A DNA stretch of 53,544 bases from positions 1 through 53,544 of the forward strand of contig CAJXWJ010000018.1 of NCBI GenBank assembly GCA_913062925.1. Direction: 5' to 3'. The translations under genes were made by a program, and so were the position numbers. Each line of letters begins with the position of its first letter. The stretch's first letter is position 1. This document shows, piece after piece, positions 1 through 53,544 of this stretch. The notes under the pieces were generated by a model, which had not been told where the DNA came from, did no database searches, and saw only the letters and a list, made by a program, of their open reading frames with translations. The stretch is from an uncultured Pseudorhodobacter sp. (GTDB lineage: Bacteria > Pseudomonadota > Alphaproteobacteria > Rhodobacterales > Rhodobacteraceae).

Positions 1-399
1 ACCCAAGGCCTGAAAGCAATTGCCAAAGAGCTGAACATTCCGGTGATCGCGCTGTCGCAGTTGTCGCGTCAGGTGGAATCGCGCGAAGACAAGCGGCCGC
101 AACTGTCAGATCTGCGCGAATCCGGCTCGATCGAGCAAGACGCCGATGTGGTGATGTTCGTTTACCGCGATGAATATTATAAGGAACGCGAAAAGCCCGG
201 CGATCACGAGTTGGACAAGATCGCGCAATGGCAGACCTTGATGGAATCGGTGCGCGGCAAGGCCGAGGTGATTATCGGCAAGCAGCGCCACGGCCCGATT
301 GGCTCGGTCGAGCTGTCGTTTGAAGGCCGCTTTACCCGCTTTGGCAATTTGGCCAAGCAGTGGCAGGGCTCGGGTCCGGGCGAGGATGTTGGGTTCTAG
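1..399 (+). CDS. dnaB: Replicative DNA helicase DnaB, C-terminal part (5' end outside window)
   Basis: Open from the first base in frame 1 and ending at TAG 397-399, this encodes the last 132 residues of the hexameric replicative helicase. The segment reads [13 protein letters not shown], then [14 protein letters not shown] and [11 protein letters not shown]. These match the end of the RecA-like ATPase core of DnaB, including the conserved arginine-rich segment after the DNA-binding loops. The tail [19 protein letters not shown] is also typical. The N-terminal domain, Walker A and Walker B lie outside the window. A GC hairpin follows the stop. In related genomes dnaB sits beside alr, as it does here once the opposing ATPase gene is passed. 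Confidence 0.97.
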
Positions 400-409
400 C
401 AGCGTATGC

Positions 410-432
410 GGGGGGCTACGCTGCCCCCCTTT
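410..432. terminator. GC-rich hairpin between convergent dnaB and metal ATPase
   Basis: A GGGGGGC arm (410-416), a 6-nt loop and a GCCCCCC arm (423-429) are followed by TTT. It lies between two convergent stop codons, so it probably ends the dnaB transcript and perhaps also the opposing one. The T-run is short. Confidence 0.6.
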
Positions 433-438
433 GCCGCG

Positions 439-2343
439 CTATTTCGGCAAGATCGGGTCGCGCAGCAGGCGCAATCCGTTCAGCACCACCAAAAGCGTGC
501 CACCCTCGTGGCCGATCACAGCCAGCGGCAGCGGCAGGTCAAAAAACAGCCCAGCGATGACCAAAACCACCATTGCGCCAATCGCAAAGCCCAGATTTTG
601 CTTGATAATCCGCGCCGCGCGTTTCGAGAGCGCATGGGCCATCGCCAGACGCGCCATGTCTTCGGACAAAAGTGCGACATCGGCGGCCTGCAAGGCCACC
701 TCGCTGCCCGCAGCGCCCATGGCGATGCCGACATCGGCGCGCGCCAGCGCTGCGGCATCATTGACGCCGTCGCCGACAAAGGCCACCGCGCCCTTGGCTG
801 CAAGTTTGGCGACCAAGGCGACCTTATCTTCGGGCATCAGCCCTGCGTGCACCTCGGCTGGTTTCAGCCCAAGGCTTGTGGCGATGCGCAGCGCCACTTC
901 GCGGCGATCTCCGGTCATCATCACGATCTCGGCCACCCCACCTTGGCGCAAGGCGGCAATGCCGGCGGCTGCGGTCTCGCGCAGCGCATCGGCGACCGAA
1001 ACCGCGCCCAAAAGCACCGCGCCGCGCCCCAGATAGACGATGGTCTCGGCCCCCGCCTGCAAGGCGTCGCATTCGGGGCCAGCCACCGCCCCCATGCGGT
1101 CAAGCATACGGGTGTTGCCGGCCCAAAGCGCGCCCGTCGCATCCTGGCCGGTGATGCCTTCGCTGGGCCAAGCCTTGACCTCGCGCGCAGGGCTCAGGGC
1201 CAGACCCGCGGCTGTGGCTGCGCGCAAAACCGCGGCGGCGATGTGATGTTCGGACCCCGCCTCTAGCCCTGCAAGTGCGGCCAAGACCTGATCTTTGCTG
1301 CCTTGCAGCGCCACGATCCCCGTCACCTCGGCGCGGCCATTGGTCAGGGTGCCGGTCTTGTCAAAGGCAAAGGCGCGCACCGAGGCCAGCCGTTCCAGCG
1401 CGGCCCCACCTTTGAACAACACCCCACCGCGCGCCGCGGCTGACAGCGCCGAAAGGATCGCGGCAGGCACCGAAATCACCACCGCACAGGGGCTTGCCGC
1501 GACCAGAACCGTGGCCGCGCGGTAAAGCGCCGCGTCAAAGCTGTTGCCCAAGACCCAAAGCGTGGCGAAAACCGCCACCGCACCCAAAAGCACCACAACG
1601 GTGTAGCGCGCGCCAAACCATTCCGAGAATCGCTCTGACGGGGCCTTCATCGCTTGGGCTTGGGTGACCAGATCAATCATCCGCGCCACGGTGCTTTCGC
1701 CCAAGCCGCGCCGCACCTCCAGCGTCAGCACGCCGTGCAGGTTCACCGTCGCCTCGTGCAGCGCATCGCCCAACGCCTTGGACACTGGCAGCGATTCGCC
1801 GGTGATGGTGCTTTCATCCACCTCGCCGGCGCCATCGGTGATCACCCCGTCCAAAGGCACCCGCGCACCGGGCCGCAGCAGCAGATGATCGCCCACCGCC
1901 ACCTCTGCCACCGCAACCTCGTCAAAGCCGCCGTCACCGCGCAGCCGCAGCGCGGTTTCAGGCCGCAGCGCCATCAGCGCATCCACCGCCGCACGCGCCC
2001 GCCCCATGGCGCGATGCTCGAGCATGCCCGCGGTCGAGAACAGCGCCAGCAGCACAGCCCCTTCCAATGCCGCCCCCACGGCGGCGGCGGCAAGCGCTGC
2101 GATCACCATCAACAGATCAATATCCAGCCGCCCACGCCCAAACAGCTCGCGCAGCGCCGATATCGCCGCCGGAATCCCGCCCGCCGCGAAAGACATCGCC
2201 AAGGCCGCCGGGACCACGCCCTGTGGCAGCGGCAGCGCAAAGCGGTCAATCAGCGCCACGCCCAAGCCCAGACAGGTGGCAAGCGTCAGCGCAAGTTCGA
2301 GTCTGCCCGCGTCATGGGAATGGCCGTGATCCTGATCTGGCAT
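439..2343 (-). CDS. P1B-type heavy-metal-transporting ATPase, P1B-4 (CoaT/CtpD-like)
   Basis: This is a 634-residue metal-exporting P-type ATPase of the inner membrane. Visible motifs are TGES (181-184, actuator), SPC (284-286, transmembrane metal site), DKTGT (328-332, phosphorylated Asp), MTGDR (476-480), GDGVNDA (524-530) and HEGGT (612-616). SPC combined with HEGGT in the last helix is the signature of the P1B-4 subgroup, known for Co2+/Fe2+ and sometimes Zn2+ efflux. There is no N-terminal HMA domain, only a short histidine-rich head (DHGHSH). The usual nucleotide-domain HP pair reads HH (SEHHIA), which is unusual. The start at 2343 was chosen for its AAGGAGT ribosome site; an upstream in-frame ATG at 2430 lacks one. 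The gene diverges from alr. The exact metal is inferred only. Confidence 0.92.
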   Translation of the reverse strand: MPDQDHGHSHDAGRLELALTLATCLGLGVALIDRFALPLPQGVVPAALAMSFAAGGIPAAISALRELFGRGRLDIDLLMVIAALAAAAVGAALEGAVLLALFSTAGMLEHRAMGRARAAVDALMALRPETALRLRGDGGFDEVAVAEVAVGDHLLLRPGARVPLDGVITDGAGEVDESTITGESLPVSKALGDALHEATVNLHGVLTLEVRRGLGESTVARMIDLVTQAQAMKAPSERFSEWFGARYTVVVLLGAVAVFATLWVLGNSFDAALYRAATVLVAASPCAVVISVPAAILSALSAAARGGVLFKGGAALERLASVRAFAFDKTGTLTNGRAEVTGIVALQGSKDQVLAALAGLEAGSEHHIAAAVLRAATAAGLALSPAREVKAWPSEGITGQDATGALWAGNTRMLDRMGAVAGPECDALQAGAETIVYLGRGAVLLGAVSVADALRETAAAGIAALRQGGVAEIVMMTGDRREVALRIATSLGLKPAEVHAGLMPEDKVALVAKLAAKGAVAFVGDGVNDAAALARADVGIAMGAAGSEVALQAADVALLSEDMARLAMAHALSKRAARIIKQNLGFAIGAMVVLVIAGLFFDLPLPLAVIGHEGGTLLVVLNGLRLLRDPILPK

Positions 2344-2494
2344 GCGATACTCCTTATTTTGCCGCAGGTTGCGCCTGTTGTCGGCGCGACACAAGCCAAA
2401 GCGAGTGGCACCTTCCCGCCACCGATGCACATTTCACTGTAGGCATCTGCGAATTCCCCCTTGACCGCAGACGCGCGCCTGTCAAAACCGCGCT

Positions 2495-3544
2495 ATGGCT
2501 ACAGCAACACTCTCCGTCGATCTTGAGGCCATTGCCGCCAACTGGCGCGCTTTGGACAAGGCATCTGCAACCGGCGTGCAAACCGCCGCCGTGGTCAAGG
2601 CGAATGCCTATGGCCTTGGCCTGTCACGGGTGGCGCGCAGCCTGGCCCAAGCAGGTGCGCGCCGCTTTTTCGTGGCCGTCACCGAAGAGGGCGTGACGCT
2701 GCGGCAAATCTTGGGCCCAGGGCCACAGATCTGTGTGCTATCTGGCCATATGGCCGGCGACACCGAGATGGTGGCCGATCTCGATCTGACGCCGATGCTG
2801 AACTCGCTGGATCAGGTGACGCGGCATCTGGAATCGCTGCCCGGCCATGCCTTTGGCGTGCAGCTTGACAGCGGCATGAGCCGTCTGGGCATGGCAGAGG
2901 CAGAATGGGAGGCGATTGCGCCTTTCGTGCTGGAAGCAGGGCCAGAGCTGTTGATGTCGCATCTGGCCTGCGCAGACGAGCCCGATCACGCGATGAACGA
3001 AGCGCAGCTGGCGGCCTTTCATGCCATGACCGATGGCACCGGCGTGCCAAGGTCTTTGGCGGCCACGGGCGGCATTCTGTTGGGCGCGAAATATCACTTT
3101 GATCTGACCCGCCCCGGCATTGGGCTTTATGGCGGGCGCCCCTATGAGGCCGCCTGCCCCGTCGTCGGGCTGTCGCTGCCGGTGATCCAAATCCGCCAAA
3201 TCGCAGCGGGCGAGGCGGTGGGCTATGGCTGCACTTGGGTCGCGCAACAGCCAACCCGTGTGGCCAGCCTTTCGGGTGGCTATGCCGATGGCTTGCCGCG
3301 CAGCCTGTCGAATGCTGCCGTGCTTTGGGATGGCGACACCCCCTGCCCGCTGATTGGCCGTGTGTCGATGGACACCATCACCGTCGACATCACCCATCTG
3401 CCGCATATTCCGCGCAGCCTTGATATTTTGGGGCCAAACCAAAGCCCCGATCAGCTGGCCGATGTCGCAGGCACCATTGGCTATGAGATTTTGACCGGCA
3501 TCAGCCAGCGCTATTACCGCCGCTATGTCGAGGGTGGCAAATGA
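2495..3544 (+). CDS. alr: Alanine racemase
   Basis: This 349-residue PLP enzyme interconverts L- and D-alanine to supply D-Ala for peptidoglycan. The PLP lysine is K35 in VVKANAYGLG. The second catalytic base is Y244 in VGYGCTW, and MSRLGM near 128-133 carries the conserved arginine. The typical C-terminal stretches GGYADGLPR and GRVSMDTITVD are present. Length is slightly short of the usual 360-375. The TGA overlaps the mlaE ATG by 4 nt (ATGA), so the two are probably translationally coupled. The start at 2495 begins MATATLSVDL, which aligns with family N-termini. Confidence 0.96.
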   Translation: MATATLSVDLEAIAANWRALDKASATGVQTAAVVKANAYGLGLSRVARSLAQAGARRFFVAVTEEGVTLRQILGPGPQICVLSGHMAGDTEMVADLDLTPMLNSLDQVTRHLESLPGHAFGVQLDSGMSRLGMAEAEWEAIAPFVLEAGPELLMSHLACADEPDHAMNEAQLAAFHAMTDGTGVPRSLAATGGILLGAKYHFDLTRPGIGLYGGRPYEAACPVVGLSLPVIQIRQIAAGEAVGYGCTWVAQQPTRVASLSGGYADGLPRSLSNAAVLWDGDTPCPLIGRVSMDTITVDITHLPHIPRSLDILGPNQSPDQLADVAGTIGYEILTGISQRYYRRYVEGGK

Positions 3545-4326
3545 GTGCAGTCACCGCCCCTTTGGCAGGACTTGGCCGCGCGGTGCTGTCTGCGCTGGCG
3601 GCCTTGGGGCGGATTGCGATCTATGGCGGCCAGACCCTGAAGGCCGCGCTGCGCCCGCCGTTCTATCCGCGCGAGGTGCTGAGTGCGCTTTTGCAGGTTG
3701 GCTGGCTGTCGCTGCCGGTGGTGGGGCTGACCTCGATCTTCACAGGCGGCGCGCTGGCGCTGCAAATCTATTCGGGCGGCCAACGCTTTTCCGCCGAAGC
3801 CGTGGTGCCGCAGATCGTCGCCATCGGCATGGTGCGCGAGCTTGGCCCCGTGCTGGTCGGCCTGATGATTGCCGCGCGGGTGACATCCTCGATCGCCGCC
3901 GAAATCGCCACGATGAAGGTCACCGAGCAGATCGACGCGCTGGTGACACTTTCGACCAACCCCTTGCAATATCTAACAGTTCCGCGCGTGCTTGCAGGGG
4001 TTTTGACCGTGCCATTGCTGGTGGGGGTGGGCGATATCATCGGGGTGATGGGCGGATTTTTGGTCTCGACCGAACAGCTTGGGTTTAACCGCGCGGGCTA
4101 TATCAAGAACACCGTCGATTTTCTGACCATGCCCGACATCGTGTCTTCGCTGATCAAAGGCGCGGTCTTTGGCTTTATTGCGACCTTGATCGGCTGTTAT
4201 TACGGCATGAACTCGGGCCGTGGGGCGATGGGGGTCGGATCGGCCACCAAGGGCGCTGTGGCCACGGCCTCGATCCTGATATTGGCTGCGAATTTCGTGC
4301 TAACCTCGGTGATGTTCGGAACATGA
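3541..4326 (+). CDS. mlaE: MlaE family ABC permease (lipid transport)
   Basis: This is a 261-residue inner-membrane permease of the MlaE/YrbE family, which moves phospholipids between inner and outer membrane with an MlaF ATPase. Recognisable blocks are TSIFTGGALALQIY, VVPQIVAIGMVRELGPVLVGLMIAARV with SSIAAEIATMKVTEQIDAL, and a C-terminal GCYYGMNSGRGAMGVG. About five to six hydrophobic segments are visible. It overlaps alr by 4 nt and mlaF by 4 nt. No MlaD (MCE domain), MlaC or MlaB gene is next to it, so the rest of the complex must be encoded elsewhere. Confidence 0.93.
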   Translation: MSAVTAPLAGLGRAVLSALAALGRIAIYGGQTLKAALRPPFYPREVLSALLQVGWLSLPVVGLTSIFTGGALALQIYSGGQRFSAEAVVPQIVAIGMVRELGPVLVGLMIAARVTSSIAAEIATMKVTEQIDALVTLSTNPLQYLTVPRVLAGVLTVPLLVGVGDIIGVMGGFLVSTEQLGFNRAGYIKNTVDFLTMPDIVSSLIKGAVFGFIATLIGCYYGMNSGRGAMGVGSATKGAVATASILILAANFVLTSVMFGT

Positions 4327-5069
4327 TAGAGCTTTTGGGCGTCCAGAAATCCTTTGGCCACAACCACGTTCTGCGCGGGGTCGATCTGACAATTGCGCGC
4401 GGCACCTCGATGGTGGTGATTGGCGGCTCGGGTACGGGCAAATCGGTGTTGCTGAAATCCATCCTTGGGCTTGTGGTGCCGGATGCGGGCACGATCACGC
4501 TGGACGGGACCGATGTCACCAAAACCGACCGCGATACGTTTTTGGCGCGCTTTGGCATGTTGTTCCAAGGCGGCGCGCTGTTTGACAGCCTGAAGGTCTG
4601 GGAAAACGTCGCCTTTCGTCTGCTGCGCGGCGCAAAGGCGCTGCCGAAAGACCAAGCGCGCGAGATCGCGATTGAAAAGCTGCGCCGCGTCGGGCTAAAG
4701 CCCTCGACCGCCGACCAATTGCCCGCCGAGCTGTCGGGCGGCATGCAAAAGCGCGTGGGTCTTGCCCGCGCCATTGCCGCCGAACCCGAGATCATCTTTT
4801 TCGACGAACCCACCACCGGGCTTGATCCGATCATGTCGGGCGTCATCAATGCGCTGATCCGCGAGATTGTGGTCGAGATGGGTGCCACGGCAATGACGAT
4901 CACGCATGATATGTCCTCGGTCCGCGCCATCGCAGACACCGTGGCGATGCTGCATGACGGCAAGATCCGCTGGACGGGGCCTGCGGCAGAAATGGATGCA
5001 GCTTCAGACCCTTATCTGCAACAGTTCATCCATGGCCGCGCCGAAGGCCCGATTGAATCGGTGCGCTGA
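4323..5069 (+). CDS. mlaF: MlaF-type ABC transporter ATPase
   Basis: This 248-residue ATPase partners the upstream MlaE permease. It shows Walker A GGSGTGKS (34-41), Q-loop FQGG (81-84), signature LSGGMQKR (137-144), and Walker B IIFFDEP with catalytic E162, then the switch histidine in TITHDMSS. The motif QKRVGLARA after the signature is typical of MlaF/Ttg2A rather than importer ATPases. ATG 4323 overlaps the mlaE stop (ATGA). With alr it forms a tightly coupled operon. Confidence 0.94.
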   Translation: MIELLGVQKSFGHNHVLRGVDLTIARGTSMVVIGGSGTGKSVLLKSILGLVVPDAGTITLDGTDVTKTDRDTFLARFGMLFQGGALFDSLKVWENVAFRLLRGAKALPKDQAREIAIEKLRRVGLKPSTADQLPAELSGGMQKRVGLARAIAAEPEIIFFDEPTTGLDPIMSGVINALIREIVVEMGATAMTITHDMSSVRAIADTVAMLHDGKIRWTGPAAEMDAASDPYLQQFIHGRAEGPIESVR

Positions 5070-5070
5070 T

Positions 5071-5451
5071 ATGCTGACCGAGGCGCTGACCCAGCTGATG
5101 CTGTTGTCCTTGCAACCACTGCCGCGCCTTGTCATCCCGCTGATCCCCACCGCGATTGCGCTTTGCGCCTATGCCAGCCTGCGCGCGCGCTCGGATGATC
5201 CCTTGCGAGCTTGGGTGCAGCTGATCACTGCCGCGACACTGGCGGTTTGGATGGCGGTGCCTTGGCAGCCGCAAGACGGTATGGTGATCGCAGCCACCCG
5301 CAGCGTGACGATCTTTGCCTATGGTTATGTGCTGCAAGACTGGCTGAAGGCGGCCTTTCGCACGGGCCTTGATCCGCGCTGGGCGCATCGGGTGGTGATG
5401 GTCTCGCTGGTCGCGTCGATGCTGGCCTTGGCACTGGCAAAGCTGCCCTGA
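5071..5451 (+). CDS. Small membrane protein, function unknown
   Basis: This 126-residue protein starts 1 nt after the mlaF stop, so it belongs to the alr-mlaEF operon. It has about four hydrophobic segments: LVIPLIPTAIALCAYASL, a central LITAATLAVWMAVPW, the segment around SVTIFAYGYVLQDWL, and MVSLVASMLALALAKL at the C-terminus. I recognise no domain. Position suggests a membrane accessory to the lipid transporter or an unrelated passenger; nothing in the sequence decides this. Confidence 0.7.
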   Translation: MLTEALTQLMLLSLQPLPRLVIPLIPTAIALCAYASLRARSDDPLRAWVQLITAATLAVWMAVPWQPQDGMVIAATRSVTIFAYGYVLQDWLKAAFRTGLDPRWAHRVVMVSLVASMLALALAKLP

Positions 5452-5628
5452 ACTGTGCCAAAAGCTCTGTGCTGTTTCAGCTTGCGCAACAATGGCAGTT
5501 ATCCACGCCAGATTGTTCTAAGCGCGACCTGTAATTGTTAAAGTTAATTGCAAAACCTTGGCAAATCTTTACGATTTTAATCCTTAGCAGGCTGGCCTCG
5601 GCTTTGGGGTCGAAGGCGGCACTGGGGT
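5452..5628. promoter_or_regulatory. AT-rich intergenic region, likely promoter for the 5629 gene set
   Basis: This 177-bp stretch between co-directional genes is markedly AT-rich around 5530-5585, against GC-rich surroundings. That is where a promoter for the next gene group (5629 to radA) would be expected. I could not assign a convincing -35/-10 pair. It contains one near-match to a DnaA box (TTATCCACG, 5499-5507), which I do not interpret as an origin. Confidence 0.35.
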
Positions 5629-6408
5629 GTGATTAAACGGTTGGGTGGTTTTATGGCGGTGCTTGAAACGTTGCGAGGCGCGCTGCGGTTTGCGCAGGCT
5701 TTGGCGCAAATGCTGGTCATTGCAGCCACGCTGGGGCTTTGGGCAGTAAGCCTTGCTGCGGGCTTTGGGCTTTTGCCTTGGGCGCAGCTGGCGCTGTCTT
5801 TTGGCGATACAGCCCTACCACAGGCGGGGATCTGGCTGCAACTTGGGCTTTGTGCGCTGATGGCGGTGCTCGCGCTTTATCTGCCCGCCAATGCCCGCAT
5901 GGCGCGGCTGGAACGCAGCCACCGCAGCTTTGCCGTCGGGGTGCAGGATGTGGCCCAAGCCTACCGCCAAGCCCATGCCGCCGACCGCAAGGGCGTCTTT
6001 GCGCTTTCGGGCGAGTTCGAGAGCATGCGCGCAAGGCTAGAGCATCTGCGCAAACACCCCGATTTTCAGCATCTGGAACCTGAGCTTTTGCAGCTTGCAG
6101 CCCAGATGAGCCACGAGACCCGCGATCTGGCACACGCCTATTCCGAGGAAAAGGTCGCGCGTGCCAAGGATTTTTTGCGCCAGCGCCAGCATGAGGTTGA
6201 TGCTTTCAAAGAGCGTCTGGCCACTGCGCGCAGCCTTTGCGACGATCTGCGGCGCTGGTCTACCGACATTAAGGCCGAAGAGCTGCAAGCCCAGATTCAG
6301 ATCAAACGGTTGGAAGCCGATCTGCGCGAGATCCTGCCGCAGCTGGGTTATGATCTTGAGGAAACCCGCGAGGCCAATGTGGTCTCGTTGCCCAAGCCCA
6401 ACAAGTAG
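5629..6408 (+). CDS. Membrane-anchored coiled-coil protein, function unknown
   Basis: This 259-residue protein has two N-terminal hydrophobic segments (about 24-58 and 68-88). A long charged alpha-helical region follows (about 95-245), rich in Arg, Glu, Gln and Leu with heptad-like spacing, which reads as a cytoplasmic coiled coil. It resembles Rhodobacteraceae proteins sometimes labelled 'DNA repair protein' from context, but I see no catalytic motif supporting that. The start is uncertain: GTG 5629 (MIKRLGGF) or ATG 5653 (MAVLETLRG). It precedes a PqiA-like gene and radA in the same direction. Confidence 0.75.
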   Translation: MIKRLGGFMAVLETLRGALRFAQALAQMLVIAATLGLWAVSLAAGFGLLPWAQLALSFGDTALPQAGIWLQLGLCALMAVLALYLPANARMARLERSHRSFAVGVQDVAQAYRQAHAADRKGVFALSGEFESMRARLEHLRKHPDFQHLEPELLQLAAQMSHETRDLAHAYSEEKVARAKDFLRQRQHEVDAFKERLATARSLCDDLRRWSTDIKAEELQAQIQIKRLEADLREILPQLGYDLEETREANVVSLPKPNK

Positions 6409-6444
6409 CTTGACGCCTTGACCTGGCTTGGGCACCACGGCGCG

Positions 6445-6870
6445 ATGAAATACCTAAACCTGTCACTGTTGATCCTGTTTCCCGTGGCTTGGTTCGCGCC
6501 GCTTTTACGCGCGGCGGTGCTGCCGATCTTTGGCATGCGCGAAATCTCGGTTGTGACGGGGCTGCAATCGCTTTGGGCCTCAGATGCGGCGCTGGCGCTT
6601 TTGGTCACCACCTTGGCAATCTTTGCGCCCTTTGCCAAAACCCTTGGGCTGGCGCTGATCCACTTTGGCTATTTGTCGCGCCGCACCCTGCCCTTGCTGG
6701 CTTGGTTAGGCAAATTGGCGATGGCCGATGTGTTCTTGATTGCGCTTTACATCGTCATCGCCAAGGGCGCGGGGCATGTTACCGTGCAGCCGGCTTGGGG
6801 GCTTTATCTGTTTACGTTTTGCGTGCTGGCCGGGGTCCTGATGTCATGGAGCCGTGCCAAGAAGGCTTGA
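6445..6870 (+). CDS. PqiA-domain (paraquat-inducible protein A) membrane protein
   Basis: This 141-residue protein has about four membrane helices. The block WLGKLAMADVFLIALYIV matches the diagnostic 'GKWSMxDVF' region of PqiA domains. It has a single domain and lacks the cysteine zinc ribbons of full-length PqiA. PqiA proteins work with MCE-domain lipid carriers at the envelope, so with the nearby MlaEF pair this may be part of a lipid-transport group; that link is inference. ATG 6445 is preferred over an upstream TTG at 6418 because the predicted first helix starts right after it. Confidence 0.8.
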   Translation: MKYLNLSLLILFPVAWFAPLLRAAVLPIFGMREISVVTGLQSLWASDAALALLVTTLAIFAPFAKTLGLALIHFGYLSRRTLPLLAWLGKLAMADVFLIALYIVIAKGAGHVTVQPAWGLYLFTFCVLAGVLMSWSRAKKA

Positions 6871-6901
6871 TGCCGGGCGCGTTTCAGGGCACCACAGGCC
6901 A

Positions 6902-8260
6902 ATGGCAAAACACTCAAACTCATTCACCTGCACGGCTTGCGGTCAGACCCATGGCAAATGGATCGGCAAATGCGAAGGCTGTGGCGCTTGGAACACGCTG
7001 ATCGAAGAGGCGCCGCTGTCCAGCGGCCCCAAGGCGCTGGGCAGCAAGGGCCGCTCGATCCATCTGACCGATCTTGCCACCCAAGCCGAAGCCCCACCGC
7101 GCGCGTCATCGGGCATTGACGAGCTGGACCGGGTTTTGGGCGGCGGGCTGGTGCCGGCCTCGGCCATTCTGGTGGGCGGCGATCCGGGCATCGGCAAATC
7201 CACGCTTTTGCTGCAAGCGGCGGCAAGTTTCGCCAATCATGGGGTGAAATGCCTGTATATTTCGGGCGAAGAGGCCGCAGCGCAAGTGCAGATGCGCGCG
7301 CAGCGCTTGGGGCTGACGCAATCGCCGGTGGCTTTGGGGGCCGAGACCAATCTGCGCGACATTCTAACGACGCTCGACGCCGAACGCCCCGGCCTTGCGA
7401 TCATCGATTCGATCCAGACCATGTGGCTGGATACCGTTGACAGCGCTCCGGGGTCGGTCAGCCAAGTGCGCGCCGCCTGTCACGAGCTGGTGACTTTCGC
7501 CAAACGGCGCGGCGTGGCGATCATCCTTGTGGGCCATGTCACCAAAGACGGCCAAATCGCAGGCCCGCGCGTGGTTGAACATATGGTCGATACCGTGCTT
7601 TATTTTGAGGGCGAGCGCGGCCATCAGTTTCGCATCTTGCGCGCGGTGAAAAACCGCTTTGGCCCGGCAGACGAGATCGGCGTGTTCGAGATGACCGGCG
7701 CAGGCCTGTCGCAGGTGCTAAACCCCTCGGCACTGTTTTTATCCGAACGCGGCCAAGCCTCGCCCGGATCGGCGGTCTTTGCCGGCATCGAAGGCACCCG
7801 CCCGGTGCTGACCGAGATCCAAGCCCTTGTCGCCCCCTCGCCGCTTGGCACCCCGCGCCGCACCGTGGTCGGGCTTGATTCGGGCAGGCTTTCCACCATC
7901 ATCGCGGTGCTAGAGGCGCGCTGCGGCATCCCCTTTGCGGGGTTGGATGTGTTTTTAAACGTCGCAGGCGGCATGCGGGTGACAGAACCCGCCGCCGATC
8001 TGGCCGTGGCCGCCGCCATCCTCTCTGCGCGCGAAGATGTGGCAATTCCTCCTGAAACCGTGCTTTTCGGCGAAATCAGCCTTTCTGGGGCGCTGCGCCC
8101 TGTCGGACAGACAGAAAACAGGTTGAAAGAAGCCGCAAAACTTGGTTTCTCACAAGCAATCGCGCCCAAGGGATCAAAGCTTGGGCAAGTCGAGGGCATG
8201 CAGGTGCGCGAAATGCCCGACCTGACCGCCTTTGTCGGAGAAATGTTCGGGGCGGGTTAA
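6902..8260 (+). CDS. radA: DNA repair protein RadA (branch migration ATPase)
   Basis: This 452-residue RecA-like ATPase promotes branch migration and processing of recombination intermediates. The N-terminal zinc finger is C10-x2-C13 with C24-x2-C27. Walker A is GGDPGIGKST (92-101), the RadA-specific KNRFG motif lies at 250-254, and a Lon-protease-like C-terminal domain begins around 290 (TRPVLTEIQALV onward). ATG 6902 gives the family N-terminus MAK...F.C..CG; an earlier in-frame ATG at 6854 would add 16 unrelated residues. It follows the PqiA-like gene by 31 nt and precedes cvpA by 20 nt. Confidence 0.97.
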   Translation: MAKHSNSFTCTACGQTHGKWIGKCEGCGAWNTLIEEAPLSSGPKALGSKGRSIHLTDLATQAEAPPRASSGIDELDRVLGGGLVPASAILVGGDPGIGKSTLLLQAAASFANHGVKCLYISGEEAAAQVQMRAQRLGLTQSPVALGAETNLRDILTTLDAERPGLAIIDSIQTMWLDTVDSAPGSVSQVRAACHELVTFAKRRGVAIILVGHVTKDGQIAGPRVVEHMVDTVLYFEGERGHQFRILRAVKNRFGPADEIGVFEMTGAGLSQVLNPSALFLSERGQASPGSAVFAGIEGTRPVLTEIQALVAPSPLGTPRRTVVGLDSGRLSTIIAVLEARCGIPFAGLDVFLNVAGGMRVTEPAADLAVAAAILSAREDVAIPPETVLFGEISLSGALRPVGQTENRLKEAAKLGFSQAIAPKGSKLGQVEGMQVREMPDLTAFVGEMFGAG

Positions 8261-8280
8261 GCCCCAAAAGGAGCGGACGT

Positions 8281-8895
8281 ATGGAAGGTTTTACCCTGGT
8301 TGATGGCGTGGTCGCAGGCGTCATCGTGCTGTCAGCCATTCTGGCCTATTCGCGCGGCTTCGTGCGCGAGGTCATGGCGATTGCGGGCTGGGTTGGGGCA
8401 GCGCTTTTGGCCTATACCTTCGCCGCCCAAGCGCAACCGCTGGTCAAAGAGCTGCCGGTTCTGAACAAATTTCTTGCCGACAGCTGCGAGCTGTCGCTGA
8501 TCGCGGCCTTTGCGGTGGTCTTTGCTGTTGGTCTGATTCTGGCGGCGCTGTTCACACCGCTGCTGTCTTCGGTGGTGCAACGCTCGGTTCTGGGCGGGCT
8601 GGATCAGGTCTTTGGCTTTTTGTTTGGCGTGGCGCGCGGTATCATTTTGATTGCGGTGGCGTTTTTGGTCTACGATCGGGCCGTGGCCGCCAATACCATT
8701 CCGATGATCGATGCCTCGCGCTCGGCCAAGATTTTCGCCTCCTTCCAAGTGGATATCAACCAAGCCGTGCCCTCGGATGCGCCAAATTGGATTGTGGGTC
8801 GCTATAACGAGCTGACCACAACCTGCACCAAACCTGCCGAAACCCCGGCAATTGCACCCGCAGAAACCGCCCTTCCGGCCGCGCCTACAAACTAA
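8281..8895 (+). CDS. cvpA: CvpA family membrane protein
   Basis: This 204-residue inner-membrane protein has about four hydrophobic segments in the first 140 residues. The opening DGVVAGVIVLSAILAYSRGFVREV and the later LDQVFGFLFGVARGIILIA are diagnostic of the CvpA family, named for colicin V production and linked to envelope homeostasis. The C-terminal 40 residues are polar and low-complexity. AGGAG lies 8-9 nt upstream of ATG 8281. It sits before purF, a common bacterial arrangement. Confidence 0.93.
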   Translation: MEGFTLVDGVVAGVIVLSAILAYSRGFVREVMAIAGWVGAALLAYTFAAQAQPLVKELPVLNKFLADSCELSLIAAFAVVFAVGLILAALFTPLLSSVVQRSVLGGLDQVFGFLFGVARGIILIAVAFLVYDRAVAANTIPMIDASRSAKIFASFQVDINQAVPSDAPNWIVGRYNELTTTCTKPAETPAIAPAETALPAAPTN

Positions 8896-8945
8896 GCCCT
8901 ACCCTTATGGGCAAAGCCGCATGCGAGGGGGTGACACTGGCCCGC

Positions 8946-8969
8946 GATGCGCCTAAATCAGGGCGCATC
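8946..8969 (+). other. Hairpin in the purF leader
   Basis: The perfect 8-bp arms GATGCGCC and GGCGCATC enclose an 8-nt loop and end 23 nt before the purF ATG, just upstream of its GGAGG. There is no T-run, so it is not a simple terminator. It could be an operator or a leader hairpin affecting purF translation. No known purine regulator site was recognised. Confidence 0.45.
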
Positions 8970-8992
8970 ACCACACCGGAATCGGAGGCTCC

Positions 8993-10456
8993 ATGCAACC
9001 CTTCTACGCACATCCCTTTGACGATGATAAGCTCAAGGAAGAATGCGGCGTTTTTGGCGTGATCGGCGTCTCGGATGCCTCGAACTTTGTAGCCCTCGGT
9101 CTGCACGCGCTGCAACACCGCGGCCAAGAGGCAGGCGGCATCGTGTCATACGACCCAGCCACCGGCTTTAACTCGGCGCGCCGCTTTGGCTATGTGCGCG
9201 ACAATTTCACCAAACCCGATGTGATGGACACCCTGCCCGGCCAATTGGCCATAGGCCATGTGCGTTATTCCACCGCCGGATCAAAAGGCGCAACCGCGAT
9301 CCGCGATGTGCAGCCCTTCTTTGGCGAATTCTCGATGGGCGGGGCCGCAATCGCCCACAACGGCAACCTGACCAACGCAAGCGCGCTGCGCCGCGAATTG
9401 ATCGAGCGCGGCTCGATCTTTCAATCCTCCTCTGACAGCGAATGCATCATCCATCTGATGGCGCGCTCGATCCAGAAAAACATCTCGGAACGCATCAAAG
9501 ACGCACTGCGCCGGGTTGAAGGCGCGTTTTCCATCGTGGCAATGACCCGCACCAAGCTGATCGGCGTGCGTGACCCCTTGGGCGTGCGGCCACTGGTGTT
9601 GGGACGGATTGGCGATAACGCTTGGGCGCTCTCCTCCGAGACCTGCGGTCTTGATATCATCGGCGCCGAATTCATCCGCGAGATCGAACCTGGCGAGATG
9701 GTGGTGATTGAAGACGGCAAGATCAACTCGACCCGCCCCTTTGCCCCGACAAAATCGCGGTTCTGCATCTTTGAACATGTCTATTTCAGCCGTCCCGACA
9801 GCATCCTTGGCGGCCGCTCGGTCTATGAAACCCGTCGCCAAATCGGGGTGGAACTGGCCAAAGAAGCCCCGGTTGACGCCGACCTGGTCTGCCCTGTGCC
9901 CGATTCTGGCACACCTGCCGCCATTGGCTACAGCCAGCAATCGGGCATCCCCTATGCGATGGGCATCATCCGCAACCAATATATGGGCCGCACCTTTATC
10001 GAACCCTCGGAATCGATCCGCAACATGGGGGTGCGTCTGAAACTCAACGTCAACCGCGCGCTGATCAAGGGCAAACGGGTGATCTTGGTCGACGATTCGG
10101 TGGTGCGCGGCACCACCTCACGCAAGATCAAAGACATGATCCTCGAGGCAGGTGCCGCCGAAGTGCACTTCCGCATCGCCTCGCCGCCCACCGCTTGGCC
10201 CTGCTTTTACGGCGTCGATACCCCCGAACGCAGCAAACTGCTTGCCGCGACAATGACCGAGGACGAGATGCGCGACTGGATCGGGGTCAACAGCCTCAAA
10301 TTCATCTCGCTCGACGGTCTTTACCGTGCGGCGGGCGAGGCAAAGGGGCGCAATCCGGCAAGCCCGCAATATTGCGACGCCTGCTTCTCGGGCGAATATC
10401 CCGTTGCACCTTCGGATAAAATCGCCGAAGGTTTCGAGATGAAAGCGGCCGAATAA
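8993..10456 (+). CDS. purF: Amidophosphoribosyltransferase
   Basis: This 487-residue enzyme carries out the first committed step of purine synthesis, PRPP + glutamine to phosphoribosylamine. The N-terminal glutamine amidotransferase domain has its nucleophile at C18 (EECGVFG), so a 17-residue propeptide should be removed. The PRPP loop VILVDDSVVRGTT spans 363-375. Cysteines C258, C404, C461 and C464 match the spacing of the 4Fe-4S ligands in the Bacillus-type enzyme, indicating the oxygen-sensitive iron-sulfur form. GGAGG precedes ATG 8993. Confidence 0.98.
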   Translation: MQPFYAHPFDDDKLKEECGVFGVIGVSDASNFVALGLHALQHRGQEAGGIVSYDPATGFNSARRFGYVRDNFTKPDVMDTLPGQLAIGHVRYSTAGSKGATAIRDVQPFFGEFSMGGAAIAHNGNLTNASALRRELIERGSIFQSSSDSECIIHLMARSIQKNISERIKDALRRVEGAFSIVAMTRTKLIGVRDPLGVRPLVLGRIGDNAWALSSETCGLDIIGAEFIREIEPGEMVVIEDGKINSTRPFAPTKSRFCIFEHVYFSRPDSILGGRSVYETRRQIGVELAKEAPVDADLVCPVPDSGTPAAIGYSQQSGIPYAMGIIRNQYMGRTFIEPSESIRNMGVRLKLNVNRALIKGKRVILVDDSVVRGTTSRKIKDMILEAGAAEVHFRIASPPTAWPCFYGVDTPERSKLLAATMTEDEMRDWIGVNSLKFISLDGLYRAAGEAKGRNPASPQYCDACFSGEYPVAPSDKIAEGFEMKAAE

Positions 10457-10486
10457 CCGCCCGCAGCGCATGGATCAGCCCTGCCC

Positions 10487-11035
10487 ATGACCCAAGTTTT
10501 CGTGCTTTGTACCGGCCGCTGCGGATCGACCACCTTCGCTGCGGCCTGCAAACAGGCGACCAACTTCACCGCCGCCCACGAATCGCGCACCTACCGGCTT
10601 GGCGCCGAGCGCTTCGCCTATCCGCCAAATCATATCGAGGTTGACAACCGCCTGGCCTGGTTCACCGGCAAACTTGACGCCCGCTTCGGCGCGGCGCCCT
10701 TCTACGTCCACCTCAGCCGCGACCGCGCCCAGACCGCCGCCTCTTTCGCCACCCGCCTCAACCACGGGCTGATGAAAACCTACCGCAGCGGCATCCTGCC
10801 CAACCTTTTGCTGCGCGAACCGCAAACCCCCGCCCTTGCCATCGCCGAAGACCTTGTCGACACCATCACCGCAAACATCACCCTGTTCTTGCGCGACAAA
10901 CCCCGCGTGATGCAGATCAGCCTCGAAACCATCACCACAGATTTCCCAAAATTCTGGAATTGGATTGGCGCGCAGGGCGATCTTGACGCCGCCCTCGCCA
11001 CCTTCGCCACGCGACACAACGCCACCAAGCCCTAA
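10487..11035 (+). CDS. Sulfotransferase-like P-loop protein
   Basis: This 182-residue protein opens with VFVLCTGRCGSTT, the 5'-phosphosulfate (PAPS) loop typical of sulfotransferases. Further on, VHLSRDRAQTAASFA resembles the 3'-phosphate-binding R/S element. It is shorter than usual (about 250-300 residues), so it may be a minimal member. Substrate is unknown. It starts 31 nt after purF and is followed by a copy of the dispersed intergenic element. Confidence 0.65.
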   Translation: MTQVFVLCTGRCGSTTFAAACKQATNFTAAHESRTYRLGAERFAYPPNHIEVDNRLAWFTGKLDARFGAAPFYVHLSRDRAQTAASFATRLNHGLMKTYRSGILPNLLLREPQTPALAIAEDLVDTITANITLFLRDKPRVMQISLETITTDFPKFWNWIGAQGDLDAALATFATRHNATKP

Positions 11036-11047
11036 GCCCCCCTTGCC

Positions 11048-11080
11048 CTTTCATCTTGGCTCAAATATCCCCGCCGGAGG
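11048..11080 (+). repeat. Dispersed intergenic element, copy A
   Basis: It contains CTTTCATCTTGGC followed by CAAATATCC and a GCCGGAGGC end. The same box occurs at 17522, 20031 (diverged) and 30028. This copy has the short CCGCCGGAGG ending instead of a long GC hairpin. It lies 12 nt after a stop codon and 42 nt before the next gene. Confidence 0.75.
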
Positions 11081-11122
11081 CATCCCCGCGTCACATCAGC
11101 GCCCAGTTCAAAGGATAAAGCC

Positions 11123-11779
11123 ATGACCCAACGCATCGCCCTGATCACTGGCGCCTCGCGCGGCCTCGGTGCCGCCTTGGCCGAGGATCCTGCCATCCGG
11201 GGCTGGCATGTCGTGGCGCTGGCCCGCACCGTCGGCGGGCTAGAAGAACTTGACGACCGCGTCAAAGCGCTGGGCCTGCCCGGTGCAGGCGGCCTGACGC
11301 TTGCGCCGATGGATGTTACCGACAGCGACGCTATGCAGCATCTGTGCCTCTCGATCCATCAGCGTTGGGGCGGCCTTCAACTTTGGGCGCATACCGCGAT
11401 CCATGCAGCCCCGCTTGCCCCCGCAGGCTCGATTGACGCAAAGGACATGGCGAAATCCGTCGCCACCAATCTGACCGCCACCGCAGCCCTCGTGCCGATG
11501 GTCGAACCCTTGCTGCGCGCAGGCGAAGGCCAAGCGCTGTTTTTCGACGACCCGCGCGCAGGCGCGAAATTCTTCAGCAGCTACGGCGCGACCAAGGCCG
11601 CCCAAATCGCCATTGCCCGCTCTTGGGCGGCCGAAAATGCCAAGATCGGCCCGCAGGTGCGTATCCTAACCCCCGACCCAATGCCCACCGCCACCCGGGC
11701 GCGGTTCTTTCCGGGCGAAGATCGCGCGCCGCTGCATGCGCCGCGCGACGTTGCCCGCCGCCTGCTTGCTGGCCTTTGA
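11123..11779 (+). CDS. SDR family protein with degenerate active site
   Basis: This 218-residue Rossmann-fold protein has the cofactor loop ITGASRGLG near residues 8-16 and a YGATK motif (Tyr and Lys of the SDR active site). The NNAG motif of classical SDRs is replaced by AHTAIHAA, and the catalytic serine about 13 residues before the Tyr is missing (FFDDPRAG region). It may therefore bind NAD(P) without normal dehydrogenase activity. Its TGA overlaps the TTG start of the next gene by 4 nt, so the two are likely co-expressed. Confidence 0.8.
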   Translation: MTQRIALITGASRGLGAALAEDPAIRGWHVVALARTVGGLEELDDRVKALGLPGAGGLTLAPMDVTDSDAMQHLCLSIHQRWGGLQLWAHTAIHAAPLAPAGSIDAKDMAKSVATNLTATAALVPMVEPLLRAGEGQALFFDDPRAGAKFFSSYGATKAAQIAIARSWAAENAKIGPQVRILTPDPMPTATRARFFPGEDRAPLHAPRDVARRLLAGL

Positions 11780-12390
11780 CGCCGATCCTCTACAGCTTTC
11801 GCCGCTGCCCCTATGCAATGCGGGCGCGGCTGGCGCTGATCGCTGCCGATCAGCGCGTGCATCTGCGCGAAATCGCCCTGCGCGATAAACCTGCCGCCTT
11901 TCTAGCGGCCTCGCCCAAAGCCACCGTGCCGGTGCTGGTCACTGATCAGGGCGTGATCGCGGAAAGCCTGCAGATCATGCAGTGGGCGCTTGCACAAAAC
12001 GACCCCGAAGGCTGGTTGCAGATGCCGCCCGAGGCTGCGGCATGGATCGCGCGCTGTGACGGCAGTTTCAAGACTGCGCTCGATGGTGTCAAATACGCCA
12101 GCCGCGCGCCCGATGCGCTGCCCGCCCACCGCGCAAATGCGATCGCGTTCCTGACCGATCTGAACGCCAGCCTCGGCCTTTGGCTTTACGGCAAACCCAG
12201 CCTGGCCGATGCCGCCCTGCTGCCCTTTGTGCGCCAATATGCAATGATTGATCCCGACTGGTTTGCAGCGCAAAACTGGCCGCGCCTGCAAGATTGGCTG
12301 GCACGGTTTTTGGCAAGCGAGGCTTTCGCCCGCGCGATGCAAAAGCAGCCGCTTTGGCAGCCGGATGCGGCAGCCCTAGCTTTCCCCTAG
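11776..12390 (+). CDS. Glutathione S-transferase family protein
   Basis: This 204-residue protein has a thioredoxin-like N-terminal domain with YSFRRCPYAMRARLAL (a CPY redox motif near 11-13) and the glutathione-contact segment TVPVL near 53-57, then ES near 67. An all-helical C-terminal domain follows. The start is TTG 11776 (TTGA overlap with the SDR stop), because no ATG precedes the conserved LYSFRRCP segment. Its 3' end overlaps the convergent PLP-enzyme gene by 15 nt. Cys rather than Ser/Tyr in the active site suggests omega/beta-like thiol chemistry. Confidence 0.85.
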   Translation: MTPILYSFRRCPYAMRARLALIAADQRVHLREIALRDKPAAFLAASPKATVPVLVTDQGVIAESLQIMQWALAQNDPEGWLQMPPEAAAWIARCDGSFKTALDGVKYASRAPDALPAHRANAIAFLTDLNASLGLWLYGKPSLADAALLPFVRQYAMIDPDWFAAQNWPRLQDWLARFLASEAFARAMQKQPLWQPDAAALAFP

Positions 12391-13482
12391 CGCCTCGGCC
12401 ATCGCGGCCCACAGCACCTCGAGCGGTTCAATCCCGACCGAGAGGCGGATAAAGCCCTCGGCCACCTGATCGCCCCAACGCGCGCGCCGCTCGCCCGAGG
12501 AATGGGTGCCGCCAAAGCTGGTGGATTGCACCAGATAGCGGCAGTCGGTCAAGAACCGCTCGGCGCGCGCGGCCGATTCCATCTGAAAGCCGATCAGAAA
12601 GCCGCCAGAGCCCATCTGCCGCTGCGCCACCGCATAGCTTGCATCGCCCGCAAGCCCCGGATAGCGCACCGCCGTCACACCGGCCTGTTCGCTCAGGCGC
12701 TGCGCAATCACCGCAGCCGAGGCGCACATCCGCTCGAGCCGCAGCTCTAATGTCTCAAGCCCGCGATGCACCTGCCAAGCCTCGAACGGCCCCGGCACCG
12801 CCCCCGACAGCCTGCGCCAATCGCGCACCCGCGCCATAAGGGCAGCGTCTCGCCCCGCGACATGGCCAAACAGCACATCCGAATGCCCCGCAGGCGCTTT
12901 GGTATCAGCCGCCACCACCAGATCGCAGCCCAGATCCAAGGGGCGCTGCAACAGCGGTGTCATCGTGGTGTTATCGGCAATCACCAAGGCCCCTGCCGCG
13001 CGGGCACGCGCCACCACGGCTGCAATATCCACCACATCCAAACCGGGGTTCGAAGGCGTTTCCAGATAGACCACCGCAGCACCGCTAAAATCGGCGCTGT
13101 CGTAATCGCGCGTCGCCATCTCGACCACCTCAACGCCAAAGGGCGCCAGAAAGCCTGCCGAGAACACCCGCGTGACATAGTAGCCATCCGCCGGAATGAT
13201 CAGCCGGTCGCCCTTTTTCAGCACCGCCATCAGCGCCGCCGAAATCGCCGCCATGCCCGAGGGAAAGCTGACCACCTCGGCCTGTTCCAACAGCGCAAGC
13301 TGGGCCTCGACGGCCTCCCAGGTTGACATGCCGTTGCGGCCATAGATATGCGCGGCCCCCGCCACTTCGGGCAGGTGAAAGGTGGCGGCGGGCACGATGG
13401 GCAAAGACACCGGATCGCCCTTGGCAAGGCTTTTGCTGCGGTGATGCAATATCTCGGCGGCAATGGTGTGATTGGTGGTCAT
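12376..13482 (-). CDS. Cys/Met-metabolism PLP-dependent enzyme (cystathionine gamma-lyase-like)
   Basis: This 368-residue fold-type I PLP enzyme belongs to the trans-sulfuration family. SFPSGMAAIS contacts the PLP phosphate, VYLETPSNPGLDVVDI and VIADNTTMTPLLQRP hold the conserved Asp, and the PLP lysine lies in AADTKAPAGHSDVLFG, where the usual SxTKY has become DTKAP. The C-terminus RLSVGIEPLEVL is typical. Substrate (cystathionine, homocysteine or methionine) cannot be fixed by eye. It is transcribed alone, with a hairpin between it and the operon upstream. Confidence 0.85.
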   Translation of the reverse strand: MTTNHTIAAEILHHRSKSLAKGDPVSLPIVPAATFHLPEVAGAAHIYGRNGMSTWEAVEAQLALLEQAEVVSFPSGMAAISAALMAVLKKGDRLIIPADGYYVTRVFSAGFLAPFGVEVVEMATRDYDSADFSGAAVVYLETPSNPGLDVVDIAAVVARARAAGALVIADNTTMTPLLQRPLDLGCDLVVAADTKAPAGHSDVLFGHVAGRDAALMARVRDWRRLSGAVPGPFEAWQVHRGLETLELRLERMCASAAVIAQRLSEQAGVTAVRYPGLAGDASYAVAQRQMGSGGFLIGFQMESAARAERFLTDCRYLVQSTSFGGTHSSGERRARWGDQVAEGFIRLSVGIEPLEVLWAAMAEALGES

Positions 13483-13539
13483 CGGTCTGCTCCTGCTTTT
13501 GTTGCGCCACCCTAATCTGGCGCAGCCCCCACATACAAG

Positions 13540-13570
13540 AGCCCGCCCAAGATCGTCTCGGGCGGGCTTT
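13540..13570 (-). terminator. Terminator-like hairpin ending the MttB/DMGDH operon
   Basis: The 9-bp arms AGCCCGCCC (13540-13548) and GGGCGGGCT (13560-13568) surround an 11-nt loop. It sits between the last gene of the minus-strand operon (stop at 13601) and the next minus-strand gene. The T-run on the minus strand is weak, so termination may be partial. Confidence 0.6.
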
Positions 13571-13600
13571 GCTGTGGCTATGTGCTGCGGTCAGAGGCGG

Positions 13601-14500
13601 CTATTCCAACCGCGACGGAAAGCCTTCGGCGCGCAGATCGGTGCCAAGCAGATCTTCCAACAGCTTGGCAATCATCGGCGATTGCGCCTCGCCACCATAG
13701 GCGGCTTTGGCGGCGATATAGGTTTGGTTGGTCATGCTGGCCAGATCCAGCGGCACGCCGAATTCCTTGCCAAAGCCCAAGGCAAAGCCCAGATCCTTCA
13801 GCGCCAGATCAATGTTAAAGGCGATGTCATAAGACCCGTTCAAGATCAGCGCGCCTTCGGTTTCATGCACAAAGGAATTGCCAGACGAAGCCGCAATCGC
13901 CGCATGCGCCTGCGCCAGATCCAACCCGCCGCGCTTGGCCAGCATCAGCGCCTCGGAGGTGGCCTTCAGATGGATAAAGGCCAGCATATTGGTGATCACC
14001 TTGATGATCGACGAAGACCCAAGCGGCCCCATATGGAAAATCCGGTCGCCCATCGCAGCCATTGCGCCGTGGTGCAGATCAAACAGCGCCTTTGATCCGC
14101 CCGCAAGCATGGTGATCTTGCCTTGCGCGGCCAGATGCACACCGCCTGTCACCGGCAGCTCCATCATCTCGATCCCCGCAGCCTCGGCCACAGCGCCCAG
14201 CCGCAACACATCCTCGCGCCCCAGCGTTGACATCTCAAGCCAAGAGGCCCCCGGCTTCATCACCGGCAAAATCGCGCGCAGCACGCGTTCAGACACGCTG
14301 GGCGATGGCAGGCAGGTGATGACATGATCGGCCGCCGCAGCCGCGGCCTCGGCACTGCTGGCAAGGGTTGCCCCCTTGGCCACCAGTCGCGCGGCAAGTG
14401 CGGGGTTAAGATCAAAAACCGTGACCTCAAAGCCTGCCTTCAGCAGACAGGCGGCACAATTGGCCCCCAGATTTCCAAGGCCTATGTAAGCGTAATGCAT
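13601..14500 (-). CDS. NAD(P)-dependent beta-hydroxyacid dehydrogenase (HIBADH family)
   Basis: This 299-residue dehydrogenase of the 3-hydroxyisobutyrate/6-phosphogluconate family has the N-terminal Rossmann loop GLGNLG near 7-12 and the substrate-binding ELPVTGGVHLAAQGKITMLAGG. The catalytic lysine lies in GSSSIIKVITNML. The family oxidises beta-hydroxy acids to semialdehydes or keto acids. It is the last gene of the operon with ALDH, MttB-like and DMGDH-like genes, 9 nt after the ALDH stop, so the pathway probably produces a hydroxy-acid or semialdehyde intermediate. Exact substrate unknown. Confidence 0.87.
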   Translation of the reverse strand: MHYAYIGLGNLGANCAACLLKAGFEVTVFDLNPALAARLVAKGATLASSAEAAAAAADHVITCLPSPSVSERVLRAILPVMKPGASWLEMSTLGREDVLRLGAVAEAAGIEMMELPVTGGVHLAAQGKITMLAGGSKALFDLHHGAMAAMGDRIFHMGPLGSSSIIKVITNMLAFIHLKATSEALMLAKRGGLDLAQAHAAIAASSGNSFVHETEGALILNGSYDIAFNIDLALKDLGFALGFGKEFGVPLDLASMTNQTYIAAKAAYGGEAQSPMIAKLLEDLLGTDLRAEGFPSRLE

Positions 14501-14509
14501 GATGTCTCC

Positions 14510-15940
14510 CTAGTCGCCGAAACCGACGATCCCCTTGATCTCGCAAAAATCGTGGATGCCCCAATCGGCATATTCGCGCCCGTTGCCCGATTGTTTATAG
14601 CCGCCAAAGGGGGCGGATGTGTCCCAATCGGGATAGTTCAGATTGACCGTGCCCGCGCGCAGCTGCCGCGCCACCGGCCGCGCCTCTTCAAGTGAGCCCG
14701 CGACATAGGCCGCAAGCCCGTAGACACTGTCATTGGCCATGCGCACCGCATCTGCGACGCTGTCATAGGGCAAGATCGACAGCACCGGGCCAAAGATCTC
14801 TTCTTGCGAGATTGTCATCTCGTGTTTGACATCGCCAAAGATGGTGGGGCGCGCGAACCAGCCGTGGCTGACCCCCTCGGGCCGGCCCAAACCGCCACAA
14901 ACCAAGGTCGCCCCCTCGTCGATGCCCGATTGGATCAGCCGCTGCACCTTGTCAAACTGCGCTTTCGAGATCAGCGGCCCCATGGTGGTGGCCTCATCGC
15001 GCGGATCGCCCACCACCACCTCGCCAGCCGCTGCGGCTGCGGCGGCCAAGGCCTCGGCATGGCGCGCGCGCGGCACGAACATCCGCGTCGGCGCATCACA
15101 AGATTGGCCGGTATTGCCAAAGCACCCCGCCACCCCAGCGGCAACCGCTGCTGCAAGATCGGCCGAGGGCAGGATGATATTGGCCGATTTGCCGCCCAAT
15201 TCCTGCGCCACCCGCTTGACCGTAGCGGCAGCGGCTGCCGCCACTGCCGTGCCCGCGCGCGTTGATCCGGTAAAGGACATCATGTCAATCTGCGGATGCT
15301 CGGACATCCGCGCACCCACCTCGGGACCGGTGCCATTGACCAGGTTGAACACCCCCGCAGGCACGCCCGCCGCATGACAAACCTCGGCAAACAGCACCCC
15401 CGACAACGGCGCTATCTCGGAAGGTTTCAGCACCATGGTGCAGCCTGCAATCAGCGCAGGCGCCACCTTGCAGGCAATCTGGTTCATCGGCCAATTCCAA
15501 GGCGTGATCAGCCCGCAGACGCCAATGCCCTCATGCACGATCCGGGTGGTGCCGCGCGCATATTCCCAAGCCATCTCTTCCGCGGCCTTGATCGTGGCCT
15601 CGATATGGACTTGGCCCGCCCAAACCTGCGCCTCACGCGCCCAAGTGATCGGCGCGCCCATCTCGGTCGACATCGCTTGCGCGAAATCCTCGGCGCGGGC
15701 GTTGTAGATCTCAAGGATGCGCTTGACCAAATCTATCCGCTTTTGCACCGGCCAAACCGTATAGCTGTCAAAGGCCGCCCGTGCGGCTGCAACCGCTGCA
15801 TCAATGTCGCGCAGATCGCCCAAAGCCACCTGCGCCACAATCTCTTCGGTCGCGGGGTTCTCAACCCCCATCCGCGCCGCTGATTGCGGCGCAACCCATG
15901 CGCCATTGATATAGAACTTGCCCAGATTATCCGAGATCAT
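14510..15940 (-). CDS. Aldehyde dehydrogenase family protein
   Basis: This 476-residue NAD(P)-dependent aldehyde dehydrogenase has the complete active site: N149 in TPWNWP, E247 in QELGGKSAN and nucleophile C281 in GQSCDAPTR. SFTGSTRAG (222-230) is the cofactor loop, and the C-terminal PFGGYKQSGNGRE is typical. It should oxidise a small aldehyde to the acid. It lies 9 nt from the MttB-like stop and 9 nt from the HIBADH start. A role in oxidising an aldehyde from the amine pathway, such as a betaine aldehyde or semialdehyde, is inference. Confidence 0.93.
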   Translation of the reverse strand: MISDNLGKFYINGAWVAPQSAARMGVENPATEEIVAQVALGDLRDIDAAVAAARAAFDSYTVWPVQKRIDLVKRILEIYNARAEDFAQAMSTEMGAPITWAREAQVWAGQVHIEATIKAAEEMAWEYARGTTRIVHEGIGVCGLITPWNWPMNQIACKVAPALIAGCTMVLKPSEIAPLSGVLFAEVCHAAGVPAGVFNLVNGTGPEVGARMSEHPQIDMMSFTGSTRAGTAVAAAAAATVKRVAQELGGKSANIILPSADLAAAVAAGVAGCFGNTGQSCDAPTRMFVPRARHAEALAAAAAAAGEVVVGDPRDEATTMGPLISKAQFDKVQRLIQSGIDEGATLVCGGLGRPEGVSHGWFARPTIFGDVKHEMTISQEEIFGPVLSILPYDSVADAVRMANDSVYGLAAYVAGSLEEARPVARQLRAGTVNLNYPDWDTSAPFGGYKQSGNGREYADWGIHDFCEIKGIVGFGD

Positions 15941-15949
15941 CGCGCGTCC

Positions 15950-17512
15950 TCACTTGAAATAGATGTTATATTTCGCGCGGATCATCGCATCGATTTCAGG
16001 ATCAATCCGGCTGCCCGCGCGCGCAAGAATAGCGTTCTTCCTCGCGATGGCAGTGTCAAGCAACAAGGGCTTTCCGGCCTCATTCCACTCTTTTGGCGAC
16101 ATGCGATTGCCGACATTGGGGTAGATATACTCGGTCTGCATCAGCTTCAGAGTTTGATCCGACCCCAGATAATGCCCGGGCCCGCCCAGACAAACCTCTT
16201 TCATCGCATCCAAACTGGTGCTGTCAGGCGTCACATCAATGCCGCGCACCAAGCGCATGGTCTGCCCCAACAGATCATCGCCAAGCACAAGGCTTTCAAG
16301 ACAAAAGCCCAGCAAAGACGCATGCATCCCCACCGCCTCATAGCACATATTCAGCCCGGCAAGCCCTGCCAGCGAATTGGTGATGCCCTGCTCCCATCCG
16401 GCCTGCATATCGGGCAGTTTGCTGTCCGATATCCCCGAAGCAGCCCCCCCCGGCAGATCATAAAACCGGTGCATCTGCGCACAGCCCGCCGTCAACAAAG
16501 CCTGCTCCGCCGATCCGCCAGACATAGCGCCCGTGCGCAAATCCGACACAAAAGGCCAGGTGCCAAAGATACAAGGCGCGCCCTTCTTGATGGCATTGGC
16601 ATAAACCACCCCCGCCAGACATTCCGCCACCGCCTGCACAATCGTCAAAGCAATCGGCGCAGGCGCCGTGGCCCCGGCTTGGCCCGCACTCAGCAAAAGC
16701 ATCGGCATGCCGCGGCGGATGCAATCCTCCATGGTGATGCAGCTTTCCTCGGCAAACTTCATCGGCGGCACCACAAAGCAGTTCGAGTTCGACACAAACG
16801 GCCGCTCCAGCCATTTCTCCTCGCCCCCCGCCACGGTGTAGATCATGTCAAAGCAATCCGCGACATGGCTCGGATCGCTGAACGAGGTGCCCACATGCTT
16901 CACCGTGCCCGACAAACAGCCGTAAAGCGTGTTCAGATCCATCTCTTTGTTGTCGACCACATCACGGCACACCATGGTGCGCTGATAGAAATGGATATTG
17001 TCCAGATTATCGACCAAGCGCGCCGCATCATAAAGATCCTGCGCCGTGCTCTCGCGGTACTCAAGCGAGATCGGATCGACGATATGCACCGCAGCCCCCG
17101 CAGTGCCGTAATGCACATTGCTGCCCGACAGATGCAGATCATATTTCGCATCGCGCGCATGCAGGGTGATATTGCGCGCAGCCACCGCCAACATATCCTC
17201 AACCAGCGCGCGCGGAAACCGCAACCGCCCGTCATTGCCCTGAATGGCACCCGCCGCGGTCATGATCTCCACCCCCGAAGGCGGCGCCTGTGACAACCCA
17301 ATCTGCTCCAACGCCTGCAAGGCACTCTCATGGATCTGCGCCACACCTGCATCGCTCAAAGGCTTATACTGCCCCCCCGCCATGCCCGGCCGCACCGGCC
17401 GCATCTCTTCCGACAAAGGCGAGGCCCGCAAAGCCACCCTTGCCCCGCGCCCCCCCGCCCGCCGTGCCCGCGCTGGCTCACAGATTTCTCCCAGATCAAC
17501 CGTATCGCTCAT
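15950..17512 (-). CDS. Trimethylamine methyltransferase (MttB) family protein, non-pyrrolysine type
   Basis: This 520-residue protein of the MttB/MtgB superfamily is a TIM-barrel methyltransferase that moves a methyl group from a quaternary or tertiary amine to a corrinoid protein. Recognisable blocks are HESALQALEQIG, GTAGAAVHIVDP, and the C-terminal GPGHYLGSDQTL with YIYPNVGNRMSPKEW. The reading frame is continuous with no internal TAG, so there is no pyrrolysine and trimethylamine itself is unlikely; family members of this type act on glycine betaine, carnitine or proline betaine. No corrinoid (MttC-like) protein is in the window. It follows a DMGDH-like gene; its ribosome site (AAAGGG) lies inside intergenic element B. 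Confidence 0.85.
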   Translation of the reverse strand: MSDTVDLGEICEPARARRAGGRGARVALRASPLSEEMRPVRPGMAGGQYKPLSDAGVAQIHESALQALEQIGLSQAPPSGVEIMTAAGAIQGNDGRLRFPRALVEDMLAVAARNITLHARDAKYDLHLSGSNVHYGTAGAAVHIVDPISLEYRESTAQDLYDAARLVDNLDNIHFYQRTMVCRDVVDNKEMDLNTLYGCLSGTVKHVGTSFSDPSHVADCFDMIYTVAGGEEKWLERPFVSNSNCFVVPPMKFAEESCITMEDCIRRGMPMLLLSAGQAGATAPAPIALTIVQAVAECLAGVVYANAIKKGAPCIFGTWPFVSDLRTGAMSGGSAEQALLTAGCAQMHRFYDLPGGAASGISDSKLPDMQAGWEQGITNSLAGLAGLNMCYEAVGMHASLLGFCLESLVLGDDLLGQTMRLVRGIDVTPDSTSLDAMKEVCLGGPGHYLGSDQTLKLMQTEYIYPNVGNRMSPKEWNEAGKPLLLDTAIARKNAILARAGSRIDPEIDAMIRAKYNIYFK

Positions 17513-17521
17513 CCGAATGCC

Positions 17522-17570
17522 CTTTCATCTTGGCATAAATATCCCGGGGTCCGGGGCAGCGCCCCGGCAG
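17522..17570 (+). repeat. Dispersed intergenic element, copy B
   Basis: CTTTCATCTTGGC and TAAATATCCCGGGG lead into a hairpin with arms CCGGGGC (17551-17557) and GCCCCGG (17561-17567). On the minus strand, used by both flanking genes, the hairpin comes first and the box end supplies AAAGGG, 7 nt before the MttB-like start. Confidence 0.8.
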
Positions 17571-17573
17571 CCC

Positions 17574-20021
17574 CTACATCCGCACGCGGGCCGATTTTGC
17601 ATCATACATCGGCACCAAACTCGCCTCTGCCGCATGACGCACCCCGGCCACTTCAATCTCATACTGGCTTGCCAAAACCTCAGCCTCGCTCTGGCCTTCG
17701 CAAGGCACATAGCCCATGCCAATCGCCCCGCCGAGGAAATGGCCATAGTTGCCGCTGGTCACAGGCCCGACGATCTTGCCATCGCGCACCACGGCTTCAT
17801 TGTGAAACAACAAGGGCTCGGGGTCTTTCAGGCGAAACTGCACCATCCGCCGCGAAAGCCCGGCCTCAGCCTTGCGCAACACTGCCTCGCGGCCAATGAA
17901 ATCAGGCTTGCTTTGACGCACCGCAAAGCCAAGCCCCGCCTCCAGCACATGATCCTCATCGGTGATATCATGGCCAAAATGGCGATAGCCCTTCTCGATC
18001 CGGCAGGAATCCAGCGTGTGCAAGCCACAAAGCTTCAGCCCCAGATCGCCCCCCGCCGCCTCCAGCGCCTCAAACACATGGCAAGTCTGATCGGCGCTGA
18101 CATAAAGCTCCCAGCCCAGCTCGCCGACATAAGTCACCCGATGCGCGCGCGCCACGCCCATGCCGATCTCGATTTCGCGCATGGTGCCAAAGGGATGGGC
18201 GGCATTGCCAAAGTCATTCGGGCTGACCTTTTGCAACAGATCACGCGATTTCGGCCCCATCACGCAAAGCACCGATTCCGCCGCCGTCACATCGGTGATC
18301 ACCACAAAGGCCTCGCCCAGATGCCGGCGCAACCAAGCCAGATCGCGCTGTAAGGTCGCCCCCGGCACCACCGCGAGATAAGCCGTCTCCGACAGGCGCG
18401 TCACCGTCAAATCGCTTTCAATACCGCCCTTTTGGTTCAGCATCTGGGTATAGACCACCCGGCCCACCGCCACATCCATCTGATTGCCACAAAGCCGGTT
18501 CAAAAACGCGCAGGCATCGCGCCCCTCAATGCGGATCTTGCCGAAAGAGGTCATGTCAAACAGCCCAACCCCCTCGCGCACCGCCATATGCTCGGCGCGC
18601 TGATTGTCGAACCAATTCTGCCGCTTCCAGGAATACTGATAGCTGGCCTCTTGGCCCTGATTGGCAAACCAATTCGCCCGCTCCCAGCCCGCCACCTCGC
18701 CAAAAACCGCCCCGCGTGCCGCCAGATGCGCATGCAACGGCGAACGCCGCACCCCGCGTGAGGTTTCCATCTGCCGATAGGGAAAGTGATCGGCATAAAG
18801 CAGACCCAAAGTCTCCGAGACCCGCTCTTTGAGATAGCTGCGGTTGCGCTGGAACGGCTGGGCGCGGCGAATATCGACCTCCCAGAGATCAAACGGCGCC
18901 TCGCCCTCGACAATCCAATGCGCCAGCGCCATGCCCGCCCCGCCTGATCCGGCAATGCCAACCGAGTTATAGCCCGCAGCCACCCAATAGCCCCCAAGCT
19001 CCGGCGCCTCGCCCAAGTAATAGCGATCATCCGGCGTAAAGCTTTCAGGCCCGTTGAAAAACGTATGAATCCCCGCGGTTTGGAACAACGGCAGCCGGTT
19101 CATCGCATGCTCAAGGATCGGCTGAAAATGGTCCCAATCCTCGGGCAAAGTGTCAAACATGAAGTCCTCGCGGATGCCATTCATCCCCCAAGGCTTGGCC
19201 TTGGGCTCAAAGGCCCCCACCATCATCTTGCCGGCATCCGATTTGTAATAGGCGCATTCATCAGGTACCCGCAGCACCGGCAAATGCCCCAGCCCCGAAA
19301 TCGGCTCGGTGATCAGATAGAAATGCTCGCAGGCATGCAAAGGCAGCGTCACACCCGATTGCGCCGCCAGATCCCGCCCCCACATGCCACCACAATTGAC
19401 CACCACATCGCTGGCAATATGGCCGGGCTCGCCGTCCGCACCAATATAATCCACCCCGGTGACGCGGCCATTCGCCTTGGTCACCGCCACCACCTTGGTA
19501 TGCTCGAAAATCTGCGCGCCCTGCATCCGCGCGCCCTTGGCCAAAGCCATGGCGATATTGGCCGGATCGCATTGCCCATCCAGCGGCAAATGCACCGCCC
19601 CCACCACATCGCCAATCTCCAGATGCGGATACATCGCCTTGGCCTCTAAGGGCGAGATTTCCTGCACATCCACATCGAAAATCCGCGCCACCGTGGCTTG
19701 GCGCAGCAATTCCTCATGCCGCGCCGCCGTCAGCGCCACCGAGATGCTGCCCACCTGCCGCATCCCCGTCTCAACCCCGGTCTCTGCCGCAAGCTTGACA
19801 TAAAGATCCGCCGAATATTTCGCCAAACGCGTCATATTGGCCGAGCCGCGCAGCTGCCCGATCAACCCCGCCGCATGCCACGTTGTGCCACTGGTCAGCT
19901 GCTTGCGCTCCAACAGCACAACATCCGTCCAGCCCATCTTGGCCAGATGATAGGCCACCGAACAGCCCGACACCCCGCCACCAATCACCACCGCCCGCGC
20001 CTTGCTTGGAACCGAAGCCAT
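17574..20021 (-). CDS. FAD-dependent dimethylglycine/sarcosine dehydrogenase-like protein (DAO + GcvT domains)
   Basis: This protein of about 815 residues has an N-terminal FAD domain (GGGVSGCSVAYHLAKMG) followed by SGTTWHAAG, whose histidine is the covalent FAD site in dimethylglycine and sarcosine dehydrogenases. The C-terminal half is a GcvT-like folate domain (GELGWELYVSAD, then CGLHTLDSCRIEKGYRHFGHD) that would capture the released C1 unit on tetrahydrofolate. The family demethylates N-methylated glycines. ATG 20021 was chosen because AAGGA lies 8-9 nt upstream; an in-frame ATG at 20036 has none. It is the second gene of the LysR-controlled operon and a paralogue of the first. Confidence 0.88.
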   Translation of the reverse strand: MASVPSKARAVVIGGGVSGCSVAYHLAKMGWTDVVLLERKQLTSGTTWHAAGLIGQLRGSANMTRLAKYSADLYVKLAAETGVETGMRQVGSISVALTAARHEELLRQATVARIFDVDVQEISPLEAKAMYPHLEIGDVVGAVHLPLDGQCDPANIAMALAKGARMQGAQIFEHTKVVAVTKANGRVTGVDYIGADGEPGHIASDVVVNCGGMWGRDLAAQSGVTLPLHACEHFYLITEPISGLGHLPVLRVPDECAYYKSDAGKMMVGAFEPKAKPWGMNGIREDFMFDTLPEDWDHFQPILEHAMNRLPLFQTAGIHTFFNGPESFTPDDRYYLGEAPELGGYWVAAGYNSVGIAGSGGAGMALAHWIVEGEAPFDLWEVDIRRAQPFQRNRSYLKERVSETLGLLYADHFPYRQMETSRGVRRSPLHAHLAARGAVFGEVAGWERANWFANQGQEASYQYSWKRQNWFDNQRAEHMAVREGVGLFDMTSFGKIRIEGRDACAFLNRLCGNQMDVAVGRVVYTQMLNQKGGIESDLTVTRLSETAYLAVVPGATLQRDLAWLRRHLGEAFVVITDVTAAESVLCVMGPKSRDLLQKVSPNDFGNAAHPFGTMREIEIGMGVARAHRVTYVGELGWELYVSADQTCHVFEALEAAGGDLGLKLCGLHTLDSCRIEKGYRHFGHDITDEDHVLEAGLGFAVRQSKPDFIGREAVLRKAEAGLSRRMVQFRLKDPEPLLFHNEAVVRDGKIVGPVTSGNYGHFLGGAIGMGYVPCEGQSEAEVLASQYEIEVAGVRHAAEASLVPMYDAKSARVRM

Positions 20022-20030
20022 CGCCCTATC

Positions 20031-20077
20031 CTTCATCTGTCTCTAAATATCCCGGGGGTGCGGGGGCTGGCCCCCGC
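20031..20077 (+). repeat. Dispersed intergenic element, copy C (diverged box)
   Basis: CTTCATCTGTCT and TAAATATCCCGGGGG precede a hairpin with arms CGGGGGC (20061-20067) and GCCCCCG (20070-20076). The first box differs from the other copies. On the minus strand it lies between two DMGDH-like genes and carries the AAGGA used by the downstream one. Confidence 0.75.
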
Positions 20078-20086
20078 TCCGCCTGA

Positions 20087-22528
20087 TCAGGCGCGAATGC
20101 GCTCGTTTTTTGCATCCCACAGCGGCGCATCCGCCTGCACCACGGCCGCGTAGCGGGTGCCGTAAATCTCGACCTCCAGCGCCACGCCCGCCACATTCAA
20201 ATCCGCGCGCAACATGCCAAGCCCGATACAAGCCCCGACCCGATGGCCAAAATAGCCACTGGTCAGCTCGCCCACCACCTGCTCGCCCTGCCAGATCGTC
20301 GCCATATAGGGCGGATCATAGGCCCCGGCCTCGATCACCAGCGTGCAGAATGATTTGCTCACCCCCGCCTGCTTTTCGCGCGCCAAAGCGGCGCGGCCGC
20401 GGAAGTCGGGCTTGCTCCAATCGACAAACCGCTCCAGCCCGCCCTGCAAAATCGTGTAATCGGTGGAAAGATCGCCCTTCCACGCCCGATAACCCTTCTC
20501 GATGCGCAGCGAATTCAGCGCGAACATGCCAAAGGGCTTCAGCCCCATGGGCTGGCCCGCTGCCATCACCGCATCCCAAACCGCTGGCGTATCGGCAAGG
20601 TTCGAGTGGATCTCCCAGCCCAATTCGCCGGCAAAGGACACCCGCATCAAAAACACCTCGCGCCCCGCGATCTGCGCGCGCTGATGCGTCAGCCAGCCTT
20701 TGCTCAGATCACCGTCACAGACCGCTGCCAAAATCTCGCGCGCCTTCGGGCCGGTCAGAATCTGGGTTGACCAATCGTTGGTCTGCTCGGTCAAACTCAG
20801 CCATGGCTCCAGATGTTTGCGCAGCCAATCGCCGTCATGCAACTGCGCGGTGGCCGCCGTGATCAGCAACAGCTCATCCTCGCCCAGACGTGCCACCGAC
20901 ATCTCGGTCACAATCCGCCCCGCCTCATCGGCGAAATAGGCAAGCCCCAGCCGGCCGATATTGGGCAATTTGCCGGTGATCTGGCGCGCAAGCCAAGCGG
21001 CCGCGCCTTCGCCCTTCAGCACAAAGCGCGAAAACCCCGGCAGATCCAAAATCCCCGCCGCATCGCGCACGGCCTCGCATTCGGCCTTGACCGCCGCATA
21101 CCAAGCCCCTTCGCGCTTCCAGGTTTGGCTGCCCGCAGCCGAGGTGTCATCCCCCGCCCGCGCATACCAAAGCGCGCGCTCCCAACCGTTAAACGCGCCA
21201 TATTGCGCGCCAAGGGCCAGGGTGCGGTCATGCACAGCGCTCAGTTTCTTGTCGCGCCCCTCGGGCCAAGCGAAATGCGGGAAGTGCATGGCGTATTCAT
21301 GGCCATAAACCTCCATGCCCTTTTTGATGCAGTAGTCTTCATCCTCAAAGCCGGTAAAGCGGCGCGGATCGCAAGACCACATATCCCATTCGGTCGCCCC
21401 TTGGGTGATCCATTCGGCCAACACCTTGCCCGCCCCGCCCGCTTGGCAGATGCCAAAGGTAAAGACACAAGCCTCAAAGGCATTGGGCACGCCCGGCATC
21501 GGCCCGATCAGCGGGTTGCCATCAGGCGTATAGGGGATCGGGCCGTTGATCACCTTGGTCAGGCTTGCGGTTTCCAGCAAAGGCACCCGCGCCATCGCGT
21601 CATTGATGTGCCACTCCAACCGCTCCAGATCGTCGGGGAACAGCTGAAAGCTGAAATCCTCGGGGAAAGGATCATCCTTGGAAATCCAATGCGCCTTGCA
21701 GTTGCCCTCATAGGGGCCAAGGTTAAAGCCGTTCTTTTCTTGGCGCAGGTAATAGCTGCTGTCGACATCGCGCAGCAGAGGCAGCTTTTTGCCAGTTTCC
21801 TTGGTGCGGGCCTCGACCTCGGGGATGGTGTCAAACAGCATATATTGATGGCTCATCACCATCATTGGCACCTCGCGGCCAAACCATTTGCCGACCTCGC
21901 GGGCGTAATAGCCTGCGGCATTCACCACGAATTCGCAGCGGATCTCGCCCTTATGGGTTTCAACCACCCAGTCTTCGCCCTCGCGGCGCACGCCTGTGGC
22001 GGGGCAAAAGCGTTCAATCCGCGCGCCCATCGCACGCGCGCCTTTGGCAAGCGCTTGGGTCAGCTGCGCGGGATCAATATCGCCGTCATAGGGATCGTAA
22101 AGCGCGCCGACCAGATCGTGGGTTTCCAGGAAGGGATAGACTTCTTTGGTCTGCGCAGGCGTCAGGATGCGCAGATCCATGCCTTGATAGCGGCCCATGC
22201 CGACGACCTTTTGGAACTCTTGCAGCCGTTCCTCTGTATGGGCCAGCCGCACCGAACCCGTGACGCTGTAGTTCATCGGGTAATCCACCGCCTCGCCCAG
22301 CCCGCGATAAAGCTCGGCCGAATAGCGCTGCATATTCATGATCGACCAGCTTGAACTGAAGGTCGGCACATTGCCCGCCGCATGCCAGGTGCTGCCAGCG
22401 GTCAGCTCGTTTTTCTCCAGCAGCACGCAGTCGGTCCAGCCCGCCTTGCACAGATGATAAAGGCTCGAGGCACCAACCGCCCCACCTCCGATGATGACAA
22501 CGCGTGCGCGGGTGGGAAAGTCTGACAT
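20087..22528 (-). CDS. FAD-dependent dimethylglycine/sarcosine dehydrogenase-like protein (first gene of operon)
   Basis: This 813-residue paralogue of the next gene shares its layout: FAD loop GGGAVGASSLYHLCKAG, covalent-flavin motif AGSTWHAAG, and GcvT-like C-terminal half (GELGWEIHSNL, FGMFALNSLRIEKGYRAWKGD). The two differ around the substrate side, for example GNVPTFSSSWSIMNMQ here against GLIGQLRGSANMTRL. They could therefore carry out successive demethylations of one substrate, such as dimethylglycine then sarcosine. ATG 22528 has GGAGG 7 nt upstream; the in-frame ATG at 22582 lies before the predicted promoter's start site. It leads the operon ending at 13601. Confidence 0.88.
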   Translation of the reverse strand: MSDFPTRARVVIIGGGAVGASSLYHLCKAGWTDCVLLEKNELTAGSTWHAAGNVPTFSSSWSIMNMQRYSAELYRGLGEAVDYPMNYSVTGSVRLAHTEERLQEFQKVVGMGRYQGMDLRILTPAQTKEVYPFLETHDLVGALYDPYDGDIDPAQLTQALAKGARAMGARIERFCPATGVRREGEDWVVETHKGEIRCEFVVNAAGYYAREVGKWFGREVPMMVMSHQYMLFDTIPEVEARTKETGKKLPLLRDVDSSYYLRQEKNGFNLGPYEGNCKAHWISKDDPFPEDFSFQLFPDDLERLEWHINDAMARVPLLETASLTKVINGPIPYTPDGNPLIGPMPGVPNAFEACVFTFGICQAGGAGKVLAEWITQGATEWDMWSCDPRRFTGFEDEDYCIKKGMEVYGHEYAMHFPHFAWPEGRDKKLSAVHDRTLALGAQYGAFNGWERALWYARAGDDTSAAGSQTWKREGAWYAAVKAECEAVRDAAGILDLPGFSRFVLKGEGAAAWLARQITGKLPNIGRLGLAYFADEAGRIVTEMSVARLGEDELLLITAATAQLHDGDWLRKHLEPWLSLTEQTNDWSTQILTGPKAREILAAVCDGDLSKGWLTHQRAQIAGREVFLMRVSFAGELGWEIHSNLADTPAVWDAVMAAGQPMGLKPFGMFALNSLRIEKGYRAWKGDLSTDYTILQGGLERFVDWSKPDFRGRAALAREKQAGVSKSFCTLVIEAGAYDPPYMATIWQGEQVVGELTSGYFGHRVGACIGLGMLRADLNVAGVALEVEIYGTRYAAVVQADAPLWDAKNERIRA

Positions 22529-22553
22529 GCTGGCCTCCGGTCTGTTCGCGATC

Positions 22554-22582
22554 TTTATCAGACGGCGCGAAGGCTCTTTCAA
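22554..22582 (-). promoter_or_regulatory. Predicted promoter of the DMGDH/MttB operon
   Basis: On the minus strand, TTGAAA (22582-22577) and GATAAA (22559-22554) are separated by exactly 17 nt. The start site would fall near 22547, leaving a short leader before ATG 22528. The -10 is imperfect, as expected for an activator-dependent promoter. Confidence 0.55.
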
Positions 22583-22602
22583 TCTGGCGGATGGCCCGCT
22601 AT

Positions 22603-22621
22603 TGATCGGCCAAAGCGATCA
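22603..22621. promoter_or_regulatory. LysR-type regulator box (T-N11-A)
   Basis: The perfect inverted repeat TGATCG-N7-CGATCA contains ATC-N9-GAT, the classic LysR core. Its centre (22612) is about 65 bp upstream of the predicted operon start site, the usual recognition-site position. It also lies just upstream of the LysR gene's own ribosome site, which suits autorepression. Confidence 0.7.
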
Positions 22622-22634
22622 GGCGGAGCAGCCC

Positions 22635-23501
22635 ATGCAAATCGAGTTGTTGGACACCTTTCTGGATCTGGTCGAGACGCGGTCGTTTCACCGCACCGCC
22701 GAGCGGCTGAGTGTGACGCAATCCACGGTTTCGGCGCGGGTGCAATCGCTGGAAACCACGCTGGGGGCGCGGTTGTTCACCCGCTCGCGCGCGGGCACCG
22801 ATCTGACCACTGAGGGTCTGCGGTTCGAGGCCCACGCCCGCCTGTTGCGCCGCGATTGGAACGAGGCCTGCCGCGCGGTGGCGCCATCGGGCGAATCTGC
22901 GATGACGATGCGGCTGGGGATTCAGAACGATCTGGCCGATGCCTATATCGGGGATCTGATCCACGATTTCCGCCATGTCTTTCCGCAAACCGCCTTTTAC
23001 ATCGAGCCGGATTATTCCAGCCAGATGTGCCAGGATCTTGTCACCGGCGCGCAAGATTTCGCGGTGATGTTCACCCCCAAACCGCATCCCGATCTGCATT
23101 TTGTCAGCCTTGGCGATGTGGTCTACCGGCTGATCAGCTCGGACGCGCAGACCCGCGCGCAGATCAACCCTGCGACCTATATCTCGGGCAATTTCGCCCC
23201 CGCTTTCGAGCAAGCCCACCGCGCCGCCCTGCCCGAATTGGTCGGCGCGCAGCTGTCGGTGGGGCAAAGCACCTCGCTTGCAGCGCTGTTGCAGGCGATG
23301 GGGGGCACCGGATTTGTGATGGCAGAAAAGGCGGCCGAGATGGTGGCCTCGGGCCGCTTTGCCTATATCTCGGATGTGCCCGCCTTGGGCCAGCCGGTCT
23401 ATGCCGCGATGCATCTGCGCAATCGGGTGACCAAATCACGCCGCAAGATGACCCGCATTCTGGGCCGCCGCTTTGCCCATATTGAAACCGCGCGCGACTA
23501 G
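22635..23501 (+). CDS. LysR family transcriptional regulator
   Basis: This 288-residue regulator has an N-terminal winged helix: LLDTFLDLVETRSFHRTAERLSVTQSTVSARVQSLE is represented by SFHRTAERLSVTQSTVS near 17-33. A periplasmic-binding-like effector domain follows from about residue 90. ATG 22635 fits the LysR N-terminus (MQIELLDTFL) and has GGAG upstream; longer in-frame starts would overlap the divergent gene's coding region. It diverges from the DMGDH/MttB operon and faces a LysR box, so it most likely activates that operon in response to a pathway metabolite. Confidence 0.9.
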   Translation: MQIELLDTFLDLVETRSFHRTAERLSVTQSTVSARVQSLETTLGARLFTRSRAGTDLTTEGLRFEAHARLLRRDWNEACRAVAPSGESAMTMRLGIQNDLADAYIGDLIHDFRHVFPQTAFYIEPDYSSQMCQDLVTGAQDFAVMFTPKPHPDLHFVSLGDVVYRLISSDAQTRAQINPATYISGNFAPAFEQAHRAALPELVGAQLSVGQSTSLAALLQAMGGTGFVMAEKAAEMVASGRFAYISDVPALGQPVYAAMHLRNRVTKSRRKMTRILGRRFAHIETARD

Positions 23502-23504
23502 CGG

Positions 23505-24191
23505 TCAGACCACCGTTTGCACCCGATAGCCCGGCGCATGCGCCAAGCGCACAAAGGTGATCGCAGCCTCGGCGCGCCAAGTGCTGCGTTCGGTGATAAA
23601 CAGCGCAGCCCCGGCTGCGACGCCCAAAACCTCGGCCTCGCGCGCTGTGGCACCTGCGGCCGAAAAGGCAATGTCACCAGAGGCATAAGAGACGTTCTTC
23701 ACCAGCCATTCATTGACACTTAGCGCGGTGAAATCCGGCATCACCGCCGGTAAGATCGCCGGGTTCAGCCAGCGGGTTTCAAACACAAAGGGCTGGCCAT
23801 CGGCCAAATGCAGGGTTTCCAGATACCAAAGCGGGTCTTGCGCCGCCAACCCAAGCCGCGAGGCCACGGGCACCGGTGGCGCCAGCCGTTCTGCCCGCAA
23901 CAGCTGAAAGCCATGCGCCTGCCCGCGCGCCTGCACCTCTTGCCGGATCACCGGAATTTCCAAGGTGGCGCGGCGCACCGGCAAAACCGCCACCCGCGTG
24001 CCGGCCTTGCGCCGCCGCTCGACCACGCCGGCTTGGGCCAATTCGCGCAAGGCGCGGCTGACGGTGGCACGCGCGCAGCCAAACTCTTGCGCCAAGGCCT
24101 CCTCGGTGGGGATCAGCACGCCTGCGGGCCATTCTTGCGTCGAGATGCGGCGCAACACCTCGGCGCGGATGTCTTCCCAGCCGCCGATCAC
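23505..24191 (-). CDS. hutC: HutC-type GntR repressor of histidine utilisation
   Basis: This 228-residue GntR/HutC-family repressor has an N-terminal winged helix (IPTEEALAQEFGCARATVSR near 26-45) and a UTRA ligand-binding domain (PLWYLETLHLADGQPFVFE and beyond). HutC proteins release DNA when they bind urocanate. The start is GTG 24191, overlapping the hutF stop (GTGA), because the wing-helix N-terminus begins GWEDIRAEVL right after it. It is co-transcribed with hutF. Its likely target is the palindrome between hutF and hutI. It converges on the LysR gene with a 3-bp gap. Confidence 0.9.
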   Translation of the reverse strand: MIGGWEDIRAEVLRRISTQEWPAGVLIPTEEALAQEFGCARATVSRALRELAQAGVVERRRKAGTRVAVLPVRRATLEIPVIRQEVQARGQAHGFQLLRAERLAPPVPVASRLGLAAQDPLWYLETLHLADGQPFVFETRWLNPAILPAVMPDFTALSVNEWLVKNVSYASGDIAFSAAGATAREAEVLGVAAGAALFITERSTWRAEAAITFVRLAHAPGYRVQTVV

Positions 24192-25543
24192 AGCGCAGCC
24201 CGCAGCCGCACCACGGTCTGGGCATAGCGCGCGCGGACCGCCTCGCGCGCCAGATGCCGCCCCTTGGTCACGATGTGGCGACCGGCTGACCACACCTCGG
24301 CCACCACGCCCTCGCCTGCGGCAAAGACAAAGGTATCAAGGATCATATCGCCTGATGAGGCCGCAAGATCCGGCCCCGAACACTCCAGCGCCATCAGATC
24401 GGCCCAAAGCCCCACCTTGATCGCACCTGCCGCCCGCCCTGCCGCCTGCGCCCCGCCCAAGGCCGCCCCCTGATAAAGAACCCGCCCCACCGACTGGCCT
24501 TCGCGCGCCAAAACCGCCCGCGCGCGCAGACCCAAGCGCTGCGAATATTCCAAAAGCCGCAGCTCGGCGTTCAGGCTGATCCGCACATTGCTGTCTGAGC
24601 CCACGCCAAAGCGCCCCCCCGCCGCCAGAAAACGCGCGCCGTCAAAGATGCCGTCGCCCAAATTCGCCTCGGTGATCGGGCACAGCCCCGCAATCGCCCC
24701 CGACCGCGCCAGCGCCTCGGTTTCAGACGGCAGCATCTGCGTCGCATGGATTAGACACCAGCGCTCCGAGACCGCCTGCTGATCCAACAGCCCCTGCACC
24801 GGCCGCGCGCCGGTGGCGGCAAGCACCTCTTCAACCTCGGCGATCTGTTCGGCGACATGGATATGCACCGGGGCTTCAGGATCAAGGTTTGCGGCAAGCG
24901 CGATGCCTTCGGCAGAGGCCGCGCGCAACGAATGCGGCGCGACGCCCAGCACGGTATCACCGGGCAAATCGCGCAAGGCGGCCTGCGTCGCCTGCCACAG
25001 CTTGGCAAATTGCTCAGGGCTATTGCCAAAGCGCAACTGCCCTGCCGCAAGCGCGCGGCCATCACAGCCGCCGCGTTCGTAAAGCACCGGCAGATGCGTC
25101 AGCCCAAGGCCGGTTTCGGCGGCAGCAGCGGCGATTTGCAGGCTCATCTCGGCCAGATTGTCATAGCGCGCACCATTCACGCCGTGATGCAGATAGTGAA
25201 ACTCGGCCATCGCGCCATAGCCCGCTTCGGCCATCTCGACCATCACCATCGCCGCAATCGCCTGCACATCCTGCGGCGTCAAACGGTCTAAAAACCGATA
25301 CATCAGGCTGCGCCAGGTCCAGAAACTGTCTTGGCCAGCGCTGCGATATTCGGTCATCCCCGCCATCGCGCGCTGAAACGTGTGGCTGTGCAGATTGGCC
25401 ACCGCAGGCAGCAAACACGCAAGCTGTTGGTTTGACGCCACGCCCACCCGCACCTCGGCAATGCGGCCCGCGTGCAGCGTTACCGCCACATCTTGCGCCC
25501 AGCCTTCGGGCAAAAGCGCAGTTTTGGCGTAGATCACAGTCAT
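24188..25543 (-). CDS. hutF: Formimidoylglutamate deiminase
   Basis: This 451-residue amidohydrolase converts N-formimidoyl-L-glutamate to N-formyl-L-glutamate and ammonia. The metal site begins with NLHSHTFQRAMAG (H52, H54), with later HIHVAEQ, IHATQM and GVGSDSNVRIS segments carrying the other ligands. This is the HutF branch, which requires HutG to finish the pathway. ATG 25543 has GGGAGC upstream; ATG 25591 lies inside the regulatory palindrome region. It diverges from hutI and overlaps hutC by 4 nt. Confidence 0.93.
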   Translation of the reverse strand: MTVIYAKTALLPEGWAQDVAVTLHAGRIAEVRVGVASNQQLACLLPAVANLHSHTFQRAMAGMTEYRSAGQDSFWTWRSLMYRFLDRLTPQDVQAIAAMVMVEMAEAGYGAMAEFHYLHHGVNGARYDNLAEMSLQIAAAAAETGLGLTHLPVLYERGGCDGRALAAGQLRFGNSPEQFAKLWQATQAALRDLPGDTVLGVAPHSLRAASAEGIALAANLDPEAPVHIHVAEQIAEVEEVLAATGARPVQGLLDQQAVSERWCLIHATQMLPSETEALARSGAIAGLCPITEANLGDGIFDGARFLAAGGRFGVGSDSNVRISLNAELRLLEYSQRLGLRARAVLAREGQSVGRVLYQGAALGGAQAAGRAAGAIKVGLWADLMALECSGPDLAASSGDMILDTFVFAAGEGVVAEVWSAGRHIVTKGRHLAREAVRARYAQTVVRLRAAL

Positions 25544-25554
25544 GGTCAGCTCCC

Positions 25555-25583
25555 TTGACCTCGGCATTATGTGCAGACATAAT
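25555..25583 (+). promoter_or_regulatory. Predicted hutI-hutH-hutU promoter
   Basis: TTGACC (25555-25560), a 17-nt spacer and CATAAT (25578-25583). The -10 lies inside the right arm of the hut palindrome, so repressor binding would block polymerase. Confidence 0.6.
25566..25583. promoter_or_regulatory. HutC operator candidate
   Basis: The perfect inverted repeat ATTATGT-GCAG-ACATAAT lies between divergent hutF and hutI. A second half site, CAGACATAA (25595-25603), repeats the right half 21 bp downstream, two helical turns away. Together they cover both promoters. Confidence 0.72.
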
Positions 25584-25608
25584 ATCTTCAAGCACAGACA
25601 TAAGGCAA
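25579..25608 (-). promoter_or_regulatory. Predicted hutF-hutC promoter
   Basis: On the minus strand, TTGCCT (25608-25603), an 18-nt spacer and TATTAT (25584-25579). It overlaps the hut palindrome and the second half site, so hutF-hutC, including the repressor gene, should share control with hutIHU. Confidence 0.5.
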
Positions 25609-25613
25609 GTCAA

Positions 25614-26810
25614 ATGGCGATTCTGCTGCAAAATGCGATCTTTGCGACCATGGTCGACGGCTACGGGCTGCACGAGGGGGCCGTGGTGCTGGAAGGCGAC
25701 AAGGTTGCTTGGATCGGCGCGCTGGCCGATCTGCCCGCGCGCTTTGCCAATGCGGGCCGGCATGATCTGGGCGGCAGGCTGGTGACGCCTGCGCTGATTG
25801 ATTGCCACAGCCATATCGTCTTTGCAGGCGACCGCGCCGCCGAGTTCGAGCTGCGGCTGAACGGCGCAAGCTATGCCGAGGTGGCGCAGGCAGGCGGCGG
25901 GATTTTGTCGACCGTGCGGGCCACGCGCGCGGCCTCCGAGGCCGAGCTGCTGGCCGCAAGCCTTGCCCGCGCCGATCAGATCATCGCAGGCGGCGTCGCC
26001 ACGCTCGAGATCAAATCCGGCTATGGGCTGACGCTGGCGGACGAGCTGAAACTGCTGCGCGTTGCGCGCGAGATTGGCCGCCAGCGTGCGATCAATCTGC
26101 GCGTCACCCATCTGGCCGCCCATGCCATCCCGCCCGAATATCAAAGCCGCGCCGATGCCTATATCGACGAGGTCGCCATCCCCTCGCTGCGCGCCGCCCA
26201 TGCCGAAGGGCTGATCGACGCGGTGGATGCCTTTTGCGAAACCATCGCCTTTAGCCCCGCGCAGGTCGAGCGGCTTTTCCTTGTAGCACAAGAGCTTGGC
26301 CTGCCGGTCAAGCTGCATGCCGAACAACTCTCCGACTTGAAAGGCGCGGTGATGGCCGCGCGCTTTGCTGCGCTTTCTGCCGATCATATCGAATATATGG
26401 CGGCGGATGGCGTGGCGGCGCTGGCCTCTGCGGGCAGCGTGGCGGTGATCTTGCCGGGGGCTTTTTACACCCTGCGCGAGACGCAAATTCCGCCGATTGC
26501 CGCCCTGCGCGCCGCGGGCGTGCCGATGGCTGTGGCCACCGATTACAACCCCGGCTCGGCGCCGCTGGCCTCTTTGACGCTGGCGATGAACATGGCCTGC
26601 ACGCTGTTTCGCATGACCCCGCTCGAGGCGCTGCAAGGCACCACGCTGCACGCCGCCCGCGCGCTGGGGCTGGCCGATCGTGGCCAAATTGCGGTGGGTC
26701 AGCGCGCCGATCTGGCGATCTGGGCCGCGCGCCATCCGGCCGAACTTTCCTACCGCATCGGGGCCACGCCCCTTCACGCCCGCATTTTCGGAGGCCGCTT
26801 TGACGCCTGA
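25614..26810 (+). CDS. hutI: Imidazolonepropionase
   Basis: This 398-residue amidohydrolase opens the ring of imidazolone-5-propionate to give formimidoylglutamate. The metal site includes [12 protein letters not shown] (H65, H67), KLHAEQLSD and a late [24 protein letters not shown] is a family hallmark. ATG 25614 ([10 protein letters not shown]) is the family N-terminus; an upstream in-frame ATG at 25542 would run through the operator. The stop overlaps the hutH TTG start by 11 nt. Confidence 0.96.
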
Positions 26811-28329
26811 AATCCTGATCCCCGCCGCCACCCCCTTGGCGCAATTGGAACGCATCTACCGTCAGGAATTGCCGGCAAGGCTGCACCCTGACGCGCAGTC
26901 AGGCATCGCCGTCGCCGCCGCCTGCATTGCCAAAGCCGCCGCAGGCCAAACCGCCGTCTACGGCGTCAATACCGGATTTGGCAAGCTTGCCAGCCTAAAG
27001 ATCGCACCGCAAGACACGGCAAAGCTTCAAGAAAACCTGATCTTGTCCCATTGCTGCGGCGTGGGCGAGCCGATGCCGCGCGGCGTGGCGCGGCTGATGA
27101 TGGTGCTGAAACTGCTGTCGCTGGGGCGTGGGGCCTCGGGCGTGCGCCCCGAGATCACCGCGTTGATCGAGGCCATGCTTGCCGCAGGCGTCACCCCCGT
27201 CATCCCCGCGCAGGGCTCGGTTGGCGCCTCGGGCGATCTTGCCCCGCTGGCGCATATGGCCGCCGCGATGATCGGCCACGGGCAGGCCACGCTGGGCGAT
27301 AAAACCCTGCCTGCCGCCGAAGCGCTTGCCGCCGTCAATCTGCGCCCCGTCAGCCTTGGCCCGAAAGAGGGGCTGGCGCTGATCAACGGCACGCAATTCT
27401 CGACCGCCTATGCGCTGGTGGGGCTGTTTGACGGCTGGCGTGCGGCGCAAAACGCGCTGGTGACCTCGGCGCTGTCGACCGATGCGATCATGGGCTCTAC
27501 CGCGCCGCTGCATCCCGAAATTCACGCCCTGCGCGGCCAACCCGGCCAGATCGAGGCCGCCCAAACCATGCGCGCCCTGCTTGAAGGCAGCGAGATCCGC
27601 GAAAGCCACCGCGAGGGCGACAGCCGCGTGCAAGACCCCTATTGCATCCGCTGTCAGCCGCAGGTGACGGGGGCCGCGATGGATGTGCTGCGCCAAGCCG
27701 CGCGCACGCTGGAAATCGAGGCCAATGCCGCCACCGACAATCCGCTGGTGCTGTCAGACGGGCAAATCGTCTCGGGCGGCAATTTTCACGCCGAACCTGT
27801 GGGCTTTGCCGCCGATATGATCGCGCTGGCGCTGTCAGAAATCGGCGCGATTGCCCAGCGGCGGGTGGCGCTGATGGTCGATCCGGTGCTGTCTTTTGAT
27901 CTGCCGGCGTTTCTGACGCCAAGGCCCGGCCTGAATTCCGGCCTGATGATTGCCGAAGTCACCACCGCCGCCCTGATGTCGGAAAACAAGCACATCGCCA
28001 TGCCTTGTGTGACCGACAGCACGCCCACCTCGGCCAACCAAGAGGACCATGTCTCGATGGCCGCCCATGGCGCGCGGCGGCTGTCGCAGATGGTGGCCAA
28101 CCTGAATGTGATCTTGGGGGTCGAGGCGATCTGCGCCGCCCAAGGCATTGATTTTCGCGCCCCCCTGACCACATCGCCACCCTTGCGGCGCGCCCATGCC
28201 CGCCTGCGCCAAGAGGTGGCCACATTGGGCGATGACCGCTACCTTGCCCCCGATCTGGCCGCCGCCGCCGATCTGATGCGCGCTGGCGCTTTCGCCGCCG
28301 CCGCCGAAATCTCCCTTCCCACCCTGTGA
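26800..28329 (+). CDS. hutH: Histidine ammonia-lyase
   Basis: This 509-residue enzyme deaminates L-histidine to urocanate. The Ala-Ser-Gly triad that cyclises into the MIO cofactor is at 143-145 ([12 protein letters not shown]). Y54 in YGVNTGFG and the EDHVSM region are further active-site elements. The start is TTG 26800, with GGAGG 5-6 nt upstream, giving [10 protein letters not shown] and a family-typical length. It overlaps the end of hutI, and the hutU start follows its stop by 8 nt. Confidence 0.96.
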
Positions 28330-28337
28330 GGCCCCCG

Positions 28338-30020
28338 ATGAACACACGCCACAACCTGCGCGACGTCTTTCCCGCCACCGGACCCGAGATCACCGCCAAA
28401 AGCTGGATGACCGAAGCGCCGATGCGGATGCTGATGAACAACCTGCACCCCGATGTCGCCGAAAACCCGCATGAGCTGGTGGTCTACGGCGGCATCGGCC
28501 GCGCCGCCCGCACCTGGGAGGATTTCGACAAGATCGTCGCTACCCTGAAAACCCTGAACGACGACGAGACGCTTTTGGTGCAATCGGGCAAGCCTGTCGG
28601 GGTGTTTCGCACCCATAAAGACGCGCCGCGCGTGCTGATCGCCAATTCAAATCTGGTGCCCCATTGGGCAACTTGGGACCATTTCAACGAGCTCGATAAG
28701 AAAGGTCTGGCGATGTATGGCCAGATGACCGCGGGGTCTTGGATCTATATCGGCACCCAAGGCATCGTGCAGGGCACCTATGAGACCTTCGCCGAAGCTG
28801 GCCGCCAGCACTATGGCGGCGCGCTGACCGGGCGCTGGATCCTGACCGCAGGTCTGGGCGGCATGGGCGGCGCACAACCGCTTGCCGCGGTGATGGCGGG
28901 GGCGTGCTGCCTTGCGGTGGAATGCGACGAGACTCGCATCGATTTTCGCATCCGCACCAGATACTTGGATGCCAAAGCCCATACGCTGGATGAAGCCCTT
29001 GCGCTGATTGATCAATGGACAGCCGCAGGCGAGGCGAAATCGGTGGGCCTGATCGGCAATGCCGCCGATGTCTTCCCCGAACTTTACGCCCGCATGCAGG
29101 CAGGCGGGCCGCGCCCCGATATCGTCACCGACCAAACCTCGGCACATGACCCTTTGCACGGCTATCTGCCGCAGGGCTGGAACTTGGGCGACTGGCGCGC
29201 GAAACAAGAAACCGATCCCAAAGCGGTGGAAAAAGCCGCCCGCACCTCGATGCGCCGCCATGTCGCCGCCATGGTCGATTTCTGGAACGCTGGCGTGCCA
29301 ACCTTGGATTACGGCAACAACATCCGCCAAGTCGCCCAAGAAGAAGGCCTGACCAATGCCTTCGCCTTCCCCGGCTTTGTGCCCGCCTATATCCGCCCGC
29401 TGTTTTGCCGCGGCATCGGTCCCTTCCGCTGGGTGGCGCTCTCGGGCGATCCGGCCGATATCCATGCCACCGATGCTGCGATGAAAAAACTCTTCCCCGA
29501 CAACAAACACCTGCACCGCTGGCTTGATATGGCGGCCGAGCGCATCGCCTTCCAAGGCCTGCCCGCCCGCATCTGCTGGATCGGTCTGGGCGAGCGCCAC
29601 AAAGCCGGGCTGATGTTCAACGAGATGGTAAAATCGGGCGAACTCAAAGCCCCCATCGTCATCGGCCGCGATCACCTCGATTCCGGCTCCGTGGCCTCGC
29701 CCAACCGCGAGACCGAGGCGATGAAAGACGGCTCGGATGCGGTCTCGGATTGGCCCTTGCTCAATGCGCTTTTGAACACCGCCTCCGGGGCCACTTGGGT
29801 CAGCCTGCACCACGGCGGCGGCGTCGGCATGGGGTTTTCACAACACTCCGGCATGGTGATCTGCGCCGATGGCAGCGAAGACGCCGCCCGCCGCATCAGC
29901 AATGTACTCTGGAACGACCCCGCCACCGGCGTGATGCGCCACGCCGATGCGGGCTACCCCGAGGCCCTCGCCTGCGCGCGCGACCACAGCCTCAACCTCC
30001 CCGCCATCCTGAAAGACTAA
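28338..30020 (+). CDS. hutU: Urocanate hydratase
   Basis: This 560-residue NAD+-dependent enzyme converts urocanate to 4-imidazolone-5-propionate. Diagnostic segments are [41 protein letters not shown], the NAD-binding [12 protein letters not shown], and [14 protein letters not shown] near the C-terminus. ATG 28338 ([10 protein letters not shown]) gives normal family length; a GTG at 28326 is possible but adds only RPP. It ends the hutIHU operon; intergenic element D follows. Confidence 0.97.
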
Positions 30021-30027
30021 ACCCGCG

Positions 30028-30077
30028 CTTTCATCTTGGCCTAAATATCCTGGGGGTCCGGGGGCAAAGCCCCCGGG
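30028..30077 (+). repeat. Dispersed intergenic element, copy D
   Basis: CTTTCATCTTGGC and TAAATATCCTGGGGG precede a hairpin with arms CCGGGGGC (30058-30065) and GCCCCCGG (30069-30076). It lies just after hutU and before the next plus-strand gene; with no T-run it is not a standard terminator. Confidence 0.8.
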
Positions 30078-30101
30078 CTCTCCCCCATCACAGGAGCCCC
30101 C

Positions 30102-30755
30102 ATGCATTACGCCCCCACCTCCGAGCCCTGCCCGCTGCCCTTCAACCCTTTCAAAGCCTGCACCGTGCCACGCCCGATCGGCTGGATCTCGACCCGCTCC
30201 CGCGCAGGCATCGACAATCTCGCCCCCTACAGCCAATGGCAAAACCTGACCTTTGATCCACCAATGGTGATGTTTGCGGCCAACCAATATTCTGACGGCC
30301 GCCGCAAACATACCGTGATCAATGCCGAAGAAACCGGCTGGTTTGTCTGGAATATGTGTACCTATGATCTGCGCAACGCGATGAATATCACCGCCCAAGA
30401 ATGGCCCGAAGGCGTCGATGAATTCGCCCAAGCGGGCCTGACCAAAGCCGCCTGCATTGACGCCCTTGCCCCCCGCGTCGCCGAAAGCCCGGCGCATTTT
30501 GAATGCCGCTATCTCTCCACCCACCGCCTGCGCGGCAACTCGGGCCACGGCTGGGTCGATGTGGTCTACGGCGAGGTGGTGCGCATCCATGTCAAAGACG
30601 AGGTGCTGACCGCGCAAGGCAAGCTTGACTACGCCGCAATCAAGCCCTTGGCGCGGATGGGCTATTACGACTACGCCGCCGTTTCCGAGACCTTCGAGAT
30701 GCGGATCCCGCAGGCCTCGGGCATGGCCGCTGACGGGCTAGAGGGCAAACCCTAG
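30102..30755 (+). CDS. Flavin reductase-like (FMN-binding split barrel) protein
   Basis: This 217-residue protein has the flavin-reductase-like split-barrel fold. CTVPRPIGWISTRSRAGIDNLAPYSQW is the hallmark start, followed by PPMVMFAANQ and GWFVWNM. Such proteins bind FMN and either reduce flavin for a partner or act alone. AGGAG lies 8 nt before ATG 30102. It follows hutU with element D between, so it could be read through from the hut promoter; a role in histidine breakdown is not established. Its stop overlaps the convergent PHP gene by 4 nt. Confidence 0.85.
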   Translation: MHYAPTSEPCPLPFNPFKACTVPRPIGWISTRSRAGIDNLAPYSQWQNLTFDPPMVMFAANQYSDGRRKHTVINAEETGWFVWNMCTYDLRNAMNITAQEWPEGVDEFAQAGLTKAACIDALAPRVAESPAHFECRYLSTHRLRGNSGHGWVDVVYGEVVRIHVKDEVLTAQGKLDYAAIKPLARMGYYDYAAVSETFEMRIPQASGMAADGLEGKP

Positions 30756-31714
30756 CCCAGTACCCGCGGGTTTGGCTTGGCCGCACCCTCCAGCCAGATC
30801 GGGTTCGACCAAGCCCGCTTGCCGGCCGCATCAATCACCGCAACCCGCAGCCAAGGCGAGTTGTTCAGCCGTGCCAGCGGCACCTCTGCCCGCGTCATCG
30901 ACGCGCCATGCACCGCCTTCGCGCCAGTGCCATGCCCAAGGGCTATCACCGAAACCACGGCCGAGCATTCGACCACGATCGTTTCACCTTCAACCCGCAC
31001 ATCGCGCAGCTCTGGCCCTTGGGTTGAATAGAAATGCCCTGCCTTCAGCGCCGCCAGCAGCGCCTCGGGGCTATTCTCGCGCGCCTTCACCATCACCCAG
31101 CCGCCAAAATGGTCAGGCTCCGAGAAATGCGCATCATCGGTGGCGATCATCGAAAGCCGCCGCCCCTCGGTCAGCAACAGATCGGCAATCGCAAAGCCGT
31201 CGGGGCGATCACAGCCCGCAGCACAGCCGTGGTTATAGATTTCAACCGCATGGGCGGCGGTGATCGAGCGGGCATCCGCCAGCGTCAGCCCCGACCATTG
31301 CGGATGCGCAATCGCCACAAAGGCCCCTGCCGCCACCGCACGCGCTGCGATCTCTGGTCCGGTTTCTTGGCCCTGCACCGGCAGAAAGCTTGGCGCATTG
31401 GCAGGCGCAAAATCGGCAGGCAGACCAACCGCCAGAATATGCCACAGCTCGCCATTCGCCATCGCGCCCGAGTGCAGCTCTGCGCCCAAAATCGTGGTAA
31501 AGCCTTCGCCGCGCATCGGGACGGTATCGACAATCGGATAGCCCCAAAGCCCAACGAAATGATCGGTCAGCGCGATAAAGTCATAGCCCTCGGCCTGATA
31601 GCGGCGGCAGACCTCTTCGGGCGACAACACCCCATCCGAGCGCGTCGAATGCGTGTGCAGATTGCCACGCCAAAATTTGCCTTCAGCCATAAAAGCGGGA
31701 TCGCGGTCACTCAT
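30752..31714 (-). CDS. PHP-domain metal-dependent phosphoesterase (CehA/McbA-like)
   Basis: This 320-residue protein has PHP motifs NLHTHSTRSDG near 19-29 and ALTDHFVG near 47-54, then GAELHSG, AHPQWSG and ATDDAHF. These supply the histidine and aspartate ligands of a multinuclear metal site. PHP proteins include phosphoesterases and CehA/McbA-type hydrolases. The C-terminal about 90 residues look like a beta-rich accessory domain. Substrate unknown. It diverges from the ArsR-family gene. Confidence 0.82.
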   Translation of the reverse strand: MSDRDPAFMAEGKFWRGNLHTHSTRSDGVLSPEEVCRRYQAEGYDFIALTDHFVGLWGYPIVDTVPMRGEGFTTILGAELHSGAMANGELWHILAVGLPADFAPANAPSFLPVQGQETGPEIAARAVAAGAFVAIAHPQWSGLTLADARSITAAHAVEIYNHGCAAGCDRPDGFAIADLLLTEGRRLSMIATDDAHFSEPDHFGGWVMVKARENSPEALLAALKAGHFYSTQGPELRDVRVEGETIVVECSAVVSVIALGHGTGAKAVHGASMTRAEVPLARLNNSPWLRVAVIDAAGKRAWSNPIWLEGAAKPNPRVLG

Positions 31715-31800
31715 GTCTTGCCCTTTGCTATTTTTGCGCAGCCTAACCGATGCATTGCCACAGTAAAGTGACAGTCCGCGCGGTTTTCCGCCCTATGGGC

Positions 31801-31828
31801 TTGAAACATATTCACAGACTGCTATTTA
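31801..31828 (+). promoter_or_regulatory. Predicted promoter of the SqrR/BigR-like gene
   Basis: TTGAAA (31801-31806), a 16-nt spacer and TATTTA (31823-31828), in an AT-rich patch 22 nt before the start codon. The spacer and -10 (CATATTCAC...TATTTATAG) are AT-rich, like known BigR operators, so autoregulation is likely. Confidence 0.45.
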
Positions 31829-31850
31829 TAGACAAAACGCGGAGATTGAC

Positions 31851-32231
31851 ATGGCTTTGGGCGAACACGGGCTTGAACAGCTGGGCTGCGCGGCACTTTC
31901 CGCAGAGGATATGGGCCAGCGCGCCAGTGAGGCTGCGGCTTTTCTGAAGGCGCTGTCGCATGAAGGGCGCTTGATGATTCTGTGTCATCTGTCCAGCGGC
32001 GAGAAATCGGTGACCGAATTGGAAGAGCTGCTGGGCGCGCGTCAGGCCGCCGTCAGCCAACAGCTGGCACGGCTGCGCAGCGATGGCATGGTCTCGGCGC
32101 GCCGCGACGGCAAGACCATCCATTATTCCATCCGCGACCCCAAGGCCGCCTCGATCATGGCCTTGGTCTACGAGATGTTCTGCGGCCCCGACGCCAAACC
32201 CAGCCTTTCGGCGCAGTTTATCCCGGTTTAA
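31851..32231 (+). CDS. sqrR: ArsR-family repressor of the SqrR/BigR persulfide-sensing type
   Basis: This 126-residue winged-helix repressor has AFLKALSHEGRLMILCHLSSGEKSV, with recognition helix ARQAAVSQQLARLR near 63-76. Its only cysteines are C13, C45 and C111. The C45-C111 spacing of 66 equals that of the redox pair C41/C107 in Rhodobacter capsulatus SqrR and C42/C108 in BigR, and C13 corresponds to SqrR C9 with the same +4 offset. In those proteins sulfane sulfur links the pair and releases DNA. GGAG precedes ATG 31851. No sulfide:quinone reductase or sulfurtransferase gene is nearby, so its targets must be elsewhere. The symbol reflects this match, not proven orthology. Confidence 0.75.
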   Translation: MALGEHGLEQLGCAALSAEDMGQRASEAAAFLKALSHEGRLMILCHLSSGEKSVTELEELLGARQAAVSQQLARLRSDGMVSARRDGKTIHYSIRDPKAASIMALVYEMFCGPDAKPSLSAQFIPV

Positions 32232-32950
32232 CCGCGACCGATAAACGGCATATCCCGCGCCATCAGGGTGATAAAGGGCACGTTCACCTCAAGCGGCAGC
32301 TGCGCCATATTCAGCACGGCGGCTGCAACATGCGCCACATCCATCACCGGCTCGACCCGCATTTGGCCATCGGCCTGCAAGGTGCCCTTGGTAAAGCCCG
32401 AAGCCATTTCTGTCAGCGCATTGCCAATATCAATCTGACCACAAGCAATGTTGAACGCTCGCCCGTCTAGCCCCAAAGTCCGCGTCAGCCCCGTCACCGC
32501 ATGTTTTGACATCGTATAGGGCACCGAGCCCGGACGCGGCGCATGTGCCGAAATCGAGCCATTGTTGATGATGCGCCCGCCTTGCGGGTCTTGGCGCCGC
32601 ATCAGCCCAAAGGCCGCCCGCGCGCATAAAAACATGCCGGTGATATTGGTGTTGCAAACCGCCAGCCAATCCTCGACCGCGATCTCGTCAATCGGGGCCG
32701 ATTTCGCGGCAATGCCTGCATTGTTGAACAAGACATCCAAGCGGGCAAGCTGGGCAAAGGCCGCCTCGACCTGCGCAGGATCAGCGACATCGGCGACCAA
32801 AATCCGCGCTTCGGCATCGCCCGCCGTCTCCCGCAAGGCAGCCTCGCGCCGCCCCATAAGCGCCACATCCCAGCCCGCCGCCAAAAACGCCCGCGCCGTC
32901 GCGCGCCCAATCCCCGAGCCCGCCCCCGTGATCAAAATGCTTTGTGCCAT
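32228..32950 (-). CDS. Short-chain dehydrogenase/reductase
   Basis: This 240-residue classical SDR has a complete active site: cofactor loop ITGAGSGIG near 7-15, NNAG near 86-89, catalytic Ser in NNGSISAH and YTMSK. The TGxxGIG loop and following GRR suggest NADP preference. Substrate unknown. It converges with the SqrR-like gene, overlapping by 4 nt at the stop codons. Confidence 0.88.
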   Translation of the reverse strand: MAQSILITGAGSGIGRATARAFLAAGWDVALMGRREAALRETAGDAEARILVADVADPAQVEAAFAQLARLDVLFNNAGIAAKSAPIDEIAVEDWLAVCNTNITGMFLCARAAFGLMRRQDPQGGRIINNGSISAHAPRPGSVPYTMSKHAVTGLTRTLGLDGRAFNIACGQIDIGNALTEMASGFTKGTLQADGQMRVEPVMDVAHVAAAVLNMAQLPLEVNVPFITLMARDMPFIGRG

Positions 32951-33049
32951 GCCCTGCCCCCCTTATTGCGGTCTGGGGCAAAGCTGGCGCAAATCGGCAG
33001 GGAAAGAAAGCCCCAGAACGCGCAAAAGCCGCAGATGGTATCAGGGGAA

Positions 33050-33126
33050 TGGTGCACCCAGCACGATTCGAACGTGCGACCTTTGCCTTCGGAGGGCAAC
33101 GCTCTATCCAGCTGAGCTATGGGTGC
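33050..33126 (-). tRNA. tRNA-Arg (anticodon CCG)
   Basis: A full cloverleaf can be folded on the minus strand: acceptor GCACCCA/TGGGTGC, D-arm GCTC/GAGC, anticodon stem TTGCC/GGCAA with loop CTCCGAA (anticodon CCG, reads CGG), T-arm GCACG-TTCGAAT-CGTGC. The discriminator is A, and the terminal CCA is encoded in the genome. Confidence 0.96.
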
Positions 33127-33170
33127 GTAAAGGTTCTATAGCTGCTGCCGCTTACGCCTGCAACGCGAAA

Positions 33171-34391
33171 TCATGCAAAAAGATCATGGCACAGCTCTAA
33201 GGCCGAAACCAGCGCATCGACCTCGGCCTCGGTGTTGTAAAGCCCGAAAGACGCGCGGCAGCTGGCACCAATGCCCAGATGCTCCATCAAGGGCATCGCA
33301 CAATGGGTGCCTGCGCGCACCGCAATGCCGCGTTTGTCCAGCACGGTCGAGATGTCATGCGCATGCGCCTGACCTTGCAAGGTAAAGGAGAAAATCGCGC
33401 CCTTGCTTTCGGAATTTCCCTGCATATTCAACCAGTTCAGACCCGAAAGCTGCGCTCTGGCATAATCGCGCAGCCCGCGTTCATGGGCTGCCACATTCTG
33501 CATGCCAAGCGCCATCAGATACTCGAGCGCCACGCCCAGCCCGATTTGTTGCACAATCCCCGGGGTGCCCGCTTCGAACTTCATCGGCGGGTCATTATAG
33601 ACCACCGCGTCGCGGCTGACCTCGCGGATCATGTCGCCGCCGCCAAGGAAGGGCCGCATTTCGGCCTGCCGATCGGCGCGAATATAGATCACGCCAGAGC
33701 CGCTTGGCCCGTAAAGCTTGTGCCCGGTGACCGCATAGAAATCGCAGCCAATCGCCTGCACATCCACCGGCCCATGCACCGCCGCTTGCGAGCCATCGAC
33801 CAGCACCGCAACCCCGCGCGCCCGCGCACCTGCGCAGATCGCCGCCACATCCACAACCGTGCCCAGCACGTTTGACATCTGGGTGATCGCCACCAGCTTG
33901 GTGCGCGGCGTGATCGCATCTAGCACCGCCTGCGGGTCGAGATCGCCGTTGGCGTCAACCTCGACCCATTTCAGCACGACGCCAAGCCGTTCCCGCAGAA
34001 AATGCCACGGCACGATATTGGCGTGATGCTCCATAATCGACAAAACAATCTCGTCGCCGGCCTGAAAACGCGGCGCGGCCCAAGCGTAGGAGACCAGATT
34101 GATGCCCTCGGTCGCGCCGGTGGTAAAGACGATCTCATGTTCCGAGCCTGCGTTCAAAAACCGCGCCGCGATGCCGCGTACGGCCTCGTATTTATCGGTC
34201 GCAAGGTTCGACAGGTAATGCAAGCCGCGATGCACATTGGCATATTCCATCGCATAGGCTTGGGTGACTGCGTCAATCACCACCTGCGGCTTTTGTGCCG
34301 AGGCCCCATTATCGAGGTAAACCAAAGGCTTGCCGTTGACCTTACGCGACAAAATTGGAAAATCGGCCCGAATTTTTTCGACATCATACAT
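33171..34391 (-). CDS. sufS: SufS-type cysteine desulfurase
   Basis: This 406-residue group II cysteine desulfurase takes sulfur from cysteine for iron-sulfur cluster assembly. The PLP lysine is K225 in TGHKLYGPSG and the persulfide-carrying cysteine is C364 in RAGTHCAMPL, positions that closely match E. coli SufS. It is the last gene of the isc-suf operon, 2 nt after the second Yip1-like gene. No SufE or SufU partner is encoded in the window. Confidence 0.96.
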   Translation of the reverse strand: MYDVEKIRADFPILSRKVNGKPLVYLDNGASAQKPQVVIDAVTQAYAMEYANVHRGLHYLSNLATDKYEAVRGIAARFLNAGSEHEIVFTTGATEGINLVSYAWAAPRFQAGDEIVLSIMEHHANIVPWHFLRERLGVVLKWVEVDANGDLDPQAVLDAITPRTKLVAITQMSNVLGTVVDVAAICAGARARGVAVLVDGSQAAVHGPVDVQAIGCDFYAVTGHKLYGPSGSGVIYIRADRQAEMRPFLGGGDMIREVSRDAVVYNDPPMKFEAGTPGIVQQIGLGVALEYLMALGMQNVAAHERGLRDYARAQLSGLNWLNMQGNSESKGAIFSFTLQGQAHAHDISTVLDKRGIAVRAGTHCAMPLMEHLGIGASCRASFGLYNTEAEVDALVSALELCHDLFA

Positions 34392-34393
34392 GG

Positions 34394-34978
34394 CTAGGCT
34401 GCTCCTACTGGCAGTCCGATGCCCAGTGCGGCCATCAGAAAAGAAACCACCAAGAAGGTCAAAAGGATCATCCCCAAGACCTTGCCGGCAGAGGTAAAGC
34501 CGTGCAACTCAGCGATAAAATGCGCCAGAACCCGCAAAAACACCACGAAAGACGCAATCCCCAGCAGCACCGCCAAAACCGGAGACACCAACAACAAAAC
34601 CAATTGCATCACTTGGATCAGGATCAAGATCCCCTCAAGCCAAGCCAGCAAGACCAAGGCATCTGACAACTGCCCCCTGCCGCCCATCGCACGGCCAAGC
34701 CCCTGAATGAACATCAGCGACATCATCAACAGCAGCGCTTGCATCAGCGCCAGCGACATCGGGCTGGCAAACAGCGTGGCATAGCCAGGATCTGCCTCCA
34801 TCGGCGCGATGAGGCCCGACAGCACCGACAGAACTGTCGACAGCACCACCGCCAAAGCAATCGCCATCCAGCCAAAGCTTGCGGGAAATTGCTGGTCGAT
34901 CAGGCTGCGCGCGACCTCGCGCGGTGCGCGTAGGGTCTGCCGCGCTGCCTGTAAGATTGTCATCAGATCAATCTGCAT
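34394..34978 (-). CDS. Yip1-family membrane protein (second of two)
   Basis: This 194-residue, strongly hydrophobic protein has about five membrane segments, including ALMQALLLMMSLMFIQGLG and VLGMILLTFLVVSFLMAALG. It matches the general look of bacterial Yip1-domain proteins (early R.LI..QFP, then a long hydrophobic block). ATG 34978 was chosen because GGAG lies at good distance; GTG 34984 is too close to it. The start overlaps the previous gene by 11 nt. It sits between sufD and sufS; its role in cluster assembly is unknown. Confidence 0.7.
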   Translation of the reverse strand: MQIDLMTILQAARQTLRAPREVARSLIDQQFPASFGWMAIALAVVLSTVLSVLSGLIAPMEADPGYATLFASPMSLALMQALLLMMSLMFIQGLGRAMGGRGQLSDALVLLAWLEGILILIQVMQLVLLLVSPVLAVLLGIASFVVFLRVLAHFIAELHGFTSAGKVLGMILLTFLVVSFLMAALGIGLPVGAA

Positions 34979-35456
34979 TGTCACGCTCCGCCACCCTTAC
35001 CATCGAGATCCAAATCCACAAAAACCCCAAACCGACAAGCCCCTGCACCAATGACAGCTGCGGCCCTGTGCCGATCATCCCCGCCACCAGCCCCTGCAAC
35101 AGCATCGCAGGGCTGACACAAACCAACGCCGCAAACAGCGCCAGCCGTGCGCGGTAATGGCTGCCATGCCCACCAAAAAGCTTGGCAATCCAGTGACTAA
35201 GCGCTGCGACCCCATACCAGACCGGCACCGAAGCCAGCAACGCAAGCCCCGCCGCCACCAGCCGCTGCACCATCGGCACCTCAGGCTGGATCAGGCTTTG
35301 CCGCGACAGCTGCGGCCAAAGCGAGACAAACACCAGCACCAAAAACGTCACCAAAAGGCTGAAGGCAAAGGGCTCGGATCTGCCGCGCGCAAGATGGCGC
35401 TGCATCACCTTTTGCGGCTGCCGCCATCCCTGCACCATGTCGGTTGTGATCGACAT
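34968..35456 (-). CDS. Yip1-like membrane protein (first of two)
   Basis: This 162-residue protein has about four membrane segments after a basic, polar N-terminus (QGWRQPQKVMQRHLARGRSEP). GVAALSHWIAKLFGGHGSHYRARLALFAAL resembles the Yip1 core. The ATG immediately follows the sufD stop and its own stop overlaps the next gene, so translation is probably coupled. Function unknown; the pair may form a hetero-oligomer. Confidence 0.68.
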   Translation of the reverse strand: MSITTDMVQGWRQPQKVMQRHLARGRSEPFAFSLLVTFLVLVFVSLWPQLSRQSLIQPEVPMVQRLVAAGLALLASVPVWYGVAALSHWIAKLFGGHGSHYRARLALFAALVCVSPAMLLQGLVAGMIGTGPQLSLVQGLVGLGFLWIWISMVRVAERDNAD

Positions 35457-36734
35457 TTACTGCTCGTGCCAATCCAGCCAAACTTGCAGCCGCGCCGAGA
35501 TCGCTTCGGCAATCGCCTCATCCTCGATCTCGCCAATCGCCTCGGCCAGAAAGGCCAAAACCAGCAAGGATTGCGCTGCCCGCAGCGGCACCCCGCGCGA
35601 GCGCAGGTAGAACAAAGCCGTCTCGTCGATCGCCCCCGAGGTTGACCCGTGGCTGCATTTTACATCATCGGCATAGATTTCCAGCTCGGGCTTGGCCAAA
35701 AACTGGCTGTCGCCGTCCAGCAGCAGCGCTTGGCTGATCTGATAGCCGTCGGTCTTTTGCGCGCCCTGTTTCACCAAGATCTTGCCTTGAAACACGCCAA
35801 CAGCGCCGTTTTTCAGCACCTTTTTGAACACCTGACGGCTTTCGCAGCGCTCGGCGGCATGGGTGATGAAGACCGTGTCGTCTTGCTGCACAGCCCCCTC
35901 GCCCAAAGCCGCACCCGCGACATGGGCGCTGGAGTCATTGCCCAAAAGCTCCATCACCGCCTCGTTGCGGGTCAGTTTGCCGTCTGCGGTCATGGTAAAG
36001 GATTTGAACGCCGCTTCTTGGCCGATGCGGGCAAAGATATGGGTCAGGGTGCTGTCATTCTCGACCCGGCCCTGGGCGCGGATGTGGTGAAAGCGCGCAC
36101 CATCGGCGATGTCGACTTCGGTCACCAGATTGACGCGCGCGCCAGCGGTGCCTTGCTCGAGCAAGGTCAGCTCGGAACCCGCCTCCATCTTCACGCAGTG
36201 ATGCAGGATCGCATCGCAACCTGCTGATGTGGCGCGGTAAATCAGGCTGATAGGCTTTGACGGCTTGCCCGTCACATGGATCAAAACACCCTCGCCTGCA
36301 AAGGCCGTGTTCAGCGTAGCCAAGGGGCGCTGCACCGGGGATTGCCCGCGCGCCTCAAGCTGACCAAACAGGTCGGCGGCCCAATGGATATCGGCTTTGG
36401 CTTGCGACAAGACCGCAAGGCTGACGCCCTCAAGCGCCAAGGGGTCCGATTGTGCCGCGTCAAACTGGCCGTCAACAAAGACCAGTTTCAAACAGTCTAA
36501 ATCGGTAAACAGCGCTGGTTCTTCGGTTGTGGCGGTGCCCACAGCAGGCTGCGGCGCCACCAAGGTTGCGGGATTGGTATAGCGCCAATATTCATCGCGC
36601 TTGGCAGGCAGGCCCATCGCCGTCAGCCGCGCCAAGGCTTCGGTGCGCAGAGCGCCCTGCCAACCTGCGGCGTCAAAGCTTAATCCTGCAATCCGCGCCG
36701 CAAGCGCGTCTTGTTTTGCTTGTGCGACAGCCAT
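35457..36734 (-). CDS. sufD: SufD, scaffold subunit of the SufBCD complex
   Basis: This 425-residue beta-helix scaffold protein pairs with SufB and the SufC ATPase to build iron-sulfur clusters. The C-terminal core CSHGSTSGAIDETALFYLRSRGVPL is diagnostic; CSHGST holds the conserved Cys/His pair at the SufB-SufD interface. The N-terminal part (KRDEYWRYTNPATL) is also typical. The ATG overlaps the sufC TGA by one base (TGATG), and GGAGG lies 8 nt upstream. Confidence 0.95.
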   Translation of the reverse strand: MAVAQAKQDALAARIAGLSFDAAGWQGALRTEALARLTAMGLPAKRDEYWRYTNPATLVAPQPAVGTATTEEPALFTDLDCLKLVFVDGQFDAAQSDPLALEGVSLAVLSQAKADIHWAADLFGQLEARGQSPVQRPLATLNTAFAGEGVLIHVTGKPSKPISLIYRATSAGCDAILHHCVKMEAGSELTLLEQGTAGARVNLVTEVDIADGARFHHIRAQGRVENDSTLTHIFARIGQEAAFKSFTMTADGKLTRNEAVMELLGNDSSAHVAGAALGEGAVQQDDTVFITHAAERCESRQVFKKVLKNGAVGVFQGKILVKQGAQKTDGYQISQALLLDGDSQFLAKPELEIYADDVKCSHGSTSGAIDETALFYLRSRGVPLRAAQSLLVLAFLAEAIGEIEDEAIAEAISARLQVWLDWHEQ

Positions 36735-37489
36735 CACTCGGCCTCCGCCAACAGATCTGCATAGCCGTTGTTTTCAACTTCCAAGGCAAGCTCTGGCCCG
36801 CCGGTCTTGATGATCCGGCCCGCCGCCATGATATGCACGACATCGGGTTTGATATGGTCCAGCAAGCGCTGATAGTGGGTGATCACCAGAAACGACCGCC
36901 CCGCCCCGCGCAGCGCGTTCACACCTTCAGACACCAACTTCATCGCATCAACATCAAGGCCCGAGTCGGTCTCGTCCAGAATGCACATCTTGGGTTCCAG
37001 CATCGCCATCTGAAGGATTTCGTTGCGCTTTTTCTCGCCGCCCGAAAAGCCTACGTTGACCGGACGCTTCAACATATCGGCGTCGATTTGCAAGGTTTTC
37101 GCCTTTTCGCGCACCACTTTCAGAAACTCGCCGGCGGTCAGTTCCGGCTCGCCACGGGTTTTGCGCTGCGCGTTCACCGCGGTGCGCAAAAACGTCATAT
37201 TGCCGACACCAGGGATTTCGACCGGATATTGGAAGGCCAGAAACAAGCCCGCCGCTGCGCGCGCCTCGGGCTCCATCTCTAGCAATTCTTGGCCCTCAAG
37301 CAGCGCCGAGCCTTGGGTGACCTGATAGCCATCGCGCCCTGACAGCACATAAGACAGCGTCGATTTGCCTGACCCGTTTGGCCCCATGATCGCATGCACT
37401 TCGCCCGCGCCAATTTTCAGATCGACACCGCGCAGGATGACCTTGTCTTCTTCTTCAAGTTTCACATGCAGGTTCTTGATTTCCAGCAT
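36734..37489 (-). CDS. sufC: SufC, ATPase of the SufBCD complex
   Basis: This 251-residue ABC-type ATPase has Walker A GPNGSGKST (36-44), Q-loop FLAFQYPVEIPG, signature GFSGGEKKRNEILQM, Walker B CILDETDSGLDVDA and VITHYQRLL. The FSGGEKKR and DETDSGLD wording is specific to SufC. AAAGGAT precedes the ATG. sufC is separated from sufB by two methyltransferase-like genes, which is unusual. Confidence 0.97.
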   Translation of the reverse strand: MLEIKNLHVKLEEEDKVILRGVDLKIGAGEVHAIMGPNGSGKSTLSYVLSGRDGYQVTQGSALLEGQELLEMEPEARAAAGLFLAFQYPVEIPGVGNMTFLRTAVNAQRKTRGEPELTAGEFLKVVREKAKTLQIDADMLKRPVNVGFSGGEKKRNEILQMAMLEPKMCILDETDSGLDVDAMKLVSEGVNALRGAGRSFLVITHYQRLLDHIKPDVVHIMAAGRIIKTGGPELALEVENNGYADLLAEAE

Positions 37490-37510
37490 TTTTTTATCCT
37501 TTAGGCTAAC

Positions 37511-38104
37511 TCAGCGGGTGAGCAGAAATGTTTGCATGATCCACAGCAGCCGGTCCGCCGGAACCGCCATGGGGGTGAGTTCAAAAAGCGCCATACGACC
37601 GATGATCTCGACCGGTTTCATCAGGCTTTCAACCCGATGATATTCGCGGCGGTCGACGTAATCGTCCCAAAGCACCAAGGTCGGCTTGCTGATGCGAAAC
37701 AGCGTCGCAAGAAAACAGCCCGCCCGAAAGCGGCCATCAATCAGCACCACATCGGGGTGGTGAAACTCGGGCAGATCCCAGACGCCCAAAGCATAGGCCG
37801 GCCAATCGCGAAACGTCGCCTCGCCTTTTGGAAAGGCCCAAGCTTTGGTTGGCCCGATGTCGGCGTAATGCATGGTCAAATCCGCCAAAGGCGGCGTCTG
37901 GGCAAAGTAGCCCTGCATCATTGCAAGCCAAGCGGCATCGCCCTCGACCGAAGTCACCCGCTTGCCCGCCATCTCAGCCGCAACAACCGTGGACCCGCCG
38001 GAGCCATACTCCAAGATCACATCCGCCCCCGCATAACTCAGCGTCAAGAGCTTGGCCTCTGCCTCTGGCATGGTAAGTTTGGGGCGAAGGATTTCAGGCG
38101 TCAT
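37511..38104 (-). CDS. Putative SAM-dependent methyltransferase-like protein in the suf operon
   Basis: This 197-residue protein shows VILEYGSGGSTVVAAEMAGKRVTSVEGD near 31-58, resembling motifs I and II of class I methyltransferases, and a later PDVVLIDGRFRAGC. The rest is not recognisable, so substrate and even catalysis are uncertain. ATG 38104 was preferred over 38155, because the extra 17 residues fall across a hairpin and are cysteine-rich. It sits 21 nt before sufC. Confidence 0.7.
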   Translation of the reverse strand: MTPEILRPKLTMPEAEAKLLTLSYAGADVILEYGSGGSTVVAAEMAGKRVTSVEGDAAWLAMMQGYFAQTPPLADLTMHYADIGPTKAWAFPKGEATFRDWPAYALGVWDLPEFHHPDVVLIDGRFRAGCFLATLFRISKPTLVLWDDYVDRREYHRVESLMKPVEIIGRMALFELTPMAVPADRLLWIMQTFLLTR

Positions 38105-38134
38105 CCTGCCACCTTTGCAGCAGTCATCTGTGCC

Positions 38135-38154
38135 TGTGCAGAAAAAACTGCACA
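38135..38154 (-). other. Perfect hairpin inside the suf operon
   Basis: The 7-bp arms TGTGCAG and CTGCACA enclose a loop that reads T6 on the transcribed strand, between the FkbM gene stop and the next start. It could be an RNA-processing site or weak attenuator separating sufB-FkbM from the sufC part. Confidence 0.5.
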
Positions 38155-38191
38155 CCGCAAAGCAGAAAAGAGACGCAGCAGATCACGCAAG

Positions 38192-38920
38192 TTACGAGCC
38201 CTCTGGCTGCGGCACCAAGAGAAAATTCTTATTCTCCCGATAGCGTTTATAGGTGTCGCGGATCAGATACCGGCTTTCAGCCGCCCAAGCCTGAAACGCC
38301 TCGATATTCTCGACATCAACCTCGACGAACATAATCGGCCGCTCGCGCGCGATGGTCTCGCGCAGCCCCGCCAACACCCGCATTTCCATGCCTTCGACGT
38401 CAAGCTTAATGAAATCAATCTTCTGGCCCGCCAAAGCCTCGTCGCCGCGGATCACTTCCAGATCTCCGCTGCCCTCGACCATGCGGCCACCGCCCAGATT
38501 GCGGTCGGGCACATCCATGCCCAACCCCTTGGCAGAGCTGTCCGACAGGCCCAAGCCAAGATGCTGATCGTCGCATTGATCCATCACGCCGTTCAGCGTC
38601 AGATTAGAGCGCAACACGGCAATCGCAACTGGATTTGGTTCGAACAGAATAACCTTGGCCACATTCAGAAACTTCAGCGCAAACAACGCGTGATTGCCAA
38701 TATTCGAGCCGATGTCACAAAATACCATGCCAGGACGGCAATTTTTGCGGATGATCTCAAGCTCTTCTTCTTCGTAGAACTCGCCTCGAACATGTTTTTT
38801 CTGGATCACATCCTTGGGATTGGTGATGGTGAAAAAAACCGGCTTGCCCCAAATTTTGGCGCAAACAATTTCCGCCATCGGCGTGCGATAGACTGCTGAT
38901 TTTTTCTGCTCTGACTTCAC
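38192..38920 (-). CDS. FkbM-family methyltransferase in the suf operon
   Basis: This 242-residue methyltransferase has motif [20 protein letters not shown] near 65-83, then VILFEPNP and [16 protein letters not shown], the FkbM-family fingerprint. It resembles the second FkbM gene at 45003. Its ATG overlaps the sufB stop (ATGA), so it is co-translated with sufB. The sequence looks somewhat more AT-rich than its neighbours, possibly from transfer. Family members modify small molecules or sugars; nothing links it directly to iron-sulfur chemistry. Confidence 0.82.
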
Positions 38921-40440
38921 CCCACACTCCCTTCAAGTGAGATAGCCACAAGGCTTTGCGCCTCCATGGCAAATTCCATTGGCAGGGCTTGCAGAACTTC
39001 TTTACAAAAACCGTTCACCACCAACGCAACTGCTTCTTCTTCGTCCATCCCGCGCGAGCGGCAATAGAACAACTGATCGTCATCAACCTTAGAGGTCGTC
39101 GCCTCGTGCTCGACGCGGCTCGAATTGTTTTTCACTTCGATATAGGGCACGGTATGGGCGCCGCATTTATCGCCAATCAGCAGGCTGTCGCATTGGGTGT
39201 AATTGCGGCTGTCGGTGGCCTTTGGATGCATCGACACCAGCCCTCGATAGGTGTTCTGCGCCCGCCCTGCCGAAATGCCCTTGGACACGATGCGGCTTTT
39301 GGTGCGCTTGCCAAGATGGATCATCTTGGTGCCAGTGTCGGCTTGTTGGGCGTTGTTGGCGATGGCGATGGAATAGAACTCGCCTTGGCTGTCATCGCCG
39401 CGCAGAATGCACGACGGGTATTTCCAGGTGATCGCCGAGCCGGTTTCAACTTGGGTCCACATCACTTTGGCGCGGTCACCACGGCAATCGGCGCGCTTGG
39501 TGACAAAGTTATAGATGCCGCCGACGCCGTTTTCATCGCCCGGATACCAGTTTTGCACCGTGGAATATTTCACCTCGGCGTCTTTCAGGATCACAAGTTC
39601 CACCACCGCCGCATGCAGCTGATTGGTGTCACGCTTGGGCGCCGTGCAGCCTTCCAGATAGCTGACATAGGCGCCCTCGTCGGCGATGATCAGCGTGCGT
39701 TCAAACTGGCCGGTGTTTTCGGCATTGATGCGGAAATAGGTCGAAAGCTCCATCGGGCAGCGGGTGCCTTTGGGGATATAGACAAAGGAACCGTCTGAAA
39801 ACACAGCCGAATTCAGCGTGGCAAAAAAGTTATCCGACTGCGGCACAACCGAGCCAAGGTATTGCTTGACCAGTTCAGGATGCTCTTTGATCGCTTCTGA
39901 AATCGAGCAAAAGATCACCCCGGCCTTGGCAAGTTCCGCCTTAAAGGTGGTGCCAAGCGAGACGCTGTCGAACACCGCATCGACGGCAACCTTGCGCTCG
40001 CCCATGGTCTCGGCGCCCTCGACACCTGCCAAGATCATCTGCTCTTGCAGCGGAATCCCCAGCTTGGCGTAGGTGGCCAGCAGTTTCGGGTCAACCTCGT
40101 CCAAGGATTTCGGCTTGGTCGCCATGCTTTTCGGCGTCGCGTAGTAATACTGATCTTGGTAGTCGATGGTGGGATAGTTCAGCATCGCCCAATCGGGTTC
40201 TTCCATCTGCAACCAGCGCGCATAGGCCGCCAAACGCCAATCCAGCATCCATTGTGGCTCGCCGTTCTTTTCCGAGATCAGCCGCACGATGTCTTCGGAC
40301 ACGCCCTTGGGCGCGTAATCCATTTCAATCTCGGTGGACCAGCCATGCTTATAGGTGCCCGACATTGCATTCACGGTTTCAATCGTCTCGCGATCAACCC
40401 CGTCGCGCACTTCCAGTTCAACGTCCGTCATGGCATTCAT
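38917..40440 (-). CDS. sufB: SufB, core scaffold of the SufBCD complex
   Basis: This 507-residue scaffold is where the nascent iron-sulfur cluster forms. Family features are [19 protein letters not shown] near the N-terminus, [20 protein letters not shown], and a C-terminal [26 protein letters not shown] followed by [21 protein letters not shown]. The TQCDS cysteine corresponds to the proposed cluster/persulfide site. It starts 31 nt after the cysteine desulfurase stop and overlaps the FkbM gene by 4 nt. Confidence 0.97.
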
Positions 40441-40471
40441 CCTGTCTTATCATGGCGTTGCCGCCTTTTTT

Positions 40472-41515
40472 TCACGCGATGCGCGAAAGAATACGTTTGT
40501 AGTCGCGGCTCCAGCTTTGCACAAAGCGCAGCACCGCCTCTTCTGTCACATCTGGCCCCAACGAGATGCGGATCGCCTGTCCGGCAAGCGCCTCGTCAAA
40601 ACCCATCGCGCGCAGCACGCGGCTGGCGCGCACCTTGCCGCTAGAGCAGGCAGAGCCTGCCGAAACCGCAAAGCCCGCAAGGTCCATCGCCATCACCTGC
40701 GTCTCGCCTTTCCAGCCGGGCGCGATCAGGGTCAGGGTGTTGGGCAAACGCGCAACGCTATTCCCGACAGAAATAGTATTAAATCCCTCGGCAGACAATG
40801 CTGAATCTAGAATATTTCTAATTTCGGCAACGCGATCCCAGACGCCATTGGCCAAATCACGCGCCGCAGCCTCGGCTGCTGCGGCAAATCCGGCGATGCC
40901 GATCAGGTTTTCGGTGCCCGCACGCCGCCCCATTTCCTGCCCGCCGCCGCGCAATTGCGCGCTGACATCAAGCCCGCGCCGCAGCACCAGCGCGCCAATC
41001 CCCTTTGGCCCGCCGATTTTATGCGCCGAAACCAAGCCCATCTGACAGCCCAACCAATTAAAGGCGATCGGCAGCTTGCCAAAACCCTGTGTCAGATCCG
41101 ACACCGCAAGCCCCTCTGGCAGGTCCTGCAAGATGCCGGTTTCTGAATTGGCAATTTGCAGCGCAGATTGCGCGGGGTCTGACACCGTCACACGGCCCTG
41201 TGCATCCACGGGCAGGCTTGGCGCGCACCAAGCGGCCACCGCGTCATGTTCGACATCGCCGCAAACCAGCCCTCGCCCGGCACAGGCCAAGGCTGCGGCT
41301 TCGGTGGCGCTCGAGGTAAAGACAATATCCGCGCCATCCGCACCCAAGGCCGAGGCGATCTGGCCGCGCGCGCGCTCCATCATCGCTTTGGCCGCGCGCC
41401 CTTCGCGGTGCACCGACGAAGGGTTGCCTTGCAGATCCATCGCCGCAATCATCGCAGCCCGCGCTTCAGGGCGCAGCGGTGTGGTGGCGTTCCAATCCAG
41501 ATAGCTGCGGCTCAT
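40472..41515 (-). CDS. Group I (IscS/NifS-like) cysteine desulfurase
   Basis: This 347-residue PLP enzyme releases sulfur from cysteine. The PLP lysine is K166 in SAHKIGGPKG and the persulfide cysteine is C290 in SAGSACSSGKV. It is shorter than E. coli IscS (about 404). The operon thus holds two desulfurases, this one and SufS. Codons 231-253 form an AT-rich patch (40757-40825) using AGA, CTA, TCA, GGA and repeated ATT/AAT, unlike the surrounding GC-rich codons, and containing an Irr-box-like palindrome. ATG overlaps the iscR stop by 4 nt. Confidence 0.94.
   Translation of the reverse strand: MSRSYLDWNATTPLRPEARAAMIAAMDLQGNPSSVHREGRAAKAMMERARGQIASALGADGADIVFTSSATEAAALACAGRGLVCGDVEHDAVAAWCAPSLPVDAQGRVTVSDPAQSALQIANSETGILQDLPEGLAVSDLTQGFGKLPIAFNWLGCQMGLVSAHKIGGPKGIGALVLRRGLDVSAQLRGGGQEMGRRAGTENLIGIAGFAAAAEAAARDLANGVWDRVAEIRNILDSALSAEGFNTISVGNSVARLPNTLTLIAPGWKGETQVMAMDLAGFAVSAGSACSSGKVRASRVLRAMGFDEALAGQAIRISLGPDVTEEAVLRFVQSWSRDYKRILSRIA
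40806..40822. promoter_or_regulatory. Irr-box-like palindrome inside the cysteine desulfurase gene
   Basis: TCTAGAA-TAT-TTCTAAT carries the same TAGAA-N3-TTCTA core as the operon-promoter site at 42069. It coincides with the rare-codon island, suggesting the sequence is kept for a reason beyond the protein. Just downstream on the minus strand, TTGTCT-N17-TATTTC could be a weak internal promoter serving sufB onward. Confidence 0.45.
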
Positions 41516-41979
41516 TCATCCACCACCCGAAACAGCGCTGGCACCGCAGGGCATGGCGTCACCACATTTTCGATCACATCCGACAGCCGCATCTGGTGCA
41601 AAAACACATAGACATGCGCCGAAAGCCCTTCCCACAGCCGGTTGGTCAGGCTTTGCGCCCGCGTGCCCGAAACCCCGCCCGAAGCCCCTGCCCCCGAATG
41701 CATCGCATCGACATTTTCTTCGACCGCTTCCATCACCTCGGAAATCCGGATCGCATCGGGGCTTTTGGCCAGACGATAGCCGCCACCCGGCCCGCGCACC
41801 GCCTCGACCAGACCAGCGCGGCGCAATTTGACAAACAACTGTTCCAGATAGGGCAAAGACAGATCCTGACGCTTGGCGATTTCGGCCAAAGACATCAGCT
41901 CGTCGCCGCCCGATCCCTCGGCCAGCGCCAGATCGGCCAGCGCCACCATGGCATAACGCCCCTTTGTCGACAGTTTCAT
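41512..41979 (-). CDS. iscR: IscR-type Rrf2 regulator lacking the usual cluster cysteines
   Basis: This 155-residue Rrf2-family regulator has the winged-helix STKGRYAMVALADLALAEG and LSLPYLEQLFVKLRRAGLVEAVRGPGGGY, and sits first in the isc-suf operon. In E. coli IscR three cysteines and a histidine hold the 2Fe-2S cluster. Here that region reads MHSGAGASGGVSGTRAQSLTN, with no cysteine and Asn for the histidine. The only cysteine is C143 near the C-terminus (TPCPAV). This matches what I recall for Rhodobacter sphaeroides IscR, described as a divergent cluster-binding type. It probably represses its own operon. Confidence 0.92.
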   Translation of the reverse strand: MKLSTKGRYAMVALADLALAEGSGGDELMSLAEIAKRQDLSLPYLEQLFVKLRRAGLVEAVRGPGGGYRLAKSPDAIRISEVMEAVEENVDAMHSGAGASGGVSGTRAQSLTNRLWEGLSAHVYVFLHQMRLSDVIENVVTPCPAVPALFRVVDE

Positions 41980-42068
41980 CCACTCACCCGTGCAAATTGT
42001 TGACTTTCCATTGACGATTGGAGCGCGTCCGCTTAACTCAACTCCAGTCCATGGGCGGCAGCAGCCGC

Positions 42069-42085
42069 TTTAGAATGGTTCTAGG
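42069..42085. promoter_or_regulatory. Irr-box (ICE)-like palindrome over the iscR -10
   Basis: TTTAGAA-TGG-TTCTAGG matches the iron-control-element pattern TTTAGAA-N3-TTCTAAA at 12 of 14 arm positions. It overlaps the predicted -10 of the isc-suf promoter, so bound Irr would repress. Confidence 0.65.
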
Positions 42086-42106
42086 ATATCCGAGCGAATT
42101 TGTCAA
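42078..42106 (-). promoter_or_regulatory. Predicted isc-suf operon promoter
   Basis: On the minus strand, a consensus TTGACA (42106-42101), a 17-nt spacer and TAGAAC (42083-42078). The -35 lies in the centre of one palindrome and the -10 inside an Irr-like box. A leader of about 90 nt follows before iscR. Confidence 0.6.
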
Positions 42107-42116
42107 CAAATCGCTC
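42092..42116. promoter_or_regulatory. Imperfect palindrome over the isc-suf -35
   Basis: Arms GAGCGAATTTGT and ACAAATCGCTC flank a central CA; one extra A breaks full symmetry. It covers the -35 and lies between iscR and the divergent hydrolase gene. It is a candidate site for IscR autoregulation. Confidence 0.5.
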
Positions 42117-42138
42117 AGCAACATGCACCGGAGTGTAC

Positions 42139-42798
42139 ATGCCCGAAGTTATTTTCGCCGGCCCAGAAGGCCGTATCGAAGGCCGCTACCACCCGCAAAA
42201 AGAGCGGGATGCGCCGATTGCGATCGTGCTGCATCCGCACCCTGCCTATGGCGGCACGATGAACAACAAGGTTGTCTACAACCTGCATTACGCCTTTTAT
42301 AACATGGGCTTTACCGTGATGCGGTTTAACTTCCGTGGGGTCGGGCGCAGTCAGGGCGAATATGACATGGGCATCGGCGAGCTGTCGGATGCGGCCTCGG
42401 CGCTGGATTATCTGCAATCGATGAACCAAAACTCAAAGCATTGCTGGGTTGCGGGCTTTTCCTTTGGCGCCTGGATCGGCATGCAGCTTTTGATGCGCCG
42501 CCCCGAGATCACGGGGTTTATCTCGGTCGCGCCTCCGGCCAATCTTTACGATTTCTCGTTCCTTGCGCCCTGCCCGGCTTCGGGTCTGGTGATCAACGGC
42601 ACCGCAGATAAAGTGGCGCCGCCGAAAGACACCGTCAGCCTTGTGAACAAGCTGCACGAGCAAAAGGGCATCACCGTCACCCACACCCAGATCGAGGGCG
42701 CGGATCACTTCTTCAAAGACGAAGAGGCGCATATGAACCCAATGATCGACCATGTTTCGACCTATGTGAAGCGTCGTTTGGGCGAGACAACCCGCTAA
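42139..42798 (+). CDS. Alpha/beta-hydrolase
   Basis: This 219-residue hydrolase has nucleophile S108 in GFSFG (G-x-S-x-G), an oxyanion-side LHPHPAYGGT near 31-40, an acidic residue in INGTADKVAPP and the catalytic histidine in GADHFF. The HPHP...GGTMNNKVV start is typical of a bacterial subfamily of uncharacterised esterase-like proteins. ATG 42139 has CGGAG upstream. It diverges from iscR, sharing the regulatory region, and its stop overlaps the next start by one base. Confidence 0.85.
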   Translation: MPEVIFAGPEGRIEGRYHPQKERDAPIAIVLHPHPAYGGTMNNKVVYNLHYAFYNMGFTVMRFNFRGVGRSQGEYDMGIGELSDAASALDYLQSMNQNSKHCWVAGFSFGAWIGMQLLMRRPEITGFISVAPPANLYDFSFLAPCPASGLVINGTADKVAPPKDTVSLVNKLHEQKGITVTHTQIEGADHFFKDEEAHMNPMIDHVSTYVKRRLGETTR

Positions 42799-43061
42799 TG
42801 TCGGTGCTGGAAGATATGGGCGATGCTTTGGCGCGCGATGTGATTTCAGCTATGGAAGAGCTGGGAGACGATCGTTTTTTTGACAAGGTTTCCAAAGTCT
42901 TGCTGGATGCCTCGCCCACAATGCAAGAGGCGTTTTTAACCGCCTATCGCGTGCGGGTGGCCGAAAAGCGTGGCCGTGCCTATATCGAAGCTGCGCTGAA
43001 AGCCAAGCGCGAGGGCCGTGAAGGCCCCCGCGTCGTGATGGACCAAGGCGGCGGCCATTGA
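42798..43061 (+). CDS. Small conserved-looking protein, function unknown
   Basis: This 87-residue, mostly helical, charged protein (LARDVISAMEELGDDRFFDKVSKVLLDAS near 11-39) has a basic C-terminal part. It has no recognisable domain or membrane segment. It is embedded between the hydrolase (1-nt overlap) and the HD-domain gene (4-nt TTGA overlap), so it is surely translated within this operon. Confidence 0.75.
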   Translation: MSVLEDMGDALARDVISAMEELGDDRFFDKVSKVLLDASPTMQEAFLTAYRVRVAEKRGRAYIEAALKAKREGREGPRVVMDQGGGH

Positions 43062-43648
43062 CCGATCGCCTCGAGGCTCAGTTTGCCTTTCTGAACGAGG
43101 CTGACCGGCTGAAATCGGTGCTGCGCGCCACCACTTTGGTGGATGGCTCGCGGCGCGAAAACTCGGGCGAACATTCCTGGCATCTGGCGCTCTATGCGCT
43201 GATCTTGGCCGATCAGGCTGATCCGGATGTCGATATAAACCGCGTACTGCGGATGCTGTTGATCCATGACCTTGTCGAGATTGATGTAGGCGATGTGCCG
43301 ATTCATTCGGCCAATGGCCAAGCTCACGGCAGTACGTCCGTACAAGATTGCGAAGCTGCGGCAGCTGTCCGCATTTTTGGCCTGCTGCCCCCCGATCTGG
43401 GCCAAGCTTTGCTGGCGCTTTGGCAAGAGTTCGAGGCAGCCGAGACCCCAGACGCGATCTTTGCCAAATCGCTGGACCGCGTGCAGCCGGTGATGGCCAA
43501 TATGATGTCCGGCGGCGGCACTTGGATTGAATACAACGTCACAGCCCAGCAGTTGGAAGACCGCGTCGGCGTCAAGGTCGCGCGCGGTGCGCCGAAGCTT
43601 TGGGATTGGGTCAAGCAAAAGACCGCCGGTTATTTTCAGACAGGCTAA
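43058..43648 (+). CDS. HD-domain protein, YfbR-like 5'-nucleotidase family
   Basis: This 196-residue phosphohydrolase has HD-domain metal ligands H39 (SGEHSWHLAL) and H70-D71 (LLIHDLVEIDVGD). EHSWHLAL and HDLVEIDVGDVP resemble YfbR-type deoxynucleotidases, which dephosphorylate dNMPs. The start is TTG 43058 overlapping the previous stop, since no ATG precedes the conserved region. A terminator follows its stop. Confidence 0.85.
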   Translation: MTDRLEAQFAFLNEADRLKSVLRATTLVDGSRRENSGEHSWHLALYALILADQADPDVDINRVLRMLLIHDLVEIDVGDVPIHSANGQAHGSTSVQDCEAAAAVRIFGLLPPDLGQALLALWQEFEAAETPDAIFAKSLDRVQPVMANMMSGGGTWIEYNVTAQQLEDRVGVKVARGAPKLWDWVKQKTAGYFQTG

Positions 43649-43653
43649 GTTTT

Positions 43654-43684
43654 CGGTATACCGCTGCATACCGTCTTTTCTTTT
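43654..43684 (+). terminator. Rho-independent terminator after the HD-domain gene
   Basis: A CGGTAT arm (43654-43659), an 8-nt loop and an ATACCG arm (43668-43673) are followed by TCTTTTCTTTT. Confidence 0.75.
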
Positions 43685-43739
43685 ACGCAATTTTCACCTA
43701 AAGCAGCCATAAGCGAATCCATATAGTTAAGGGGCTGAT

Positions 43740-44954
43740 ATGACCAAAATTAAGGTGGCGAATCCTGTCGTTGAACTCGACGGCGATGAAATGACCCGCA
43801 TTATCTGGGATTTTATCAAAAAGAAGTTGATCCTGCCCTATCTTGATCTGGATCTGAAATATTACGATCTGGGCATCGAAGAACGCGACCGCACCAATGA
43901 CCAGATCACCATCGACAGCGCCGAGGCGATCAAGAAATACGGCGTTGGCGTCAAATGCGCGACCATCACCCCAGACGAACAGCGGGTTGAAGAGTTCGGC
44001 CTGAAACAAATGTGGCGCTCGCCCAATGGCACCATCCGCAACATCCTTGGCGGTGTGATCTTTCGCGAACCGATCATCTGCAAAAACGTGCCGCGGCTTG
44101 TGCCGGGCTGGACCAAACCCATCGTGATCGGCCGCCACGCCTTTGGTGACCAATATCGCGCCACCGATTTTCACTTTCCCGGGGCCGGCAAGCTGACGAT
44201 GAAATTTGTCGGCGAAGACGGCAGCGTGATCGAAAAAGACGTCTACTCCGCGCCCTCGGCCGGCGTCTATATGGGCATGTATAATCTTGACGACAGCATC
44301 ATCGACTTTGCCCGCTCGTCGCTGAACTATGGTCTGCTCAAGGGCTGGCCGGTGTATCTCTCGACCAAAAACACCATCCTCAAGGCCTATGATGGCCGCT
44401 TCAAGGATCTGTTCGCCAAGGTCTATGCCGAAGAATTTGAAGACAAATTCAAAGCCGCCGGCATTCACTACGAACACCGCTTGATCGACGATATGGTGGC
44501 TTCGGCGCTGAAATGGTCGGGGGGCTATGTTTGGGCCTGCAAAAATTATGACGGCGATGTGCAATCTGACACTGTCGCTCAGGGCTTTGGCAGCCTTGGG
44601 CTAATGACCTCGGTGCTGATGACGCCCGATGGCAAGATTGTTGAGGCAGAGGCCGCCCATGGCACCGTGACGCGGCATTATCGCCAGCATCAAAAGGGTC
44701 AGGCGACCTCGACAAATTCGATCGCCTCGATCTTCGCTTGGTCAGGCGGGCTGAAGCATCGCGCCAAGCTTGACGACAACGAGGCGCTGATGCGCTTTGC
44801 CGCCACCTTGGAAAAAGTCACCGTCGCCACGGTCGAGGATGGCTTTATGACCAAGGATCTGGCGCTGCTGGTTGGCCCCGATCAGAAATGGCTGACCACG
44901 ATGGGCTATTTGGAAAAGGTTGACGAATATCTGAACAAAGCCTTGGTGGGCTAA
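43740..44954 (+). CDS. icd: NADP-dependent isocitrate dehydrogenase
   Basis: This 404-residue TCA-cycle enzyme oxidises isocitrate to 2-oxoglutarate and CO2. Hallmarks are [18 protein letters not shown] at the start, [13 protein letters not shown] (isocitrate loop), [15 protein letters not shown] and the [28 protein letters not shown] metal/substrate region. This wording is the eukaryote-like subfamily II, the form common in alphaproteobacteria, not the E. coli type. AAGGGG precedes ATG 43740. It is monocistronic, with terminators on both sides. Confidence 0.98.
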
Positions 44955-44960
44955 AGACAT

Positions 44961-44992
44961 CGGGCCGGCCACTGTGCCGGCCCGTTTTTTTT
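44961..44992 (+). terminator. Rho-independent terminator of icd
   Basis: CGGGCCGGC, a 6-nt loop and GCCGGCCCG (9-bp stem) are followed by eight T. Confidence 0.95.
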
Positions 44993-45002
44993 CACAGCAC
45001 GC

Positions 45003-45827
45003 CTATTTGGGCAAAAACAGACGATCATTCGGCCCCAGCGCCTGCGCGTGATAGCCAAAGCCCTCAAGATACACGCTGACCGCATCCAAAAGCTGTTCGC
45101 GCGGCAGACATTCTACCCAAAGCGCTGGCTGGCGCTGGCGCAAAATGCCCTCGGCCCCCATCAGCACCTCCATCTGCATGCCTTCGACGTCAATCTTAAT
45201 CAGATCAAGATCGGCCAGATCGTCGGCTTCAAGCACATCATCCAGTGCAAAAAGCGCAACCGTGCCGTCTTTTTTCGCGCGATAGGTGGTTGCCCCCAGA
45301 TTGCGTGGATTGAAGCGCGCCATCTCGCCAAAGCCAGTTTCCGCACCAAGCAGACAGTTATAGGCCAGCACCCGATCTTCGATCTGGTTCAGAACGATGG
45401 TGTCGCACAGCGTGGCATAGGCATGCGGCATCGGCTCGAAGGCCAGTACCTTGGCGGCCCCCATCACGCGGGTGAAATAGGCGGTGTGATTGCCAATATT
45501 GGCACCGATATCGCAAACAATCGAGCGCGGTCCGATCAGGCCAAAGGTCTCAAGCTGGGCCAATTGCCTCGCCTCGTAAAAGCTGCGGGTCTTTAGAATC
45601 ACCCTTTGTAGATAGTCTTCCTGCGCATCGGGCAATGACAGCGCCACGCGGGTTGCGCGCGGGCCGTTAAAGCGCAGAATATGCCCGGCCTCAAGCAAAG
45701 CCACCCGTTGCAACAGCAGCTGATCCTCGATCTGCCGGCTCAACAGATCCAATTTCGTCTCGAGAGGTGTCAGATCAAAGCTGTCGTCGCGCGGCACTGC
45801 GGAAATTTGCGCCTGTCTGACTGCCAT
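45003..45827 (-). CDS. FkbM-family methyltransferase
   Basis: This 274-residue protein has an N-terminal helical stretch (LTPLETKLDLLSRQIEDQLLLQ) and a class I methyltransferase core: IVCDIGANIGNHTAYF, VLAFEPMP, and DLIKIDVEGMQMEVLMG. It is a paralogue of the FkbM gene in the suf operon. ATG 45827 has GAGGG upstream; ATG 45872 lacks one. It is transcribed alone, converging on icd and diverging from typA. The substrate is unknown; family members often methylate polysaccharides or lipids. Confidence 0.83.
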   Translation of the reverse strand: MAVRQAQISAVPRDDSFDLTPLETKLDLLSRQIEDQLLLQRVALLEAGHILRFNGPRATRVALSLPDAQEDYLQRVILKTRSFYEARQLAQLETFGLIGPRSIVCDIGANIGNHTAYFTRVMGAAKVLAFEPMPHAYATLCDTIVLNQIEDRVLAYNCLLGAETGFGEMARFNPRNLGATTYRAKKDGTVALFALDDVLEADDLADLDLIKIDVEGMQMEVLMGAEGILRQRQPALWVECLPREQLLDAVSVYLEGFGYHAQALGPNDRLFLPK

Positions 45828-45943
45828 ATGTTCCCTCTTGCGCCTGTTTCGAACAGCCTGACCCGCAACCATGGTCGAAAAACGGCAAAGTTAAGATAAA
45901 TCTGGTGCAACCGAGGGTCTGTCTCGATTTTTTGGGCCAAAAT

Positions 45944-45981
45944 CCAAGCGCAGCCGCGCCAAAGCCACGCATTGCGCTTGG
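45944..45981. other. Inverted repeat upstream of typA
   Basis: The perfect 9-bp arms CCAAGCGCA and TGCGCTTGG are separated by 20 nt. AAAA precedes the left arm and TTTT follows the right, so it could act as a terminator or RNA hairpin on either strand. It lies in the 244-bp region between divergent FkbM and typA; no clear promoter was assigned there. Confidence 0.45.
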
Positions 45982-46071
45982 TTTTCGTAAACTTCCAAGG
46001 TTCCTCTGGCCTTTCCGCGCAGTCTGGGGTATCGCGCGGATCAAAGCTGACAAATGAAAGTGACCCTCCCG

Positions 46072-47889
46072 ATGGAGCTCCGCAACATCGCCATTATCGC
46101 GCACGTCGACCATGGCAAGACCACCCTCGTTGACGAACTGCTCAAGCAGTCCGGTTCGTTCCGTGAAAACCAAGCCGTTTCCGAACGCGCGATGGACAGC
46201 AACGACATCGAACGCGAGCGTGGCATCACCATTCTTGCCAAATGTACCTCGCTGGAATGGCAAGGCCTGCGCATCAATATCGTCGACACCCCCGGTCACG
46301 CCGACTTTGGTGGCGAAGTTGAGCGGATTTTGTCGATGGTTGACGGTGTGGTTTTGCTGGTGGATGCGGCTGAAGGCCCGATGCCACAGACCAAATTCGT
46401 GACCGCAAAGGCGCTTGCGCTGGGTCTGCGTCCGATTGTGGTTCTGAACAAAGTCGATAAGCCTGATGCAGAACCTGCGCGCGCGCTGAACGAAGTGTTC
46501 GACCTGTTTGCCAACCTTGGCGCCGACGACGATCAGCTTGATTTCCCAGTGCTTTACGCCTCGGGTCGCGCTGGTTGGGCGGACGCAGAGCTTGACGGTC
46601 CGCGCAAGGATCTGAATGCGCTTTATGATCTGGTGGTAAGCCATGTCAAAGAGCCAAAGCAGCTGTCGCGCCGCGACGAGCCGTTCCAAATGCTGGCGAC
46701 CACGCTTTCGGCTGACCCGTTTATCGGCCGTATTCTGACCGGCCGCGTCGAGGCAGGCACCCTGCGTGCTGGCGAAACCATCAAGGCGCTGTCGCGCGAT
46801 GGCACCAAGATCGAACAGTTCCGCGTGTCGAAGGTTTTGGCCTTCCGCGGTCTGGTTCAGACCCCGATTGATGCCGCAGAGGCTGGCGATATCGTCACCT
46901 TGGCCGGCATGACCAAGGCAACCGTGGCCGATACGCTGTGCGCTTTGGAAGTGGACGTCGCCATCCCCGCACAGCCGATTGACCCGCCGACGATTTCGGT
47001 GACCTTTGGCATCAACGACTCGCCTTTGGCAGGCAAAGAAGGCTCTAAGGTTCAGTCGCGCGTGATCCGCGAACGTCTGATGCGCGAAGCCGAAGTCAAC
47101 GTCGCGATCAAAATCTCGGACACCCCCGGCGGTGACGCCTTTGAAGTCGCCGGTCGTGGCGAATTGCAGATGGGCGTGTTGATCGAGAACATGCGCCGCG
47201 AAGGCTTCGAGCTGTCGATCTCGCGTCCAAAGGTGATCTTCCAAGACATCGACGGCGTGAAATCCGAGCCTATCGAAGAAGTCACCATCGACGTTGATGA
47301 CGAATATACCGGCGCTGTGATCGAGAAAATCACCGGTCCGCGTAAGGGCGATCTGGTCGAGATGAAGCCCGCAGGCGTTGGCAAGACCCGCATCATCGCG
47401 CATGTGCCTTCGCGCGGTCTGATCGGCTATCATGGCCAGTTCATGACCGACACCCGCGGCACCGGCGTGTTGAACCGCGTGTTCCACGGCTGGGCACCGC
47501 ACAAGGGTGCGATCGAAGGCCGTCGCCAAGGCGTGCTGATTTCGATGGAAACCGGTATTTCGGTGGCCTATGCGATGTGGAAACTGGAAGACCGCGGCCA
47601 CTTCTTTATTGGCGTGCAAGAACCGGTTTACACCGGCATGATCATCGGCGAACACAGCCGTGACAACGATCTGGAAGTGAACCCGCTGAAGGGCAAACAG
47701 CTGACCAACGTCCGCGCCTCGGGCACCGACGAAGCTGTGCGTCTGACCACGCCGGTGAAACTGTCGCTGGAACAGTGCATCGCCTATATCGACGATGACG
47801 AACTGGTTGAAGTGACGCCAAAATCGGTGCGGATGCGCAAACGTTTCTTGGATAGCACCGAGCGTAAGCGCAACAAGAGCAAAGACTAA
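46072..47889 (+). CDS. typA: Ribosome-associated translational GTPase TypA/BipA
   Basis: This 605-residue GTPase has G1 AHVDHGKTT (10-18), switch [10 protein letters not shown]3 DTPGHADF, G4 [10 protein letters not shown] and G5 [12 protein letters not shown]-like domains III and V follow, with the TypA-specific C-terminal domain ([28 protein letters not shown]). TypA binds ribosomes in stress and cold and aids subunit assembly. ATG 46072 ([11 protein letters not shown]) is the family start; ATG 46054 in frame would add six residues. Neither has a strong ribosome site. Confidence 0.97.
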
Positions 47890-47900
47890 AACAAAGAAAA

Positions 47901-47924
47901 ACCGCCCCTCGGGGCGGTTTTTTT
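47901..47924 (+). terminator. Rho-independent terminator of typA
   Basis: ACCGCCC, CTCG and GGGCGGT form a 7-bp stem followed by T7, 11 nt after the typA stop. Confidence 0.95.
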
Positions 47925-47945
47925 ACAGGCTGTGGCAGGGTCGGC

Positions 47946-48740
47946 TTAGGCGGCCAAAGCCAGCCTGCAGGGGCGAAAATCTTCCACCGTTACGGTTTCG
48001 CCGTCAAATGTCGAAAAGCTTGCGCTGGCAATCTCGGTCCAATCGCCCTGCCCATCCTCAAGCGGCTCTGAGACCACCGCCATGCCCTGACGCGTTTCGG
48101 AATAGCGGTAGTAAAGCGATGGCACCTGTTCGTCGCTGGAATAGCGCACCGCATAAAGCTTTTTGCCGTCCGACAAGGCCGCCGTCATCCGCAGATAGGG
48201 CGCTGCCCCCTTGGCCTTGGCAATCGAGATAAACCGCGCCGCAGCCCGTTCCAGCGCGCCACGCGGATCGGCGTCCAACCCCTCGCCCAAGGCCACCAGA
48301 AACAGCGCCTCGGAATCGGTGGCACCTTTGCGGTCGCTATAAAGCTCTTCCGGGATCATCATTTCAGCATCGCGGCGGAACTTTTCAAAGCCGCCGATCT
48401 GGCCGTTGTGCATGAACGACCAAGTGCCATGCGCAAAGGGATGGCAATTGTTGCGGCTGGTCGCGGTGCCGGTCGAGGCGCGCACATGCGCCATAAACAG
48501 ATGCGATTTCACCTGCGCGGTCAGGCTTTTCAGGTTCGGATCCGACCAAGCCGGCAGCACATCGCGGTAAAGCCCGGGCTCTGCGCGCTCGCCGTACCAA
48601 GCAAGCCCAAAGCCATCAGCATTGATCGCCGAATTGCACTGGGTGGCGCAATGGCTTTGATGGATCAAGGAATGGCCCGGGCGACTGACGATCTCTTCCA
48701 GAAAAATCGGAGTGCCAATATAGGCTGCCCAGCGACACAT
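47946..48740 (-). CDS. Class II glutamine amidotransferase domain protein (YafJ/EgtC-like)
   Basis: This 264-residue protein is a stand-alone Ntn-type glutaminase. The nucleophile is Cys2 after Met removal (MCRWAAYIG). NADGFGLAWYG, FMAHVRASTGTATSRNNCHPF and WSFMHNGQIGGF are the glutamine-binding segments, and ATDSEALF is also conserved. The homologue EgtC acts in ergothioneine synthesis, but no other egt gene is nearby, so the role stays open. It is transcribed alone. Confidence 0.9.
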   Translation of the reverse strand: MCRWAAYIGTPIFLEEIVSRPGHSLIHQSHCATQCNSAINADGFGLAWYGERAEPGLYRDVLPAWSDPNLKSLTAQVKSHLFMAHVRASTGTATSRNNCHPFAHGTWSFMHNGQIGGFEKFRRDAEMMIPEELYSDRKGATDSEALFLVALGEGLDADPRGALERAAARFISIAKAKGAAPYLRMTAALSDGKKLYAVRYSSDEQVPSLYYRYSETRQGMAVVSEPLEDGQGDWTEIASASFSTFDGETVTVEDFRPCRLALAA

Positions 48741-48843
48741 GTGTTAACCCCTTGGTAAGGGACCAGGTTTTAGCATTGGTCCATTTGCGGGAAAGAGTAT
48801 CACAGCCAAGCCGGCGCTCAATACAATTTCCCGCGAAATGCAA

Positions 48844-49137
48844 TCAATCGCCCAGCTCTTCCACCACCATCAGATCGCGCACCGAAGCGCCTTTGGCATG
48901 GGCAAGCGCTGCTTGATAGTCGGGCGAATGATAGCAGGCCACCGCCGCCTCAAGGCTTGGAAAGCGCGCGACGACATTGCGCGCGCGCTCGTTGCCCTCA
49001 AGCTGGACATAGCGGCCACCGCGGGCCAGAAACACCCCGCCGTGGGCCGCAATCGCGGGGCCAGCCCCTGTGGCATAGCGGCCATAGGCCTCGGCGTCGG
49101 TGACATCGACATGGGCAATCCACAAGGCAGTTGGCAT
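48844..49137 (-). CDS. DUF1330 family protein
   Basis: This 97-residue protein has the ferredoxin-like-fold DUF1330 pattern: MPTALWIAHVDVTDAEAYGRY at the start, HGGVFLARGGRY in the middle, and ARNVVARFPSLEAAVACYHSPDYQAA. The function is not established. ATG 49137 lies 1 nt past the alaS stop with GGAGG 7 nt upstream (inside the end of alaS), so it is co-expressed with alaS. Confidence 0.88.
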   Translation of the reverse strand: MPTALWIAHVDVTDAEAYGRYATGAGPAIAAHGGVFLARGGRYVQLEGNERARNVVARFPSLEAAVACYHSPDYQAALAHAKGASVRDLMVVEELGD

Positions 49138-49138
49138 T

Positions 49139-51793
49139 CTAGGCCTCCAGCGCTGCGTGAACGGCTGCAATCGCGGCATCGGCCAGCGCGATATCTGCGC
49201 CGCCCGCCTGCGCCATATCTGGCCTGCCACCGCCGCCCTTGCCGCCAAGCGCCTCGGCCGCAGCTTTGACCAGCGTTACCGCCGAAATCCGCGCGGTCAT
49301 ATCCGCCGTCACGCCAGCCGCCACCGCAGGTTTCGCCCCGGTATCGGCAATCAGCACCACTGCGCCCGAGCCGATCTGCGCCTTCATCTCGTCAATCAGC
49401 GCCGGAAGATCCTTGCCCGAGACGCCACTCAGCACCTGCGCAATCAGCTTTACGCCGTTGATTTCCTTGATCTCTGGGCCACCCGACTTGCCACCCATCG
49501 CCAACTCGCGGCGCAGTTGCGCCACCTCATTGGCCAAAGCGCGCCGCTCGTCTTGCAAGGCTTTAACGCGGTCCAGCACATCGCCCGCATGGGTTTTCAG
49601 CGCCGTCGCCACATCCGACAGGCGGGCGTCTTGCGCGCGCAAATGGTCAAGTGCCGCCTGCCCCGTCAGTGCCTCAATCCGGCGCACGCCCGAAGACGAG
49701 GCGCTTTCGCTGAGCAAAACAAAGGCGCCAATATCGCCGGTGCGCTTGACATGGGTGCCGCCGCAAAGCTCGAGGCTATAGGTGCGCCCGTCGCTGCCCT
49801 TGCCCGAACCGTCCAGCTGCCCCATCGAGACCACGCGGACCTCATCGCCATATTTCTCGCCAAACAGCGCCTGCGCGCCCAAGGCCCGCGCGTCATCAGG
49901 CGTCATGATCCGGGTGTCCACGGCGGTGTTCTGCCGCACAAAGGCGTTGACCTCGGCCTCGACCGTGCCGATTTCGGCAGCAGTCATGCCTTGGCTGTGG
50001 CTGAAGTCAAAGCGCAAACGATCTGGCGCGTTCAAGCTGCCACGCTGGGCGACATGATCGCCCAAAGCGCGCCGCAGCGCCTCGTGCAGCAGGTGGGTGA
50101 CCGAATGGTTGGCCTGAATAGAGGCGCGCCGCGCATGGCTGACCTCGAGCTTGGCGGCCTGACCGCGCAGGATGCTGCCTTCGATCACAGTGCCCAAGTG
50201 AATGAAAACGCCCGCAGTTTTCTTGGTATCGGTGACTTCAACCAAACCTGTTGCCGTGCGGATAAAGCCGGTATCGCCGACCTGACCGCCGCTTTCTGCA
50301 TAGAACGGCGTCTGGTTCACCATGACTTGTACGTTCGTGCCAGTGACTGCATCGCCAATTTGCGCGCCGTCGCGCACCAAGGCCAGCACCTCGCCCTCGG
50401 CGGTTTCAGTGTCATAGCCAAGGAATTCGGTCACGCCCTTGTCTTGCGCAAGCTCGAACCAGATATTGGCGTCAGTCGCCTCGCCCGAACCGACCCAAGC
50501 CGCGCGCGCTTTCTTGCGCTGCTCGTCCATCGCGGTCTCGAAGCCCTGCACGTCGACGCCGCGCCCCTTTTCGCGCAGCGCGTCCTGCGTCAGATCCAAG
50601 GGGAAGCCGTAGGTGTCATAAAGCTTGAACGCTGCCGGGCCGGGCAGATCGCCGCCCTCGGGAATACGCTCCAGCTCGTCGTCCAGCAGCTTGAGGCCCC
50701 GGTCAAGCGTGGTGCGGAACCGGCTTTCCTCGAGCCGCAGCGTCTCTTCGATCATGCTTTGCGCGCGGCCCAATTCGGGATAGGCCGCCCCCATTTGCCG
50801 CACCAAAGTCGGCACCAGCTTGTGCATCACCGGATCTTGCGCGCCCAACATATGCGCGTGGCGCATGGCGCGGCGCATAATCCGGCGCAGCACATAACCG
50901 CGCCCCTCATTCGACGGCATCACACCATCGGCAATCAGGAAAGAGGTCGAGCGCAAGTGGTCGGCAATGACGCGGTGGTGCATTTTGCCCGGACCATCCG
51001 GATCGGCACTGGTCGCATGCGCCGAAGCCTCGATCAGGCTGCGCATCAGATCGGTGTCGTAATTGTCGTGCTTGCCTTGCAAAAGCGCGCCAATCCGCTC
51101 CAGCCCCATGCCGGTGTCGATCGACTGCATCTCAAGCGGGCGCAGGCTGCCATCGGCAAACTGCTCGTTTTGCATGAAAACATTGTTCCAGATTTCAATG
51201 AAACGGTCGCCATCTTCCTCGGCACTGCCCGGAGGGCCGCCCCAGATATGTTCGCCGTGGTCATAGAAAATCTCGGTGCAAGGTCCGCAAGGCCCCGTCG
51301 GCCCCATGCGCCAAAAGTTGTCATCCGAAGCGATGCGGATGATCTTATGCTCGGGCAGACCGGCGATTTTCTTCCAGAAATTGGCGGCTTCGTCATCGGT
51401 GTGATAGACGGTGACCAGAAGCTTATTCTTATCAAGGCCGAAATCTTTGGTCAGCAATTCCCAAGCAAAAGCAATGGCTTGCTCTTTGAAGTAATCGCCA
51501 AAGCTAAAGTTTCCCAGCATCTCGAAAAAGGTGTGGTGCCGCGCGGTATAGCCGACATTGTCAAGATCGTTGTGCTTGCCGCCCGCGCGCACGCATTTTT
51601 GCGCCGTGGTGGCGCGCTTGTAATCGCGGGTCTCGACGCCGGTAAAGGCGTTCTTGAACTGCACCATCCCCGAGTTGGTAAACATCAAGGTCGGATCATT
51701 GCGCGGCACCAAGGGCGAGCTTTCAACGACACGGTGGTCGTTGCGCGCAAAGAAATCGGTGAAGGTCGAGCGGATATCGTTCAACGAAGGCAT
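49139..51793 (-). CDS. alaS: Alanyl-tRNA synthetase
   Basis: This 884-residue class II synthetase charges tRNA-Ala. The catalytic core opens with [41 protein letters not shown] (begins SLNDIRSTF). [15 protein letters not shown] and the GMGLERI segment follow. The editing domain has [13 protein letters not shown] and [13 protein letters not shown] zinc/editing ligands, and a glycine-rich C-terminal domain ([16 protein letters not shown]) is present. ATG 51793 matches the family start (MPSLNDIRS). It follows recA with a terminator between. Confidence 0.98.
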
Positions 51794-51884
51794 AGGTTTG
51801 GCCCCCCAAAAGGCAGAAAAAAGGGTGATTGCGCCCCGTTTATCCCCGCAAGACGGGCCTGTCCACGCCTTGATTGCTTTGCAC

Positions 51885-51924
51885 AAAAAAAGGCCGGAAA
51901 CTCGGGGTTCCGGCCTAGTTTTTT
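51885..51924. terminator. Bidirectional-looking terminator between recA and alaS
   Basis: The 9-bp arms AGGCCGGAA (51891-51899) and TTCCGGCCT (51908-51916) have A-run/T-run flanks on both sides. On the minus strand it would end the recA transcript 18 nt or so after its stop. Confidence 0.92.
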
Positions 51925-51942
51925 AGATCATTTGATCAAGGA

Positions 51943-53010
51943 TCAGTCGTCGAGCAATGCAGTATCCTCGGAGGCCATAGCAAAATCCAAACCATTGGCG
52001 GCGCGGATCTTTTCTTCGATGTCTCGCGCCATCGCAGGGTTTTGCTTTAGGAAGGTTTTCGCATTCTCGCGGCCCTGCCCGATCCGCTCATCGCTGAAGG
52101 AATACCAGCTGCCGGATTTCTCGACCACGCCAGCTTTGACGCCGATATCGACCAACTCGCCCATCTTCGAGATGCCCTCGCCATACATGATGTCGAATTC
52201 CACCTCGCGGAACGGAGGGGCGACTTTGTTCTTCACCACTTTGACGCGGGTCGAGTTGCCAACCACTTCGTCGCGGTCCTTGATCGCGCCGATGCGGCGA
52301 ATATCCAAGCGCACCGAGGCGTAAAACTTCAGCGCATTGCCGCCGGTGGTGGTTTCGGGCGAGCCAAACATCACGCCAATCTTCATGCGGATCTGGTTGA
52401 TAAAGATCACCATGCAATTGCTGCGGCCAATGCTGGCGGTCAGTTTGCGCATGGCTTGGCTCATCAGACGCGCTTGCGAGCCCATCTGCATATCGCCCAT
52501 ATCGCCTTCGATTTCCGATTTCGGCGTCAAAGCTGCGACCGAATCGACCACAATCAGGCTAACAGCCCCCGAGCGCACCAGCGTGTCGACAATCTCCAAA
52601 GCCTGCTCGCCAGTGTCGGGTTGGCTGATCAGCAGCTCGTCCAGATTGACGCCCAGCTTTTTGGCATATTGCGGATCAAGCGCATGTTCAGCGTCAACAA
52701 AGGCGCAAACGCCGCCCTTTTTCTGCGCTTCGGCCACACAATGCAGCGTGAGCGTGGTCTTGCCCGAAGATTCAGGACCATAAATCTCAATAATCCGCCC
52801 CTGCGGCAAACCACCGATGCCCAAAGCAATGTCCAGCCCCAAAGACCCGGTCGAGGTCGCCTCGACATCCATCACCGCATTGTCTTGGCCGAGCTTCATA
52901 ATCGAGCCCTTGCCAAACTGGCGTTCAATCTGTGCCAATGCGCTTTCCAGCGCCTTTGCCTTGTCCATATCGCGCTTCCCGTTCAATTCGAGTAGATTTG
53001 CCGCTGCCAT
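51943..53010 (-). CDS. recA: Recombinase RecA
   Basis: This 355-residue recombinase carries out strand exchange and activates the SOS response. Walker A is GPESSGKTT (78-86), then FVDAEHALD, Walker [12 protein letters not shown], the L2-region [27 protein letters not shown] (starts INQIRMKIG), and the acidic C-terminal tail DTALLDD. ATG 53010 gives [22 protein letters not shown]-like start, normal for the family in this group; an internal ATG 14 codons later is also possible. Downstream of a cckA-like gene and upstream of alaS. Confidence 0.99.
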
Positions 53011-53226
53011 TTGCTTTGCCCTTATTCCATGCTTGCATCCAGGCGGCAATCGCCGAAGATGTTCTTGCTTTGTTTGCTATCTATGGGGGTAAAAAGAGAA
53101 CATTTCAATCAAATTGTCACCCATTCACTATTCAGCAGCAAGATTAATGAAGCGTTACCATCGCTGGGCTTTTGGGAGTGTTGCGCAAGATATTTGAAAA
53201 AACATGGGCTTTCTTGGCAAAAACAG
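53011..53226. promoter_or_regulatory. cckA-recA intergenic region with SOS-like and CtrA-like motifs
   Basis: This 216-bp region is AT-rich compared with neighbours. It contains GTTC-N7-GTTT (53061-53075), one base from the alphaproteobacterial LexA box GTTC-N7-GTTC, and TTAA-N7-TTAC (53144-53158), one base from the CtrA half-pair TTAA-N7-TTAA. Both are single near-matches. Confidence 0.4.
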
Positions 53227-53544
53227 TCACTTGCACTGCGCGTGAACGGTCTCTGTTAGGTCTGACAGCGAAAACGGCTTGGCAAGGAAGGTTGAATTCG
53301 GAATCCGCGATTGGCCTTCTGACAGCGATTCTTCGGCATAGCCCGACACAAAAATAACCCGCACCTGCGGTCTTTTTTGCAATGCAATGCGCACCCAAGT
53401 TGGACCATCCATACCCGGCATCACCACATCGGTGACAAAGATATCAATCTGAAGCGTCTCATCTTGCAAAATCTGCAAAGCCGCTTCGGCACTCTCGGCC
53501 TCAAGCACGGTAAAGCCGCGCATCCGCAGGGCGCGGCTGGCGAA
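53227..53544 (-). CDS. cckA: C-terminal receiver domain of a CckA-like hybrid histidine kinase (5' end outside window)
   Basis: Open to the window edge, the last 105 residues form a response-regulator receiver domain. The phospho-acceptor is in FVTDVVMPGMDGPTW; VIFVSGYAEES and LAKPFSLSDL supply the conserved Ser/Thr-side and Lys. GPTW, FVSGYAE and KPFSL are the wording of CckA, the kinase/phosphatase at the head of the CckA-ChpT-CtrA phosphorelay. The kinase part is not visible, so another hybrid kinase remains possible. It precedes recA, as in related genomes. Confidence 0.8.
   Translation of the reverse strand, partial: FASRALRMRGFTVLEAESAEAALQILQDETLQIDIFVTDVVMPGMDGPTWVRIALQKRPQVRVIFVSGYAEESLSEGQSRIPNSTFLAKPFSLSDLTETVHAQCK

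Follow-up and report, generated by a model that had tools for sequence, protein, structure and literature searches.

A predicted P3-type internal promoter in iscS and its retention, with an apparent residue cost, in Rhodobacteraceae

Why does an otherwise GC-rich cysteine desulfurase gene switch abruptly to rare, AT-rich codons over a stretch of 23 codons? The question is raised by an iscS-type gene on contig 18 of a 3,147,326-base genome from an uncultured Pseudorhodobacter species. The entire stretch of DNA analyzed, 53,544 nucleotides in length, is called the window. Codons 231-253 of the gene read GAA ATT AGA AAT ATT CTA GAT TCA GCA TTG TCT GCC GAG GGA TTT AAT ACT ATT TCT GTC GGG AAT AGC. 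Six of these 23 codons end in G or C, compared to a mean of 15.8 for the 23-codon windows of this gene, and all windows with eight or fewer G/C-ending codons start at codons 219-235 and therefore overlap the patch. Moreover, AGA and CTA are each estimated to account for less than 1% of the codons for their amino acid, as judged from iscS, sufB, and iscR of the same genome outside the patch. An earlier note on this DNA had described a rare-codon island at this place, and the abrupt fall in third-position GC bears it out.

That note had also pointed to a TAGAA-N3-TTCTA core common to the patch and the operon promoter, which an exact scan of the genome confirms: The pattern occurs at these two sites only, and a reversed control pattern does not occur at all. 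The internal site reads TAGAATATTTCTA on the plus strand (with flanks, TCTAGAATATTTCTAAT) and the promoter copy reads TAGAATGGTTCTA. When up to one mismatch is allowed, the window still holds just these two matches, compared to a mean of 0.15 in shuffled sequences, of which 3 in 100 reached two.

Layout of the patch and its operon

The host gene lies on the minus strand between iscR and sufB, with sufC and sufD farther along (Table 1); the three suf genes were named by eye from their open reading frames. Divergent from iscR is a gene that is termed a putative hydrolase in the portion of PMC6956336 covered here. The order hydrolase-iscR-iscS-sufB is seen in most of the relatives' loci displayed, a few of which are stretches too short to tell, and a SufB protein was matched on the same side of iscS in these loci. 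One locus (L195) has no iscR or hydrolase match. Another genome (G136) carries two iscR-iscS-sufB regions, neither of which has the internal Irr core; this may reflect a mixed assembly or a duplication. Between sufB and sufC, the window has two minus-strand genes (37511-38155 and 38192-38920) that look methyltransferase-like by eye, the second of them FkbM-like, and one hypothetical gene has been reported at the corresponding position in R. sphaeroides.

The iscS product matches several NCBIfam cysteine desulfurase models, each below its cut-off, and its best named matches belong to Rhodobacteraceae, among them one with 84% in a Cypionkella sp. assembly (the search may omit the organism's own species). 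The IscR protein scores 134.8 bits with the NCBIfam IscR equivalog model (cut-off 207.55) and has a single Cys, located within PCPAV. This agrees with what the part of PMC4618611 consulted reports for Rhodobacteraceae IscR, which has an unusual cluster ligation.

A promoter inside iscS is known from R. sphaeroides. Nie, Remes and Klug (2019, PMC6956336) mapped the start of this promoter, P3, by dRNA-seq, and the sections of their report covered here describe transcripts that span the suf genes. An Irr box, TTAGAAATATTCTAGA, lies about 50 nt upstream of the start and is bound by Irr in EMSA experiments. An IscR motif, GACTATTTCTGTCGG, binds IscR in gel shift assays, and P3 activity is 2.5- to 2.8-fold higher without IscR. 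Reporter assays in the same study identified P3 as the strongest sense promoter of the operon.

Codons 232-237 of the window's host gene carry the published Irr site, TTAGAAATATTCTAGA (minus strand), followed by ACTATTTCTGTCGG, with TTGTCT and TATTTC 17 bp apart. The IscR-box-like sequence ACTATTTCTGTCGGGAA matches 14 of the 15 bases of the published motif. Working by hand, we place the predicted start near position 40763, with the Irr centre about 51 bp upstream. The TTG near the -35 position (near -34 in R. sphaeroides) and the IscR motif at the predicted start are in the order and at the distance seen in R. sphaeroides P3. The core promoter is overlapped by an IscR motif, and iscR itself is a gene of the same operon. 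As judged from this layout, the internal iscS site is the orthologue of R. sphaeroides P3, with the difference that P3 was established by dRNA-seq, reporter, and EMSA experiments in one species, whereas the window promoter is predicted from sequence. The earlier proposal of an internal Irr-controlled promoter for sufB onward was largely right in light of this precedent. However, such a promoter had already been published, and the effect of IscR on it is clearer than that of Irr in the results covered (PMC6956336).

The order of the Irr and IscR sites at P2 is the reverse of that at P3. According to the part of the same paper drawn on, the IscR box of R. sphaeroides P2 spans -36 to -19, and its Irr box extends from -13 to +1. 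In positions 42071-42106 of the window, the Irr core opens with TAGAAC, a hexamer that could double as a P2 -10 region, 17 bp from a perfect TTGACA.

Table 1. Positions of genes and predicted control sites in the window
Feature	Coordinates	Strand	Basis and remarks
iscS-type cysteine desulfurase, host of the predicted internal promoter	40472..41515	-	Open reading frame; NCBIfam matches; solved desulfurases match
iscR	41512..41979	-	Passes the Rrf2 superfamily cut-off; falls short of that of the IscR model
sufB	38917..40440	-	Open reading frame, by eye; first gene entirely downstream of the predicted internal promoter
Internal Irr-box core TAGAA-ATA-TTCTA	40808..40820	-	Codons 232-236; centre about -51 from predicted P3 start
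Predicted P3 -35 region TTGTCT	40793..40798	-	Sequence; TTG at 40798-40796
Predicted P3 -10 region TATTTC	40770..40775	-	Placed by hand; 17 bp after -35; in second conserved island
IscR-box-like ACTATTTCTGTCGGGAA	40761..40777	-	Covers -10 and predicted start
Operon-promoter Irr-box core (P2 equivalent)	42071..42083	-	Sequence; zero or one mismatch in 116 of the 128 loci where the operon-promoter region could be cut out
Predicted P2 -35 TTGACA	42101..42106	-	Placed by hand; 17 bp from TAGAAC

Conservation in the family and codon cost

Given that R. sphaeroides was already known to have this promoter with its sites for Irr and IscR, what is new here is the strength of their retention across the family. 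Conservation of the P3 site, its codon cost, and an association with Asp or Asn are absent from the results and discussion covered of PMC6956336, and no prior report of them was found in the isc-suf literature outside PMC7728643, PMC4176601, PMC11475020, and subscription papers.

Matches were obtained in 194 of 198 family genomes, and 130 iscS loci from 129 genomes, the window's own included and each with another genus code, were analyzed. This set comes mostly from the top of the match list and thus under-samples distant family members. The internal Irr core has no mismatch in 91 of these loci and one mismatch in 5 (96/130 total), and the island containing the -10 and IscR-box region is within three mismatches of ACTATTTNTGTCGGNAA in 101/130. 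Elsewhere in these genes, no Irr match with fewer than two mismatches occurs in any of the 130, and a control palindrome of like composition has at least three mismatches at the internal site. Similar values were obtained for 80 named loci (Irr core with no mismatch in 63 and one in 13; IscR island within three mismatches in 72), a set that partly overlaps the 130 loci and so is no independent sample. A less selected count comes from an order sample of 149 genomes, all of the family and the window's own included, in which 101 carry the 60-bp layout and none carries a reversed control. Some genera in this sample, such as g56, are of mixed state. Therefore, the palindrome is not one that close relatives lack, which would have spoken against the earlier interpretation; rather, most sampled family genomes keep the site.

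Outside the family, the site was not found in the genomes sampled. A class sample of 385 genomes yielded the 60-bp layout in two of its five family members, one of them the window's own genome, and in none of the 380 non-family genomes, with no match to the reversed control. Likewise, 67 iscS genes from outside the family were compared (27 + 40 loci; the best-scoring of the 164 matching non-family genomes supplied them), and at the internal site each of these genes differs from the core by at least three mismatches. One of them has a one-mismatch copy elsewhere in the gene.

Several features of the alignment need to be weighed with care. The 3-bp centre of the palindrome is rather constant, being ATA in 66 of the 91 exact cores. 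The fixation of bases among box carriers follows in part from how carriers are defined. The 43-bp spacing was dropped as evidence because it is not independent, codons 232-252 being free of indels in 128 of 130 rows. Among the 96 box carriers, 75 have a TTG at an offset of 22 or 23 from the Irr core, which places it in two different reading frames. However, TTG is also common in loci without the right half-site (22/35, versus 75/95 with it), and therefore it supports a promoter, not Irr.

The cost to the gene can be read from its codons. When 336 of the 347 columns were analyzed with each genome's own codon usage as the reference, the three most unexpected codons were CTA236, AGA233, and ACT247 (excess surprisal 2.42, 2.27, and 1.90), compared to a mean of 0.006 (s.d. 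0.135) outside codons 228-256. Across the family, the patch resolves into two conserved islands, codons 231-237 with the Irr core and codons 246-252 with the -10 and IscR-box region, and the codons between them are not conserved. An alignment of synonymous identity across the family, which the earlier note had proposed as a check, agrees in that the best seven-codon windows begin at codons 246 and 231. High synonymous identity by itself is not limited to the patch, since columns 298, 294, and 289 outside it also rank high, but these use common codons.

Half-sites, residue 234, and the Irr gene

The association of AGA and Asn with the full box is partly circular, as the bases concerned belong to the left half-site, and therefore these analyses were redone against the right half-site alone. 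Arg233 is invariant (130/130), and the AGA codon is used for it in 94/95 loci when the right half-site is present and in 5/35 when it is absent. Residue 234 differs between the same groups. Asn is present in 83/95 loci with the right half-site versus 6/35 without it, and Asp in 2/95 versus 28/35. When loci are sorted by the full box, with one locus that has two mismatches (L193) counted in neither group, carriers have Asn234 in 84/96 and Asp234 in 2/96, and loci without the box have Asp234 in 28/33. Asp234 is also found in 58 of the 67 non-family iscS genes, all from Alphaproteobacteria. The left half-site requires codon 234 to begin with A, which would disfavor Asp at this position in carriers. 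In a scan of all 347 columns against the right half-site, uncorrected for relatedness, the strongest associations were column 235, which lies inside the right half-site (p ~1e-23), and column 234 (~1e-19), followed by columns 238 (1e-7) and 246 (1e-5); distant columns reached 1e-3 at best.

The two halves of the dyad have no base in common, yet both are intact in 91 loci, both are broken in 33, and only 6 loci are mixed. Their joint change was examined on a single FastTree tree of the neighboring genes (IscR, hydrolase, and SufB, with iscS left out). Among supported, non-overlapping pairs that differ in the right half-site, the left half-site differs the same way in 12.0 of 14 and the opposite way in 0.0 (median p 0.0005). 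For residue 234, absence of Asp goes along with the right half-site in 10.5 of these 14 pairs and against it in 0.1. The IscR island is uncoupled from the Irr box there (3.2 versus 0.5 of 14), and it changes 18 times compared to a shuffled mean of 25.7.

The history of these changes is less clear. The right half-site changes 29 times on the neighbor-gene tree, about as often as when the labels are shuffled (mean 31, minimum 27), and 26 times on an IscS tree built without codons 222-265, also a single FastTree tree (shuffled minimum 27). This second tree offers only 4 pairs on supported branches (2.9 same, 0.0 opposite), too few to repeat the joint-change result, and for this reason an exchange of gene pieces between lineages is a possible cause of the joint change. 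Exchange of whole genes seems less likely in view of the residue scan, in which columns 235 and 234 are strongest and far columns are weak.

The window's genome has an irr gene (L214:517-945), whose product scores 196 bits with the NCBIfam IrrA model (cut-off 150) and 191.7 bits with the Irr model (cut-off 170). An Irr match with E < 1e-50 was found in 60 of 62 family genomes, comprising 33 without the box and 29 others. The exceptions are G023, whose iscS lacks both islands, and G166, a 71%-complete assembly in which the box is present without a strong Irr match. The 33 genomes behind the 34 core-less loci (at least two mismatches) include 32 that keep a strong Irr, and therefore the presence of Irr does not make the internal site necessary. 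Loss of irr was rejected on the same count as a general cause of box loss, with only one genus (g24) fitting such a cause.

All six sampled genomes of this genus (G023, G592, G612, G618, G648, and G666) have only weak Fur-type matches, with E values of 1e-9 or weaker. Exact matches to TTAGAANNNTTCTA (TTAGAA-N3-TTCTA) are absent from all six, which represent one lineage. However, a reversed control matches in five of the six, and therefore one match per genome is near chance and the zero count is suggestive only. The six belong to 40 genomes hand-picked from the 149-genome sample (32 without and 8 with the 60-bp layout); the other 34 all have Irr, and 33 of them have at least one TTAGAANNNTTCTA match. 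The remaining genome (G101) has a strong Irr match yet no exact TTAGAANNNTTCTA. It is possible that genus g24 is a natural Irr knockout. Our guess is that it corresponds to Paracoccus, based on a remark in the portion of PMC6956336 covered that iscR is located elsewhere in Paracoccus.

Explanations for the site and its possible role

We consider a P3-type internal promoter in iscS, composed of an Irr dyad, a TTG -35, a weak -10, and an IscR box, to be the best explanation for the patch, with the DNA sites presumably fixing the rare codons. We give this reading a probability of roughly 0.85.

A roadblock is the alternative that survives best, though as an account of the patch it is doubtful. 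Irr bound inside iscS in low iron would stop RNA polymerase arriving from P2 and so uncouple suf from iscR-iscS, an action that could be combined with control of P3. The site does lie within a transcribed gene, and the influence of Irr in R. sphaeroides is larger in a construct with all promoters. However, the authors, in the part of PMC6956336 covered, name extra plasmid copies of iscR, and hence extra IscR, as another possible cause, and the conserved TTG and -10 adjoining the site point to initiation. A broader proposal is that an Irr dyad in an enzyme gene overrode a protein residue across the family, in that A at codon 234 bars the usual Asp, which is present in dyad-less lineages together with common codons for Arg and Leu, and that Irr at this single site may both regulate the internal promoter and roadblock P2 transcripts. 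We regard this combined proposal as an even bet.

Other alternatives were rejected or are held to be unlikely. Irr might bridge its P2 and P3 boxes to form a repression loop, as the two lie about 1.3 kb apart in the window and both are present in 83 of 128 loci. However, the distance between them varies from 1240 to 1451 bp without helical phasing (resultant 0.08-0.11 for three periods, n=83), the P2 box occurs alone in 33/128 loci and the P3 box alone in 12/128, and in R. sphaeroides P3 was bound by Irr, whereas the P2 region, with its predicted Irr box, was not (PMC6956336, as covered). These findings make looping very unlikely. Equally improbable is a hairpin or a slow-codon stretch acting in RNA or translation. 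The rare codons are indeed clustered, and a small hairpin (-4.3 kcal/mol) is possible in 26 nt of the window's sense RNA, but the most unexpected codons are those required by the two DNA motifs, Irr and IscR bind P3 DNA in R. sphaeroides according to the same portion of that report, and the sampled g24 genomes, in which no strong Irr match was found, have no exact box.

The earlier suggestion of an antisense promoter found no support and is less probable still. A palindrome can be read on either strand, but the order of -35, -10, and IscR box fits the sense strand, and the antisense starts that dRNA-seq revealed in R. sphaeroides (P4 and P5) lie only in and upstream of iscR in the results covered (PMC6956336). 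Finally, a recombined AT-rich segment would explain the abrupt local fall in third-position GC and the little or weak tree signal of the box state, but it is the least credible alternative given that the islands occupy identical codons in 96/130 loci and are separated and flanked by unconserved codons.

Returning to the P3-type promoter, we infer how it functions in the window's organism, where exactly it starts, and in which direction Irr acts on it, as follows. RNA polymerase would initiate near position 40763 by using the TTG and the weak -10 (TATTTC) 17 bp farther on. IscR would repress by covering the core promoter, with its box over the -10 and the start. Irr, active in low iron, would bind just upstream, with its dyad centered about 51 bp from the start, and would restrain the rise of P3 under iron shortage. 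In this way P3 might provide a steady supply of suf products while the iron-responsive P2 tunes iscR and iscS. With the DNA sites under selection, AGA233, CTA236, and ACT247 would be fixed and the usual Asp at position 234 would be disfavored.

Published findings from R. sphaeroides bear on this model. P3 shows no iron response in the wild type and a 2-fold response in an irr mutant, the sole Irr effect visible; it responds to iron only without Irr or without IscR, and the iron response of P2 is about 5-fold (PMC6956336, sections covered). When iscR is disrupted, iscS expression is lost but sufC, sufD, and RSP_0439 are still strongly expressed, as stated in the part of PMC4618611 consulted. 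By analogy, the simplest reading would be that Irr and IscR both keep P3 output flat while P2 responds to iron.

Related sites are known. The Irr box, or iron control element (ICE), of R. sphaeroides mbfA and ccpA is likewise a conserved site bound by the Fur-family protein Irr, and the start of ccpA lies about 40 nt downstream of its box. However, these elements are upstream of genes, whereas the window's box is in a coding region (PMC3413700, in the portion covered). Intragenic sigma54 promoters of E. coli are also conserved inside genes, some giving mRNAs with long 5' leaders, but they use a different sigma factor class, whereas the window has an Irr dyad and an IscR box with a codon and residue cost (PMC4591121, parts covered). 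Many mapped intragenic factor sites are regarded as poorly conserved and without detectable effect; most intragenic PhoB sites, for example, are unconserved and have no detectable effect, according to the excerpt of PMC10294691 consulted. In contrast to sites of this type, the one described here is conserved over much of a family with a measurable codon cost, and, as the residue pattern suggests, an amino acid swap is the apparent price paid by the enzyme, yet the site is missing in many lineages. Lineages with the box and without Asp, without the box and with Asp, and without a strong Irr form a natural series for testing the value of the site against its price in protein. Moreover, separate control of suf from P3 is likely to be common in Rhodobacteraceae, beyond R. 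sphaeroides.
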